Part shown: positions 1 to 64,000 of the stretch, in pieces
How positions within the stretch are numbered: position 1 is the stretch's first letter
How the letters are laid out: each line of letters starts with the position of its first letter
NCBI GenBank assembly: GCA_018334995.1
Contig: JAGXKW010000001.1
Coordinates: 13,536 to 77,535 of the forward strand
From: Wenzhouxiangellaceae bacterium
Lineage (GTDB): Bacteria > Pseudomonadota > Gammaproteobacteria > Xanthomonadales > Wenzhouxiangellaceae
Reading direction: 5' to 3'
DNA length: 64,000 bases
The notes under the pieces: model-generated
Told to the model about the DNA's origin: nothing
Databases searched by the model: none
The model's input: the letters and a program-made list of their open reading frames with translations, nothing else
Translations under genes and position numbers: made by a program

Positions 1-1
1 G

Positions 2-826
2 GCCGAACTCGACGATGTGCTCGCGCTGTGGTCGGGTCTCGGCTATTACGCCCGCGCCCGCAATCTGCATTCGGCCGCGCGCGAAGTCCGGGAAAGGTTC
101 GACGGGGCGCTTCCGGCCGACGCGGACGCCCTGGCGCAGTTGCCCGGCATCGGCCGTTCTACCGCCGCCGCGATCGTGGCTCAGGCCTTCGATCGACGCG
201 CGGTCATCCTCGACGGCAACGTCAAGCGCGTGCTCGCGCGTCATGCGGCGATCCAGGGCTGGCCGGGCGCATCCGCAGTCGAGCGTGAACTCTGGCAGGC
301 CGCCGATGCGCGCACGCCGGTCGAGGATGCCGCCGACTATACCCAGGCGATCATGGATCTGGGCGCGACCCTGTGCACGCCCCGCTCGCCGGCCTGCGAC
401 GCCTGTCCGGTGGCCGCGGACTGCCTCGCCCTCCAGCACAAACGGCAGCACGAACTGCCCACGCCCCGGCCCACGCGCAAGCTTCCCGAGCGTGCATCGC
501 GCTACCTGCTCGCGCGTGACGGATCGGACCGGGTGCTGCTCGTGCGGCGTCCGCCCAGCGGTGTCTGGGGCGGATTGTGGTGCCTGCCCGAGGCCGGCGA
601 CATCGAGATCGAGGCGCTGGAAGTGCTGCCGGAACCGCGCGCTATCCGCCACGTCTTCACGCATTTCGCTTTGCAGATGTCGTTCGAGCACGTGCGCGTC
701 GGCACGACTCCGGCGAATGTTTCCGAGGGAGCGGGCCGGCAATGGTTCACGCCGGAACAGGCGCTGGCCGCCGGGCTGCCGCAGCCGGTGCGCAGAGTGT
801 TGAAGGCGCTGTCGGATCACGTCTGA
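2..826 (+). CDS. mutY: A/G-specific adenine glycosylase MutY, 5' truncated by window edge
   Basis: ORF in frame from base 2; LWSGLGYYARARNLHSAA, LPGIGRSTAAAI helix-hairpin-helix, C-x6-C-x2-C-x5-C Fe-S cluster (CTPRSPACDACPVAADC), C-terminal NUDIX-like domain. Confidence 0.95.
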   Translation, partial: AELDDVLALWSGLGYYARARNLHSAAREVRERFDGALPADADALAQLPGIGRSTAAAIVAQAFDRRAVILDGNVKRVLARHAAIQGWPGASAVERELWQAADARTPVEDAADYTQAIMDLGATLCTPRSPACDACPVAADCLALQHKRQHELPTPRPTRKLPERASRYLLARDGSDRVLLVRRPPSGVWGGLWCLPEAGDIEIEALEVLPEPRAIRHVFTHFALQMSFEHVRVGTTPANVSEGAGRQWFTPEQALAAGLPQPVRRVLKALSDHV

Positions 827-897
827 AGCGCAGCGGTAACAGCGCGTCCGGCGACTACCCGGGTTCGCGCGCGAAGATGTCCTGGCGGCCGGGAAAG

Positions 898-1524
898 TCA
901 GCCCGTCGCAAGCTCGCGGTACTTCTCGTCCAGCGCGCGGATCGCGCTGTACAGCGATTCCAGCGTGCCGGTGTTTTCGATGACGTCGTCGGCTTGTGCC
1001 AGGCGTCGTTCGCGGCTTGCCTGGGCGGCGAGCATGGCTTCGGCCTGTTCGCGCGTGCTGCCGTCGCGTTTCATCAGGCGCTCGATCTGCACCTCTTCGG
1101 GCACGTCGACGACCAGCACCCGGTCGGCATCCTCGAAAAGACCGGACTCGACCAGCAGCGGTACGACCAGAATCGCGTAGGGAACATCCAGCGCAGCCAG
1201 CTGACGGCGCGCAGTGTCGGCGATGCGGGGATGGAGGATGTCCTCGAGTCGATCGCGTGCCGCGGGATCATCGAATATTCTCCGTCGCAGCGCCGCACGC
1301 TCCAGATCGCCGCCGGGGCCGATCATCTCCGGCCCGAAGGCTGCCGCCACCTCGGCCAGCCCCGGCGAGCCGGGCGCCACGGCTTCGCGCGCCAGCAGGT
1401 CGGTATCGACGACCGGCACGCCCAGGTCGGCGAAGCGATCGGAGACCGCGGTCTTGCCGCTGGCCACGCCGCCGGTCAATGCGACGATCATCGGTTTGCT
1501 GGTTTTCACGAGTTTTGTGTCCAT
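898..1524 (-). CDS. coaE: Dephospho-CoA kinase
   Basis: MIVALTGGVASGKTAVSDRFADLGVPVVDTDLLAREAV P-loop and CoaE pattern; start trimmed from the longer ORF (1491 is an alternative start). Confidence 0.93.
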   Translation of the reverse strand: MDTKLVKTSKPMIVALTGGVASGKTAVSDRFADLGVPVVDTDLLAREAVAPGSPGLAEVAAAFGPEMIGPGGDLERAALRRRIFDDPAARDRLEDILHPRIADTARRQLAALDVPYAILVVPLLVESGLFEDADRVLVVDVPEEVQIERLMKRDGSTREQAEAMLAAQASRERRLAQADDVIENTGTLESLYSAIRALDEKYRELATG

Positions 1525-1750
1525 CCCATGGTCGATGGATGTTAACCCGATGGGGGCGGGCCTGACGCCTGCCGGCGTTGTCCGCGTCGCGGCTGCCCCA
1601 CTGGTCGCCATGCGGCGCGCGTCGCCGGTGCCGACCGAAAGCGCCCGGGGAGCACACTCCGAATCCGGCCAGGCTGGTCGCGGCGGATTCCGCCGCCCGC
1701 AGAGCCAATCGGCCATCCAGCGGGAGCCCATTCGCATTACCATTGGCGCC

Positions 1751-2284
1751 ATGCACCGAGACAAACGAATTTCCCGAGTCGTCGGCGTCGCGCTAACCGC
1801 TGCGATCGCGCTGGCCCTGGGTGCCTGCGCTTCGCCGGCACCGCCGCCCGTGCCCGCTCCCGGCGAAGATCGGGTGGTCGAGGAACGGGTGCGTGCGCCC
1901 TCGGGCGGGGACAGCCAAGAACTGCAGGTGTTCGGCGTGCGAAACGCGGCGGTCGTTGCGCTGGGCCGCCAGGCGATGGAAGCCGAAGAGACCGGCAACC
2001 TGGAGCGCGCCGAAATGCTGCTGGAGCGCGCGCTTCGCATCGACGGGCGCGATCCGGCCATCCTGCAGCAGATGGCCGAGGTGCAGCTCGCGCGTGGGCA
2101 ACTGGGCCAGGCCGGCAGCTTTGCCCAGCGATCGTTCGAGCTGGGTCCCCAGGTCGGCGAGATCTGCCAGCGCAGCCTGCGCACGCTCATCGTGGTGCAC
2201 GAGCGAAGCGGCGAGTGGGAGCGGGTGCGAAAGGCAAGAGAAGGCCTGGACGGTTGCCGCGTCGCGCCGCCGGAAAGGTTCTGA
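1751..2284 (+). CDS. Putative TPR-containing lipoprotein
   Basis: N-terminal hydrophobic segment with lipobox-like ALGAC; TPR-like helical repeats (GRQAMEAEETGNLERAEMLLERALRIDGRDP). Confidence 0.7.
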   Translation: MHRDKRISRVVGVALTAAIALALGACASPAPPPVPAPGEDRVVEERVRAPSGGDSQELQVFGVRNAAVVALGRQAMEAEETGNLERAEMLLERALRIDGRDPAILQQMAEVQLARGQLGQAGSFAQRSFELGPQVGEICQRSLRTLIVVHERSGEWERVRKAREGLDGCRVAPPERF

Positions 2285-2296
2285 ACGGCTTCCGAT

Positions 2297-4201
2297 TTGA
2301 AGCACCTCGCGCAGCAATTCGAGCATGACGGTCGCCTGGCCGAGTTGCTGGAGGATTTTCAGCCGAGGCCGGGCCAGCTCAAGCTGGCCGACCGCATAGT
2401 CGATTGCCTGGATTCCGGCACCGACCTGGTGGCCGAAGCGGCGACCGGTACCGGCAAGACCCTGGCCTACCTGCTGCCGGCGCTGGCCGGGACCGACAAG
2501 GTCATCATTTCCACCGGTACGCTGAACCTTCAGGACCAGTTGTTCGGCCGCGACCTGCCGCTGGCGTTGAAGGCGGTCGGCGTCGAAAAGTCGGTGGCGC
2601 TGCTCAAGGGACGGGCGAATTACCTGTGCCCGCAGCGCATGGACAAGGCCGAAGACGGGCCCGGCACGCTGGACGACGAGACGCACGAGCATCTTGAGCG
2701 GGTCCGGCGCTGGTCGCGTCGGACCACCACCGGCGAAATCCGCGAACTGGCCGAGATTCCGGAGCGCGCCCGGGTCTGGCCGCTGGTGACGTCGACCGTG
2801 GACAACTGTCTGGGCTCGGAATGTCCGCGCATCAACGACTGCCCCGTGCTCAAGGCGCGCCGCCACGCGCAGGACGCCGACGTTGTGGTGGTCAATCATC
2901 ACCTTCTTTTCGCCGACCTGGCGCTCAAGCAGACCGGCTTCGGCGAAGTGCTGCCGGGTGCCGACGCAATCATTGTCGACGAAGCCCACCAGATTCCCGA
3001 CGTGGCGACCCGCTTTTTCTCGCGCAGCGTCAGCGCCTGGCAGGTCGCCGACCTGGCGCGCGACACACTGACCGCCACCGCTGATTCCAGCGGCAGCCTC
3101 AAGGTGCTGCGCGAACCGGTGGAAAATCTGAAACAGCGCCTGGCTCAACTCGGCAGCCGGGCGCACAACCTCCCCGAGCGTGGTGACTGGCGGCGGCTTG
3201 CGTCCGTCACGCGCGAGCTCGAGGCCTTGTCGGAGGCGCTGTCGGCACTGGCCGCCGCCACCGACGCGCTGCAGTCGCAGTCGCGCGAACTGGCAGCCTG
3301 CCACGATCGGGCCGCTGCGCTTTCGGAGACGCTGGCAACGCTGCTTGCAGGCGAAAGCGAGCAGGGCGTGCGCTGGTTCACCTGCCGCCGCGGACGCCTG
3401 TCGTTGACGCTGACGCCGCTGGATATCGCCGAGCCGTTCGCGAAATTGCGTGCCGAACTGCCGTCGACCTGGATCATGACCTCGGCCACGCTGGCGGTGA
3501 ACGGCGACTTCGATCATTTCACCAAGCGGCTGGGGCTCGTCGAGCCGGCCACCGAGCTGATCCCCAGCCCGTTCGACTATCGCGAGCAGACCCGGATGTG
3601 GCTACCGGGCGGGCTGCCCGAGCCGGGCGATCCGCAACACACCGAAAAGCTGCTGGAGGCGGTCAGCCCGCTGTTGCAGGCCAGCCGCGGCCAGGCCTTC
3701 CTGCTGTTTACTTCGCATCGGGCCCTGAACCGCGCGGCCGGCTGGCTGCGCGCCAAAACCGACTTCCGCCTGCTGATTCAGGAAGACGCCCCGCGCGACG
3801 TGCTGCTGGAAGAGTTTCGGGCCCGACCGGGCAGCCTGCTGCTGGGGGCGGCCAGTTTCTGGGAAGGCGTGGACGTGCGCGGCGAGGCGCTTTCGGTGGT
3901 CGTCATCGACAAGCTGCCGTTCGCCTCTCCGGACGACCCGGTGCTTTCGGCAACGATCCGAGCGACTCGCGAGCGCGGCGGCAACCCGTTCTCCGAACTC
4001 CAGGTTCCGGCCGCGGTCCTGGCGCTCAAGCAGGGCGCCGGCCGGTTGATCCGGCACGCCGGCGACCGTGGCGTGCTGGTGCTGGGCGATCCCAGGCTGA
4101 CCTCCAAGGGCTACGGCAGGGTCTTCGTCAACAGCCTGCCGCCGATGCCGCGCTGCGGCGGCGTGGACGAAGCTGCCGCCTTTGTTCGGGGTATGGAATG
4201 A
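2297..4201 (+). CDS. ATP-dependent DNA helicase, DinG/YoaA family
   Basis: Walker A EAATGTGKTLAYLLP, DEAH box (VDEAH), Fe-S cysteines (CP...CLGSECPRINDCPVLKAR), GAASFWEGVDVRGEALSVVVIDKLPF; apparent TTG start. Confidence 0.92.
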   Translation: MKHLAQQFEHDGRLAELLEDFQPRPGQLKLADRIVDCLDSGTDLVAEAATGTGKTLAYLLPALAGTDKVIISTGTLNLQDQLFGRDLPLALKAVGVEKSVALLKGRANYLCPQRMDKAEDGPGTLDDETHEHLERVRRWSRRTTTGEIRELAEIPERARVWPLVTSTVDNCLGSECPRINDCPVLKARRHAQDADVVVVNHHLLFADLALKQTGFGEVLPGADAIIVDEAHQIPDVATRFFSRSVSAWQVADLARDTLTATADSSGSLKVLREPVENLKQRLAQLGSRAHNLPERGDWRRLASVTRELEALSEALSALAAATDALQSQSRELAACHDRAAALSETLATLLAGESEQGVRWFTCRRGRLSLTLTPLDIAEPFAKLRAELPSTWIMTSATLAVNGDFDHFTKRLGLVEPATELIPSPFDYREQTRMWLPGGLPEPGDPQHTEKLLEAVSPLLQASRGQAFLLFTSHRALNRAAGWLRAKTDFRLLIQEDAPRDVLLEEFRARPGSLLLGAASFWEGVDVRGEALSVVVIDKLPFASPDDPVLSATIRATRERGGNPFSELQVPAAVLALKQGAGRLIRHAGDRGVLVLGDPRLTSKGYGRVFVNSLPPMPRCGGVDEAAAFVRGME

Positions 4202-4854
4202 GAATGCTGGCGATCGAAACCGCAACCGAGGCCTGTTCGGTGGCTTTGCTCGATGGCGATCGGCGCCTGCAGCGACTGGAAACCGGAGCGCGCATTCACG
4301 CCGAGGCATTGCTGCCGTGGATCAGGGAATTGCTGGGCGAGGGCGGACTCGCCTATCAGGATCTCGACGGGATTGCCGTCGATCGTGGTCCGGGCGGATT
4401 CACCAGCCTGCGGCTCGGCCTGGGCGTGGCCCAGGGCATCGGCCTGGCCTGTGACCTGCCGGTCCGCCCGGTGTCCAGCCTGGCCGCGCTGGCGCACGCG
4501 GCGCGCCCGGATGGGTACCGCGGCCGCATGCTTGCGGCCCTGGACGCCCGTATGGGCGAGATCTACGCGTGCTGGTTCGACTTCGGAAATGACCGACCCG
4601 AGGCGATGGGTCAGGAAATTCTGTGTTCGCCCGGGGCGCTGGCGCCGCTGGACGGTGAATCTTTCCTGGCGGCCGGCAATGCATTTTCAAGCTACGCCGG
4701 AGAACTTCGCGCGAGCCTGGGCGAGGCCCTGGCCCGCATCGATGCCGAGGCCCGGCCGACCGCGCTGGCCGTGGCCGACGTTGCACCGTACTCAGCCTCC
4801 GTGGCGGCCCACGAGCTGGAACCGACCTACCTTCGCGACCGGGTTGCGAATTGA
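4198..4854 (+). CDS. tsaB: tRNA threonylcarbamoyladenosine biosynthesis protein TsaB
   Basis: MLAIETATEACSVALL, GPGGFTSLRLGLGVAQGIGLA; ATGA overlap with the upstream helicase. Confidence 0.93.
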   Translation: MRMLAIETATEACSVALLDGDRRLQRLETGARIHAEALLPWIRELLGEGGLAYQDLDGIAVDRGPGGFTSLRLGLGVAQGIGLACDLPVRPVSSLAALAHAARPDGYRGRMLAALDARMGEIYACWFDFGNDRPEAMGQEILCSPGALAPLDGESFLAAGNAFSSYAGELRASLGEALARIDAEARPTALAVADVAPYSASVAAHELEPTYLRDRVAN

Positions 4855-4909
4855 CCTGCTACCGGCGGCGAGGGCGGTCTTGGCGGTTTGCATCTTTTCG
4901 GGCTCGGCG

Positions 4910-5248
4910 TCAATCCAGTTCCTCCACTACCTTGCCGTCCGGGCCGTCGGCCCAGATCCTGAGCGGGTGGCTGCCGAGCATCAGCACGCCGCCCGGCATC
5001 CTGCTGGAGCCGTCGGGGCAGAAATCAAAGCGGTAGCGGCGCACCAGCTCCAGGCCGAAACCGCCGCGGCGGGCGTAGGTGGACTGGACGCTTACTGTCT
5101 GATCGAGCAGCTGCCATTGCTGGCGCTGGCAGAACTTGCGCGCGATCTGTCGCGCCCGGTCCAGCGCCTGGACCGAGGCGTGCCACCAAAGGCCCAATGC
5201 GCCAAGCAACAGCAGCGCCGGGATCACCGAGGCGCCGGTCTCGTTCAT
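4910..5248 (-). CDS. DUF3301-like small membrane-associated protein
   Basis: N-terminal TM, RARQIARKFCQRQQWQLLDQTVSV, RRYRFDF pattern. Confidence 0.7.
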   Translation of the reverse strand: MNETGASVIPALLLLGALGLWWHASVQALDRARQIARKFCQRQQWQLLDQTVSVQSTYARRGGFGLELVRRYRFDFCPDGSSRMPGGVLMLGSHPLRIWADGPDGKVVEELD

Positions 5249-5778
5249 TTGGAATGCTTCAGGAGCACATAGACGGCGCCGGTGCCACCGTCGGTGGGCG
5301 GCGCGGAAGCGAACGCCAGCACCCTGGGATGGCGGCTGAGCACCCGGGCGGTTACGGTCTTCAGGCGCGGGCCGGCCGGTCCGGAGCGCAGGCCCTTGCC
5401 GTGAATGACCCGGATGCAGCGCTTGCCCGAGGCGAGCGCTTCGTCGATGAAGATCCGGATCGAGCGCGTCGCCGCTTCGGTATTCATCTGGTGCAGGTCG
5501 ATTTCATCCTGCACGCTCCAGTAGCCCCGCCGCAGCCGGCGCAGCACCCGGCTCTGGATGCCCGGCCGAAGCCAGCACAATTCCTCGCCGGTTTCCAGCT
5601 CGTAGTCGAACGGGCGCGCTTCGCTCAGTTCGTCGACGACGCGCCGTTCGTCGGCTTCGCGCATGCGCGGCGTGGCCCGGATGCGCTGGCGTTCGACTTC
5701 GGCGCGAGTGGAGCGAATTCGGCGCACCCCCCCGACGCTTTCGCGGAACAGCTCGAAATCGTCCTTGTCGTCGCTCAT
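5245..5778 (-). CDS. Smr-domain protein
   Basis: IDLHQMNTEAATRSIRIFIDEALASGKRCIRVIHGKGLRSG (Smr LDLHG/HGKG motif); overlaps the next gene's start. Confidence 0.88.
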   Translation of the reverse strand: MSDDKDDFELFRESVGGVRRIRSTRAEVERQRIRATPRMREADERRVVDELSEARPFDYELETGEELCWLRPGIQSRVLRRLRRGYWSVQDEIDLHQMNTEAATRSIRIFIDEALASGKRCIRVIHGKGLRSGPAGPRLKTVTARVLSRHPRVLAFASAPPTDGGTGAVYVLLKHSK

Positions 5779-5901
5779 GCTGCGTCTCCTCCGCGTGCGA
5801 GCCGGGGCGCTTCCCGGGATCGCGTCGCGTAATCTTTCAGATCAGGCATTATAGTGAGTGGCTGCAAATCAATCGTCCATGAATCGGACAAAAAGGGCAC
5901 G

Positions 5902-6678
5902 ATGCACATTCTCATCAGCAACGACGACGGTCTGGACGCCAAGGGCATTCGCCACCTCGCCGAGCGGATCGGCGAGCAGGTCGACCGCGTGACCATCATC
6001 GCACCGGACCGCGATCGATCCGGCGCCAGCAATTCGTTGACCCTGGACCGCCCGATCCGGGTCGACCAGCGTGACGAAAACGTGTTCAAGGTTTTCGGCA
6101 CGCCGACCGATTGCGTGCACATCGGGATCACCGGGCTGTTGGGCGAGGAGCCCGATATGGTGATTTCCGGCGTCAACGCCGGCGCCAACATGGGTGACGA
6201 CGTGATCTACTCGGGTACCGTGGCGGCGGCCATGGAAGGCCGTTTCCTGGGTTCGCCGGCCATGGCGGTATCGCTGGCCTACGAGAATTCGCGCCCGACC
6301 AACTACGCGAGCGCGGCGCGCGCGGCCGGGGTGCTGATGAATCGCCTGCACGAAGAGCCGCTGCCGGCCGACACGATTCTCAACGTCAACGTGCCGGACC
6401 TTCCCTGGGAAGAGATCAGGGGCTTCGAAACCACGCGGCTGGGGCACCGGCACCGTTCCGAGGACGTGATCCCGCTGGAAGACCCGCGCGGCCGGCAGTT
6501 CTACTGGATCGGCGCGCCCGGCGGCGAGGAAGACAACGGCCCGGGTACCGATTTCAACTCCATCCGGCGCGGCTACGTCTCGGTCACGCCCATCCATGTC
6601 GACCTGACCCGCTACCAGGCGCTGGATCCGGTCGGGCAGTGGGTGCAGAATATCCGGCGCGACGAGGATGCGGCCTGA
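5902..6678 (+). CDS. surE: 5'/3'-nucleotidase SurE
   Basis: MHILISNDDGLDAKGIRHLAE, SGVNAGANMGDDVIYSGTVAAAMEG. Confidence 0.97.
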   Translation: MHILISNDDGLDAKGIRHLAERIGEQVDRVTIIAPDRDRSGASNSLTLDRPIRVDQRDENVFKVFGTPTDCVHIGITGLLGEEPDMVISGVNAGANMGDDVIYSGTVAAAMEGRFLGSPAMAVSLAYENSRPTNYASAARAAGVLMNRLHEEPLPADTILNVNVPDLPWEEIRGFETTRLGHRHRSEDVIPLEDPRGRQFYWIGAPGGEEDNGPGTDFNSIRRGYVSVTPIHVDLTRYQALDPVGQWVQNIRRDEDAA

Positions 6679-7345
6679 AATGAATGCCGGAACCCTGTCG
6701 CGCGGCATCGGGATGACCTCTGAGCGCACGCGCCGGCGCCTGATCGAGAAACTTCGCGAGCAGGGCATTACCGACGAACGTGTGCTCAGCGCGATGACCG
6801 CGACCCCGCGCCACATGTTCGTCGACGAGGCGCTTTCCAGCCGCGCCTACGAAAACAGCGCCCTGCCGATCGGCCGCGGCCAGACCATCTCGCAGCCGCT
6901 GGTCGTGGCCATGATGAGCGCGGCGGCCATGGCCGCTCCACGGCGCGAAAAGGCGCTTGAAATCGGCACCGGTTCCGGCTACCAGGCCGCGGTGCTGGCA
7001 CGCCTGTTCCACAAGGTATTTTCCACCGAGCGCATCGGCGAACTGGCCCGGCTCGCGCGCCAGCGGTTGCATGCGCTGAAGATTCACAACGTCTATGCGC
7101 GCCATGCCGACGGCCTGGAGGGCTGGCCGGGCCAGGCGCCGTTCGATGCCATCCTGGTCACCGCCGGCGGCCGCATTCCCGAGGCGCTGTTCGAACAGCT
7201 GGGTGAGGGCGGCGTGCTGGTCGCGCCCATCGACGAATCCGGCGGCGTCCAGCAGCTGGTGCGATATACCCGCAACGGCGACGAGTTCGAGCGCGAGAAT
7301 CTTGGAGGCGTGAGCTTTGTGCCGTTGCTGGAGGGGCTTGACTGA
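6668..7345 (+). CDS. pcm: Protein-L-isoaspartate O-methyltransferase
   Basis: ATPRHMFVDEALSSRAYENSALPIGRGQTISQP, EIGTGSGYQAAVLARL; overlaps surE 3' end. Confidence 0.96.
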   Translation: MRPEMNAGTLSRGIGMTSERTRRRLIEKLREQGITDERVLSAMTATPRHMFVDEALSSRAYENSALPIGRGQTISQPLVVAMMSAAAMAAPRREKALEIGTGSGYQAAVLARLFHKVFSTERIGELARLARQRLHALKIHNVYARHADGLEGWPGQAPFDAILVTAGGRIPEALFEQLGEGGVLVAPIDESGGVQQLVRYTRNGDEFERENLGGVSFVPLLEGLD

Positions 7346-7431
7346 TGCGCCCGGATCGAACCGGCACTGAACCGTCCGGGCGGTATTCGGACGGAGCTGC
7401 CGGTACGCAACGCATCGCGCAAGCTGCCTAG

Positions 7432-8007
7432 ATGTTCCGGGGACTGTACGACCGGGTTTTGATCTGGTCCGGGCACCGTCATGCGCCGCGCTACCTGGCC
7501 GGTCTGAGCTTTGCCGAGGCGACCTTCTTCCCGATTCCGCCCGACGTGATGCTGGCACCCATGGTGCTGGCCGACCGCAACCGCGCCTGGGCGCTGGCTT
7601 TGCTGACGACGCTTGCGTCCGTCGCCGGCGGCGTGGTCGGTTACCTGATCGGCTGGCTGGGGCTGGAACTGATTTATCCGCTGATCGAGCGCATCGGTTA
7701 TGTCGAACATTATCAGCGGGCCGTGCAAGCCTTTGCCGAATACGGGATCTGGTTCGTGATCGTGGCCGGCTTCACCCCGATCCCGTTCAAGATCATCACG
7801 ATTGCCGCGGGAGCCTTGCTGATGCCGCTGCCCGGCTTCATACTCGGCAGCGTGATCGGCCGCGGGGCGCGGTTCTTTCTGGTCGCCGGGTTGGTCTGGG
7901 CCGGTGGCGAACGGATGGCCGAGCGGTTGCGCAACTGGGTGGACGCAATCGGCTGGGCGGTGATTGTCGTGATTGCGCTGGCGGGATTGTTCTACTTGTT
8001 CCGATGA
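7432..8007 (+). CDS. YqaA-family (SNARE-associated/DedA-like) membrane protein
   Basis: Multiple TM segments, FAEATFFPIPPDVMLAPMVLADR, position between pcm and nlpD. Confidence 0.85.
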   Translation: MFRGLYDRVLIWSGHRHAPRYLAGLSFAEATFFPIPPDVMLAPMVLADRNRAWALALLTTLASVAGGVVGYLIGWLGLELIYPLIERIGYVEHYQRAVQAFAEYGIWFVIVAGFTPIPFKIITIAAGALLMPLPGFILGSVIGRGARFFLVAGLVWAGGERMAERLRNWVDAIGWAVIVVIALAGLFYLFR

Positions 8008-8978
8008 ACTCGAAAGGCCATCAGCTTGGAGTGCGATGCGGCGTGCGTCTGATGACGGCCGTCGTGCTCAGCGCGTGGCTGGTCGGTTGCGGCGCGCCGG
8101 GGCCGCTGATGCCCGACCAGCAGCCTGTCGGCGATTCCGGCAATCGACCGCCGCCCGCGCCCGAGGCGGTCCGCGTCAGTCGCGGCGACACGTTGTACTC
8201 GATTGCGTTCCGCTATGGCCTGGACTGGCGCGACGTGGCCGGATGGAACGGCATCGCCGCGCCGTATACCATCCACGTCGACGACTGGATCCGGCTCCAG
8301 CCGCAGCCGGACATGCGCCCGGCCGTGGTCGCCGCCACACCTTCGCCGCCCGTTGCCGGGCGCTCCGCCGGGTCCGCCCCAGCGCCAGGTTCTCAGGCGC
8401 CCGCCGAAACCGCGTCGCGGCCCGATTCGGAGCCGGATACGGATCAGTCGGGCGCGGCCTCGGCGAATGCGCCCGAGGATCCCGGCACCTCGGGCGCCGA
8501 CGCCGGCGAACAAGCCCCGCCTGAACCGGAGCCGGCGGTGCGCGAGCCCCCACGGACGCGGCCGGATGCGTCGGTCGAGCCGCCTTCGGGGCCGACGCGC
8601 AGCGTTGCCGGCGTGACCTGGCGCTGGCCGACCCGCGGCCGGATCACGCGCCGGTTCGACGCCGGCGCCTCGCGCAAGGGCATTCTGATCGCAGGTGAAC
8701 TCGGGCAGCAGGTCCGGTCCGCTGCACGGGGCGAAGTCGTCTACAGCGGCAACGGCCTGATCGGATACGGCGAACTGATCATCATCAAGCATTCCGATCG
8801 CATGCTGTCGGCATATGCGCACAATCGGGAGCGCCTGGTTGCCGAGGGCGAGCGTGTAGCGTCCGGGCAATTGATCGCGCGCATGGGCAGCAACGAGCGT
8901 GACGAGACCGTCCTGCACTTCGAGATCCGGCAGGACGGCAAGCCGAGCGATCCCGTGAACTACCTGCCGCGCAGGTAA
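8004..8978 (+). CDS. nlpD: NlpD-like lipoprotein, LysM plus M23 peptidase domain
   Basis: Lipobox LVGCG, LysM (VSRGDTLYSIAFRYGLDWRDVAGWN), degenerate M23/LytM domain (GILIAGELGQQVRSAARGEVVYSGNGLIGYGELIIIKH). Confidence 0.88.
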   Translation: MNSKGHQLGVRCGVRLMTAVVLSAWLVGCGAPGPLMPDQQPVGDSGNRPPPAPEAVRVSRGDTLYSIAFRYGLDWRDVAGWNGIAAPYTIHVDDWIRLQPQPDMRPAVVAATPSPPVAGRSAGSAPAPGSQAPAETASRPDSEPDTDQSGAASANAPEDPGTSGADAGEQAPPEPEPAVREPPRTRPDASVEPPSGPTRSVAGVTWRWPTRGRITRRFDAGASRKGILIAGELGQQVRSAARGEVVYSGNGLIGYGELIIIKHSDRMLSAYAHNRERLVAEGERVASGQLIARMGSNERDETVLHFEIRQDGKPSDPVNYLPRR

Positions 8979-9030
8979 ACCGGGGGTCCCGCTCGAGACT
9001 CGCGCGCCACGCTGGCAAGCTCGCAGCCGT

Positions 9031-9414
9031 TCAGCGGCTTGCGCTTTCCCAGATCAAGGCCGCCACGACGCGCCGGTCTTCGCTGGCCAGCACGTTGAAC
9101 GTGCGCGCAGCCGCTTCCAGGGTCATCACCTCGAGCCCGATGTTGTTGCGCAGCATCTCGATCTGAATCGATCGATCGGGAAAGCGCTGGCGGCGTCCGG
9201 TTGCCAGCAGCACGACGTCCGGCTGCCAGGCCAGAATCGGCTGCAGGTGATCCGTCTCGAGTTCCGAGACGCTGGCGACCGGCCATCTGGCCACGCCCTG
9301 GTCCGGGGACAGGATCAGGCTGTAGTCGTACCGGGTCTCCACGATCTGGATCGCGTCGGCGCCCAGCGAATGGACATAATACTGCTGTTCCGGGTTGTAC
9401 TCGTCGAGCTGCAT
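9031..9414 (-). CDS. Mth938-like domain (DUF498) protein
   Basis: LILSPDQGVARWPVASVSELETDHLQPIL...PDVVLLATGRRQRFP pattern; start TGATG-coupled to yhbY. Confidence 0.8.
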   Translation of the reverse strand: MQLDEYNPEQQYYVHSLGADAIQIVETRYDYSLILSPDQGVARWPVASVSELETDHLQPILAWQPDVVLLATGRRQRFPDRSIQIEMLRNNIGLEVMTLEAAARTFNVLASEDRRVVAALIWESASR

Positions 9415-9704
9415 CAGTTCAGGGTGATCTTGCGGTTCCGGGGGTTGGGGCGATAGAAGCACGCGACCTGGCCGATCTTCTGTACCAGCTCGGCCGATGT
9501 TTCATCGATGATGGAATCGATCCAGGCCTTGCGCTGCTCTCGCTCGGCGCGCAGTTTGACCTTGATCAGCTCGTGACTGTCGAGCGCACCCTGGATCTCG
9601 GCCCGCACGTTCTCGCTCAGTCCCTTGTCGGCCACCATGACGACGGGCGACAGCTCGTGGCAGAGACTGCGCAGATAACGGATCTGACGATTGCTGAGCG
9701 ACAT
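9414..9704 (-). CDS. yhbY: CRS1/YhbY-family RNA-binding protein
   Basis: MSLSNRQIRYLRSLCHELSPVVMVADKGLSENVRAEIQGALDSHELIKVKL; start trimmed from longer ORF. Confidence 0.92.
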   Translation of the reverse strand: MSLSNRQIRYLRSLCHELSPVVMVADKGLSENVRAEIQGALDSHELIKVKLRAEREQRKAWIDSIIDETSAELVQKIGQVACFYRPNPRNRKITLN

Positions 9705-9825
9705 GCTTTTTCCGACCGGGAAAGACAACTCGAAAGCATAACATCGTCCCGTCGATCTTCCGGTGTTTGCGGCCTGTCGCATGGACAATGCGATAATCGA
9801 GCCGATTGACAGGCGAGAATCGTTC

Positions 9826-10434
9826 ATGAGCTCCAATCGCTGGCTATCCAGGCAGGCCTCGGATCCCTACGTGAAGCAGGCGCGCAGTCGCGGCTATCGA
9901 TCGCGCGCGGCGTTCAAGCTGATCGAGCTCGACGAGCGCGACCGGTTCTTTCGGTCCGGACAGAAAGTGGTGGATCTGGGGGCGGCGCCCGGAAGCTGGG
10001 CCCAGGTGGCGATGGAGCGGGTGGGGCCGAACGGGCGAGTGGTGGCGCTGGATATCCTGCCGATGGCGCCGCTGGACGGGGTGGAGTTCGTCCAGGGCGA
10101 CTTCCGCGAGCCCGGGCCGCTGGAGCAGCTCGAAGCGCTGGTGGGCGAGAAATTCGACCTTGTACTGTCGGACATGGCCCCCAATATCTCCGGCATCGCG
10201 GCATCCGACCAGGCCCGCAGCATGGACCTGGCGGAACTGGCGCTGGAATTCGCCCGCGATTGGCTGAAGCCCGGCGGCGGTTTTGTGGTCAAACTCTTCC
10301 AGGGCGAAGGGTTCGACGCGTTCGTGCGCGAGGCGCGTCAAACATTCAAGCACGTTCGATTGCGCAAACCGGCCGCATCGCGCAAGCAGAGTCGTGAAAT
10401 TTACCTGGTCGCCGATTCACGGCAATCCATGTAA
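9826..10434 (+). CDS. rlmE: 23S rRNA (uridine 2'-O) methyltransferase RlmE/FtsJ
   Basis: [43 protein letters not shown]; upstream of ftsH. Confidence 0.96.
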
Positions 10435-10482
10435 AGTACTCGTCTACCGGAGCAGGCGCTCGATCGAGACAGGAGCAGATTT

Positions 10483-12420
<1,938 letters not shown>

Positions 12421-12501
12421 GCAGATCTGGCAACGAGGATCCGGGAGGGAGCGCGGCGCTGGATAGCCGCTGCTCCATCGGTGCTGTCGGCGGCGGTTTT
12501 G

Positions 12502-13281
12502 TCAATCGTCGTCGGAAAGCCAGCCGATTTCCCGGGCGGTCTGCGGCCCGATGACTACCTGCGCCAGGCTTTCCGCCTGGTGCGCGCTTGTTTCGCTGGA
12601 CGCTATTCTGCCGGCCATCAGCTCGGCCTGGCGCTGCGGGTAAAGCGGCTGCTGGCTCGGCTGGGCGAAGCCGTGCGGGTAAAGCGGAAGGCCGGTCGAC
12701 GGGTCGTATTTGTCGGTTGCCCCGACCGTATGCAAAACCTCGTGCGTCAGAACGACCTGGTTCGCCCCCTGCATCGCCTTGCTTGCAAACAGGTTCGCGA
12801 TCGCGATCCTGATCCGCTCCACGCCAGTGGAGTGCGGAAGCTGTCGCTGTCGTCCGGACGGATCGAAGAAGCGCGCCAGCACGACGATGTCCGGGTCCAT
12901 CCCCTGAGTGTCGAAACGCCATCGCCACCAGCGCATCCGGGCGATCCAGGTGGCGCGCTGCAGGTAATTCCCGCCGATCGGCGGCGCCGGCGGCGATTCC
13001 GCGACCGGCGCCGCCAGCTGGACGTAGATCGGCCGCTCCAGGCCGATCTCATAGCGTTGCGCCTCGCCCCGGACGAAGCGCTCGATTTCTTCGAAATCGC
13101 GTTCCTCCAGGTGCTGGACATGATGTTCGGCGGGTTCGCTGCCGTCGGCATTGATCGGGTAGACCGCGATGAACAGCGGGGTCGACCAGCTCGCGATTCG
13201 CGCCCGGTCATTGAACTGGTGGTGTACGACCAGCAACAGGAGCAGCAGTAGCAGGGCGATGCGGAGGCGTTTGAACGTCAA
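12502..13281 (-). CDS. Predicted membrane-anchored zincin-like protein, function unknown
   Basis: N-terminal TM (IALLLLLLLLVV) and HEVLHTVGATD = HExxHxxGxxD motif. Confidence 0.6.
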   Translation of the reverse strand: MTFKRLRIALLLLLLLLVVHHQFNDRARIASWSTPLFIAVYPINADGSEPAEHHVQHLEERDFEEIERFVRGEAQRYEIGLERPIYVQLAAPVAESPPAPPIGGNYLQRATWIARMRWWRWRFDTQGMDPDIVVLARFFDPSGRQRQLPHSTGVERIRIAIANLFASKAMQGANQVVLTHEVLHTVGATDKYDPSTGLPLYPHGFAQPSQQPLYPQRQAELMAGRIASSETSAHQAESLAQVVIGPQTAREIGWLSDDD

Positions 13282-13353
13282 AGCTGTCGATCCCCGGCTG
13301 GCGTGATTGACTGACGGCTCAACGCCAAGCCTGATGCGGCGAGCCGGAACGGC

Positions 13354-13794
13354 CTACTTGATGACCTTGAGATCGGGCTTTCCGCGCTTGCCGCGCCCGG
13401 CTTCGTCCTTTTCGGCAGGCGTTTCGCCGGCCTTCTCGGACGGCGCCTCCCCGCTGTTTTCGCGATCGGCTTCCGGGAACATCATGCCCTGGCCGTTTTC
13501 CCTGGCATAGATCGCCTGCACGGCCTCGATCGGGACCAGCACGCCGTGCGAGACACCCGCGAACCGAGCGACAAAGCTGACGTATTCATTGTCGATCTGC
13601 AGATCCCTGACGGCCGTCGGTGAAATGTTCAGAACGACTTTGTCCTGGGCGCGTACCGAGTCCGGAATCTCCAGCTCGGGATGTGCGCTGTCGACGAGGA
13701 TCTGGGGCGTGGCACCGTTGTCGACGATCCAGTCATTCAGCGCCCGCAGGAGATAGGGCTGACTCGAGCTCATTGTCGCCTGGGAATCACTCAT
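13354..13794 (-). CDS. sspB: ClpXP protease specificity-enhancing factor SspB
   Basis: QPYLLRALNDWIVDNGATPQILVDS, VPIEAVQAIYARENGQGMMF; adjacent to sspA. Confidence 0.94.
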   Translation of the reverse strand: MSDSQATMSSSQPYLLRALNDWIVDNGATPQILVDSAHPELEIPDSVRAQDKVVLNISPTAVRDLQIDNEYVSFVARFAGVSHGVLVPIEAVQAIYARENGQGMMFPEADRENSGEAPSEKAGETPAEKDEAGRGKRGKPDLKVIK

Positions 13795-14404
13795 CCTCTT
13801 CGCGACAGGCCCGTTCGGATTCGGTCAGGCTTCGCTGGAAGGCGTCGCGGCTGAACATGCGATCCATGTAGCGGTGCAGGTGAACGGTGGATTTCGCCGG
13901 AAGCTCGATACCGTAGGCGGGAAGCCGCCACAGCAATGGAAGCAGCGCGCAGTCGACCAGGCTCAGCTCATCGTTGAGCAGGAACGGCGACAGGCCGAAC
14001 AGCGGGTCGGACTCGATGATGTTGTCGCGCAACTGCTTGCGCGCTGTCTCGATGCGCTTGGGCCCGCTCGAGGTCTCGATGATTCGGCCGTTTTCGATCC
14101 AGTCGCGCTGGATGCGATAAAGCGCCAGGCGGAGCCTGGATCGGGAAACCGGGTCGACTGGCATCAGGGGCGGATGCGGGTAGCGCTCGTCGAGGTACTC
14201 GGTCACGACCCATGTCCCGTAAACCACCAGGTCGCGATCCACCAGGGTCGGGGGTTCGCCATAGGGGCTGAGCTCGGCGAGATCGGCAATGGCCGAACGA
14301 TCCTGCTCGATGTGGATGATTTCCACATTGAGACCCTTTTCAGCCAGCACTACGCGCACGCGATGGCAGTCCAGGCAGTTTTCGGAGGAATACATGGTCA
14401 TCAT
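13787..14404 (-). CDS. sspA: Stringent starvation protein A (GST fold)
   Basis: GST N-terminal domain, LSPYGEPPTLVDRDLVVYGTWVVTEYLDERYPHPPLMP. Confidence 0.93.
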   Translation of the reverse strand: MMTMYSSENCLDCHRVRVVLAEKGLNVEIIHIEQDRSAIADLAELSPYGEPPTLVDRDLVVYGTWVVTEYLDERYPHPPLMPVDPVSRSRLRLALYRIQRDWIENGRIIETSSGPKRIETARKQLRDNIIESDPLFGLSPFLLNDELSLVDCALLPLLWRLPAYGIELPAKSTVHLHRYMDRMFSRDAFQRSLTESERACREEDE

Positions 14405-14444
14405 TGGGCCGGGTACCTCCGGTCAGCGCTGTGCGGGCAGACGA

Positions 14445-15176
14445 TCACTTCTTGACGTCCCGCCAGTATTCCTTGTAAAGCAACCACGACAGGAAAGTGA
14501 ATACCACGAGGAAGAGAAGAACCCATACCCCCAGGCTTTCTCGCTTCAGCACCGCAGGTTCGGCCAGGTAGACCATGAACGCAGTGAGATCGCGCAACGC
14601 CAGGTCATATTCTTCCGGCGACATGCTGCCGGCCTGGTCGACCTGCAGTTCGGCGATACGCGTCTCTTCCTCGCCGTTTTCGTTGGTGTAGGTTTCCATC
14701 ACCGGGCGTTGAATGCCCTGCAGTTCCCACAGGACGTGCGGCATGGAAGCGTTGGCCAGAACGGTGTTGTTCCAGCCGTCTCCGGTCAGGTAGAAACCCT
14801 TGAGAAACGAATAGATCCAGTCCGCGCCGCGCGAGCGTGCCGTCAGGGTGAGGTCCGGCGGTTTTTTCCCGAACCACTGCTCCGATTCCGCCGGCATCGC
14901 GGCCTTCATGTAATCGGTGATCTCGCCGCTTCCGAGGATGAGGTTTTCCTGTACCTGCTCCTCGGTCAGTTCGAGATCCTGAGCCAGGCGCTGATAACGC
15001 ATGTATTCCGCCGAATGGCAGGAATGGCAGTAGGTCACGAACATGGCCGCGCCGCGCTGGACCGAAGCAAGGTCGTGGACGTTGGCGCCCGATTGTTCCA
15101 GGCCTTCGCCCCCGGCGGCCGGCCAGGCGGTCTGGGCGGCGGCCAGGAGTGCGATGGTGAATGCGATTCGAATCAT
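14445..15176 (-). CDS. petC: Ubiquinol-cytochrome c reductase cytochrome c1
   Basis: CHSCHSAEYMRYQRLAQDL haem motif, C-terminal TM anchor. Confidence 0.95.
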   Translation of the reverse strand: MIRIAFTIALLAAAQTAWPAAGGEGLEQSGANVHDLASVQRGAAMFVTYCHSCHSAEYMRYQRLAQDLELTEEQVQENLILGSGEITDYMKAAMPAESEQWFGKKPPDLTLTARSRGADWIYSFLKGFYLTGDGWNNTVLANASMPHVLWELQGIQRPVMETYTNENGEEETRIAELQVDQAGSMSPEEYDLALRDLTAFMVYLAEPAVLKRESLGVWVLLFLVVFTFLSWLLYKEYWRDVKK

Positions 15177-16417
15177 TTGGTTACACGCTCCGGTTCCGGC
15201 CTGGTCTTTTCGTACTTGGTCACGAACGGCATGAGAATGAAGAACCCGAAATAGGCAAACGTCCAGATGCGGGCTTCGATGGTCTGGATATAGGTCCCTT
15301 CACCCATTCCGAGCATGCCGAGACGGATGAATGTGACGGCGAATACCGCCAGCATGATCTTGCTGCCGATTCCCTTGTAGCGGATGGACCTGACCTTGGA
15401 GCGATCCAGCCAGGGCAGGGCGAACAATACCATGATCGCGAGCCCCATCAGCACCACGCCGGCAAGCTTGTCCGGGACGGCCCGCAGAATTGCGTAATAG
15501 GGGGTGAAATACCATACCGGAACGATATGTTCGGGCGTCACCAGCGGGTCGGCCGGGTTGAAGTTGTCCGGCTCCAGGAACAGGCCGCCGAACTCCGGCG
15601 CGTAGAAGATCACGAACGCGAACAGCGTCAGGAATACGCCGACGCCGAAAATGTCCTTGACCGTGTAGTACGGGTGAAACGGAATGCCGTCCAGCGGCCG
15701 GCCCTTGCTGTCCTTTTTCTTCTTGACGTCGACGCCGTCGGGATTGTTGGAGCCCACCTCGTGCAGCGCCGCCAGGTGAAGGACGACCAGCAACAGCAGC
15801 GCCAGCGGCACGGCGATCACGTGCAGGGCGAAGAACCGGTTCAGCGTGGCGTCGGAGACGAAGAAGTCGCCGCGTATCCATTCGACCAGCGCATCGCCGA
15901 TTACCGGAATTGCCCCGAACAGGGAGATGATGACCTGAGCTCCCCAGTACGACATTTGCCCCCAGGGCAGCACATAGCCCATGAAGGCCTCGGCCATGAG
16001 CACCAGGTAGATGAAAACACCCAGGATCCAGACCAGTTCGCGCGGCGATTTGTACGAGCCGTACATCAGCCCGCGGAACATGTGCAGATAGACGACGATG
16101 AAGAAGAACGACGCCCCGGTCGAATGCATGTACCGGATCAGCCAGCCCCATTCCACATCGCGCATGATGTATTCGACCGATGCAAAGGCTTCGGATGCAT
16201 CGGGCTTGTAGTGCATGGTCAGGAAAATGCCGGTGACGATCTGCAGCACCAGCACCAGCATGGCCAGCGAGCCGAAAAAGTAGAAGAAGTTGAAGTTCTT
16301 CGGCGCGTAGTACTCGCTGATGTGCTTTTTCCAGAATTCGGAGACCGGAAGCCGCTGGTCGATCCAGGCGCCCGCATTCGCAAGCTGGCGCGAGGTATTG
16401 CTGGCTGGTTTTGCCAT
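15173..16417 (-). CDS. petB: Cytochrome b of bc1 complex
   Basis: SWGQMS-like PWGQMSYWGAQVI, EYIMRDVEWGWLIRYMHSTGAS, PEHIVPVWYFTPYYAILRAVPDK; start trimmed. Confidence 0.96.
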   Translation of the reverse strand: MAKPASNTSRQLANAGAWIDQRLPVSEFWKKHISEYYAPKNFNFFYFFGSLAMLVLVLQIVTGIFLTMHYKPDASEAFASVEYIMRDVEWGWLIRYMHSTGASFFFIVVYLHMFRGLMYGSYKSPRELVWILGVFIYLVLMAEAFMGYVLPWGQMSYWGAQVIISLFGAIPVIGDALVEWIRGDFFVSDATLNRFFALHVIAVPLALLLLVVLHLAALHEVGSNNPDGVDVKKKKDSKGRPLDGIPFHPYYTVKDIFGVGVFLTLFAFVIFYAPEFGGLFLEPDNFNPADPLVTPEHIVPVWYFTPYYAILRAVPDKLAGVVLMGLAIMVLFALPWLDRSKVRSIRYKGIGSKIMLAVFAVTFIRLGMLGMGEGTYIQTIEARIWTFAYFGFFILMPFVTKYEKTRPEPERVTK

Positions 16418-16419
16418 GG

Positions 16420-17043
16420 TCACGCTGCTCCTTCGGGATGAACGCCGATGACGACATGATCGTTGTCGGCAAAATTGTAGGGCGGCACGACGAGATTCGA
16501 CGGCGCCGGGACGCCGCCGTAGACCCGGCCGGCCAGGTCGAACTTGGATTTGTGGCACGGACAGAAGAACCCGCCCTTCCAGTTTTGCTCGAACGGTTGC
16601 GCACCGACTTCCGGAATGAACTCCGGGACGCAGCCCAGGTGCGTGCAATGGAGGTTCAGGACCAGGATTTCGGGGCGGATGGAGCGATGCTGGTTGGCCG
16701 CGTAGGGCGGCTGCTGATCGGCGACTTCGGACTCCGGATCACGCAGGTCGTCATTGATTTCGGAAAGATTGTCCACCATTTCATCGGTGCGGCGCATGAT
16801 GCCGATGGTCTGGCCACGCCAGACAAGCCGCATCAGTTGCCCCGGTTCGAGGTCGCCGATGTAGGCCTCGACCGGTGCGCCGACGACGCGCGCGCGCGCG
16901 CTCGGGTTCCAGGAGGCCAGAAATGGCCACGCCGCAAAGCCGACACCAACCGCGCCCACGGCCCCGGTGCCGGCAAGAAGCAGCATGCGACGGCCCTTGT
17001 CGGCAACCGGTTCGACCGACTCGAGCGATTCTTTTTCGGACAT
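16420..17043 (-). CDS. petA: Rieske iron-sulfur subunit of bc1 complex
   Basis: CTHLGC and CPCHKSKFD cluster motifs, twin-arginine-free N-terminal TM; start trimmed. Confidence 0.96.
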   Translation of the reverse strand: MSEKESLESVEPVADKGRRMLLLAGTGAVGAVGVGFAAWPFLASWNPSARARVVGAPVEAYIGDLEPGQLMRLVWRGQTIGIMRRTDEMVDNLSEINDDLRDPESEVADQQPPYAANQHRSIRPEILVLNLHCTHLGCVPEFIPEVGAQPFEQNWKGGFFCPCHKSKFDLAGRVYGGVPAPSNLVVPPYNFADNDHVVIGVHPEGAA

Positions 17044-17266
17044 GAACAGTGACTCCTGATTCGGAACGGCGATTGCCGTTCGGCAAAACTCTCCGCGCGA
17101 GCGAACTGCCGGTAGCGACTCGGCCGCCGCACTCAAACGCCAATTTTACCGAATTTTAATTCAGTGCTGCTTCACTTCGCGCCAATATGCGTGATTGCGG
17201 AAACGGGTGAGGACGCTGGACGTCCATACCTCTAAAATACTTGATCGATCGAATTTTTGCCGGCCC

Positions 17267-18364
17267 ATGAAACGAAGCGTTCAATTTCTGCTGCAGGCCA
17301 CCGTGCTGGGCCTGGCCATTGCCTTCGTGCTGGTCTGGTTCCGCCCGGGATTCCTGCCGCTGGAAACCGCCGACGGCGGCTTCCAGGCGACCGGATCCTA
17401 TGCCGACGCGGTCAATCGCACCGCGCCATCGGTGGTCAGCATCTATACCCGCACCATGGTCAGCGAGCCCATGATCGGCGAGAGCGCCGATCCGCTGTTC
17501 CAGCGCCTTTACGGCGACCGCAGGGTGCTGCGCCCACGCAGCGGGCTGGGCTCCGGCGTCATCGTCTCCGCCGACGGTCTGATTCTGACGACTGCGCACG
17601 TGATCAACGGAGTGGACAACATCTTCGTCGCGCTGTTCGACGGCAGCGTCGCCGAGGCGCGGGTCATCGGCACCGATCCCGGGACCGATCTGGCCGTGCT
17701 CAAGATCGCGCTGGATGGCTTGCCGGCGGCAAGTTTCAACACCACGACCCGACATCGACCGGGCGACGTGGTGCTGGCCATCGGCAATGCGTTCGGCCTG
17801 AACCACACCGTGACCGCCGGCATCATCAGCGCGACCGGGCGGGGCGACCTGAACCTGGCGACGTTCGAGGACTTCATTCAGACCGACGCGGCGATCAATT
17901 CCGGCAACAGCGGTGGCGCCCTGATCAACGCCCGCGGCGAGGTCATCGGCATCAACTCGGCCTCGCTCAGCCAGGAAACCGGCGCCCAGGGCATCAGCTT
18001 TGCCATTTCCGCCCGGCTCGCAACCGAGGTCATGCGCCAGATCATCGAATTCGGAGACGTGCGGCGGGGCTGGCTGGGGGCGAACGTGACCGACCCGCCG
18101 CTGATGAGCCTGGAAGGCGACGATCAGCCCGGCGGCGTCCAGGTCGCGCAGATTTATCGCGGCGGTCCGGCCTGGCAGGCCGGCCTGCGGCCCGGCGACA
18201 TCCTGCTTTCGGCCGACGGCGAGCCGGTGGGCAGCGCGCGTGAATTCATGCTTACCATGGCCGAAGAAGCGCCTGGGTCCGAAATCGAACTGGTCGCGAT
18301 GCGAAACGGGCAGCGGTTCACCACTTCGGTGACGTTGATCCAGCAGCCGCCTTTGCAGGGCTGA
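17267..18364 (+). CDS. degS: DegS-like periplasmic serine protease (trypsin plus one PDZ)
   Basis: N-terminal TM, TTAHVI, D-x-AVLKI, NSGNSGGALINARGEVIGIN, single PDZ. Confidence 0.88.
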   Translation: MKRSVQFLLQATVLGLAIAFVLVWFRPGFLPLETADGGFQATGSYADAVNRTAPSVVSIYTRTMVSEPMIGESADPLFQRLYGDRRVLRPRSGLGSGVIVSADGLILTTAHVINGVDNIFVALFDGSVAEARVIGTDPGTDLAVLKIALDGLPAASFNTTTRHRPGDVVLAIGNAFGLNHTVTAGIISATGRGDLNLATFEDFIQTDAAINSGNSGGALINARGEVIGINSASLSQETGAQGISFAISARLATEVMRQIIEFGDVRRGWLGANVTDPPLMSLEGDDQPGGVQVAQIYRGGPAWQAGLRPGDILLSADGEPVGSAREFMLTMAEEAPGSEIELVAMRNGQRFTTSVTLIQQPPLQG

Positions 18365-18372
18365 AAGTTACT

Positions 18373-18496
18373 GCAAAACTTCTGCGCGCGCGCCTGGCGG
18401 CGTCCGGTGGTGCTCGTAATCCTGATGTACACAGCACTACACTGCGGTTTCCGCGCTCCGGCGGCCACCGCCGCCCACGCGCTCGCTGCGTTTTCC
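18373..18496. repeat. Intergenic imperfect-palindrome element, copy 1 of core family shared with 39547-39673
   Basis: Core GCGTCCGGTGGTGCTCGTAATCCTGATGTACAC...CACTGCGGTTTCCGCGCTCCGGCGGCCACC matches the reverse complement of 39579-39646 region; partially complementary outer arms. Confidence 0.6.
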
Positions 18497-18572
18497 ACCG
18501 ATTTTCCCAGTAGCGCGGGTCGGGGCGCCGTCCCGACGAATCGATCATCGATGCCCTCGAAGGGGGGTAAAC

Positions 18573-18680
18573 GTTAAATACAGTGAATGGCAACCGAGGG
18601 TTCCGCCAACCCGCGGTGGCCGGATCAGGCCCTCGTCTGCCATTTACCATTCACTATTTGCCATTATTTGCCATTTACAC
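18573..18680. repeat. Inverted degenerate heptamer-array element (unit GGYAAAT / AGTGAAT)
   Basis: Left gttaaatacagtgaatggcaa; right tgccatttaccattcactatttgccattatttgccatttacac; inner cgaggg/ccctcg also pairs. Confidence 0.65.
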
Positions 18681-18689
18681 CTTTCCCGG

Positions 18690-19256
18690 TCACGCCTTAG
18701 GAAGCGTGACGCCGCGTTGTCCCTGGTACTTGCCGGCGCGGTCGGCGTAGCTGGTTTCGCATTGCTCGTCGGATTCCAGGAACAAGAACTGCGCCACGCC
18801 CTCGTTGGCGTAGACGCGTGCCGGCAGTGGGGTGGTGTTGGAAAATTCCAGCGTCACATGGCCTTCCCACTCGGGCTCCAGCGGGGTGACGTTGACGATG
18901 ATGCCGCAGCGCGCGTAGGTCGATTTGCCCAGGCAGATTGTCAGCACGTTGCGTGGAATGCGGAAGTATTCCACCGTGCGCGCCAGCGCGAACGAATTGG
19001 GCGGGATGATGCAGGCATCGCCCTTGAAATCGACGAAACTGTTGCTGTCGAAATGCTTCGGATCGACGACGGCCGAATTGATGTTGGTGAAGATCTTGAA
19101 CTCATCGGCGCAGCGGACGTCGTAGCCGTAGCTCGAGGTGCCGTAGGACACCAGCTGCCGCCCCTCGCGTTCGCGGATCTGCCCGGCCTCGAAAGGTTCG
19201 ATCAGGCCTTTTTCTGCGGCCATGCGCCGGATCCAGCGGTCGGATTTGATGGTCAT
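18690..19256 (-). CDS. dcd: dCTP deaminase
   Basis: [68 protein letters not shown]; start trimmed. Confidence 0.96.
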
Positions 19257-19311
19257 CGATGCGTTGCCAGCCTGTGTGGTCGGTTCGGGTCCGAGAGTGA
19301 TGGGGTCGAAT

Positions 19312-20394
19312 TCAGTCGGTGATCTTGATCTTGGGCATCCGGATCTCGGTATTGACCGCCTGTCGGGCGAGACGACCCGCGGTGCGCCGGGCGATTTCAC
19401 GGAAGCGTTTCGCGGCAGCGTTTTCCGGGTCGCCGGCGATGATCGGCGCGCCCTCGTCGGTCGAACGCCCAAGCGCGGTTTCCAGCGGCAGCTGGCCGAG
19501 CAGCGGAAGACCCGTTTCGGTGGCCATGCGCTGTCCGCCCCCCTGGCCGAATACGGCCTCCTCGAAACCGCAGTTCGAACACACATGGGTGCTCATGTTC
19601 TCGACGATGCCCAGTACCGGCACCTTCACCTTGCGAAACATCGACACTGCGCGCCGGACATCGTCCAGCGCCACGTCCTGGGGCGTGGTCACGATGACGG
19701 CGCCGGCGACTGGAATGCGCTGGGCCAGCGTCAGCTGGACGTCGCCGGTGCCCGGCGGCAGGTCTATGATCAGGTAGTCCAGGTCCTGCCAGAGCGTCTC
19801 CGACAGCATCTGGTTGAGCGCCTGGGTGGCCATGGGGCCGCGCCAGATCATCGCCTGGTCGGTGTCCACCAGCACGCCGATGCTCATGGCCTGGATGCCA
19901 TGGGCGCGCATCGGCAGGATGCGCTTTTCGCTGGTCGTTTCCGGCTGGCCGGAAAGACCCAGCATGCGCGGCTGGCTGGGGCCGTAGATATCGGCGTCGA
20001 GCACGCCGACCGATGCGCCCTCGGCGTTCAGCGCCAGCGCAAGGTTTGCGGCGACGGTCGACTTTCCGACGCCGCCCTTGCCCGAAGCGACCGCAATGAT
20101 GTTCTTGACCCCTTCCTGGGGCTGCAGCCCGCCCTGTACGGCATGGGCAGGAATGAACTGGTCGATCTCCACGGTCACCGAATCCACGCCGTCGAAGCCC
20201 TCCAGCCGAGCGCGCAGCATGCTTTCGAGTTCGGCGTGCCACCCGGCGGCCGGGTAGCCCAGCCGGATATCCACGGCGACCCTGCGGCCGGAAACCGCAA
20301 CGCCGCTTACCGCATCGCCCAGCGGCGCACCGGTATTGGGGTCTTCGACTTCGCGCAGTTCGGCCTTGAGTTGTTCGGGATCGATGTCGGCCAT
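19312..20394 (-). CDS. Mrp/ApbC-type Fe-S cluster carrier ATPase
   Basis: [21 protein letters not shown] deviant Walker [21 protein letters not shown]. Confidence 0.94.
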
Positions 20395-20395
20395 C

Positions 20396-21031
20396 TCAGT
20401 GATTTTCCTTGGGTCGGATCTTGCGCCGGGACATGGCTGCGGTCAGCATCAGTCGAATCGATTCCTCGAACGGCAGATCGATGGGTTCCAGCCACTCGCG
20501 CGGAACGAAAATGGTGTAGCCGGCGATCTGGTAACTCAATGGCAGATAGACCGCCACCTCGCCCTCCTCGCCGAACGGCAGTTCGGAGAAATCCTCCCGG
20601 GTGACGAATCCCATCACGCCGATCTTGAGTTCCGGATGGCGCACCATGACCGCCTGGCCGAAGCGGCTGCCGTCCTCACTGCTGAAATAGTCGACGAAGT
20701 CCTTGGTGGCGCGGAACACGGACTTGACCAGCGGCATGCGCTCGAGAGCGCCTTCACCGAACTCGATCAGCTTGCGGAAAAGCCAGACCTGGCTGAGCAG
20801 GCCGATCGCCATGACCAGCGCAATGCCCCCGACCAGCCCCATCCCCCGGATATACAGGCTTTCGGGCAGGACCAGCTTGATCAGAAAACCGACGCCGTTC
20901 TCGGCCAGTCCGGCCAGCCAAAGGACGATCAGCAGGGTGAGGGCAATCGGGATGATCGTCGCCAGCCCTTTGAGGAACAGGCGCACCAGGCGCTGTATGG
21001 TCACATCGTTTTCAGGGTTTTGCGCGTTCAT
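20396..21031 (-). CDS. DUF502-family membrane protein
   Basis: RLFLKGLATIIPIALTLLIVLWL, PLVKSVFRATKDFVDYF, TIFVPREWLEPIDLPFEESIRLMLTAA. Confidence 0.85.
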   Translation of the reverse strand: MNAQNPENDVTIQRLVRLFLKGLATIIPIALTLLIVLWLAGLAENGVGFLIKLVLPESLYIRGMGLVGGIALVMAIGLLSQVWLFRKLIEFGEGALERMPLVKSVFRATKDFVDYFSSEDGSRFGQAVMVRHPELKIGVMGFVTREDFSELPFGEEGEVAVYLPLSYQIAGYTIFVPREWLEPIDLPFEESIRLMLTAAMSRRKIRPKENH

Positions 21032-21246
21032 TCGAGGTCGTCGATTCTGCGCGCCAGCGATTCGCTGTCGTCGGTGACGATTCTTTCCAGCGTTCTGACC
21101 CGGGTTTCCAGGCGTTCGATTTCGGCCTTGCGCTGCTCGGCTTCTGCTTCGGAAGACCCGTCGCGGCGCGCAGCCAGCCAGTGCTGGGTGACCTTCACGA
21201 CGGCCCAGATGGCGAATACGGCAACAAGAGCGGAATAAAGATTCAT
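21028..21246 (-). CDS. Small membrane protein with C-terminal coiled coil, PspB-like
   Basis: 72 aa, one TM then EIERLETRVRTLERIVTDDSESLARRI; overlaps DUF502 gene start. Confidence 0.55.
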   Translation of the reverse strand: MNLYSALVAVFAIWAVVKVTQHWLAARRDGSSEAEAEQRKAEIERLETRVRTLERIVTDDSESLARRIDDLE

Positions 21247-21286
21247 GCGGGTTCAGGCGACCGGGATATGCTGCGATTGTAGCGCG

Positions 21287-22399
21287 TCAGGGGGCATTTT
21301 CCGGGAGTTTGGGTTGAGCCGATTCGCGTTCGGGCCGATGGTGCAGCCGCATCCGCTCCATCAGGTAGCACAGGCAGTCCTGGCGTACCGCCTCGACGTC
21401 GGTGGTCAGCATGGCCGGCATGGCGGTACGCTGCAGCACCACCCGGTCATCGTCCCGACGAAACCAGTGATCCGTGCGGTCGGTGCCTTCGGTATCCAGG
21501 GCCCGCAGTGCAGCATTCGGCGTCGTCGCTTGAGCCAGGTGCGTGCCGGGCGGCAGTTCGGTAAAGTTCAGGCGGTCCAGCCGGGCGTCGAAACGCAGAT
21601 CGATATCGGCATCGCCGTCGGAATTGCCGAAGCGAAACCGTATCGGCTCGGGAACCTGCACGACGGTGGTCACCTGGAACAGATCCAGGTCTTCCGGCTG
21701 GGGCCATTGCTCGTGCAGCTCGTCGAGGTTGAGCGCATTTTCCAGGTAGGCCATCGCGTGATCCGTGCCGCCGCGCTTGCCGGGCGGGCCGCATTCCAGG
21801 GTGACCGCCGGACAGAACTCCCCGAACGCAGCGGACTGCACCCCGGAAGGCTCGGTGAAATAAATCACGGTGCGCGAAAAACGGCTGGCCAGGTTCAATG
21901 CGCGCGCATCGATCCGATTGACGGCCGCGTAGTGCGGGTTCTCGCCGGTATTGTTGTGCACGTCGATGCTGGCAAAGGGCTTGAGCGTTCGCACGTGCCG
22001 CGTGACGTCGGCCAGCATGTCGTGCCAAGGTGTTCGGACGTGGCGCGAGCCCGGCCAGCAGCGGTTCATGTCCGGCTGGTCGGAAAGATGGCGCCGATCG
22101 GCCGCGGCCGCCTCGATGTTGCCGATGAACAGCGTCAGGCTGCGCGGCAGCGGGTCGCGCTGGTAACGCCCGGTCAGCAGTCGCCGCACCGCGTCCCAGC
22201 CCGACGGCTCGTTGCCGTGCTGCAGGACGGAAACGAACAGCGGATTGGGCTTGCGGCCGGGCAGGTGAATGAGCGTGGGTCCTTCCAGGTACCTGGCCAG
22301 TGCCGCGGCGGGGTGTTGCAGCAGCCGTGAAGGCATGTGATCCAGGATTACGGGTTGCATATGCGCGGCTCGTTCCTCTGATAGCATCGCGGCCAGCAT
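21287..22399 (-). CDS. M14-like succinylglutamate desuccinylase/aspartoacylase-family peptidase
   Basis: LFVSVLQHGNEPSGWDAVRRLL, DVHNNTGENPHYA, VTLECGPPGKRGG; start uncertain. Confidence 0.7.
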   Translation of the reverse strand: MLAAMLSEERAAHMQPVILDHMPSRLLQHPAAALARYLEGPTLIHLPGRKPNPLFVSVLQHGNEPSGWDAVRRLLTGRYQRDPLPRSLTLFIGNIEAAAADRRHLSDQPDMNRCWPGSRHVRTPWHDMLADVTRHVRTLKPFASIDVHNNTGENPHYAAVNRIDARALNLASRFSRTVIYFTEPSGVQSAAFGEFCPAVTLECGPPGKRGGTDHAMAYLENALNLDELHEQWPQPEDLDLFQVTTVVQVPEPIRFRFGNSDGDADIDLRFDARLDRLNFTELPPGTHLAQATTPNAALRALDTEGTDRTDHWFRRDDDRVVLQRTAMPAMLTTDVEAVRQDCLCYLMERMRLHHRPERESAQPKLPENAP

Positions 22400-22496
22400 A
22401 AGTGATCTGACCCGTGGATATGATGCGGTCCCTTGATTTTGTTCCGGGCTGTCCCCAATCCGCGAAACATCGTCATCCAGGCGTGGAGAACAATCA

Positions 22497-23429
22497 ATGA
22501 TCGAGGCGAAAAAGTTGACCCGGTGCTATGGCGATTTTACCGCCGTGGACCGGTTGAGCTTTAGCGTGGAACCGGGCACGGTGCTCGGCTTCCTGGGCCC
22601 GAACGGGGCCGGAAAGTCGACCACCATGAAGATGCTGACCGGTTTTCTTCCGCCCACTTCGGGGACCGCCTCGATTCACGGCCACGATATTGTCGCCGAC
22701 TCACTGGCCGCCCGGCGCCTGATCGGCTACCTGCCCGAGGGTGCGCCATTGTACGGCGAACTGGGCGTTGCCCGCTTTCTCGAATTCGTGGCCGGCGCGC
22801 GCGGTTATCGCGGCGACGAAGTCATGCGCCGAGTCGGGCAGGTCGTCGAGCGCCTGCAGCTCGAGGAGGTGCGCATGCAGACCATCGAAACCCTCTCGAA
22901 AGGCTTCAAGCGGCGTGTCGGCCTGGCACAGGCGATCATTTCCGATCCGCCGGTACTGGTGCTGGACGAACCGACCGACGGGCTGGATCCGAACCAGAAG
23001 CAGCAGGTCCGCCGGCTGATCCGGGAAATGGCGCCCGACAAGATCACCATCATTTCCACCCATATCCTGGAAGAAGTCGACGCGCTGTGTTCGCGCGCCA
23101 TGATCATCGCGCGCGGCAAGCTTCTGGCCGACGACAGCCCGGCCTCGCTGCTGGCCCGGTCGCGCTACGCACGCGCCGTCAGCCTGGCCTGCGACGACCT
23201 GCAGGGCGCGGCCTCGGCCCTCAGCGAATTGCCCGAGGCCGGCGAGGTCGAGGTCCGGCGCGGTCTCGTCACGGCGTTTCCGTCGGGTCACGGCGACCTG
23301 TTCCAGGCGGTATCGAAACTGGCGCGCGAGCGCGGCTGGCGGGTCTCCAGGCTGCAGCTCGAAGCCGGGCGGCTGGACGACGTGTTCCGGCGCATCACAC
23401 GCACCGAAACCACGGAGGAAGCGGCATGA
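22497..23429 (+). CDS. ABC transporter ATP-binding protein (GldA-like)
   Basis: GPNGAGKSTTMKMLTGFL, LSKGFKRRVGLAQAI, VLVLDEPTDGLDPNQ. Confidence 0.93.
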   Translation: MIEAKKLTRCYGDFTAVDRLSFSVEPGTVLGFLGPNGAGKSTTMKMLTGFLPPTSGTASIHGHDIVADSLAARRLIGYLPEGAPLYGELGVARFLEFVAGARGYRGDEVMRRVGQVVERLQLEEVRMQTIETLSKGFKRRVGLAQAIISDPPVLVLDEPTDGLDPNQKQQVRRLIREMAPDKITIISTHILEEVDALCSRAMIIARGKLLADDSPASLLARSRYARAVSLACDDLQGAASALSELPEAGEVEVRRGLVTAFPSGHGDLFQAVSKLARERGWRVSRLQLEAGRLDDVFRRITRTETTEEAA

Positions 23430-24172
23430 CGGGCGGATTCGCAAGCCTTCCGGTCATTCTCAAGCGGGAGTTGACCAGCTATTTCGCGACACCGGTAGCG
23501 TATGTCTTCATCGTGATCTTCCTGGTCATGGCCGGCGCGTTCACGTTCTACCTGGGCAATTTCTACGAGCGCGAGATCGCCGACCTGCAGCCGTTCTTCC
23601 AGTTCCACCCCTGGCTGTACCTTTTCCTGGTCCCGGCGATCGGCATGCGGCTGTGGGCGGAGGAGCGGAAGTCGGGCACCGTCGAACTGTTGCTGACCCT
23701 TCCGGTCACGGTGACCGAAGCGGTGGTGGCGAAGTTCCTGGCCGCGTGGCTCTTCGTCGGACTGGCGCTGGCGCTGACGTTTCCGATCTGGATCACGGTC
23801 AACGTCCTCGGCGACCCGGACAACGGCGTGATCGTGGCCGGCTATCTCGGCAGCTGGCTGATGGCCGGCGGCTTTCTGGCCATCAGCGCCTGCATCTCGG
23901 CCCTGACGCGCAACCAGGTGGTCGCCTTCATCATCTCGGTGGTGGTGTGTTTCGGCTTTCTGTTTTCGGGCCTGCCCATGGTGCTCGACATCTTCCGCGG
24001 CTGGCTGCCGCAGACGGCGGTCGACGCGGTCGCCAATCTGAGTTTCCTGGGCCATTTCAACTCGATCTCGCGCGGCGTCGTGGATCTGCGCGACCTGGTG
24101 TACTTCGCACTGGTGATCGGCTTCTGGCTGACCGCCAACCGCATCCTGGTTGAAATCAAGAAGGCGCAATAG
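23426..24172 (+). CDS. ABC transporter permease (GldF-like)
   Basis: Multiple TM, MRLWAEERKSGTVELLLTLPVT, overlaps ATPase 3' end. Confidence 0.9.
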   Translation: MTGGFASLPVILKRELTSYFATPVAYVFIVIFLVMAGAFTFYLGNFYEREIADLQPFFQFHPWLYLFLVPAIGMRLWAEERKSGTVELLLTLPVTVTEAVVAKFLAAWLFVGLALALTFPIWITVNVLGDPDNGVIVAGYLGSWLMAGGFLAISACISALTRNQVVAFIISVVVCFGFLFSGLPMVLDIFRGWLPQTAVDAVANLSFLGHFNSISRGVVDLRDLVYFALVIGFWLTANRILVEIKKAQ

Positions 24173-24174
24173 AC

Positions 24175-26025
24175 ATGAAGAACCTGTATTCATCGAGCGC
24201 CCTGGCCGTGCTGGCCGTACTTTTCGTGGTGCTGACCATGCTCAGCGGCATCCTGTTCAAGGGCTGGCGGCTGGACCTGACCGAGAACAACGCCTACACG
24301 CTGTCGGAAGGCACGCGCAATATCGTCGAATCGCTGGATCAGCCGATCCGGCTGCGGCTGTACTTCAGCGATTCGGCCAGCGAGGATCTGCCGCAGATCC
24401 GTAGCTACGCCGAGCGCGTCTGGGAACTGATGCAGGAACTGGCGGCGACTTCCGGCGGCATGATCGAGCTCGAACGCATCGATCCCGAACCGTTCTCCGA
24501 GGCCGAGGACGACGCGGCACGCTACGGGCTGGAGGCCGTGCCGCTGAACCAGGCCGGCGACGTGCTCTACCTGGGCGTGGTCGGCACCAACGCGGTCGAC
24601 GGGCTGGAAGTGCTGCCGTTCCTGTCGCCGAACCGCGAGTCGTTGCTGGAATACGACCTTGCGCGCATGGTGTCGACGCTGAACCAGCCCGACCTGCCGC
24701 GCGTGGGCCTGATCACCGGCCTCCCGCTGTCCGGCGGTCTGGATATGCAGACCGGCCAGCGCGCCCCGAGCTGGGCGGTCTACGACCAGTGGAACGAATT
24801 GTTCGACCTGACTCCGGTCGAGCCCGGCGCGAACGCGCTCCCGGACGATCTCGATGCCCTGGTGGTGGTGCACCCGAAGGACCTGTCGGAGGATATGCTG
24901 CTGGCCATCGATCAGTTCGTGCTCGACGGCGGTCGCCTTCTGGCCTTCGTCGATCCCTACGCCGAAGCCGATCCGGGCGAAAACCCAGGCGATCCGGCGG
25001 CCCGCTTCACGGCCGAGCGAACCTCGACGCTGGGCCCGCTGTTCGAGGCCTGGGGCATCGCCATGGATACCGAGCAATTCGTCGCCGACCTGGGCCGGGC
25101 GCTGCAGGTCACGGTTCAGCAGGGCCAGCCGCCGGTGCGCCATCCGGCCATCCTGGGCCTGACCGGCGATGACTTGAGCGATCGCGACATCGTGACCGGC
25201 GATCTCGAGTCGGTCAACGTGGCCAGCGCCGGCGCACTCGTCGACGAGGATGCCGAAGCCGGAGTCGGCTTCGAAGTCCTGATGCGTTCCAGTGACCGGT
25301 CGGGCCTGCTGGCCACCGAGCGCCTGCGCATGGCCAACGACCCGTCTTCGCTGATCGGCGAGCTCGGCCTGGACGAGCGGAGCCACGTACTGGCCGCGCG
25401 TCTGACCGGTGAAGCCGACAGTGCATTTCCGGATCGCATCGACGATGCCGGTACCCGGAGCGGCCCGGTCAACGCCATCGTCGTGGCCGACACCGACCTT
25501 TTGTCGGACAATATGTGGGTGCAGCGCCAGCGCTTTCTCGGCAGCGCCATCCTCAATCCGTTCGCCGACAACGGTGCCCTGGCGGTCAACGCGCTGGAAA
25601 ACCTCCTCGGTGACGCCGAACTGATCAGCATCCGCAGCCGCTCGACTTCGATCCGGACGTTCGACCTGGTCGAGGACCTGCGGCGCCGGGCCGAGGCGCG
25701 TCTGCGCGAGACCGAACAGCAACTGGAAGCCGAACTGCGCGAGGCCGAGAATCGCCTGACCCAGCTTCAGCAGGGGCGCGGCGACTCCGACCTCAGCATC
25801 CTGACGCCGGAGCAGGAAGCCGAGATCGACCGGTTCATGGAACAGCGGCTGGAGATCCGGCGCCAGCTGCGCCAGGTCCGGCGCGAGCTGGACGAGGAAA
25901 TCGAAGCCCTGGGTACCCGGGTCAAGATCATCAACATCGTGCTGGTGCCGCTGCTGGTGACCGCCATTGCCCTGTTCGTGGCCTGGCGGCGGCGCCGGCA
26001 GCAGCATGGAGCGAACAACGCATGA
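24175..26025 (+). CDS. GldG-like ABC-2 accessory protein
   Basis: N-term TM, LDLTENNAYTLSEGTRNIVESLDQPIRLRLYFS, C-terminal coiled coil and TM. Confidence 0.87.
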   Translation: MKNLYSSSALAVLAVLFVVLTMLSGILFKGWRLDLTENNAYTLSEGTRNIVESLDQPIRLRLYFSDSASEDLPQIRSYAERVWELMQELAATSGGMIELERIDPEPFSEAEDDAARYGLEAVPLNQAGDVLYLGVVGTNAVDGLEVLPFLSPNRESLLEYDLARMVSTLNQPDLPRVGLITGLPLSGGLDMQTGQRAPSWAVYDQWNELFDLTPVEPGANALPDDLDALVVVHPKDLSEDMLLAIDQFVLDGGRLLAFVDPYAEADPGENPGDPAARFTAERTSTLGPLFEAWGIAMDTEQFVADLGRALQVTVQQGQPPVRHPAILGLTGDDLSDRDIVTGDLESVNVASAGALVDEDAEAGVGFEVLMRSSDRSGLLATERLRMANDPSSLIGELGLDERSHVLAARLTGEADSAFPDRIDDAGTRSGPVNAIVVADTDLLSDNMWVQRQRFLGSAILNPFADNGALAVNALENLLGDAELISIRSRSTSIRTFDLVEDLRRRAEARLRETEQQLEAELREAENRLTQLQQGRGDSDLSILTPEQEAEIDRFMEQRLEIRRQLRQVRRELDEEIEALGTRVKIINIVLVPLLVTAIALFVAWRRRRQQHGANNA

Positions 26026-27152
26026 ACAGAAACCGTTTCCTGATGCTGGTCGCCGTGACGCTGGCGGCCGCCGTGCTGGTGGCGCTGCTGGACCGGCCGG
26101 AACGCTCGAATCCCGAGGAAATTCCGGCAACTCTGCTGCCCGGCCTGGACGAGGCGGTCAACCGGATCGCCGCGGTCGACGTTGTCGCGCCCGGCGGCAA
26201 GATCGCAGTAAGCCTGCGGCGAGACGAAGACCGCTGGCGCGTGCCCGAAAAGGACGGTTACGAGGCCGATTTCGCGCAGGTCGTCGCGTTTCTTCGAACG
26301 TTGGCCGAGGTCGGTGCGGAAGCGCCGAAGACCGACGATCCGGACTGGTATTCGCGTCTCGGGGTGCAGTCCGTCGAAGCGCCCGACGCGACCGGCCGGC
26401 GCATCGACTTTCCGGGTCGCGAATTCGCCTCGGTGATCATCGGCCAGGCCGATCCGTCCGGCGAGGGCAGCTATGCCCGGCGCGCCGGCGAGCAACGGAG
26501 CTGGCTGCTCGACCGCATCGTCGAAGTGCCGGTGGACCCGGTCGCATGGCTGGAGCCCGGCATCATGGACATTCCGTCGTCCGACATCGCCAGGGTGGTG
26601 ATCCGTCATGCCGATGGCGCAGTCGTGCGGCTGGACCGCGCCGGGGACTCGGATCCGGTATTCGTGCTGCGCGACGTGCCCGAAGGGCGCGAGGCCGGCG
26701 GCGAGTGGAAGCGCAACGCCATCGCCAACGGGCTCAGGGGCCTCAACCTCGAAGACGTGCGCCGGTTCGAACCGCCGTTGCCGGAAGACGCGACACGCGT
26801 GTTGTTTACAACCACCGACGGGCTGAACTTCGTCGCCGCGCTGTTCGAGCGCGATGACGCGCACTGGGTGCATTTCACCGTCTCGGCCGAAAACGCCGCC
26901 GAGCCGGCCGAGGCCGCGACGGATCCCGCGCAGTCGATGCCGGATGCAGACGAGGTCGATGCTTCCGGCGACGGTGAAAAAGCCGCCGGAGAGCGCCTGG
27001 CCAATGCAGTTGGCGTCGATTCGAGGCTGTCGCCGTGGCTGTTCGCCATCCCCGAGCGCCGCTACGATGACCTTACCCGGCGCATGGAGGACCTGTTGGC
27101 GCCGTTGGAAGACGAGCAGGTCGGGGCTGCATCCCCGGCGGACGTGCCGTAA
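26022..27152 (+). CDS. DUF4340-like protein
   Basis: NRFLMLVAVTLAAAVLVALLDRPE, position after GldG-like gene, acidic C-terminus. Confidence 0.75.
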   Translation: MNRNRFLMLVAVTLAAAVLVALLDRPERSNPEEIPATLLPGLDEAVNRIAAVDVVAPGGKIAVSLRRDEDRWRVPEKDGYEADFAQVVAFLRTLAEVGAEAPKTDDPDWYSRLGVQSVEAPDATGRRIDFPGREFASVIIGQADPSGEGSYARRAGEQRSWLLDRIVEVPVDPVAWLEPGIMDIPSSDIARVVIRHADGAVVRLDRAGDSDPVFVLRDVPEGREAGGEWKRNAIANGLRGLNLEDVRRFEPPLPEDATRVLFTTTDGLNFVAALFERDDAHWVHFTVSAENAAEPAEAATDPAQSMPDADEVDASGDGEKAAGERLANAVGVDSRLSPWLFAIPERRYDDLTRRMEDLLAPLEDEQVGAASPADVP

Positions 27153-27210
27153 TCAAGGATATTGATGCATCGTGCATCTCGTGAATCCTTTCCATCACGC
27201 TGTGCGTCGG

Positions 27211-27795
27211 TCAACCCGGTTTCTTGACCGAGCTTTGCCCGTGCGTGACGGCGGTCAGTTCGTCGACGAACCTGTCGGCCGCGACGCGCGCAATTTCCAG
27301 GGTGAGTTCGAGGCCGCATTCATCCCAGTGCTCGTTGCGCTTGTTCGCGCCGGCGCGTTCGGCCAGCTGGTGCACCTCGCCGGCCGAATCGAACGGCACG
27401 CGGCATTCGAGCACCACGGTTTCGATGATCGGCTCGGTCCCGGCATCGGCGATGGCCTGCATGGCGGTCCCGCCGTAGGCCCGCGCCAGCCCCCCGGTAC
27501 CGAGTTTCACGCCGCCGAAAAAACGGCTGACCACGACCACCGAGAAATCCAGTTCATGGTGGTCCAGTGCCGCCAGCATGGGCCGGCCGGCGGTGCCGCC
27601 CGGTTCGCCGGCGTCGTCGAAGCGCACGCTGTCGCCGCAGCGCAGGGCGAAGCAGACGTGGCGGCAGCCGGCCTCGCCCCGGTCGCGCACGAATTCGCGC
27701 GCCGCGGCCTCGTCCCGCGCCGGGCCGGCCACCCCGATGAAGCGGCTGTTGCGAATGGTCTGTTCGAAGTGGCCGGTCCGGACGATGCGGTTCAT
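27211..27795 (-). CDS. YigZ/IMPACT-family protein
   Basis: SRFIGVAGPARDEAAAREFVRD, DDAGEPGGTAGRPMLAALD, RFFGGVKLGTGGLARAYGG. Confidence 0.92.
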   Translation of the reverse strand: MNRIVRTGHFEQTIRNSRFIGVAGPARDEAAAREFVRDRGEAGCRHVCFALRCGDSVRFDDAGEPGGTAGRPMLAALDHHELDFSVVVVSRFFGGVKLGTGGLARAYGGTAMQAIADAGTEPIIETVVLECRVPFDSAGEVHQLAERAGANKRNEHWDECGLELTLEIARVAADRFVDELTAVTHGQSSVKKPG

Positions 27796-29180
27796 TTGTC
27801 GGGAGAATCCGGCCCCGGCAACGGCGGCGCGTCGGTCACGCGCCGGATTTCGGATTCGATGCGAAGATCTCGCACCCGGGTAAAAATCGCCTGGCCTCGG
27901 GTGAAATCCTCGCGCCGCGACAGCACCCTGCCTTTATTGTCCTCGATCAGGGCATAACCGCGCGCCAGCACGGCCAGCGGGCTGACGTTGTCCAGGGCCC
28001 GGGCGGTTTCGGAAAACCGGGCCGAATGGCGGGCCAGTTCGGCGTCGAACGCACGCAGCAGCCGTTTCCGCGCCGTCTGGCGCTGCTGCTCGAATTCGTC
28101 CACTCGGCGGCTCGGGTGACGCGCGAGGAGGCGTTGGCGGAGCGTCGCTTGGTCGGCGCGCGCCTGTTTCAGCGCCGTCTCGCCGGCGCGCCGGGCGCGT
28201 CGGATCAAGCCTGACAGCCGCGTGGCGGCTTCGGCGAGCCTGCGCGCCGGATGCTGGCCGGCCAGTCGCCGGTCCAGCGCATCGAGCCGTTGCCAGTTTT
28301 GTTGCAGCTCGCGCGCCGGCGCGCGGATCAGGCGCTGCTGCAATGCATCGACCTGCCGCAGCAGCGCCGGGCCGTCCGGGGTGGCCGCCTCGGCGGCCGC
28401 CGTGGGTGTCGCTGCGCGCGCATCCGCGGCGAAATCGGCGATGGTGAAATCGGTTTCATGCCCCACGCCGCTGACCAGCGGCATCCGCATGGTTCGGATG
28501 CGCCGCGCCAGCGTTTCGTCGTTGAATGCCCAGAGATCTTCCAGCGAACCGCCGCCGCGGGCGAGGATGACGACGTCGGCCGTGCCGTCTCGATCGACCG
28601 CGTCCAGTGCGCGCAAGATTGCCGGCGCCGCCTGTTCACCCTGGACCTGGGTCTTGTACAGCTGAACGCGCGCAGCCGGCCAGCGGCGCGCGAGCGTGGT
28701 CGTGATGTCGCGCACCGCGGCGCCGGTGGGAGAGGTCACAACGGCGATCGTGCCCGGGTAGCGCGGAAGCGCGCGCTTGGCGGCCGGGTCGAACAGGCCT
28801 TCGGCCTCGAGTTTTTTCTTCAGCGCGTCAAAGGCCTGCTGCAGCGCGCCGCTGCCGGCCGGCAACATCGCGTCGGCGATCAGCTGGTAGTCGCCGCGTG
28901 CCTCGTACAGGCTCAGGCGGCCGCGTACCAGCACCTGGTCGCCGTTTTCGGGCCGGCCGTCGACGTTGCCGCGCTGGCCGCGAAAAAGCGCGCAGCGAAG
29001 CTGGGCGCGGTCGTCCTTGAGCGTGAAATACCAGTGGCCGGACGCCGGGCGCGCCAGGTTCGATATCTCTCCGGCGATCCACAGGCGCGGAAAGCCGGCT
29101 TCCAGGTGCAACCGGACTTCCCGGTTCAGCTCGACGGGCTGATAGACGCGTGTTTCGGGTCCGGGCGCGGGTACGGGCAT
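27792..29180 (-). CDS. xseA: Exodeoxyribonuclease VII large subunit
   Basis: OB-fold WIAGEISNLARPASGHWYFTLKDDRAQLRCALFRG, VVTSPTGAAVRDI, ARGGGSLEDLWAFNDE. Confidence 0.96.
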   Translation of the reverse strand: MPVPAPGPETRVYQPVELNREVRLHLEAGFPRLWIAGEISNLARPASGHWYFTLKDDRAQLRCALFRGQRGNVDGRPENGDQVLVRGRLSLYEARGDYQLIADAMLPAGSGALQQAFDALKKKLEAEGLFDPAAKRALPRYPGTIAVVTSPTGAAVRDITTTLARRWPAARVQLYKTQVQGEQAAPAILRALDAVDRDGTADVVILARGGGSLEDLWAFNDETLARRIRTMRMPLVSGVGHETDFTIADFAADARAATPTAAAEAATPDGPALLRQVDALQQRLIRAPARELQQNWQRLDALDRRLAGQHPARRLAEAATRLSGLIRRARRAGETALKQARADQATLRQRLLARHPSRRVDEFEQQRQTARKRLLRAFDAELARHSARFSETARALDNVSPLAVLARGYALIEDNKGRVLSRREDFTRGQAIFTRVRDLRIESEIRRVTDAPPLPGPDSPDK

Positions 29181-29295
29181 GCGTCCGGATTATACGGTGC
29201 CGGACCCGTTCCGGCCGCATGCCCGGCTTGCACGCCGATCATGGACAATGGATCGGTGACCGAACCGGGTCGCGCGAGGCGCACCCACCCAAGCA

Positions 29296-30705
29296 ATGGC
29301 CGAGGACGCTCGCGACCGCCACCCAACCGAGAATGACCGGCGGGATCTGACCTCGGGACGAGTCTGGTTCAACCTGCTGCAGCTGGCCGGCCCGATGCTG
29401 GTCGGCATTGCCGCGGTGATGTCGGTGCAGCTTGTCGATACCTATTTCGTCGGGCGGCTGGGTACCGCTCCGCTGGCTGCACTGTCGTTTTCGTTTCCGA
29501 TCGCGCTCACGCTGGCCAGCCTGTCGATCGGCCTGTCGGCGGGCGCCGCTTCGGTGATTGCGCGCGCGGTCGGGCGCGGTCATCGGCGGCGCACGAAACG
29601 CCTGGCGACCGATTCGCTGTTGCTCACGATCGTCATCGTCGTGCTGATGACGACCGCCGGCCTGCTGACGCTGGATCGCGTCCTCCGGCTGCTGGGCGCC
29701 GACGCCGGCATTCTCGACATGGCGCTTGCGTACATGCGAATCTGGTACCTGTCGCTGCCGTTTCTCGTCGTGACGATGGTTTCCAACGCGATGGTTCGCG
29801 CCAGCGGCGACGCTTTCTGGCCCAGCGCGATCATGGTCACGTCGGCGATGCTCAACGTCATCGCCACGCCGATCCTGGTATTCGGGATCGGTCCGGTTCC
29901 GCCGCTGGGCATCGAGGGCGCGGCGCTGGGCACCCTGTTTGCGCGCATGGTCTCGGCGGTGCTGGCGCTGTATCTGGTGATGTGGCGCGATCGGCTCGTG
30001 GTCTCGGTCCGGCGCGGCCTGCGACGGTTTTTCAGATCGGCGGGCCAGGTGCTGGCCATCGGCCTTCCGGCGGCGATCGGCAATGCATCCAATCCCGCAG
30101 GCATCGCCGTTGCAACGGCCGTCATCGCCGTACTGGGCTCCGAAACCGTGGCGGGGTTCGGCGTCGCGACGCGCCTGGAGGCATTCGCGATACTGCCGAT
30201 GCTGGCGCTTTCCGCATCGATCGGGCCGGTGGTCGGCCAGAACTGGGGCGGCGGTCGTGCCGATCGGGTCGAGCTTGCGCTGAAGACCGCCTACGCGCTG
30301 GGCGCCGGATGGTCGCTGTTGCTCGCGCTCCTGTTCTGGAGTTTCGGCGCGCCGATCGCCGCGGCATTCGCCTCCGAGCTCAGCGTGGCGGAGGAGGCCG
30401 CGCGCTATCTGTGGATCGTTCCGGTCAGCCTCTGGGGCTACGGAATCTCGATCATTGCCGCCGGCGCCTACAACGCGCTGGGCAAATCGTTGACCGGTTT
30501 GAGCTACTCGCTGACCCGCACGGCGGTCTTCTACGTGCCGCTGGTCTGGGTCGCGTCGCGCGTGGACGGTTCGACCACGGTCTACGGCGCCATTGCCGCA
30601 GCCAACGCGCTGGCCGGAACGCTTGTCGCGGCCGATTCCCTGTTCCGGATTCGGCGCCTCGCGAACGCCCGGGACCAGCGCGACGCGGTGCGGCACGATC
30701 GCTGA
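29296..30705 (+). CDS. MATE-family efflux transporter
   Basis: ~12 TM, LAGPMLVGIAAVMSVQLVDTYFVGRLGTAPLAALSF. Confidence 0.92.
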   Translation: MAEDARDRHPTENDRRDLTSGRVWFNLLQLAGPMLVGIAAVMSVQLVDTYFVGRLGTAPLAALSFSFPIALTLASLSIGLSAGAASVIARAVGRGHRRRTKRLATDSLLLTIVIVVLMTTAGLLTLDRVLRLLGADAGILDMALAYMRIWYLSLPFLVVTMVSNAMVRASGDAFWPSAIMVTSAMLNVIATPILVFGIGPVPPLGIEGAALGTLFARMVSAVLALYLVMWRDRLVVSVRRGLRRFFRSAGQVLAIGLPAAIGNASNPAGIAVATAVIAVLGSETVAGFGVATRLEAFAILPMLALSASIGPVVGQNWGGGRADRVELALKTAYALGAGWSLLLALLFWSFGAPIAAAFASELSVAEEAARYLWIVPVSLWGYGISIIAAGAYNALGKSLTGLSYSLTRTAVFYVPLVWVASRVDGSTTVYGAIAAANALAGTLVAADSLFRIRRLANARDQRDAVRHDR

Positions 30706-30720
30706 CCGATCCGGTCGGGG

Positions 30721-31818
30721 TCACGGGGCGGCCGCGGCGTTTTCCGGCGGCTGCAGGTCACGCGCCGGTTCGGTCCGGCGTTCGCTTGAGGGCGTTTCGC
30801 CAAGATCGTCCGTGTGGCCGGAGACCGCCGGGACCAGCAGTTCAAGGAACCGCGCCGTGCTGCGCTGCCAGGAAAACCCGGCGGCGAAGTCTACGCAGTG
30901 ATCCGACGCGACCGCCAGTGCCCGGAATACCGCCTCGCGCAGGTCTTCGTCCAGCGCACCGTTGCCGCCGTCGACGACCAGGTCTTTCGGCCCGGGCACT
31001 GGAAAGGCAGCCACCGGGACGCCGCAGGCCATGGCTTCCAGCATCACCAGTCCCAGCGTGTCGGTCAGGCTGGGAAACACGAACACGTCGGCGGCCGCCA
31101 GCAGTCTGGCCAGTTCTTCGCCGTGCCTGTAGCCGAGAAAATGCGCATCCGGAAACGCGCGCCGGTAGCGTTCCAGTGCGGGGCCGCCGCCGACCACGAC
31201 CTGCGAGCCGGGCAGGTCAATGTCCAGGAACGCCTCCAGGTTCTTCTCCGGCGCCACCCGGCCCATGTACATGCTGATCGGACGCGGCAGGTTCAGGGCG
31301 TTCTTGCCGCAAGGTCGGAACAGCCCCGTATCGACCGCGCCGGGCCATACGTAAAGATTGCGAAAACCGCGCTGTGCCAGCACGCCCTTCTGTGTTTCGG
31401 TTCGAACAAGCGTGCGCTCGGCGGCCGAATGAAACCAGCGCATCATGCTGTAGCTTGCTGTCAGCGGCACCGGCGCGCGCAGTTGGAGGTACTCGGGGAA
31501 ACGGGTGTGACAGGAGCTGGTGAATCGCAGTCCGTTGAGTCGGCACCAGCGCCGTGCGGCCATTCCAAGCGGGCCTTCGGTTGCGATGTGAATTGCATCG
31601 AACCGCGAGCCTGCCAGGCACTCGCGGGCAGCCCGGCGCGGCCTGAGGGTCAGCCGAATCTCGGGATAGCTGGGGCAGGCCAACGTGGCGCGGGATGCAG
31701 GCGACAGTACGGTGACCGCATGGCCTTCGAGTTCGAGCTGGTTGCGGGTTTTCGTCAGCGAACGCACGACGCCGTTGACCTGCGGCGCCCAGGCATCGGT
31801 GACCAGCAGGATCTTCAT
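30721..31818 (-). CDS. GT-B/GT4 glycosyltransferase
   Basis: ILLVTDAWAPQVNGVVRSLT, PSLTDTLGLVMLEAMACGVPVAAF; start trimmed. Confidence 0.88.
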   Translation of the reverse strand: MKILLVTDAWAPQVNGVVRSLTKTRNQLELEGHAVTVLSPASRATLACPSYPEIRLTLRPRRAARECLAGSRFDAIHIATEGPLGMAARRWCRLNGLRFTSSCHTRFPEYLQLRAPVPLTASYSMMRWFHSAAERTLVRTETQKGVLAQRGFRNLYVWPGAVDTGLFRPCGKNALNLPRPISMYMGRVAPEKNLEAFLDIDLPGSQVVVGGGPALERYRRAFPDAHFLGYRHGEELARLLAAADVFVFPSLTDTLGLVMLEAMACGVPVAAFPVPGPKDLVVDGGNGALDEDLREAVFRALAVASDHCVDFAAGFSWQRSTARFLELLVPAVSGHTDDLGETPSSERRTEPARDLQPPENAAAAP

Positions 31819-32624
31819 GCGGCCAACTCCGGCCGGATCGGCTCCATGCGCTTGAGTACCTGCGCTTCGTCGGTCAGTTTCAGCAGTTCGATCGTGCCGT
31901 CGTGGTGTTCGACCAGTGCGGTGCAGCTTTCGACCCAGTCGCCGCAGTTCATGTAGGTCACGCCGTCCAGTCTCGTCAGCTCGGCGCGGTGGATATGGCC
32001 GCAGATCAGGCCGTCGACCTGCTGCCGGTGCGCTTCGTGGGCGACGGCCTGCTCGAAGTTGGAGATGTACTTGACGGCCTTTTTCACCTTGTGCTTGGTC
32101 GCGGCGGCCAGCGACCAGTAGTCCAGGCCCATCCGCTCTCGCCACCAGTTGACGTATCGGTTCATTCGCAGCAGCAGCTCGTAGGCCGACGACCCGATGA
32201 GCCCGATGAATTTCGAATTGACCACCGCCGAATCGAACTGGTCGCCGTGCATCACCAGCAACCTGCGGCCGTCGGCGGTCTCGTGGATGATGCGGTCATG
32301 GATTTCGACGTTGCCCAGGGTCAGGCCGGCGTATTCGCGCATGGCCTCGTCGTGGTTGCCGGGCACGTAGATCACCCGCGTGTCGTGCTTGGCCTTGCCC
32401 AGGATGGATCGGACCACGTTGTTGTGCGCCTGCGGCCAGTAGCGTTTTTTCTTCAGCGCCCAGAAATCGATGATGTCGCCGACCAGGTAAAGCCGCTCGC
32501 AGCGCATGTCGCGGATGAACGCCAGCAGGTAATCGGCGCTGCAGCCGGGAAAGCCCAGATGAACATCGGAAATCCAGATTGTGCGAACATTGCGCTTGAT
32601 TCGGATCCTGTCGGAAGTCTGCAT
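31815..32624 (-). CDS. LpxH-like metallophosphoesterase (UDP-2,3-diacylglucosamine diphosphatase family)
   Basis: WISDVHLGFPGC, GDIIDFW, PGNHDE, GHIHRAE motifs. Confidence 0.85.
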   Translation of the reverse strand: MQTSDRIRIKRNVRTIWISDVHLGFPGCSADYLLAFIRDMRCERLYLVGDIIDFWALKKKRYWPQAHNNVVRSILGKAKHDTRVIYVPGNHDEAMREYAGLTLGNVEIHDRIIHETADGRRLLVMHGDQFDSAVVNSKFIGLIGSSAYELLLRMNRYVNWWRERMGLDYWSLAAATKHKVKKAVKYISNFEQAVAHEAHRQQVDGLICGHIHRAELTRLDGVTYMNCGDWVESCTALVEHHDGTIELLKLTDEAQVLKRMEPIRPELAA

Positions 32625-32774
32625 GCGGCTGTTCCTTGGCGCGGGTTTCCACGATCATCGGAAGACTGGCTTGCAGCCCGATGACAGGCAGTTGACGGAA
32701 CAATGACATTCCATCGGCGCCATCGGCGGCGTATTCGCGACGCCCGGCGCCGGCTGACTCAGGAGGAAATCAGG

Positions 32775-34442
32775 ATGCGATTCCGCTTCTCAGCAGCATG
32801 CATGCTGCTCGCGCTCGTTGCGCAGACGCTGGCGGCCCAGCCGGCCGGCCTGGCCGTCAACGGCCAGATCTACACGATGAATCCGGACCAGCCCCTGGTC
32901 GAAGCGATGGCGTGGGACGCCGAAGGCCGGATCGTGGCGCTGGGCGGATCCGAGGCGCTTGTCGGGCGCTGGCCGGAGGTCGCGGCCACCGAACTCAAAG
33001 GGCGCACCGCGATTCCCGGCCTGATCGACGCGCACGGTCATGTCATGGGGCTGGGCTTTGCGCTTCTCGATGCCGACCTCGTCGGCGCCGCCGATGTCGA
33101 CGAGGTGGTGCAGCGGCTGCAGGCGCATGCGGCCGATCTGCCCGAGGCCGCATGGCTGCGCGGCAGGGGCTGGGACCAGACGCGCTGGCCGGGCGCGGAG
33201 TTTCCGTCCGCGGTCGATCTCGACGCGGCGTTTCCCGACCGCCCGGTGCTGCTCGAACGCATCGACGGTCACGCGGTCTGGGCGAATTCGGCTGCCATGG
33301 GCCGGGTCGAAGTCGACCTGACCGGCGACTGGCAGCCCGAGGGCGGCTTCATCCATCGCGACGATGAGGGCAATCCGACCGGCGTGTTCATCGATCGCGC
33401 CGAAGACGTGTTCGAAGCGGTGATCCCGCCGCCGACCGAAGCGGAGAAGGCGCTGGCGCTGGATCGCGCGCTGGAGCGCATGAGCTCGCTGGGCCTGACC
33501 GGCGCGCACGACGCCGGCACGTCGCTGGACGACCTGCGCCGCTTTCTGCATCGCGAAGCCGCAGGTGAGCTGCCGATCCGCATTCATGCGCTGGCAGACG
33601 GCGACGAGCAGGCGCTGGCCGCGTTGTGTCGAATGGGCACCGTCGATACGCCGCGCGTCACCGCGCGCGGCGTCAAGTTCTACGCCGACGGCGCGCTGGG
33701 CAGCCGCGGCGCCGCGCTGCTCGACGCATACAGCGACGACCCCGGCAACCAGGGCCTGCTTTTCGAGACCGATGAAGCGCTGCAGGCCATGGTCGACAAG
33801 GCCATGGGCTGCGATCTGCAGGTGGCCATACACGCCATCGGCGACCGCGCCAACCGCCAGGTGATCGACGCACTGATCGAAGGCCAGCAACGGTTCGACG
33901 GCAACCCCGGCCGTCATCGCGTCGAGCATGTCCAGATCATCCATCCCAAAGACATTCCGCGCCTGGCCGGAGCCGGTATCATCGCCAGCATGCAGCCCAC
34001 CCACGCGACCTCCGACATGCGCTGGGCCGAGGATCGCCTGGGCGAGCAGCGGCTGTTCGGCGCCTACGCCTGGCAGCGCCTGCGCCAGGCCGGCGCCCAC
34101 CTGGCGTTCGGCTCGGATTTCCCCGTCGAGCAGGTCGACCCGATGCTGGGCATATACGCGGCGGTCACCCGCCAGGATCTCGACGGCGAACCGCCCGGCG
34201 GCTGGTTGCCCGACCAGCGCGTGACCGTCGAGGTCGCCGTCTCCGGATTTACCGTGGACGCCGCCTGGGCCGGCTTCGCCGAGGACGAAGTGGGCAGCCT
34301 GGAAATGGGCAGGCGCGCCGATTTCGTCGTGCTCGATCGCAACCTGTTCGAGATCGACCCTGCCGACATTCCGGACACCAAGGTACTTGCGACGTATCTC
34401 GACGGGCAGGCGGTTTATCGGGCGGAAGGGGCGTCAATGTGA
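32775..34442 (+). CDS. Secreted amidohydrolase, YtcJ-like
   Basis: Signal peptide; GLIDAHGHVMGLG, KFYADGALGSRGAALLDAYSDDPGN, HRVEHVQII; start trimmed to ATG 32775. Confidence 0.87.
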   Translation: MRFRFSAACMLLALVAQTLAAQPAGLAVNGQIYTMNPDQPLVEAMAWDAEGRIVALGGSEALVGRWPEVAATELKGRTAIPGLIDAHGHVMGLGFALLDADLVGAADVDEVVQRLQAHAADLPEAAWLRGRGWDQTRWPGAEFPSAVDLDAAFPDRPVLLERIDGHAVWANSAAMGRVEVDLTGDWQPEGGFIHRDDEGNPTGVFIDRAEDVFEAVIPPPTEAEKALALDRALERMSSLGLTGAHDAGTSLDDLRRFLHREAAGELPIRIHALADGDEQALAALCRMGTVDTPRVTARGVKFYADGALGSRGAALLDAYSDDPGNQGLLFETDEALQAMVDKAMGCDLQVAIHAIGDRANRQVIDALIEGQQRFDGNPGRHRVEHVQIIHPKDIPRLAGAGIIASMQPTHATSDMRWAEDRLGEQRLFGAYAWQRLRQAGAHLAFGSDFPVEQVDPMLGIYAAVTRQDLDGEPPGGWLPDQRVTVEVAVSGFTVDAAWAGFAEDEVGSLEMGRRADFVVLDRNLFEIDPADIPDTKVLATYLDGQAVYRAEGASM

Positions 34443-34473
34443 GGTTGGGAATAGAAAAAAGACTTTTTATCGG

Positions 34474-34622
34474 AACCGCAAATGGATGCGAATGAACGCA
34501 AATTCTGACGAGTAAGAGAATGCGATCTGATCTGCTCTTTATCTTGGCCTCTTGACTCCAGAAAAATCAGGTTTGATTCGGCATCAGGCATTATTTGCGT
34601 TCATTCGCGTTCATTCGCGGTT
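34474..34622. repeat. Inverted decamer-array element (unit GCGAATGAAC)
   Basis: 30-nt arms 34474-34503 and 34593-34622, 27/30 complementary by eye; each arm is about three 10-nt units. Confidence 0.75.
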
Positions 34623-34673
34623 CAAACGGTTTTTCGAGTCAACCATCTCAATCCAGGAAAATACGACCCCTTC

Positions 34674-36212
34674 ATGCCCCAGCAATCCGAAACCGACTCC
34701 CACCGGCTGATCCTGCGCCAGACCCGGCCGGAAGACTATGCCGATATCGCGGAAATCATGGAGCGAGTGTATGCCGGCGACCTGGAAGGCGCCTGGACGC
34801 GCGAACAGTTCGAATCGCAGATCCGGCGCTTTCCCGAGGGCCAGTTGTGCATCGAGGACAACGGCAAGGTGGTGGCCGCGGCGATCTCGCTGATGGTCAA
34901 GTACAGTCGCTGGGGGCATGATCACCGCTACTGGGACATTGTCGGCGACGGCTACCTGACCACCCACGACCCCAAGGGGGACGTGCTTTACGGCGTCGAT
35001 GTGTTCGTCCATCCCGACTACCGCGACCTGCGATTGGGTCGGCGTCTGTACGACGCGCGCAAGGAGTTGTGCGAGCGGCTGAACCTGCGCGGTATCGTCG
35101 CCGGGGGGCGCATTCCCGGATATGCGAATCACCGCGACGAAATGACCCCGCAACAATATGTGGCCAAGGTCCGCGCGCGCGAGCTGGTGGACCCGGTGCT
35201 GACCTTCCAGTTGTCGAACGATTTTCAGGTGCGCAAGATCGTCAAGGGCTACCTGCCCGACGATCGCAGGTCATCCGGCTACGCGACCCTCCTGGAATGG
35301 GTGAACATCTATTTCGAGGAACCCGGCACCGGCCTGATCGGCGGACGGCCGTCCGACGTTCGCGTCGGCGCGGTGCAGTGGCAGATGCGCCCGACGCATT
35401 CTCTTGAAGATCTGTACGGCCAGATGGAGTACTTCGTCGACGCCGTGTCCGGCTACCAGGCCGACGTGGTGCTGTTTCCCGAGTTCTTCAACGGGCCGAT
35501 GATGGCGCCGTGGAACGACCAGGGTCCGGCCGAGGCGGTCCGCCAGCTGGCCGGATACACCGAGCAGGTGCGCGACGAGATGCTCCGGCTGGCGGTGTCC
35601 TACAACATCAACATCGTGGCCGGCTCGATGCCCGAGTACGACGGCGAGCAGCTGCGCAACGTCTGCTACCTGCTCCGGCGCGACGGCACCTGGGACAAGC
35701 AGTACAAGATCCACGTCACGCCCGACGAGGTCGGCTACTGGGGTCTGACCGGCGGCGACAGGGTGCGCGTGTTCGATACCGACGTCGGCCGCATCGGCAT
35801 CCTGATCTGCTACGACGTGGAGTTTCCCGAACTGCCGCGGCTGATGGCCGAAAGCGGCATGAACATCCTGTTCGTGCCGTACTGGACCGACACCAAGAAC
35901 GCCTATTTGCGGGTGCGGCTGTGCGCCCAGGCGCGCGCCGTGGAAAACGAATGCTACGTCGTCATCTCCGGCTCGGTGGGCAACCTGCCGAAGGTCGAGA
36001 ACATGGACATCCAGTACTCGCAGGCGGCCGTGTTCACACCGTCGGACTTCGCCTTCCCGCACGACGCCATCGCCGCCGAAGCGACGGCCAACTCCGAGAC
36101 CATGCTGATCGCCGACCTGGATCTCGACAACCTGCGCGAAATCCGCTCGCACGGCTCGGTGCGCAACCTGGCCGATCGACGGCTGGATTTGTACGAGTTG
36201 AAGTGGAAGTAG
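34674..36212 (+). CDS. GNAT acetyltransferase fused to carbon-nitrogen hydrolase
   Basis: N-term GNAT (VFVHPDYRDLRLGRRLYDARKEL), C-term nitrilase triad context (VLFPEFF, DKQYKIHVTPDE, GILICYDVEFPEL). Confidence 0.92.
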   Translation: MPQQSETDSHRLILRQTRPEDYADIAEIMERVYAGDLEGAWTREQFESQIRRFPEGQLCIEDNGKVVAAAISLMVKYSRWGHDHRYWDIVGDGYLTTHDPKGDVLYGVDVFVHPDYRDLRLGRRLYDARKELCERLNLRGIVAGGRIPGYANHRDEMTPQQYVAKVRARELVDPVLTFQLSNDFQVRKIVKGYLPDDRRSSGYATLLEWVNIYFEEPGTGLIGGRPSDVRVGAVQWQMRPTHSLEDLYGQMEYFVDAVSGYQADVVLFPEFFNGPMMAPWNDQGPAEAVRQLAGYTEQVRDEMLRLAVSYNINIVAGSMPEYDGEQLRNVCYLLRRDGTWDKQYKIHVTPDEVGYWGLTGGDRVRVFDTDVGRIGILICYDVEFPELPRLMAESGMNILFVPYWTDTKNAYLRVRLCAQARAVENECYVVISGSVGNLPKVENMDIQYSQAAVFTPSDFAFPHDAIAAEATANSETMLIADLDLDNLREIRSHGSVRNLADRRLDLYELKWK

Positions 36213-36218
36213 AAACCC

Positions 36219-36286
36219 GGTAGTCGGTAGTCGGAAGTCTGAGCGACTCGGTTTTTTTGACCACTGGCTACCGATCACCGACTACC
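36219..36286. repeat. Inverted heptamer-array element (unit GGTAGYC), copy 1; possible bidirectional terminator
   Basis: GGTAGTC GGTAGTC GGAAGTC then centre then GACCACT GGCTACC GATCACC GACTACC followed by GTTTTT; lies between convergent genes. Confidence 0.7.
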
Positions 36287-36310
36287 GTTTTTCCGAAAAC
36301 CCGGAAACCA

Positions 36311-37066
36311 TCACTTCTTCCTGAGCCTTTCGACCACCGCCTCGAGCGTCGCCTGGGTCTCCTTGCGGAACCAGAACTCGGCAAAGCCTTCCGCGTCCAG
36401 CGCCGCGGGGTCGTCGAACAGGCCGGCCAGGTCGGCCCGGCACAGCGTGCGGGTGGCGAGCATGGCGTGCTGCGGCAGGGCCAGGTGGGCGCGGCACCAT
36501 TCCACCGCGCGTTCGACCACTTCGTCTTCCGGCCGGACCTCGTCGACCAGGCCGAGTTCCAGCGCCCGCTCGACCGAAATCATCCGGCCGGCGACCAGGT
36601 GGCGCTCGGCCGGGTAGGCGCCGATCAGCCGCACCAGTGCCTGGTGGATGACCGGGGGCACGACCAGCCCGACCTGGACTTCGTTGAGGCCCAGCTTGTA
36701 ATCGCCCCGGGCCATCACCCGGTAATCGGCGAACAGCGCGATCACGGTGCCGCCGGCCGGGCTGTGGCCGGTAATCGCCGAGGCGCAGGGAATGGGCGAA
36801 CGCGCCAGCGCTTCCAGCAGGCCGAACAGGCTGTCCCAGAAGCCGATCATGCCTGCGCGATCCAGTTCGAGGAGCGCCGGCAGGTCCAGCCCGGCCGAGA
36901 ACAGTCCGGGACTGCCCGACAGCACCAGCGCCCGGGTGCCGTCGGTCTGCGCCGAGCGCACCGCTTCGAGCAGCGTCTCGACCATTTCCGGATTCAGCGC
37001 GTTGACCGGCGGTCGCGTCAGACGCAGTTCGCGGATCTCGTTGTCGTGGTTTCGGATATCGAGCAT
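36311..37066 (-). CDS. Enoyl-CoA hydratase/isomerase family protein
   Basis: PPVNALNPEMVETL, ITGHSPAGGTVIALFADYRVMARGDYKLGLNEVQVGL. Confidence 0.9.
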   Translation of the reverse strand: MLDIRNHDNEIRELRLTRPPVNALNPEMVETLLEAVRSAQTDGTRALVLSGSPGLFSAGLDLPALLELDRAGMIGFWDSLFGLLEALARSPIPCASAITGHSPAGGTVIALFADYRVMARGDYKLGLNEVQVGLVVPPVIHQALVRLIGAYPAERHLVAGRMISVERALELGLVDEVRPEDEVVERAVEWCRAHLALPQHAMLATRTLCRADLAGLFDDPAALDAEGFAEFWFRKETQATLEAVVERLRKK

Positions 37067-37133
37067 GGATTCAGTCCGGGTTCAGCAAGGCTTGTCTACA
37101 GTGTAACCGTCAGCACAAATCGAGGAGGTTGAC

Positions 37134-37547
37134 ATGAAGGCGAAATTGATTGCGTTGCTTGTTTCGATGCTCGTCGCGCTCGCCATGGCCGGTGTGGCCG
37201 AGGCTGGTGGATACGGCGGAAAAACCGGCCACTATGGCCATTCCGGCGGATACGGCCATTCGTATCCGGGCTACCGTCACGATCGGCATCGCGGCGACAA
37301 GCACGGCTATCGTCGCGGCGGCTACAAGCATGGCTACCGTGGCCGCGGGCACGATCGCGGAGTTCATCGGCCGCGCCATCGTGCCTACCGTCACGGCTAT
37401 CGCAAGGGCGTGCGGCACGGCTATCGGCACGGTTATCGCAAGCGTTCCTATTATCCGGACGGCTATCGCCATGAACCGGCGCTGGGCCACGTGCGGGGAA
37501 TTTACTTCCCGTATTCGGGTGGCGTATCGCTGCACTTCGGATACTGA
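37134..37547 (+). CDS. Secreted low-complexity Gly/His/Tyr/Arg-rich protein
   Basis: Signal peptide ending near AEA; repeated HGYR/KHGY motifs; followed by a strong terminator. Confidence 0.7.
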   Translation: MKAKLIALLVSMLVALAMAGVAEAGGYGGKTGHYGHSGGYGHSYPGYRHDRHRGDKHGYRRGGYKHGYRGRGHDRGVHRPRHRAYRHGYRKGVRHGYRHGYRKRSYYPDGYRHEPALGHVRGIYFPYSGGVSLHFGY

Positions 37548-37566
37548 CCAGCAAAATCGGGTAAAT

Positions 37567-37593
37567 GGCCCCGATTCGCTTCGGGGCCTTTTT
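37567..37593 (+). terminator. Rho-independent terminator
   Basis: ggccccga-ttcgct-tcggggcc perfect 8-bp stem followed by ttttt. Confidence 0.9.
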
Positions 37594-37617
37594 GCCACAA
37601 CGTTGCGTCGGGCGTGC

Positions 37618-39504
37618 TCAGATCTCCACTTCGGCCAGGTTGCCCTTGGCTTCCAGCCAGGTCCGACGATCGGAGGCGCGTTTGCGGGCCAGCAGCATGT
37701 CCATCAGTTCATGGGTGGCGGGATCGTCGTCCACGGTCAGCTGCAGAAGCCGGCGCGAGTTCGGGTCGATGGTCGATTCGCGCAGCTGCATCGGATTCAT
37801 TTCGCCCAGGCCCTTGAACCGGGTCTCGGCGATCTTGCCCTTCATGTTCTCGGCCTGGATGCGCGCAAGCAGCCCGGTGCGCTCGTCGCTGTCGAGCGCG
37901 TAGAAGGTTTTCTTGCCGACGTCGATGCGGTACAGCGGCGGCATGGCGATGAAGATGCGCCCGGCGTCGACCAGCGGTCGGAAGTGACGCAGAAACAGCG
38001 CCGAGAGCAGGGTGGCGATATGCAGTCCGTCCGAATCCGCGTCGGCCAGCACGATGACCTTGCCGTATCGGAGTCGGGTCAGGTCGTTCGAGCCCGGATC
38101 GACGCCGATGGCGATGGCCAGGTCGTGAATTTCCTGCGAACCCAGGACCTGGGCCGGGTCGGTCTCCCAGGTATTCAGAATCTTGCCCCGAAGCGGCATG
38201 ATGGCCTGGAATTCTCGGTTCCGAGCCTGCTTGGCGCTGCCGCCGGCCGAATCCCCCTCGACCAGGAACAACTCGGTCTCCTCAAGATCGGTCGACGCGC
38301 AGTCGGCCAGCTTGCCGGGCAGCGCCGGGCCGGAAACGACCTTGCGCCGGGCGACCTGCTTGCGCTGCCTGGAGCGCTTCAGCGCGTTGTCTATGGCCAG
38401 CCGGGCGATCGCCTCGCCGTCGGCGGTGTTCTTGTTCAGCCACAGCGAGAAGGCATCCTTGACCAGTCCGGCGACGAAGCTGGAGGCCTCCCTGGAAGAC
38501 AGCCGCTCCTTGGTCTGGCCCGAGAACTGCGGCTCGCGCAGCTTGACCGAGAGCACGAAGCTCAGACGCTCCCAGGCGTCCTCGGGCGCCAGCCGCACGC
38601 CCCGGGGCAACAGGCTGCGGATCTCGCAGAATTCGCGCAGCGCTTCGATCAGTCCGGTGCGCAAGCCATTGACGTGCGTGCCGCCCAGCGGCGTCGGAAT
38701 CAGATTGACATAGCTTTCCTGGACCAGTTCGCCCTCGGGCACCCAGCACAGCGCCCAGGACGCCTCGGTCTCGTCGCCGCTGAATTCGCCGGTGAATGGT
38801 TCGGCCGGCACGCGCGCCAGGTCCTCGAGCTCGCCGCTCAGGTAGTCGGTCAGTCCCTGCTCGAAGAACCACTCCTCGCGCTCGTCATTCTGTTCGTCGG
38901 TCAACGTGATCGTCAGGCCCGGGCACAGGATCGCCTTGGCCCGCAACAAGTGTTTGAGCCGCAGGCGCGAGATGTTGGCCGAATCGAAATACGCCGGGTC
39001 GGGCCAGAACCGGATCCAGGTGCCGGTGTTGCGCTTGCCGACTTCGGCGACCGGTTCCAGCGGCGCCACCGTGTCGCCGTTCTCGAACGCCATGGCGTAC
39101 TCGGTGCCGCCGCGCTTGATGCGACATTCCAGGCGCTTCGACAGTGCGTTGACCACCGACACGCCGACTCCGTGCAGGCCGCCGGAAAATGTGTAGTTCT
39201 TGCCCGAGAACTTGCCGCCGGCGTGCAGCCGGGTCATGATCAGCTCCACGCCCGGCAACTTGTGCTCCGGGTGCGGATCCACCGGCATCCCGCGCCCGTC
39301 GTCGGTCACCGCCACCGAGCCGTCGGCGTGCAGCACCACGTCGATGCGCCGGGCGTGCCCGGCCAGCGCCTCGTCGACCGAGTTGTCCACCACCTCGGCC
39401 GCCAGGTGGTTCGGCCGGGTGGTGTCGGTGTACATCCCGGGACGGCGGCGCACCGGCTCCAGCCCCTGCAACACCTCGATATCGGCGGCTTCGTATTTAG
39501 ACAT
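37618..39504 (-). CDS. parE: DNA topoisomerase IV subunit B
   Basis: RPGMYTDTTRPNHLAAEVVDNSVDEALAG, TFSGGLHGVGVSVVNALS, EGDSAGGSAKQARNREFQAIMPLRGKILN. Confidence 0.96.
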   Translation of the reverse strand: MSKYEAADIEVLQGLEPVRRRPGMYTDTTRPNHLAAEVVDNSVDEALAGHARRIDVVLHADGSVAVTDDGRGMPVDPHPEHKLPGVELIMTRLHAGGKFSGKNYTFSGGLHGVGVSVVNALSKRLECRIKRGGTEYAMAFENGDTVAPLEPVAEVGKRNTGTWIRFWPDPAYFDSANISRLRLKHLLRAKAILCPGLTITLTDEQNDEREEWFFEQGLTDYLSGELEDLARVPAEPFTGEFSGDETEASWALCWVPEGELVQESYVNLIPTPLGGTHVNGLRTGLIEALREFCEIRSLLPRGVRLAPEDAWERLSFVLSVKLREPQFSGQTKERLSSREASSFVAGLVKDAFSLWLNKNTADGEAIARLAIDNALKRSRQRKQVARRKVVSGPALPGKLADCASTDLEETELFLVEGDSAGGSAKQARNREFQAIMPLRGKILNTWETDPAQVLGSQEIHDLAIAIGVDPGSNDLTRLRYGKVIVLADADSDGLHIATLLSALFLRHFRPLVDAGRIFIAMPPLYRIDVGKKTFYALDSDERTGLLARIQAENMKGKIAETRFKGLGEMNPMQLRESTIDPNSRRLLQLTVDDDPATHELMDMLLARKRASDRRTWLEAKGNLAEVEI

Positions 39505-39546
39505 TCGAATATTTTCCGTTCAGACCTGAAAGTTTGAAAGGATGAG

Positions 39547-39673
39547 TTGAAAGCGTCGTGAGCGGATGCGTGAGGGTGGCCGCCGGCGCGCAGAATCGGC
39601 AGTGCACGTGTCGTGTGCATGAGGATTTCGAGCACCGCCGGACGCCCTCACGCATTCGCGCAGCAGCTTTCAA
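39547..39673. repeat. Intergenic palindromic element, copy 2 of core family shared with 18373-18496 (opposite strand)
   Basis: Arms ttgaaagcgtcgtgagcggatgcgtgagggtgg and cgccctcacgcattcgcgcagcagctttcaa are largely complementary; core matches copy 1. Confidence 0.7.
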
Positions 39674-39954
39674 TCATTCTTGATGATACCGGGGCCTTTC
39701 CCGGCCGTCTTCTCGTAAACCCCCTTGCCGATCTTCTTGTACTGGGTGAACCCGTGTTTTTCGATGCTGGATTCCTTCAGCTGGTGGGCCTTGCCGGAAA
39801 CCACGGTCGGCGGCGAGATCAGGCGCCTGACCGGCGAGCTGCACTCCGGGCAGGTCGCGAGCGGCTCCTCGCCCAGGCGCTGCAGCACGGTGAAGCGGCC
39901 GCGGCAGTGGTCGCAGCCCGGCCCTTCGGCGTGGATGTATTCGTAAAACGGCAT
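39670..39954 (-). CDS. FmdB-like zinc-ribbon protein
   Basis: MPFYEYIHAEGPGCDHCRGRFTVLQRLGEEPLATCPECSSPVRRLIS. Confidence 0.85.
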   Translation of the reverse strand: MPFYEYIHAEGPGCDHCRGRFTVLQRLGEEPLATCPECSSPVRRLISPPTVVSGKAHQLKESSIEKHGFTQYKKIGKGVYEKTAGKGPGIIKND

Positions 39955-40025
39955 GGCAAGCGGATCCCGCAGAGGTTGGCGATAATGTGCGCATGATGAC
40001 GCGTTCTAACAAGGAATGATAGCCA

Positions 40026-40706
40026 ATGGCTGAAGCGGATAGTAAAGTCGCGCTGATCACCGGCGCGGCCGGGGCGCTGGGCAGTGCGCTGGTCGAGCGG
40101 TTGATGCACGAAGGCTGGGACTGCATCGCCCTGGACCGCAAACGGCGCGGCCTGGAGCAGCTCCACGACCGGATGGCCACCGAGGGCCGGGCTCCGCTGG
40201 TGGTGCCGGTGGACCTGGCCGGCGCCGGGCCGCAGCACTTCGAAGAGCTGGCCGAATCGCTGCAGGAACAGTTCGGCCGGCTGGACGCGCTGGTTCACGC
40301 TGCGGCCGAATTCAAGGCGCTGACGCCGCTGGAACATCAGCCGGCCGATGGCTGGATGCAGGTGCTGCAGACCGGCCTGACCGGGCCTTTCCTGTTGTCG
40401 CAGGCGCTGCTCCCGTTGATGCGCCGGACCGCCGGCAGTCGGGTGGTCTGGGTCGCCGACGATCCCGAGGGCCGGCGGAAGGCCTACTGGGGCGCGTACG
40501 GCGTGGCCCAGTCCGGGCGAACCGCGCTGGCGGGGATCATGGCCGCCGAGTGTCGCCGCGACGGCCCGGAAGTCGTCGAGATCGACCCGGGTCCGTTTTA
40601 CAGCCCGCTCAGAAGCAAGGCCTGGCCGGCCGAGAACCCTGACGATCTGCCCACGGCGGCGGATGCGGCGAAAAAGGTGATGGCAGTGGTGACCGGTGGC
40701 CGGTAG
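40026..40706 (+). CDS. SDR-family oxidoreductase (YciK-like)
   Basis: ALITGAAGALGSALVERL Rossmann, YGVAQSGRTALAG active-site region. Confidence 0.82.
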   Translation: MAEADSKVALITGAAGALGSALVERLMHEGWDCIALDRKRRGLEQLHDRMATEGRAPLVVPVDLAGAGPQHFEELAESLQEQFGRLDALVHAAAEFKALTPLEHQPADGWMQVLQTGLTGPFLLSQALLPLMRRTAGSRVVWVADDPEGRRKAYWGAYGVAQSGRTALAGIMAAECRRDGPEVVEIDPGPFYSPLRSKAWPAENPDDLPTAADAAKKVMAVVTGGR

Positions 40707-40858
40707 GCGGAAGAAAGAACCGGTTTCGGGTTTCCGGTTTCAGGAAAGGCAGGATCGGGAATCGGTGGCCGAAAGTCGGAAGACTGGACCCATTCCGTCT
40801 TTTGCGAACGCTGACCACCGGCTACCGACTACCGGCTACCTGATTTCCGGAAACCGTG
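40688..40858. repeat. Inverted heptamer-array element (units GGTAGYC and CGGTTTC), copy 2
   Basis: GGTGACC GGTGGCC GGTAGGC ... CGGTTTC GGGTTTC CGGTTTC ... GGTGGCC GAAAGTC GGAAGAC ... GACCACC GGCTACC GACTACC GGCTACC; overlaps the 3' end of the SDR gene. Confidence 0.68.
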
Positions 40859-40910
40859 TTCTCCGCCTCTGCTATCTTTCTACCTCCTCAACTCCAATCG
40901 GAGGCCGACC

Positions 40911-41255
40911 ATGTCCGAAGACTTGTTTGAAAAGATCATCGACCGGGAAATCCCGGCCGATATCGTGTTCGAAAACGACGAGCTGCTGGCGTTTCGCGAT
41001 ATCAACCCGCAGGCCCCGGTGCACGTCCTGATCATCCCGAAGCGCAAGATCCGCACGCTAAACGATCTCGACGAGGATGATGCCGGGCTGGTCGGGCGCA
41101 TGGTGCTGGCCGCCAAGGAAATCGCCGCCAGCGAGGGCATCGCCGAGGATGGCTACCGGTTGAACTTGAACTGCAACGAGCGCGCGGGGCAATCGGTGTG
41201 GCATATCCACCTGCATTTGCTGGGTGGGCGGAAAATGGACTGGCCCCCAGGCTGA
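40911..41255 (+). CDS. HIT-family (HinT-like) protein
   Basis: FEKIIDREIPADIVFENDELLAFRDINPQAPVHVLIIPK, GQSVWHIHLHLLGGR. Confidence 0.94.
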   Translation: MSEDLFEKIIDREIPADIVFENDELLAFRDINPQAPVHVLIIPKRKIRTLNDLDEDDAGLVGRMVLAAKEIAASEGIAEDGYRLNLNCNERAGQSVWHIHLHLLGGRKMDWPPG

Positions 41256-41362
41256 AAAAACCGCCGGAGCGCTGCTGCGCACCCGCGCGGGCGTTCGCGA
41301 CGCGCTCCGCAATTATCGACTGAATCGACCCATGATGCTCCTGGCCGGCCGCACCCGGCGGA

Positions 41363-42223
41363 TCAGGGTGCGATATCACAGGGCTCGGGAAACGGACCGG
41401 TCTGCCGGATGTCGATTTCGATGTCGAGCCGGTCGGCCAGGGCCTGGAGGTCGTCGCGGTCGTCGGGGATGCCGCGCTCGGCCGTTCCGTCGGACGAAAT
41501 CGTCGTCAGCATGGTGAACGGAAACAGCTTTTTGACCAGCGACCGGTTGACCTGGGTCTGGTCGCCGGCCACGGTGAAGCGCGAGGACAGGATTCTGGCC
41601 GTCCCGAGGAAGCCGAACAGTGCACCCAGCCCGCCGGAGGTCGGCTTTCCGCGTATCCCTTCCAGGTTCTCGTAGGCGACGAATTCGCCGAAATCGATCA
41701 GGATGTAGTTGATGACTCGTTCATGGCGCAGCCGCACCGTCGGGTCGGCCATGGTGTCTTCGTAAGTGTAGTGATCGGCCGCATCGGCTGATTGCGGCCA
41801 GCTGATGTGGACGGCCAGCACGTTCTCGACCCGGAGCGAGGCGGGTGAAAGCTGGATGACCGGCCGCGAATCGACGACGAAGCGCTGATTGTATTGCAGT
41901 ACCTTGCGCATGCTTACCGGCGCATCTTCGGCCCGCTCGCCGGTCACGTCCAGCCAGGCCTGGAAGAAGCGTTCCGGTTGTATCTGGAAAGTGCCGGCGG
42001 CGCTTGAAACGTCCGCCCTGGCGGCCAGCCCGAACAGGAAGTCCGCCACGAAGCGCGACTGGTTGATGGCCGCAGCGGTGTTGTAGCCGTCGATGTCTTC
42101 GATGACCGCACGCATGGTTTCGATGTCGACCAGGACGTGCGCGCATTCGGGTCGTACCTCGGCCGCAATCCGGGCAGCGCCCACCGACAGCAGAATGCTT
42201 GCGATGAGGTATCTGGCGATCAT
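41363..42223 (-). CDS. Secreted protein of unknown function
   Basis: 286-aa ORF with signal peptide; no family recognised. Confidence 0.6.
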   Translation of the reverse strand: MIARYLIASILLSVGAARIAAEVRPECAHVLVDIETMRAVIEDIDGYNTAAAINQSRFVADFLFGLAARADVSSAAGTFQIQPERFFQAWLDVTGERAEDAPVSMRKVLQYNQRFVVDSRPVIQLSPASLRVENVLAVHISWPQSADAADHYTYEDTMADPTVRLRHERVINYILIDFGEFVAYENLEGIRGKPTSGGLGALFGFLGTARILSSRFTVAGDQTQVNRSLVKKLFPFTMLTTISSDGTAERGIPDDRDDLQALADRLDIEIDIRQTGPFPEPCDIAP

Positions 42224-42397
42224 GCCGGTACGTTCCGATCAGAAGAGTCCGGGAAGACTACCTTGTTGTATGTCACTCGTCCATGAATCAGCGCCGGGTC
42301 CGGGGCGGAAGCGGGCCGTCAGCACACGCGCTGTCGGCGCGTGCGGCCGACGTATTCTGATAAAATCAAGTGCTTACTTAAAGCAGATTCAGGACGA

Positions 42398-43735
42398 ATG
42401 GCCGGCAAGCTCTATATCAAGACCCACGGCTGCCAGATGAACGAGTACGACTCCGACCGGATGGCCGAGGTGCTGGCCGTCTCGCACGGCCTGGAGCTGA
42501 CCGAAGACGCGTCCGACGCCGACGTGATCCTGGTCAATACGTGTTCGATCCGCGAGAAGGCTCAGGAGAAGGTGTTCTCGCAGCTCGGCCGGTGGCGGCC
42601 GCTGAAGAAGGCCCGCCCGGACGTGGTCATCGGCGTGGCCGGGTGCGTGGCAAGTCAGGAAGGCGAGGGCATTCTCAAGCGCGCGCCTTACGTCGACCTG
42701 GTATTCGGGCCTCAGACCATCCATCGCCTGCCGAAAATGCTCGATGGGGTGCGCGATTCGGGCAAGCCGGCCGTGGACACCAGCTTCCCCGAGATCGAGA
42801 AGTTCGACCACCTGCCGGCGCCCGGCGCACGCGGGCCCAGCGCATTCGTCTCGATCATGGAAGGATGCTCGAAGTACTGCAGCTTCTGCGTCGTGCCGTA
42901 TACCCGCGGCGAGGAAGTCAGCCGGCCGCTGGACGACGTGATCGCCGAGATCGCGGGGCTGGAAGCCCAGGGTGTGCGCGAGATCAACCTGCTGGGTCAG
43001 AACGTCAATGCCTACCGCGGACCCATGCATGACGGCGGTACGGCGGATCTGGCGATGCTGATCCGCTACGTGGCCGCGTTCGACGGTATCGAGCGCATCC
43101 GCTTCACGACCTCGCACCCGGTGGAATTCTCCGACCGGCTGATCGAGGCCTACGCCGACACGCCCAAACTGGCCAACTATCTGCACCTGCCGGTACAGTC
43201 CGGCTCCGACCGGGTGCTGGCGCTGATGAAGCGCGGGCACACGGTGCTGGAATACAAGGATCGCATCCGCCGGCTGCGCGAGGCGCGGCCGGACATCTCG
43301 CTTTCCTCGGATTTCATCGTCGGTTTCCCCGGCGAGACCCGCGCGGACTTCGACCGGACCATGAAGCTGATCCGCGATCTGAACTTCGACCAGAGCTTCA
43401 GTTTCATCTATTCCGCGCGTCCCGGAACGCCGGCGGCCAGCCTGCCCGACAACGTGCCCATGGATCACAAGAAGGCCCGGCTGAAGGAACTCCAGACCCG
43501 GCTCAACGAGCAGGCAGCCGCCATCTCGGAGGCCATGGTCGGCACCACCGAGCGGGTGCTGGTCGAGGGCCCCAGCCGCAAGGATGCCAACGAGTTGGCC
43601 GGGCGCACCGAAAACAACCGGGTGGTCAATTTTTCCGGACCCGAATCGTTGATCGGCAACTTCGTCGAGCTGCAGATCACCGCGGCCATGGCCAATTCGC
43701 TGCGCGGGCGGATCCCCGCGCGCGAGGTAGCCTAG
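42398..43735 (+). CDS. miaB: tRNA-2-methylthio-N6-dimethylallyladenosine synthase MiaB
   Basis: [14 protein letters not shown], radical-SAM CSKYCSFC, C-term TRAM; start trimmed. Confidence 0.97.
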
Positions 43736-43753
43736 ATTGGTTATACAAGCCGC

Positions 43754-44734
43754 ATGAATCAGACCGCATCCCCCGTCACCATAGAGCTCGAACCGGCCGA
43801 CAACGAGCGGCTGGCCAACCTGTGCGGCCCGTTCGATGAACACCTGCGCCTGATCGAAAAGCGCCTGGGCGTCGACATCAACTCGCGCGGGAATATCTTC
43901 GCCATCGAGGGCGAGCCGGACGCCACCCGCGCGGCCCGGCGCGTCATCCGCAAGCTGTTCCGCCAGACCGAGCGCGAGGTGCTCACGTCCTCGCTGGTCA
44001 ACCTCAGCCTGCAGGCCTCCGGGCTGGACGAGGCCGAGGACGATCAGGCCGAGGTTGCCATCCGCACCCGCCGCGGCCTGATTCGCGCGCGCGGGCCCAA
44101 TCAGCGCCGCTATCTGGAGCGAATCGGGCGCGACGACGTCAACTTCGGCGTTGGCCCGGCCGGCACGGGCAAGACTTTCCTGGCCGTGGCCTGCGCCGTC
44201 GACGCGCTGGAATCGGACCGGGTCCAGCGCATCGTGCTGGTGCGTCCGGCGGTGGAAGCCGGCGAGCGGCTGGGCTTTCTGCCCGGCGATCTGGCGCAGA
44301 AGGTCGACCCGTACCTGCGTCCGCTGTACGACGCGCTGTACGAAATGATGGGCTTCGAAAAGGTCGGCAGGCTGATCGAACGCAACGTCATCGAGGTTGC
44401 GCCGCTGGCCTACATGCGCGGGCGCACCCTCAACGATGCCTACGTGATCCTGGACGAGGCGCAGAACACCACGCCGGAGCAGATGAAAATGTTTCTGACC
44501 CGGATCGGGTTCGGTTCCAAGGCCGTGATCACCGGCGACCTGACCCAGATCGACCTTCCGCCGAAGACGCTTTCGGGTCTCAAGCAGGCGATCGGGCTGC
44601 TCAGGGACGTCGAGGGGGTCGGCCAGACTTTCTTCGATGCGCGCGACGTGGTGCGCCATCCGATTGTCCGCCGCATCGTCGAGGCGTATGATCAGGCTTC
44701 CGAAAACGAATCCCCGGACCACCATGCCCGTTGA
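43754..44734 (+). CDS. PhoH-family ATPase (YbeZ)
   Basis: GPAGTGKTFLAVACAVDAL, ILDEAQNTTPEQMKMFLTRIG, between miaB and ybeY. Confidence 0.95.
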   Translation: MNQTASPVTIELEPADNERLANLCGPFDEHLRLIEKRLGVDINSRGNIFAIEGEPDATRAARRVIRKLFRQTEREVLTSSLVNLSLQASGLDEAEDDQAEVAIRTRRGLIRARGPNQRRYLERIGRDDVNFGVGPAGTGKTFLAVACAVDALESDRVQRIVLVRPAVEAGERLGFLPGDLAQKVDPYLRPLYDALYEMMGFEKVGRLIERNVIEVAPLAYMRGRTLNDAYVILDEAQNTTPEQMKMFLTRIGFGSKAVITGDLTQIDLPPKTLSGLKQAIGLLRDVEGVGQTFFDARDVVRHPIVRRIVEAYDQASENESPDHHAR

Positions 44735-45194
44735 AATTCAGCGCCAGCTCGAGCTGGAAGGCATTCCCGAAGACGACCAGCTACGCAGCTTCGCCGAAGC
44801 GGCGATCGACGACTCGGCGCGGGCCGAAATCTGCCTGAGAATCGTCGACGAGGCCGAGGGCCGGGCGCTGAATCGCCAGTGGCGCGGCAAGGATTCCGCG
44901 ACCAACGTGCTCAGCTTTCCCGGCAGCGTGCCGCCCGGCCTTCCGGCGGGCTCCACGGCTGAACTGATGGGCGACGTCGTACTGTGTGCGCCGGTGGTGG
45001 CGCGCGAGGCCCGGGCCCAGAACAAGCCCCTGGTGCATCACTGGGCGCACCTGGTCGTGCACGGGGTCTTGCACTTGCGCGGCTTCGACCATATACAACC
45101 CCCATCGGCAGCGCTGATGGAACGGCGCGAGCGCGAGATTCTGAACGGGCTGCGCATTCCCGATCCCTATGCTGACGACGACCGCACCGCCTGA
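44724..45194 (+). CDS. ybeY: Endoribonuclease YbeY
   Basis: ATNVLSFP, HLVVHGVLHLRGFDH zinc motif. Confidence 0.94.
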   Translation: MPVEIQRQLELEGIPEDDQLRSFAEAAIDDSARAEICLRIVDEAEGRALNRQWRGKDSATNVLSFPGSVPPGLPAGSTAELMGDVVLCAPVVAREARAQNKPLVHHWAHLVVHGVLHLRGFDHIQPPSAALMERREREILNGLRIPDPYADDDRTA

Positions 45195-45257
45195 TCTTTT
45201 CCGTAACCCGTGCGAGTTTCGATGCTTCGGGCTGATTTTCCATACCCATGACTACAG

Positions 45258-46124
45258 ATGAACGACGACCCTCCCAATAGTACGAACGGCTCCGGCGGCA
45301 AGACCTGGCTGGAAAGACTCGGGCGCATGTTCGGCGCAGACCCCCGGAGCCGTGAAGACCTTCTCGATCTGTTGCGCGAGGCCGCCGAAAGCGGCCTGAT
45401 CGAGCTCGAGACGCTGAAGATGATCGAGGGCGCGCTGGAAGTCGATGAACTCCAGGTGCGCGATGCGATGATCCCGCGTTCGCAAATGGTGGTCATCCAC
45501 AAGGGTGACACGCTCGACGAAGTCCTGGCCATGATCATCGAGTCGGGACACTCTCGATTCCCGGTGGTCGGCGAGGACAAGGACGAGATCCAGGGTATCC
45601 TGCTGGCCAAGGATCTGCTGCAGCTGGTAGTGCACAAGAATTCGGAGCTCAAGCTCGCCGATCTGATTCGCGATCCGGTCATCATCCCCGAATCCAAGCG
45701 CCTGAACGTGCTGCTCAACGAGTTCCGCGTCAACAAGAACCACATGGCCATCGTCGTGGACGAGTACGGCGGCGTGGCCGGCCTGATCACCATCGAGGAC
45801 GTGCTCGAGGAAATCGTCGGCGACATCGACGACGAGCACGACGCCGAGACCGTCGAAGACATCCAGGCGCTGGGCGAGGGCCGCTACCTGGTGCAGGCGC
45901 TGACGACCATCGACGACTTCAACGAGGCCTTCGGCGCCGAATTCGGCGACGAGGAATTCGACACCATCGGCGGCCTGGTCGTATCCGAGTTCGGTTACGT
46001 CCCGGAGGTGGACGAGGTCGTCGAACTCGGCGGCTGGCGATTCGAGGTCACGGCCGCCGACGACCGGCGTTTGCACGCGATGCGCGTCGGACCCGCCGAA
46101 GCGCCAGAGACCGTCGAATCCTGA
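45258..46124 (+). CDS. CorC/YbeX-type CBS-domain protein
   Basis: Two CBS domains (VRDAMIPRSQMVVIHKGDTLDEVL), VDEYGGVAGLITIEDVLEEIVGDI, CorC_HlyC C-terminal domain. Confidence 0.93.
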   Translation: MNDDPPNSTNGSGGKTWLERLGRMFGADPRSREDLLDLLREAAESGLIELETLKMIEGALEVDELQVRDAMIPRSQMVVIHKGDTLDEVLAMIIESGHSRFPVVGEDKDEIQGILLAKDLLQLVVHKNSELKLADLIRDPVIIPESKRLNVLLNEFRVNKNHMAIVVDEYGGVAGLITIEDVLEEIVGDIDDEHDAETVEDIQALGEGRYLVQALTTIDDFNEAFGAEFGDEEFDTIGGLVVSEFGYVPEVDEVVELGGWRFEVTAADDRRLHAMRVGPAEAPETVES

Positions 46125-46175
46125 GCACTTCCAGCCGGCCACGGTGTCCGTTCGGATTGTCGATCCCCTGAAAAT

Positions 46176-46189
46176 GTGATATATATCAA
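46176..46189. promoter_or_regulatory. FNR/CRP-family-like half-palindrome box
   Basis: gtgatatatatcaa versus consensus TTGAT-N4-ATCAA (9 of 10 positions), 58 bp upstream of ATG 46248. Confidence 0.45.
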
Positions 46190-46247
46190 ACCAAGGCAAC
46201 ATTATGTGCCTGCAATCTCATTTTGGAGTCAATCAGGGAGTCGAATC

Positions 46248-47006
46248 ATGAAAACCAACAAGCTGTTACTGGCGCTGAGCGCCACGGCAATGCTGAGCGC
46301 GGGCGCAGTCCCGGCGCAGGAGGAAGATGAAAGCTACATCCTGGAAATGACCGAGGTCGGGGTGAAGCTCGGCCATACGGCAAAGTTTCGGGAAGCCGTG
46401 AAGCCTTACAACGCATGCGTTGCCGAGAACGATTCGGACGCCGACTGGAGCGCGTGGCGTAACGTCGGCGGTGACGGCACCACCTACCATTTCGTTTCGA
46501 CCATGGCCAACTGGGCCGAGATGGACACCCGGGACGAGGCGCTCGAGAGCTGCTGGTCCGGGCATATGGAGAGCATCATGGCTCACGTCGACTCGGTATC
46601 GACCAGTTTCGCCCGGCCGATGACGGCATGGAGCGGCGATGCCGAGGGCTACGACATGGTCCGCCTGCACCAGTTCCGGGTCGACGACGGGGAAGAGTTC
46701 GGCGAAGCCGTGGGTGCGATCACGTCGATCATGAAGGAAGCAGAGTACGAACACGTCGGGTCCTGGTACGACATGATCGGAAACAGCAGCAACGAGCCGG
46801 ATTATTTCGTGGTGTCGCACTACGACAATTTCGCTGCCATGGATGAGGACCGGGCCGGTCCCTACAACGTCGTGAGCGAGCACGCAGGCGAAGAGCGTGC
46901 CGAGGCACTGTGGGACCAGTTCGGTGACGCGTTGAAGGATGACTGGGAATACTTCCACGTCATGCTCCGTCGCGACTCGGAGTTGAGCCACTCCAGCGAC
47001 GAATAA
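46248..47006 (+). CDS. Secreted protein with apparent internal duplication
   Basis: Signal peptide ending near AQ; two similar halves (see findings). Confidence 0.7.
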   Translation: MKTNKLLLALSATAMLSAGAVPAQEEDESYILEMTEVGVKLGHTAKFREAVKPYNACVAENDSDADWSAWRNVGGDGTTYHFVSTMANWAEMDTRDEALESCWSGHMESIMAHVDSVSTSFARPMTAWSGDAEGYDMVRLHQFRVDDGEEFGEAVGAITSIMKEAEYEHVGSWYDMIGNSSNEPDYFVVSHYDNFAAMDEDRAGPYNVVSEHAGEERAEALWDQFGDALKDDWEYFHVMLRRDSELSHSSDE

Positions 47007-47067
47007 AAAATCGCAGGGCCGCGAGCGGCCGGTCCGGCGATATGCCGGCCGGCCGTCTTGCCAGAAC

Positions 47068-49980
<2,913 letters not shown>

Positions 49981-49986
49981 CAGTTC

Positions 49987-50868
49987 CTAGAGTTTCAGAT
50001 AATGGTCTACCAGCAGGATCGCGAACAGCGCCATCAGGTAGAGCACCGAGTAATTGAACATGTCCATCGCCAGGCGATCGCCGCGATTCGTCACCAGGGC
50101 AATCGCATAGCCGAGAAAGCCGATGTTGAGCACGCTCGTGCCGGCCAGGTAAATCAGGCCGCTCATTCCGGTCAGGTATGGCAGCAGCGTGACCATGACC
50201 AGCACGATGGTATAAAAAAGGATTTGCCAGCGCGTGAATTCCACTCCATGGGTTACCGGCAGCATGGGCAGGCCCACGCCGGCGTAGTCGTCGCGCCGGT
50301 AGATCGCAAGCGCCCAGAAATGCGGCGGCGTCCAGGCGAAGATGATCAGGAAGAGAATCAGCGCATAAGCGTGCACTTCGCCGGTAATCGCTGTCCAGCC
50401 AAGCACCGGCGGCGCCGCCCCGGCGGCCCCGCCGATCACGATGTTCTGAGAAGTCGCGCGCTTGAGCCAGACGGTATAGACCACCGCGTAGCCGATCAGG
50501 CTGAAAAACGTCAGCACCGCGGTCAGCGGGTTGACCAGCACGGTCAGGATCAGCATCGACGCCAGCGCCAGCAGCAAAGCAAAGCCGACCGCCTGACGTT
50601 CATTCAGCGTCCCGGTCGGCAGCGGCCGGTGCCGGGTGCGCGTCATGCGCGCGTCGACCCGGCGATCGATGACGTGGTTGAGCGCCGCCGCGCTCGCCGC
50701 GGCCAGCGCGATGCCCAGGCTGCCCCAGAAGAACGGTGCCAGGGGCACCACACCGGGGGTGGAAAGCGCCATGCCGACCATCGCGGTGAACACGATCAGC
50801 GCAACCACCCGCGGTTTGCACAGGTCGAGGAACGCGCTGGCGCGTTGCTGAAGCACCGCCGCCGTCAT
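49987..50868 (-). CDS. ctaB: Haem O synthase (protohaem IX farnesyltransferase)
   Basis: LCKPRVVALIVFTAMVGM, NHVIDRRVDARMTRTRHRPLPTG; start trimmed. Confidence 0.95.
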   Translation of the reverse strand: MTAAVLQQRASAFLDLCKPRVVALIVFTAMVGMALSTPGVVPLAPFFWGSLGIALAAASAAALNHVIDRRVDARMTRTRHRPLPTGTLNERQAVGFALLLALASMLILTVLVNPLTAVLTFFSLIGYAVVYTVWLKRATSQNIVIGGAAGAAPPVLGWTAITGEVHAYALILFLIIFAWTPPHFWALAIYRRDDYAGVGLPMLPVTHGVEFTRWQILFYTIVLVMVTLLPYLTGMSGLIYLAGTSVLNIGFLGYAIALVTNRGDRLAMDMFNYSVLYLMALFAILLVDHYLKL

Positions 50869-51866
50869 TCCGACCCGCGCCGTCGCGTCCGGTCGAGCAG
50901 CAGCACCATCATGCCCAGCAGCACGGCGGCCATGCCGTTGTGTGCCACGGCATTGGCCAGCGGCAGCCCGCCGGTGACGTTGTAGATGCCGATGACGAGC
51001 TGTGCCAGCAACACCAGCCCGGTGGCCGCGGCGAGCGCGCGAAGGTCCTCGGCCCGCCACAGCCGCCACAGAAGCCAGCCCATGACGGCGACCACCGCAA
51101 CGGCCCACAGTCGGTGCGCCATCTGGATCGCGATGCGCGCGCGCTCGTCCAGGACGCCGCCTTCGTAATCGACCCCGATGCCCCGCCAGATCCGGAAGCC
51201 CTCGGCGAAATTGGTCGCAGGCCACCATTCACCGTTGCAGGTCGGAAAGCCGGTGCAGGCCAGGGCGGCATAGTTGGTGCTGACCCAGCCGCCGAGCGCG
51301 ATCTGGATGGCCACGACAACGAGTGCGACGATGACCGCCGCATGCTGGGCGCGGGCGGGCAGGGTCGGCGGCCGGGCGCGCGGCGTGACCGAAAGCGCCA
51401 GCCACAGCAACAGCGCGAATGTCGTCATGCCGCCCAGCAGATGAGCCGTCACGATCGCCGGCTTGAGCAGCAGCGTGACCGTCCACATCCCGAGCACGGC
51501 CTGGAAGACGACCAGCCCGAGGATGACGGTTGGCAGAAGAACCGGTTGACCGGCACGCCTGCGGTTTTTCCACGCCAGCGCCGCGAGGGCCAGGATCACC
51601 AGCCCGAGAAACCCGGCCAGATAGCGATGAAACATTTCGCGGAACGCCTTGCCGGATTCGACCATGCGCACGTGGCCCCATTCGGCGTTGGCGCGCTCGA
51701 CGTCATCGGCCTGGCTGGGCCAGGTCTTCATGCCATAGCAGCCGGGCCAGTCGGGGCAGCCGAGCCCGGCATCGGTCAGGCGCACCCAGGCACCGGCGAC
51801 GACCACGATGAGGGTGAGCCCGACGGCGATCCATGCAAGGCGTTTGAAAAAGGAAGACTTGTTCAC
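50865..51866 (-). CDS. ctaA: Haem A synthase (COX15/CtaA)
   Basis: GAWVRLTDAGLGCPDWPGCYG, WKNRR, multiple TM. Confidence 0.94.
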   Translation of the reverse strand: MNKSSFFKRLAWIAVGLTLIVVVAGAWVRLTDAGLGCPDWPGCYGMKTWPSQADDVERANAEWGHVRMVESGKAFREMFHRYLAGFLGLVILALAALAWKNRRRAGQPVLLPTVILGLVVFQAVLGMWTVTLLLKPAIVTAHLLGGMTTFALLLWLALSVTPRARPPTLPARAQHAAVIVALVVVAIQIALGGWVSTNYAALACTGFPTCNGEWWPATNFAEGFRIWRGIGVDYEGGVLDERARIAIQMAHRLWAVAVVAVMGWLLWRLWRAEDLRALAAATGLVLLAQLVIGIYNVTGGLPLANAVAHNGMAAVLLGMMVLLLDRTRRRGSE

Positions 51867-52441
51867 TGTTGTTCGCGCACCGTCCAGGTCAGAAGTCGAT
51901 CGAGATCCTTGCGCACGCCATTGAGGTCGCTGCCCGGACCGAAACGCTCCATTATATTTGCTTCGGGATCAACGATGTATAAACTGCCGTCGACCGGCTC
52001 GGGCAGACGCCCCGCCAGCGCCTGCCCGGCCTTGCCGTCGAACACCAGCCAGGCCGTATCCGTGTCGGTGATCCGGCGACGGGTTTCCGGCGCCAGTTCG
52101 CGCGCACTCAGCATCATCAGGCCGACGTCGTCCTGGCGACGGTCCTGGGCCAGGCGGATGTTGTGCATCAGCGCCGTGGTCTCGAAACAGTCTTTTGAGC
52201 ACGGCTGGCGCTTGAAAAGAACCAGGTGCCAGCGTCCGAGCAGGTCTTCCAGTCCGCGCGGGGTGCCGCCGGCGTCGGTGTGGTCGAATTCGCCCAGCGG
52301 AACCACCGGCGTGATCAATTCGCCATGGGCCTTTTCCGGCGCGGCGCGCCAGTCCACCCATTCCGAGTGCAGCAAAACGGCGATAAGCATCGGGGTGAAA
52401 AAAAGCGCAAACAGCGCGATCAGCGTGAGCTTGCTTTTCAT
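51863..52441 (-). CDS. SCO1/thioredoxin-like cytochrome oxidase accessory protein
   Basis: TM anchor, CxxxC motif QPCSKDC, GSLYIVDPEANIMERFGPG, position in haem A/surf1 cluster. Confidence 0.68.
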   Translation of the reverse strand: MKSKLTLIALFALFFTPMLIAVLLHSEWVDWRAAPEKAHGELITPVVPLGEFDHTDAGGTPRGLEDLLGRWHLVLFKRQPCSKDCFETTALMHNIRLAQDRRQDDVGLMMLSARELAPETRRRITDTDTAWLVFDGKAGQALAGRLPEPVDGSLYIVDPEANIMERFGPGSDLNGVRKDLDRLLTWTVREQQ

Positions 52442-53166
52442 TGCCTGTCGGTCTCTGTCAACGGTTCATTGCGTCTGCGGATCCGGCGAACGGTCAGCGC
52501 CACCCAGATGATCGCGACCACGATCGCAATCGTGGACCAGGTCATCGCGTAGCCGATATGTCGTTTCGGGCCGAACGTGACGATTTTCCATGCATCTCCG
52601 GTCAGGTGATCGGGATGCGACGGGTCGAGCTGGATTACCGCCGGTTGCAGCGCATCACCGAACAGTTCGGTCAGTATTTCGTGATCGAAATAGGTCGCCA
52701 GGATCGGCCAGTCCCGGTCCAGCGGGAATGCAGGTTCGCCCAGCTGCACGCCGGTTCCCGGCGGAATGTTCAACACGCCGCGAACGTCCGTCTCGCGCTG
52801 CGTTACGGCCGGATCCGGCAATTTCGCCGAGCGCGATGGCCAGTGCGACCAGCCCCGGTTGACCAGAAAGATGCGGCCATCGGGCAGCTTCAACGGGGTG
52901 AGCACGTGCACGCCGGTACGCTGATCGCGAATCCGGTTGTCGATCAGGATCTGGCGGTCGGGATTCCAGATTCCAACCCCGGTGACCGGTTGCGGCAGCG
53001 AAAACGGGGCTTCCACCTCGTTCAGGGCGATCGGCCGCCGATCCTGCCAGCGATCCACGATCTCCCGCTTCTCGCCGGCGCGCTCGACTTGCCACTGTGC
53101 CAGCCAGGCGCAGGCCGCGATCACGCCCAGGGCCGCGAGGTGGGGAACTGCATCGCGCACGTTCAA
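52438..53166 (-). CDS. SURF1-family protein
   Basis: AWLAQWQVERAGEKREI, VNRGWSHWPSR, GYAMTW C-terminal TM. Confidence 0.9.
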   Translation of the reverse strand: MNVRDAVPHLAALGVIAACAWLAQWQVERAGEKREIVDRWQDRRPIALNEVEAPFSLPQPVTGVGIWNPDRQILIDNRIRDQRTGVHVLTPLKLPDGRIFLVNRGWSHWPSRSAKLPDPAVTQRETDVRGVLNIPPGTGVQLGEPAFPLDRDWPILATYFDHEILTELFGDALQPAVIQLDPSHPDHLTGDAWKIVTFGPKRHIGYAMTWSTIAIVVAIIWVALTVRRIRRRNEPLTETDRQ

Positions 53167-53218
53167 TGACTTGACGCCGATCCGTTACGATATCCGCTCA
53201 TTTTCAACACCCACCGCT

Positions 53219-53458
53219 GTGCTTACCAAAATCATCATCATCGCGTTTCTTCTCGGAATACTCTACAGCCTCGGATCGAGTTTTTATTTTCTGGTTCACG
53301 ACAAAGGTGAAGGCGACCGGACGGTCCGCCGCCTGACCTGGCGGGTCGGACTGTCGCTGCTGCTGGTATTGCTGTTGTTCGCCGGTTTCAAAATGGGCTT
53401 CATCGAGCCGCGGGGCGTCAATCCGGTTACCTACCCGGCGCAGCCGGCCGGCCAGTAG
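53219..53458 (+). CDS. DUF2909-like twin-TM protein
   Basis: GTG start; two TM segments; divergent to surf1. Confidence 0.75.
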   Translation: MLTKIIIIAFLLGILYSLGSSFYFLVHDKGEGDRTVRRLTWRVGLSLLLVLLLFAGFKMGFIEPRGVNPVTYPAQPAGQ

Positions 53459-53487
53459 CCGGAGTCAGGAGCGGATGCGGGGCGGTG

Positions 53488-53982
53488 TCAGGCGCTGGAT
53501 GCGAGGGTCGAAAGGACGTGTTCGGCGCTGGAGACCTGGAATTCGCCCGGGCCTTCGACCAGGACGTCGACGATCTTGCCGTCCTGGACGACGAGCGCGA
53601 AGCGTTGTGCGCGCTGGCCCATGCCGAATGCGCGGCCATCCATTTCCAGTCCCAGCGCCTGGGTGAAATCTGCGTTGCCGTCGGCGGCCATGATGATCTT
53701 TTCGCCGACGCCGGCGCTCTTGCCCCAGGCGTCCATGACGAACACGTCGTTGACGGCCATGCAGACGATGCGGTCGACGCCCCTGCCCAGGATTTCATCG
53801 GCATGTTCGACAAAACCGGGCAGGTGCTGGGCCGAGCAGGTCGGCGTGAAAGCGCCCGGTACGGCAAACAGCACAGTCGTGCCCTCGGCCATCAGCTCGG
53901 CGGCGTCCACCGGCCTGGGGCCTTGCGCCGACATCACGGTCAGCTGCGCGTGCGGAATCCGGTCTCCAGCGGAAATCGTCAT
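53488..53982 (-). CDS. Peroxiredoxin, Prx5 type
   Basis: FAVPGAFTPTCSAQHLPGFVEHADEI, VNDVFVMDAWGK. Confidence 0.94.
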   Translation of the reverse strand: MTISAGDRIPHAQLTVMSAQGPRPVDAAELMAEGTTVLFAVPGAFTPTCSAQHLPGFVEHADEILGRGVDRIVCMAVNDVFVMDAWGKSAGVGEKIIMAADGNADFTQALGLEMDGRAFGMGQRAQRFALVVQDGKIVDVLVEGPGEFQVSSAEHVLSTLASSA

Positions 53983-53985
53983 TTG

Positions 53986-54351
53986 TCAGCTCCCGAGAAC
54001 GTCGTTCATGGCCTTGATCAGCGTCTTCTTGTCGATCGGCTTGGTCAGATAGGCGCTGGCGCCCTGGCGCATTCCCCAGATCCGGTCGGTTTCCTGGTCC
54101 TTGGTCGTCACGAAGATGACCGGGATGTCGGCGGTGCTTGCGTTCTTCGAGATCTTGCGCGTGGCCTGGAAGCCGTTCAGATCGGGCATCACCACGTCCA
54201 TGAGGATCAGGTCGGGCATATGGTCGATCGCCGCCTGCACGCCTTCTTCTCCGCCGCCGGCCTTGATCGCCTCATGGCCGGCGCCTTCAACGATCTGGGA
54301 AAGTGAATACAGGTGAGTCTCGGAGTCGTCGACGATCAGGACCTTGGCCAT
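53986..54351 (-). CDS. Stand-alone response regulator receiver protein (PilH-like)
   Basis: KVLIVDDSETHLYSLSQIVE, DLILMDVVMPDLNGFQATRKIS, YLTKPIDKKTL. Confidence 0.88.
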   Translation of the reverse strand: MAKVLIVDDSETHLYSLSQIVEGAGHEAIKAGGGEEGVQAAIDHMPDLILMDVVMPDLNGFQATRKISKNASTADIPVIFVTTKDQETDRIWGMRQGASAYLTKPIDKKTLIKAMNDVLGS

Positions 54352-54433
54352 GGGTTTTCCCTTTTTGAATGGTCTGCTGGCGCGGAGACTATACTACAAA
54401 ATTCGCGCGCGTCGAAGCCGTGAAGGACGCCGT

Positions 54434-55441
54434 TCAGCCGCCTACGCGCACCAGCACGCGTCCCAGCGAACCGCCTTCCAGTGCGTTCTCGAAGTACCCG
54501 GACAGGCCGTCCAGCGGCGCCTCCGTGTTCTCGATGCGGTCCAGGTGCGCCGGTTTCCAGTCGCCGGCCAGACGCGTCCAGAGTTCCTTCCGGATCGGGT
54601 AGGGGCAGCCGGCCGAATTGATGCCCAGCAGGCCGATGCCGCGAATGATGAACGGCATGACCGTGGTCTTGACGCCGATCCCGCCGGCCATGCCGCACGC
54701 GGCGATGGAGCCCCACGGCTTGATCACGCGGGTCAGCCCCGAGAGCATGTCGCCGCCGACGTTGTCGATGGCCCCGGCCCAGTGGGCCGAATCCAGCGGT
54801 TTTTCGCTCCAGTAGAGCTCGTTGCGGCTCACGCATTGCCTTGCGCCCAGTTCGCGCAGCCAGTCGAACTGCTCGACCTTGCCCGAAATCGCGTGCGCCT
54901 CGTAGCCGGCGCGGGTGAGGATATCGATCGCGATCGAGCCGACGCCGCCGGTCGCGCCGGTGACGACCACCGGCCCCATGTCCGGCCGCTGACCGTTGGC
55001 CTCCAGGCGCCAAAGGCCGAGCGCGGCGGTGAAGCCGGCGGTGCCCAGCAGCATGGCCTCGCGCAGCGTCAGGCCTTCCGGCAGCGGCACCAGCCACTTC
55101 GAAGGCACGCGCAGGTATTCGCTGTAGCCGCCGTCGCGCGTCTCCGAAAGCCCGCATCCGGTGATCAGCACCGCGTCGCCGTCGGCGAATTCTCCGCTTT
55201 CCGAGTGCACCACCGTCCCGGCCGCGTCGATGCCCCCGTTGAGTGGGTACTCGCGCAGAATCTTGCCCTTGCCGGTCGCGGCCAGGGCATCCTTGTAGTT
55301 GATGCCGGACCAGGCCACGCGAATGACGACGTCGCCGGCGGACTGGTCGTCGATGGACTGCTCGACGATCTCGTTGCGGTAGCCGTGCTCGTCGTCGAAG
55401 ATGCGCAGCGCCTTGAAAGTCTCGTTGATACTGTCGGGCAT
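54434..55441 (-). CDS. AcuI/YhdH-type acrylyl-CoA reductase, zinc-independent MDR family
   Basis: WSGINYKDALAATGKGKI, VVVTGATGGVGSIAIDILTRAGYEAHAISGK; start trimmed. Confidence 0.9.
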   Translation of the reverse strand: MPDSINETFKALRIFDDEHGYRNEIVEQSIDDQSAGDVVIRVAWSGINYKDALAATGKGKILREYPLNGGIDAAGTVVHSESGEFADGDAVLITGCGLSETRDGGYSEYLRVPSKWLVPLPEGLTLREAMLLGTAGFTAALGLWRLEANGQRPDMGPVVVTGATGGVGSIAIDILTRAGYEAHAISGKVEQFDWLRELGARQCVSRNELYWSEKPLDSAHWAGAIDNVGGDMLSGLTRVIKPWGSIAACGMAGGIGVKTTVMPFIIRGIGLLGINSAGCPYPIRKELWTRLAGDWKPAHLDRIENTEAPLDGLSGYFENALEGGSLGRVLVRVGG

Positions 55442-55453
55442 GGTTAACTTCTC

Positions 55454-55644
55454 TCCACAGATTTCACGGATCTGCACAGATTTCTAAGAGGCGATTCGCT
55501 TGTCGCGCAAAAAGCCGGGTTCATCCTGGGGGCTTGCGCCTGTCGAGCCCGCGCGGAAAAGAGCGGTTCGGAGCTTGAGCTTCCACAGTACATTTTTTCA
55601 ACCTGCTTGCACGCTAATCTGTGTCCATCTGTGTAATCTGTGGA
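55454..55644. repeat. Inverted decamer-array element (unit CACAGATNNA)
   Basis: Arms 55454-55483 and 55615-55644, about 24/30 complementary, three ~10-nt units each, ~131-nt centre. Confidence 0.72.
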
Positions 55645-55656
55645 TTGCCTTTGGCC

Positions 55657-57084
55657 CTAATTAGCCTTGTGGATCGCGCGCTTGTCGACCGCCAGGGCGG
55701 CTTCGTGCACCGCTTCGGACAGGGTCGGATGCGCGTGGATGATGCGCGCCAGGTCCTCGGCCGAGCCATTGAATTCCATCGCGACCACGACTTCGCCGAT
55801 GAACTCCGATGCGGTCGAGCCCACGATCTGGCAGCCCAGCAGTTCGTCGTTCTCGGCGTCGGCCAGGATCTTGACCTGGCCGGCGGCGTTGCCCATGGCC
55901 AGCCCGCGGCCGGTGGCGGCGAACGGAAAGCTTCCAGTGCGAAATTCGACGCCTTCTTCCTTGAGCTGTGCTTCGGTCTTGCCTACCCAGGCGATTTCCG
56001 GGTCGGTATAGATCACCCACGGTACGGTTTCGAGGTTGACGTGGCCGGCCTGGCCGGCAATGGATTCGGCCACGGCAATGCCTTCCTCGGAGGCCTTGTG
56101 CGCCAGCATGGGCCCGCGCACCAGGTCGCCGATGGCCCAGATGTTTTCGGCGCTGGTGTGGCAGCGGGCATCGACCTCGACCTGGCCCCGATCGGTGACC
56201 TCGACGCCGCTGTCGTCGGCGATCAGATTGTCGGTGGCGGCCTTGCGTCCGACGGACACCAGAAGCCGGTCGAACACTTCCTCGTGGTCTTCCTTGCCGT
56301 CGTTGTAGCTCAGCTTGACCTTGCCGTCGGCGACTTCGGCGCCGTTGACCTTGCAGCCCATCCGGATATCGAGCTTCTGCTTCTTGAACTCGCGCTGGGC
56401 GACCTTGGCCATGTCGCGGTCGACGGCCGGCAGGAATTCCTCGAGCGCCTCGAACAGCACGGTCTCGGCGCCGAGTCGACTCCATACGCTGCCCATTTCG
56501 AGGCCGATGACGCCGGCGCCGATGACGCCGAAGCGCCCGGGCACTTCCGGAATTTCCAGTGCGCCGACGTTGTCGAGAATGTACTCGTTGTCGACTTCCA
56601 CGTCGGGGATGGAAAACGGCACCGAACCGGCCGCCAGCACCACGTGCCCCCCGCTTGCGGTGTACTTGTCGCCGTCGTTGGGGGAAACCTCGACCTGGCG
56701 CTCGGAAAACAGCTTGCCGCGGCCGTTGACGAATTCGACCTTGTTGGCCTTGAACAGCTGGATCAGCCCGGTATTGAGTTGTTTGACTACCTTGCGCTTG
56801 CGCTCCAGCATCTTGTCGATGTCCATGGAAACGCCTTCGGTGCGGATGCCGTGGGCGGTGTAGTCGTGCTGGATATGATGGAAGTGCTTGGACGAGTCCA
56901 GCAGCGCCTTGGACGGGATACAGCCCACGTTCAGGCAGGTCCCGCCCGGAGCCGGCTTGCCGTCTTCACCCTGGCGGTCGTCGATCAGGAGCGTCTTGAG
57001 CCCGAGCTGTCCGGCCCGAATGGCCCCGGCATACCCGCCCGGGCCGCCACCGATGAAGATTACGTCGAATTCGTTGTCTGACAT
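55657..57084 (-). CDS. lpdA: Dihydrolipoyl dehydrogenase
   Basis: IGGGPGGYAGAIRAGQLGLKTLLID, GGTCLNVGCIPSKALLDSS, HAHPTLSEAVHEAAL. Confidence 0.96.
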   Translation of the reverse strand: MSDNEFDVIFIGGGPGGYAGAIRAGQLGLKTLLIDDRQGEDGKPAPGGTCLNVGCIPSKALLDSSKHFHHIQHDYTAHGIRTEGVSMDIDKMLERKRKVVKQLNTGLIQLFKANKVEFVNGRGKLFSERQVEVSPNDGDKYTASGGHVVLAAGSVPFSIPDVEVDNEYILDNVGALEIPEVPGRFGVIGAGVIGLEMGSVWSRLGAETVLFEALEEFLPAVDRDMAKVAQREFKKQKLDIRMGCKVNGAEVADGKVKLSYNDGKEDHEEVFDRLLVSVGRKAATDNLIADDSGVEVTDRGQVEVDARCHTSAENIWAIGDLVRGPMLAHKASEEGIAVAESIAGQAGHVNLETVPWVIYTDPEIAWVGKTEAQLKEEGVEFRTGSFPFAATGRGLAMGNAAGQVKILADAENDELLGCQIVGSTASEFIGEVVVAMEFNGSAEDLARIIHAHPTLSEAVHEAALAVDKRAIHKAN

Positions 57085-57144
57085 TTGGTTACTCGAGTCT
57101 TGTTTGGGTTCGTGCCGCGTCCTGGTTCAGCGGCTTCGGTTGAA

Positions 57145-57267
57145 GGTTTTAAGTTTTAAGTTTTAAGTGTTAGGTTTTATGCGTTACGTGCTTGCACGCG
57201 AATCCGATACTGAAATGACCGATGGCGATGCCTCAAAACTGATGCCTAAAACCTAAAACCTAAAACG
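57145..57267. repeat. Inverted heptamer-array element (unit GGTTTTA)
   Basis: GGTTTTA AGTTTTA AGTTTTA AGTGTTA GGTTTTA TGCGTTA on the left; reverse complement of right arm CGTTTTA GGTTTTA GGTTTTA GGCATCA. Confidence 0.8.
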
Positions 57268-57286
57268 GGCTTTGAATTCAAAGCCC
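57267..57286 (-). terminator. Perfect 20-bp palindrome at sucB stop, terminator-like
   Basis: GGGCTTTGAATTCAAAGCCC, followed on minus strand by GTTTTAGGTTTTAGG. Confidence 0.55.
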
Positions 57287-58558
57287 CAACAGCATCCGAG
57301 CCGGATCTTCCAGAGCTTCCTTGACCGCGACCAGGAATTGCACGGCGTCCTTGCCGTCGATGATGCGGTGGTCGTAGGACAGCGCGATGTACATCATCGG
57401 GCGGACCACGATTTCGCCGTCGATCGCCACCGGGCGTTCCTTGATCGTGTGCATGCCCAGGATCGCGCTCTGCGGCGGATTGAGCAGCGGCGTGGACAGC
57501 AGCGAGCCGAACACGCCGCCGTTGGTGATCGAGAAGGTTCCGCCCTGCAGGTCCTCGAGCTGGATCTTGCCGGCGCGGGCCTGGTCGGCGTACTCGGCAA
57601 TCTGCGCCTCGACCTGGGCCAGGCTCTTGTGGCCCGCGTCGCGCAGTATCGGCACCATCAGGCCGCGGTCGGTGGAAACGGCGATGCCGATGTCCTGGTA
57701 GCCGTGGTAGACGATTTCATCGCCATCGACCGATGCGTTGACCACCGGATGCTTGTCCAGCGCCTCGCAGCAGGCCTTGACGAAGAACGACATGAAGCCC
57801 AGCTTCACGCCGTGGCGCTCGGCGAAGGCGTCCTTGTATCGGCTGCGGATCTGCATGACCTCGTGCAGGTCGACTTCGTTGAACGAGGTGAGGATCGCGG
57901 CGGTGTTCTGCGCTTCCTTCATGCGTTCGGACACGCGCTGGCGCAGGCGCGACATCTTGACCCGCTCTTCCGGGCGCGGACCGCCGGCGCCGCCACCGCC
58001 GCTCGTGCCGATATGGCTGAGCACGTCGCCCTTGGTGATCCGGCCGCCGCGGCCCGAGCCGGAAATCTCGTCCGGGTCCAGCCCGTGTTCGGTCACCAGC
58101 TTGCGCACCGAGGGGGCGAGCTTGTCGGCCCCTTCCGGCGCCTCGTGCGACGCCCGTTCACCACCGGATGCCGCCTGGTCCTGCTTTTGTTCCTTTTCAG
58201 AGGGCTTTTCGCCCTCCGGTTCTTTCTTCGCCGCCTCGTCCCCGGACTCGGGTTCTTCCTTGTATTCGGATGCCTTGCCGTCTTCCTTCCCGCCTTCCGA
58301 GCCGGAATCGTCGCCGGCCTCGCCTTCGGCAATCTTGCCGAGCACGTCGTCGGCGTTGACCGTGTCGCCTTCTTCGGCATCGATGGACTCGAGCACGCCG
58401 TCGGCCGGGGCCGGCACTTCCAGTACGACCTTGTCGGTTTCCAGGTCGACCAGGTTCTCGTCGCGCTTGACGCTGTCGCCGGCTTTCTTGTGCCACTTGG
58501 CGACGGTGGCGTCGGAAACCGATTCGGGGAGGGTAGGGACCTTGACTTCAGTGCTCAT
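57278..58558 (-). CDS. sucB: 2-oxoglutarate dehydrogenase E2 (dihydrolipoyl succinyltransferase)
   Basis: Lipoyl domain [20 protein letters not shown]3-binding region, catalytic [16 protein letters not shown]; start trimmed. Confidence 0.96.
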
Positions 58559-58598
58559 GGAAATTCCTTGGAAATGCGGTCGTGATTGGTCTGAATCG

Positions 58599-61424
58599 TT
58601 ATTGATCTGAATCGATGTCGCGAACGCCAAGCGCCTGTTCGACAAGGCGTTTCTGCTGCTCGATATGCACCTGATAATAGCCAACCGCCGGCGATGCCGA
58701 AGCCTTGCGGCCGGCATAGCGCAGCGACTGGCTGTCGCCGATGCAGGCCTGCAGGTGATGGCGGATCTGGAACCAGGCGCCCTGGTTCATCGGCTCCTCC
58801 TGACACCAGACGACCTGCTTGGCGCCGGCGTAGCGCTCGACGATTTCGGTCAGTTCCTCGCGCGGGAATGGATAAAGTTGCTCGACCCGGACCACGGCGA
58901 CATCGTTGAACGAATCGTCGGCGTCGGCGCGCGCCTTGGCGATGTCGAAATAGACCTTGCCGGCGCAGAACACCAGCCGTTTGACGTTGTCCGGCTCGGG
59001 CTGTTCGGGGTCGTCGATGACGACCCGGAACTCGCCCGAGGCCAGGTCCTCCAGGCTGGAGACCGAGTCGCGGTGGCGCAGCAGGCTCTTGGGCGTGAAT
59101 ACCACCAGCGGCTTGCGATAGGGCCGGAGCATCTGGCGCCGGATCATGTGAAACATCTGGCTGGGCAGCGTCGGCACGCAGACCTGGATGTTGTTGTCCG
59201 AACACAGCTGCATGAAGCGCTCCAGGCGCGCCGAGGAATGCTCGGGGCCCTGGCCCTCGTAGCCGTGCGGCAGGTACATGACCAGGCCGCAGAGTCGGCC
59301 CCACTTGGCTTCGCCGGAGGTGATGAACTGGTCTATGACCACTTGCGCGCCGTTGACGAAGTCGCCGAACTGGGCCTCCCAGATCACCAGCGTGCCCGGC
59401 TCGCCGGTCGCGTAGCCGTATTCGAAACCGAGCACGGCTTCTTCGCTCAACAGCGAGTCGATGACGGCCACCTTGTGGCGGTCCTCGGCAACGTCGCTCA
59501 GCGGGGTGATGTAGCGGCCGTCTTCCTGGTTGTACAGCACCGCGTGACGATGAAAGAACGTGCCGCGGCCGGAATCCTGGCCGACCAGGCGCAGGGCGTA
59601 GCCGGAATCCAGCAGGCCGGCATAGGCCATGGTTTCAGCAAAGCCCCAGTCCATCGGCGCGTCGCCGGCGGCCATCTTGCGGCGCGCTTCGATGATGCGC
59701 TGGACCTGCTTGTGCAGCTCGAAGTCTTCCGGCAGCGTGGTCAGGCGCTTGGAAAGCGCCCTGATGCTGTCGACAGGCATGCCGGTATCGGCTTCGGCGC
59801 GCCAGTCCGATTCCAGGTAAGGGCTCCAGTCCACGGTCGCCAGCGCGTCTTCCTCGTCGGCCAGTTCCACGACGGTCTCGCCGGCGTCCAGCCGGTCGCG
59901 GAAGCTGCGCTGCCACTGGTCGAGCCGGTCCTGGTCGACCAGCCGGTCGTCGATCAGGCGTTTCGAGTATTGCTTGTAGACCGAGTCCAGCTTGCGGATG
60001 GCCTCGTACATGCGCGGCTGCGTGGCGGCCGGTTCGTCGGCTTCGTTATGGCCCAGCCGCCGGTAGCACACCAGGTCGATGACCACGTCCTTCTTGAATT
60101 CGCGCCGGAAATCCGCCGCCACCCGCGTGATGAACAGGACGGCTTCCGGGTCATCGGCGTTGACGTGGAAGATCGGCGCCTGAACCATCTTGGCCACTTC
60201 GGTGCAGTACAGCGTCGAACGCGCGTCCAGCGGATTGGAGGTCGTGAATCCGATCTGGTTGTTGACCACGATATGGAAGGTACCGCCGACCTTGAATCCG
60301 CGTGCCTGGGACATGTTGAACAGTTCCATGTTCACGCCCTGGCCGGCCAGGGCGGCGTCACCGTGCACCAGCACCGGCAGCACCTGCTCGTGTTGGTAGT
60401 CGGTCAGTCGGTTCTGACGCGCGCGCGCGGAGCCGGCCACCACCGGATTGACGATTTCCAGGTGCGACGGATTGAACGCCAGGGCGAGGTGCATCACGCC
60501 GCCCGGGGTGAGCACGTCGGAGCTGAAGCCCAGGTGATATTTGACGTCGCCGGAGCGGGCCGGATCATCGTGCTGGATCTTGCCCTCGAATTCTGCGAAC
60601 AGGTCGCGCGGCGACTTGCCGAGGATATTGACCAGCACATTGAGCCGGCCGCGATGCGCCATGCCGATGACCATTTCGCGAATGCCCTGGCTGCCCGAAT
60701 GCCGGATCAGCGTGTCGCACAGCGGGATCAGGCTCTCGCCGCCTTCCAGCGAAAAGCGCTTCTGGCCGACATAGCGCGAGTGCAGGTATTTCTCCAGCCC
60801 CTCGGCTGCGCCCAGCTTTTCCAGCAGACGTTTGCGGTCTTCGGCCGGGAATTCGAACGTGCCGCTGGCGCGCTCCAGGCGTTGCTGCAGCCAGCGCCGC
60901 TGATCGGTGTCGGCGATGTGCATGTATTCGACGCCGACGCTGCCACAGTAAGTCTGTTTGCAGATCTCGATGATTTCCGACAACTTGAGGTGGTCGGGCG
61001 CGGCGAGGCTGCCGGTGTGGAATTCAGTATCGAGATCGGCTTGCGAAAGGTTGTGGAAGTCCAGTTCTAGGTCGGGTACTTCCGGCCTTTCGCTGAGGCC
61101 CAGGGGATCCAGTTCGGCGCGCTGGTGGCCGCGCACCCGGTAGGCGTTGATCAGCCGCAGTACGCCGGCCTGCTTGAAATCCTCTGCGGTCGCCGCTGCC
61201 GGCTGGCCGGACGGCTGTCGGCCGAGTGCCTCGAAGTGCGCGGCGATGGCGCGATGGCGGGTGTCGTCGTCGGCGTCTTCGAGCAGTCCGCGGAACGTCT
61301 CGCGCCAGTATTCGGGTACCGACTCGGGGTCGTCGAGAAACTCCTCGTAGAGGTCTTCGATGAAAGCCGCATTGAGGCCGGACAGATGCGACGTCCGGTA
61401 TTTTCGTTCCAGTTCTTCGGTCAT
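58599..61424 (-). CDS. sucA: 2-oxoglutarate dehydrogenase E1
   Basis: [56 protein letters not shown]. Confidence 0.97.
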
Positions 61425-61510
61425 GGGAATTTCAAAAGCCGGGGTTGGCGCGGGCCAGGGCAGAATTATAACGGTTGCAGGCCGGGCTTATTGTCTCCCG
61501 GGGGTGCAGA

Positions 61511-62611
61511 TCAAGGTCGAATCAGTTCGTCCTGTTCGACCAGGTTCTCGACCAGCTTGCGCGCAGCCGCGTCGCTCGGCCATTGGTCGATGCGGCCGTT
61601 GCGGCAAAGCGCCTGCGCGAATTCCGGCGGACACGGCCACTGCTGGCCGTTGACGAACAGCAGGCCTGAATCGCTCCAGGCCAGGCGGGTGCCGGGCGCG
61701 AACACCAGGGGCGTCTCCGGATCCTCATCCGGCGCATCGTCGTCATCGACATCCGGCGACCACTGGCGATAGGCGGTCAGCGTCTGGCCCAGCCAGCTGA
61801 CAAGCGCGGCATCGTCGAGCTGCACCGCCTGGCTCAGCAACCTGCGGGCGTGCTGGAGCAGCGTCTGGTCGATGCGCTCGGCGCGCTCGGTGTCGTATTT
61901 CAGCGGAGTGAGCCGTGGCAGCCGTGCTTCGTGCTCGCCCAGGAACGCGGCCAGTTCGGATAGCAGTTCGGCCGAGGACGGCGCGCGCAGCCCGATCGAC
62001 CAGGTCTGGCTGTTCTGCTGCGCGATTCCGTGGTGGGCGACGCCCGGGGGGATGTAAAGAACGTCGCCGGGCTCGGTCACGCAGCTCGTCTCGGCCTTGA
62101 AATTGCGCAGCACCGCGAGTTCGAAATCCTCGTTGAGATCGGGCTGGAAATTGCCCGCCAGCTCCCAGCGCCGGGCGCCGGCGGCCTGGACCAGGAACAC
62201 GTCGTAGGCGTCGACGTGCGGGCCCACCGACCCGCCCGGTCCGGCCTGGCTGACCATGACGTCGTCGAGCAGCCAGTTCGGCAGGAATCGGAAGGCGTCC
62301 AGCAACTCGGCGACCTGGGCGTATTTCTTGTCCATGTCCTGGACCAGCAGCGACTGGTACGGTCGGTCCAGCGAGGGCAGCTCGTCCTCGGCGAACGGTC
62401 CGTATGCAAGCGTCCAATCCAGGTTCTCGAACGAGCCAACAACCAGCCGCGAGCCGAGCTCGCCGTCGCCGGCCGCCGCGACCATCTGGTCGATGCCCAG
62501 CGCCGCCGGGTTGACCCAGCCGCGAATCAGTAGCGGGGTGTGCTGCCAGTGTTCGTCCAGGAAGCGCCGGTCGTCGAAGCGATCCCACTCGATCAGCTGG
62601 ATCGGTTTCAT
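61511..62611 (-). CDS. Cupin-4/JmjC-like ribosomal oxygenase (RoxA/YcfD-like)
   Basis: HWQHTPLLIRGW, GPHVDAYDVFLVQAAGARRWEL (HxD), PGDVLYIPPGVAHHGIA; start trimmed. Confidence 0.9.
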   Translation of the reverse strand: MKPIQLIEWDRFDDRRFLDEHWQHTPLLIRGWVNPAALGIDQMVAAAGDGELGSRLVVGSFENLDWTLAYGPFAEDELPSLDRPYQSLLVQDMDKKYAQVAELLDAFRFLPNWLLDDVMVSQAGPGGSVGPHVDAYDVFLVQAAGARRWELAGNFQPDLNEDFELAVLRNFKAETSCVTEPGDVLYIPPGVAHHGIAQQNSQTWSIGLRAPSSAELLSELAAFLGEHEARLPRLTPLKYDTERAERIDQTLLQHARRLLSQAVQLDDAALVSWLGQTLTAYRQWSPDVDDDDAPDEDPETPLVFAPGTRLAWSDSGLLFVNGQQWPCPPEFAQALCRNGRIDQWPSDAAARKLVENLVEQDELIRP

Positions 62612-63987
62612 GTGTAGCGTCCCAGGCCGCGCGCCATGGCCGCGGCATTGCCGGTGTAGCCGGAAGGCGTCATTTCCAGCAAGCGCCGGCGTTCGGCCGC
62701 AGGCAGTTCGAGCTGCTCCAGGAATTCCCGGACCTCGTCGGCGCCGATGGTGCGTCCGCGCGTGAGTTGCTTGAGCTTCTCGTAGGGTTCCTCGATGCCG
62801 TGCACCCGCATCACGGTCTGGATGGCCTCGGCCAGCACCTCCCAGGCGTCCTCGACATCTTCCGCGATGCGCGCGCGCGCCGGCTCGATCCGGTCCAGGC
62901 CGCGCTGTATGGAGCGCCAGGCCAGCAGACAGTAGCCGAAGGCCGAGCCGATCGAGCGCTGGACGGTGGAATCGGTCAGGTCGCGTTGCCAGCGCGATAC
63001 CGGCAATTTTTCGGCCAGGTGGCACAGCAGCGCGTTGGCCAGCCCCAGGTTGCCCTCGCCGTTCTCGAAATCGATGGGGTTGACCTTGTGCGGCATGGTC
63101 GAAGAGCCGACTTCACCCTCGACCGTGCGCTGCTTGTAGTAGCCCAGCGAGATATAGGCCCAGCTGTCGCGCGCGAAATCCAGCAGTATCGTGTTGACCC
63201 GCACCAGCGCATGAGACAGCTCGGCGATCATGTCGTGCGGCTCGATCTGGGTCGTGTAGGGGTTCCAGACCAAACCCAGATCCTCGACGAAATCGCGCGC
63301 GGTCGTCGGCCAGTCCAGATCCGGGCAGGCCGCGATGTGAGCGTTGAAGTTGCCCACTGCGCCGTTGATCTTGCCGCTGATCTCGATCCGGTTGAGCGCC
63401 CGGCGCTGGCGGCGCAGCCGGAACACCGTGTTGGCCAGTTCCTTGCCGAGCGTGGTCGGCGAGGCGCTCTGGCCATGAGTGCGCGACAGCATTGCCAGAT
63501 CGGCATGTTGCGCGGCCATGTCTGCAAGGTGTGCGTCAAGCTCGGCCAGCACCGGATCGAGTTCCTCGACCAGCGCCTGGCGCAGGATCAGGCCGTAGGC
63601 GAGGTTGTTGATGTCCTCGGAGGTGCAGGCGAAGTGCACCATCTCGAGCTTGTCGGCCAGGCCCGGGCGCGCGGCCATGCGGTTTTTGATCCAGTACTCC
63701 ACGGCCTTGACGTCGTGGTTGGTGGTCGCCTCGATCTCCTTGACCTCGGCGGCGTCGGCGTCGGAGAAGTCCTCGCCCAGCTGCCGGAGAAACGCGTCGT
63801 CGTCGGGCGCCAGCGGCGGCAGGGCGCCGAATGCTTCGACCCCGGCCAGGTGACGGAACCACGCCACCTCCACTCGTACCCGGTGCCGGATCAGCCCGGC
63901 TTCCGAAAACAGGCGGGCCAGCGGTTCGAGACGCCGGGCGTAGCGGCCGTCCAGCGGAGACAGTGCAGTCAGGGCGTTGGAAGTCAT
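62608..63987 (-). CDS. purB: Adenylosuccinate lyase
   Basis: LTALSPLDGRYARR, TNHDVKAVEYWIK, GSSTMPHKVNPIDFENGEGN. Confidence 0.97.
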   Translation of the reverse strand: MTSNALTALSPLDGRYARRLEPLARLFSEAGLIRHRVRVEVAWFRHLAGVEAFGALPPLAPDDDAFLRQLGEDFSDADAAEVKEIEATTNHDVKAVEYWIKNRMAARPGLADKLEMVHFACTSEDINNLAYGLILRQALVEELDPVLAELDAHLADMAAQHADLAMLSRTHGQSASPTTLGKELANTVFRLRRQRRALNRIEISGKINGAVGNFNAHIAACPDLDWPTTARDFVEDLGLVWNPYTTQIEPHDMIAELSHALVRVNTILLDFARDSWAYISLGYYKQRTVEGEVGSSTMPHKVNPIDFENGEGNLGLANALLCHLAEKLPVSRWQRDLTDSTVQRSIGSAFGYCLLAWRSIQRGLDRIEPARARIAEDVEDAWEVLAEAIQTVMRVHGIEEPYEKLKQLTRGRTIGADEVREFLEQLELPAAERRRLLEMTPSGYTGNAAAMARGLGRYT

Positions 63988-64000
63988 CGGGAAAGCGTCT

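Follow-up and report, generated by a model that had tools for sequence, protein, structure and literature searches.

The palindrome between parE and fmdB in the 64,000-nucleotide stretch of Wenzhouxiangellaceae DNA analysed here (the window) belongs to a dispersed family that is probably a non-autonomous, MITE-like mobile hairpin of about 144 bp, located at gene 3′ ends, selected on its single-stranded fold and comprising the Rfam sRNA sX9 as one of its halves. Both arms are part of the moving unit, and the element inserts, or is retained, immediately behind stop codons, always with the same end toward the gene. After insertion the outer stem diverges fast by matched changes, and these obey wobble pairing only on the strand antisense to the abutting gene. 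The selected object would then be the single-stranded fold of that strand, either ssDNA seen by a mobilising enzyme or RNA. A further-reaching version of this proposal is a stop-finding mobile element that accepts any stop codon and is kept as a single-stranded hairpin of one particular strand (ssDNA or RNA), with selection acting on pairing alone, each copy thereby evolving a matched stem of its own, and with sX9 as a fragment of it; we put this version forward tentatively and consider it rather doubtful.

The copy between parE and fmdB (copy 2) is a 144-bp imperfect palindrome at 39537-39681 (model-based bounds, plus strand as in the family model). It is matched by the covariance model R1 with 133 bits (E 2.6e-35), a score on a training member, as R1 was built from copy 2 and 10 other copies of the same genome. 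The locus-specific left outer arm (AAAGGATGAGTTGAAAGC, 39537-39554, plus strand) pairs with the right outer arm (CAGCTTTCAATCATTCTT, 39664-39681, plus strand); these are the segments that enter the outer-arm statistics below. The left half of a variable inner stem (GATGCGTGAGGG, 39565-39576, plus strand) has its partner at 39645-39656, and the alignment of copies defines a conserved asymmetric core (39577-39644, plus strand) that contains the tip of the hairpin together with GCA/GA-type internal loops. The 3′ end of fmdB, which encodes an FmdB-family zinc ribbon protein of 94 aa (39670-39954, minus strand; TIGR02605 above cut-off, PF09723), abuts the element, and its stop codon (39670-39672, minus strand; TCA in the plus-strand reading) is inside the right arm. 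The topoisomerase IV subunit B gene parE (37618-39504, minus strand; TIGR01055, 940 bits) starts to the left, and the plus strand of the element is antisense to both genes. As ssDNA, copy 2 folds with -45 kcal/mol, compared with -28 kcal/mol in shuffles (z = -6.2, 0 of 200 shuffles as good). The palindrome reported at this place by the initial annotation is thus present and folds far beyond shuffles, and the overlap of its right arm with the fmdB stop, also pointed out there, turned out to be a family-wide rule.

A model scan detects three copies in the window: copy 2, copy 1 (18364-18507, minus strand), whose right end immediately follows the stop codon (18362-18364) of a gene for an HtrA/Deg-type protease, and a remnant with its centre deleted (41257-41318, minus strand; model match E 8e-5). 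The remnant directly follows the stop of a HIT-family gene (40911-41255, HIT domain), a site where the sister species SP244 (G002) has a full copy. BLAST recovers about 20 clear copies besides copy 2 in the window's own genome. The covariance model from 11 copies gives 51 matches at E <= 0.1, corresponding to about 35 separate places because the palindrome also matches on the reverse strand, and these include a tandem array on contig C14. Such arrays with regular spacing were seen at C14:37540-38043 (133 bp) in this genome, at C43:31730-32267 in G005 and at C3:975671-976162 in G004. Repeats are also nested in repeats: a different short hairpin (approximately CCTGCCCCGGATC...GATCCGGGG) lies in one arm of three own-genome copies (L006, L014 and L020, at C109:49112, C113:1807 and C88:44219). 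Another repeat type is found in the window at 34473-34623, an inverted repeat (GAACCGCAAATGGATGCGAATGAACGCAAAT) with arms 90% complementary and 89 nt apart.

The initial annotation had noted that copies 1 and 2 share a core, with arms that match only within each copy. In a set of 51 copies from two species (the window's own and SP244), within-copy pairing of the outer arms is 92%, cross-copy pairing 62% and between-copy identity 47%; the corresponding values for the core are 97%, 89% and about 85%. The observation is therefore right and general. The outer arms of different copies are related after all, being diverged versions of a consensus close to GGAAATCGnnnnAAAGC / GCTTTnnnnCGATTTCC. Compensatory double changes that keep the pair occur at 25 of the 52 model pairs, and the observed covariation was reached by 0 of 500 shuffles. 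Copies found only in SP244, which are young, have an outer-arm identity of 61%, older copies shared with another genome 40%, yet both groups pair at 95%. The sequence of the stem appears nearly free in this lineage, with only the pairing and the asymmetric core mattering, and a stem free except for pairing around a constrained core would account for what had been described as locus-specific complementary arms.

Wobble pairs indicate which strand is constrained. The left arm was aligned to the reverse complement of the right arm with a symmetric score ignorant of wobble pairs, and transition mismatches in the outer arms were G.T on the element's plus strand in 77 cases and on its minus strand in 7, that is, 77 G.T versus 7 A.C when read on the strand antisense to the adjoining gene. 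The variable inner stem has 97 plus-strand and 8 minus-strand wobble mismatches. Counted separately, each of the 12 Wenzhouxiangellaceae genomes has more plus-side cases (SP244 25:3, for example, and the window's own genome 10:2); the asymmetry is absent in SZUA-38 (3:4) and slight in other taxa (11:8), so the strand rule may be lineage-specific. A one-strand bias of 77:7 suggests selection on a single-stranded fold of the plus strand, as RNA or as ssDNA. Neither a double-stranded palindrome or cruciform nor arm-to-arm template switching would produce such a bias. Selection on structure, one of the two explanations offered in the initial annotation, is supported by the compensatory pairs, by pairing kept despite age and by the wobble bias in both stem segments.

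A possible, if somewhat improbable, alternative is a functional RNA: the antisense strand would be transcribed into a structured RNA or an antisense 3′-end element, with mobility a mere spreading route. Limitation of G.U-type tolerance to one strand fits an RNA, as do the lower RNA folding energy of the plus strand in 83 of 90 copies and the long retention of orthologous copies with covarying stems across species; some copies are moreover annotated as sRNA via Rfam sX9 (PMC9029176). No conserved promoter was found left of the element, however, which leaves an independent RNA of the selected strand without an obvious source; the left neighbour shows no preference in direction, and sX9 is modelled on the opposite strand. 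Hairpins of the attC and REP types are recognised as ssDNA by the mobilising enzyme.

The sX9 family (RF02228, Xanthomonas sRNA sX9), 76 nt long, aligns over its full length to one half of the element, from the tip to the left end, on the minus strand. Scores are 87-88 bits for two Pseudomonas copies and 46 bits for a family copy in G017, against a gathering threshold of 44; the window copy scores 13 bits, and no own-genome copies were matched at the threshold used. At gathering thresholds Rfam gives nothing in the whole window, and the miRNA matches obtained at loose thresholds were dismissed as hairpin artefacts. The sequence of sX9 is homologous to half of the element. Rfam, however, models sX9 as an independent sRNA on the opposite strand that forms small local hairpins, whereas the element is twice as long, paired end to end, mobile and located at stop codons. 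The Rfam structure shows nothing but local hairpins because the partner half lies beyond the model, and these are probably not the main structure (for example, L161:6939-7014). Among sRNA annotations in bacteria sX9 is one of the 20 most prevalent (PMC9029176), and sX9 copies are reported to be up-regulated by copper in Xanthomonas (PMC10924375). On our reading, this widely annotated yet unexplained sRNA would become half of a mobile palindromic element.

The match between arms could also be mutational, with template switching in the palindrome rewriting one arm to the other in the absence of selection, a process that we think unlikely to explain the family. Both arms of the parE-fmdB orthologs differ by about 11 bp in length in a matched way, and in another ortholog pair blocks of adjacent bases are altered together in both arms, as rewriting would produce. 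It predicts neither the strand bias of the wobble mismatches nor the conservation of the asymmetric core, although template switching may still help to generate the arm changes.

The mobile hairpin that we favour has one end docked at stop codons. With stops called from long open frames that read into the element, standing in for curated genes, 39 of the 51 right ends in the window's genome and SP244 fall within -10 to +20 of a stop, most at -3 or -2; left ends of the same copies give 16 scattered cases near a stop. The flush class (-6 to 0) holds 23 of 42 right ends versus 4 left ends in additional Wenzhouxiangellaceae copies, 10 of 19 versus 2 in other taxa, and 0 of 13 in SZUA-38. Of 68 cases scored, 63 have a right neighbour that points toward the element; the left neighbour is without clear preference. 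All three stop codon types are found at docking sites, and the three copies in the window all lie at a stop (fmdB, with the stop in the arm, the HtrA/Deg-type protease gene and the HIT-family gene). We rejected a CTRR target motif combined with survival as the cause of docking: were CTRR the sole requirement, with equal tolerance at stops and outside genes, such sites predict that about 6% of copies would be flush, whereas in SP244 22 of 36 right ends are (61%; P 2e-18). Should docking be intrinsic to the insertion machinery, it would represent a novel mode of target selection in which the host gene is spared. With copy numbers in the dozens per genome, the family lends itself to tests of both the strand-specific covariation and the exact docking at stops. 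Orthologous copies in five genomes (L121, L204, L214, L220 and L227) lie directly behind an apparent tRNA CCA end, the tRNA being recognised by its 3′ sequence alone.

Fixed orientation directly behind stop codons would also be expected of a gene-sense 3′-UTR hairpin, acting in the mRNA of the upstream gene as a stabiliser, a terminator or a ribosome-stalling REP-like element. In E. coli, REPs that lie no more than 15 nt from a stop codon have been reported to reduce translation (PMC12306157). We nevertheless regard it as improbable, since the wobble bias is on the opposite strand, leaving A.C mismatches on the mRNA strand, and a functional UTR element needs no flushness to within 1-2 nt. An intrinsic terminator would have a U run behind its hairpin, but in the aligned copies neither strand has a run of T after the palindrome.

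Element-free sites bear on the origin of the arms. Gene ends beside SP244 copies were sought in the window's genome, where 10 usable element-free sites were found, and 4 of these were followed in nine more genomes. At these sites the gene ends at the same codon or within 1-2 codons, often with another stop codon; the C-termini are unchanged and the DNA behind the stop carries neither arm. For example, SP244 has GAC TTC TGC TAG and then the element, and other species have GAT TTC TGT TGA or GAT TTT TGC TGA followed by unrelated DNA. In a yidC-mnmE-like gap the element is directly behind the stop, with the remainder of the short gap on its far side. There are exceptions: C129 carries a remnant that has lost the core, and two loci have unrelated short hairpins. 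At the latter (L243 and L244; own genome C105:4020 and C25:4055) a near-perfect hairpin sits just behind the stop in place of the element, perhaps left by loss of the element's centre. Clean empty sites, the likeness of arms among young copies and constant pairing indicate that the arms arrive with the element and then diverge in step.

The other origin proposed in the initial annotation, an insertion process that copies flanking sequence in inverted orientation, was not borne out, and together with insertion of the core into pre-existing hairpins it is very improbable and, at loci with clean gaps, refuted: stop codons inside the arms and the two core-less orthologous sites in G000 with a short hairpin just behind the stop speak for it, but most element-free sites have no hairpin bearing either arm, young copies share arm sequence, and SZUA-38 has fixed inverted repeats with target duplications. 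The absence of both arms from empty sites, which the initial annotation had named as the refuting outcome, was found at loci other than parE-fmdB. In the parE-fmdB comparison itself, the closest element-free gap (G003) has no arm, but it is too diverged to align and hence indecisive at this locus. SP244 keeps an orthologous parE-fmdB copy, both arms of which differ from those in the window. The right half of this SP244 copy is interrupted by a second palindromic element, about 250 bp in size, whose inverted ends are long (CACTCACCCCATCGACGGGCGGACCGC...; contig C52, approximately 47700-48150; L062, L115).

Evidence of mobility comes from SZUA-38, where at least 18 copies share inverted repeats that are nearly identical (GGGAACCTCTAGAAACC). 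Perfect 4-bp duplications flank 4 of 13 distinct clear-ended copies from SZUA-38 and a few other genomes (about 0.2 expected), and all four are in SZUA-38. Fixed inverted repeats with 4-bp duplications are the signature of a DDE-type MITE, and their presence in SZUA-38 suggests that the family is MITE-like; filled and empty sites among relatives are found as well. Target duplications are not visible in the window's own lineage. No match to a Y1/RAYT transposase (PF01797) was detected in the six genomes of the genus (G000-G005), making REP/RAYT mobilisation unlikely there. A search of the SZUA-38 draft genome for an autonomous partner by inverted-repeat pattern returned only short elements or single ends. 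A putative mover IS would have the ends GGGAACCTCT...AGAGGTTCCC and 4-bp duplications. Another MITE with ends GGGAGCCTCTGAACAAG, which resemble those of the element, lies inside or replaces ends of the hairpin element in SZUA-38 (G060; L171, L176, L179-L181, L185, L188 and L192).

Several known systems share features with the element. Like the MITEs ERIC (127 bp), Correia/NEMIS and RUP, it is a short, non-coding, dispersed imperfect palindrome, with inverted repeats and duplications in SZUA-38; compared by features rather than by sequence, it differs from them in its drifting stem with strand-specific covariation and in its docking at stops. With REP/REPIN sequences and their RAYT it shares dispersed palindromes near gene 3′ ends and hairpin bulges, but it is about 144 bp rather than 20-40 bp long, its carriers in the genus have no Y1 transposase, and the REP end tag GTAG is inside the arms and not at the end. 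The integron attC is a hairpin that immediately follows a stop codon and folds on the antisense strand, with a variable stem and conserved bulges. The element is alike in all these respects, but its conservation lies at the tip and not at the base, and it occurs as dispersed single sites with no cassette array. The attC R boxes (RYYYAAC / GTTRRRY) are absent from the ends of the copies, as inspected by eye. A literature search by core sequence returned unrelated primers only, and no description of the full element was found in the literature searched, an absence that is weak evidence.

The same model applied to 61 related genomes gave matches in 23, with 1-47 each (both strands counted), in a sample of one draft genome per species with many MAGs, where copies share ancestry and are thus not independent. 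Among plasmid and phage collections, the only carrier is one Comamonas plasmid, with no phage. The family is patchy within genera and extends to other families of the order, and a core pattern scan of named genomes detects it in Lysobacterales/Wenzhouxiangella, Rudaea, Lysobacter, Pseudomonas, Nevskiales and one Troglogloeales MAG.
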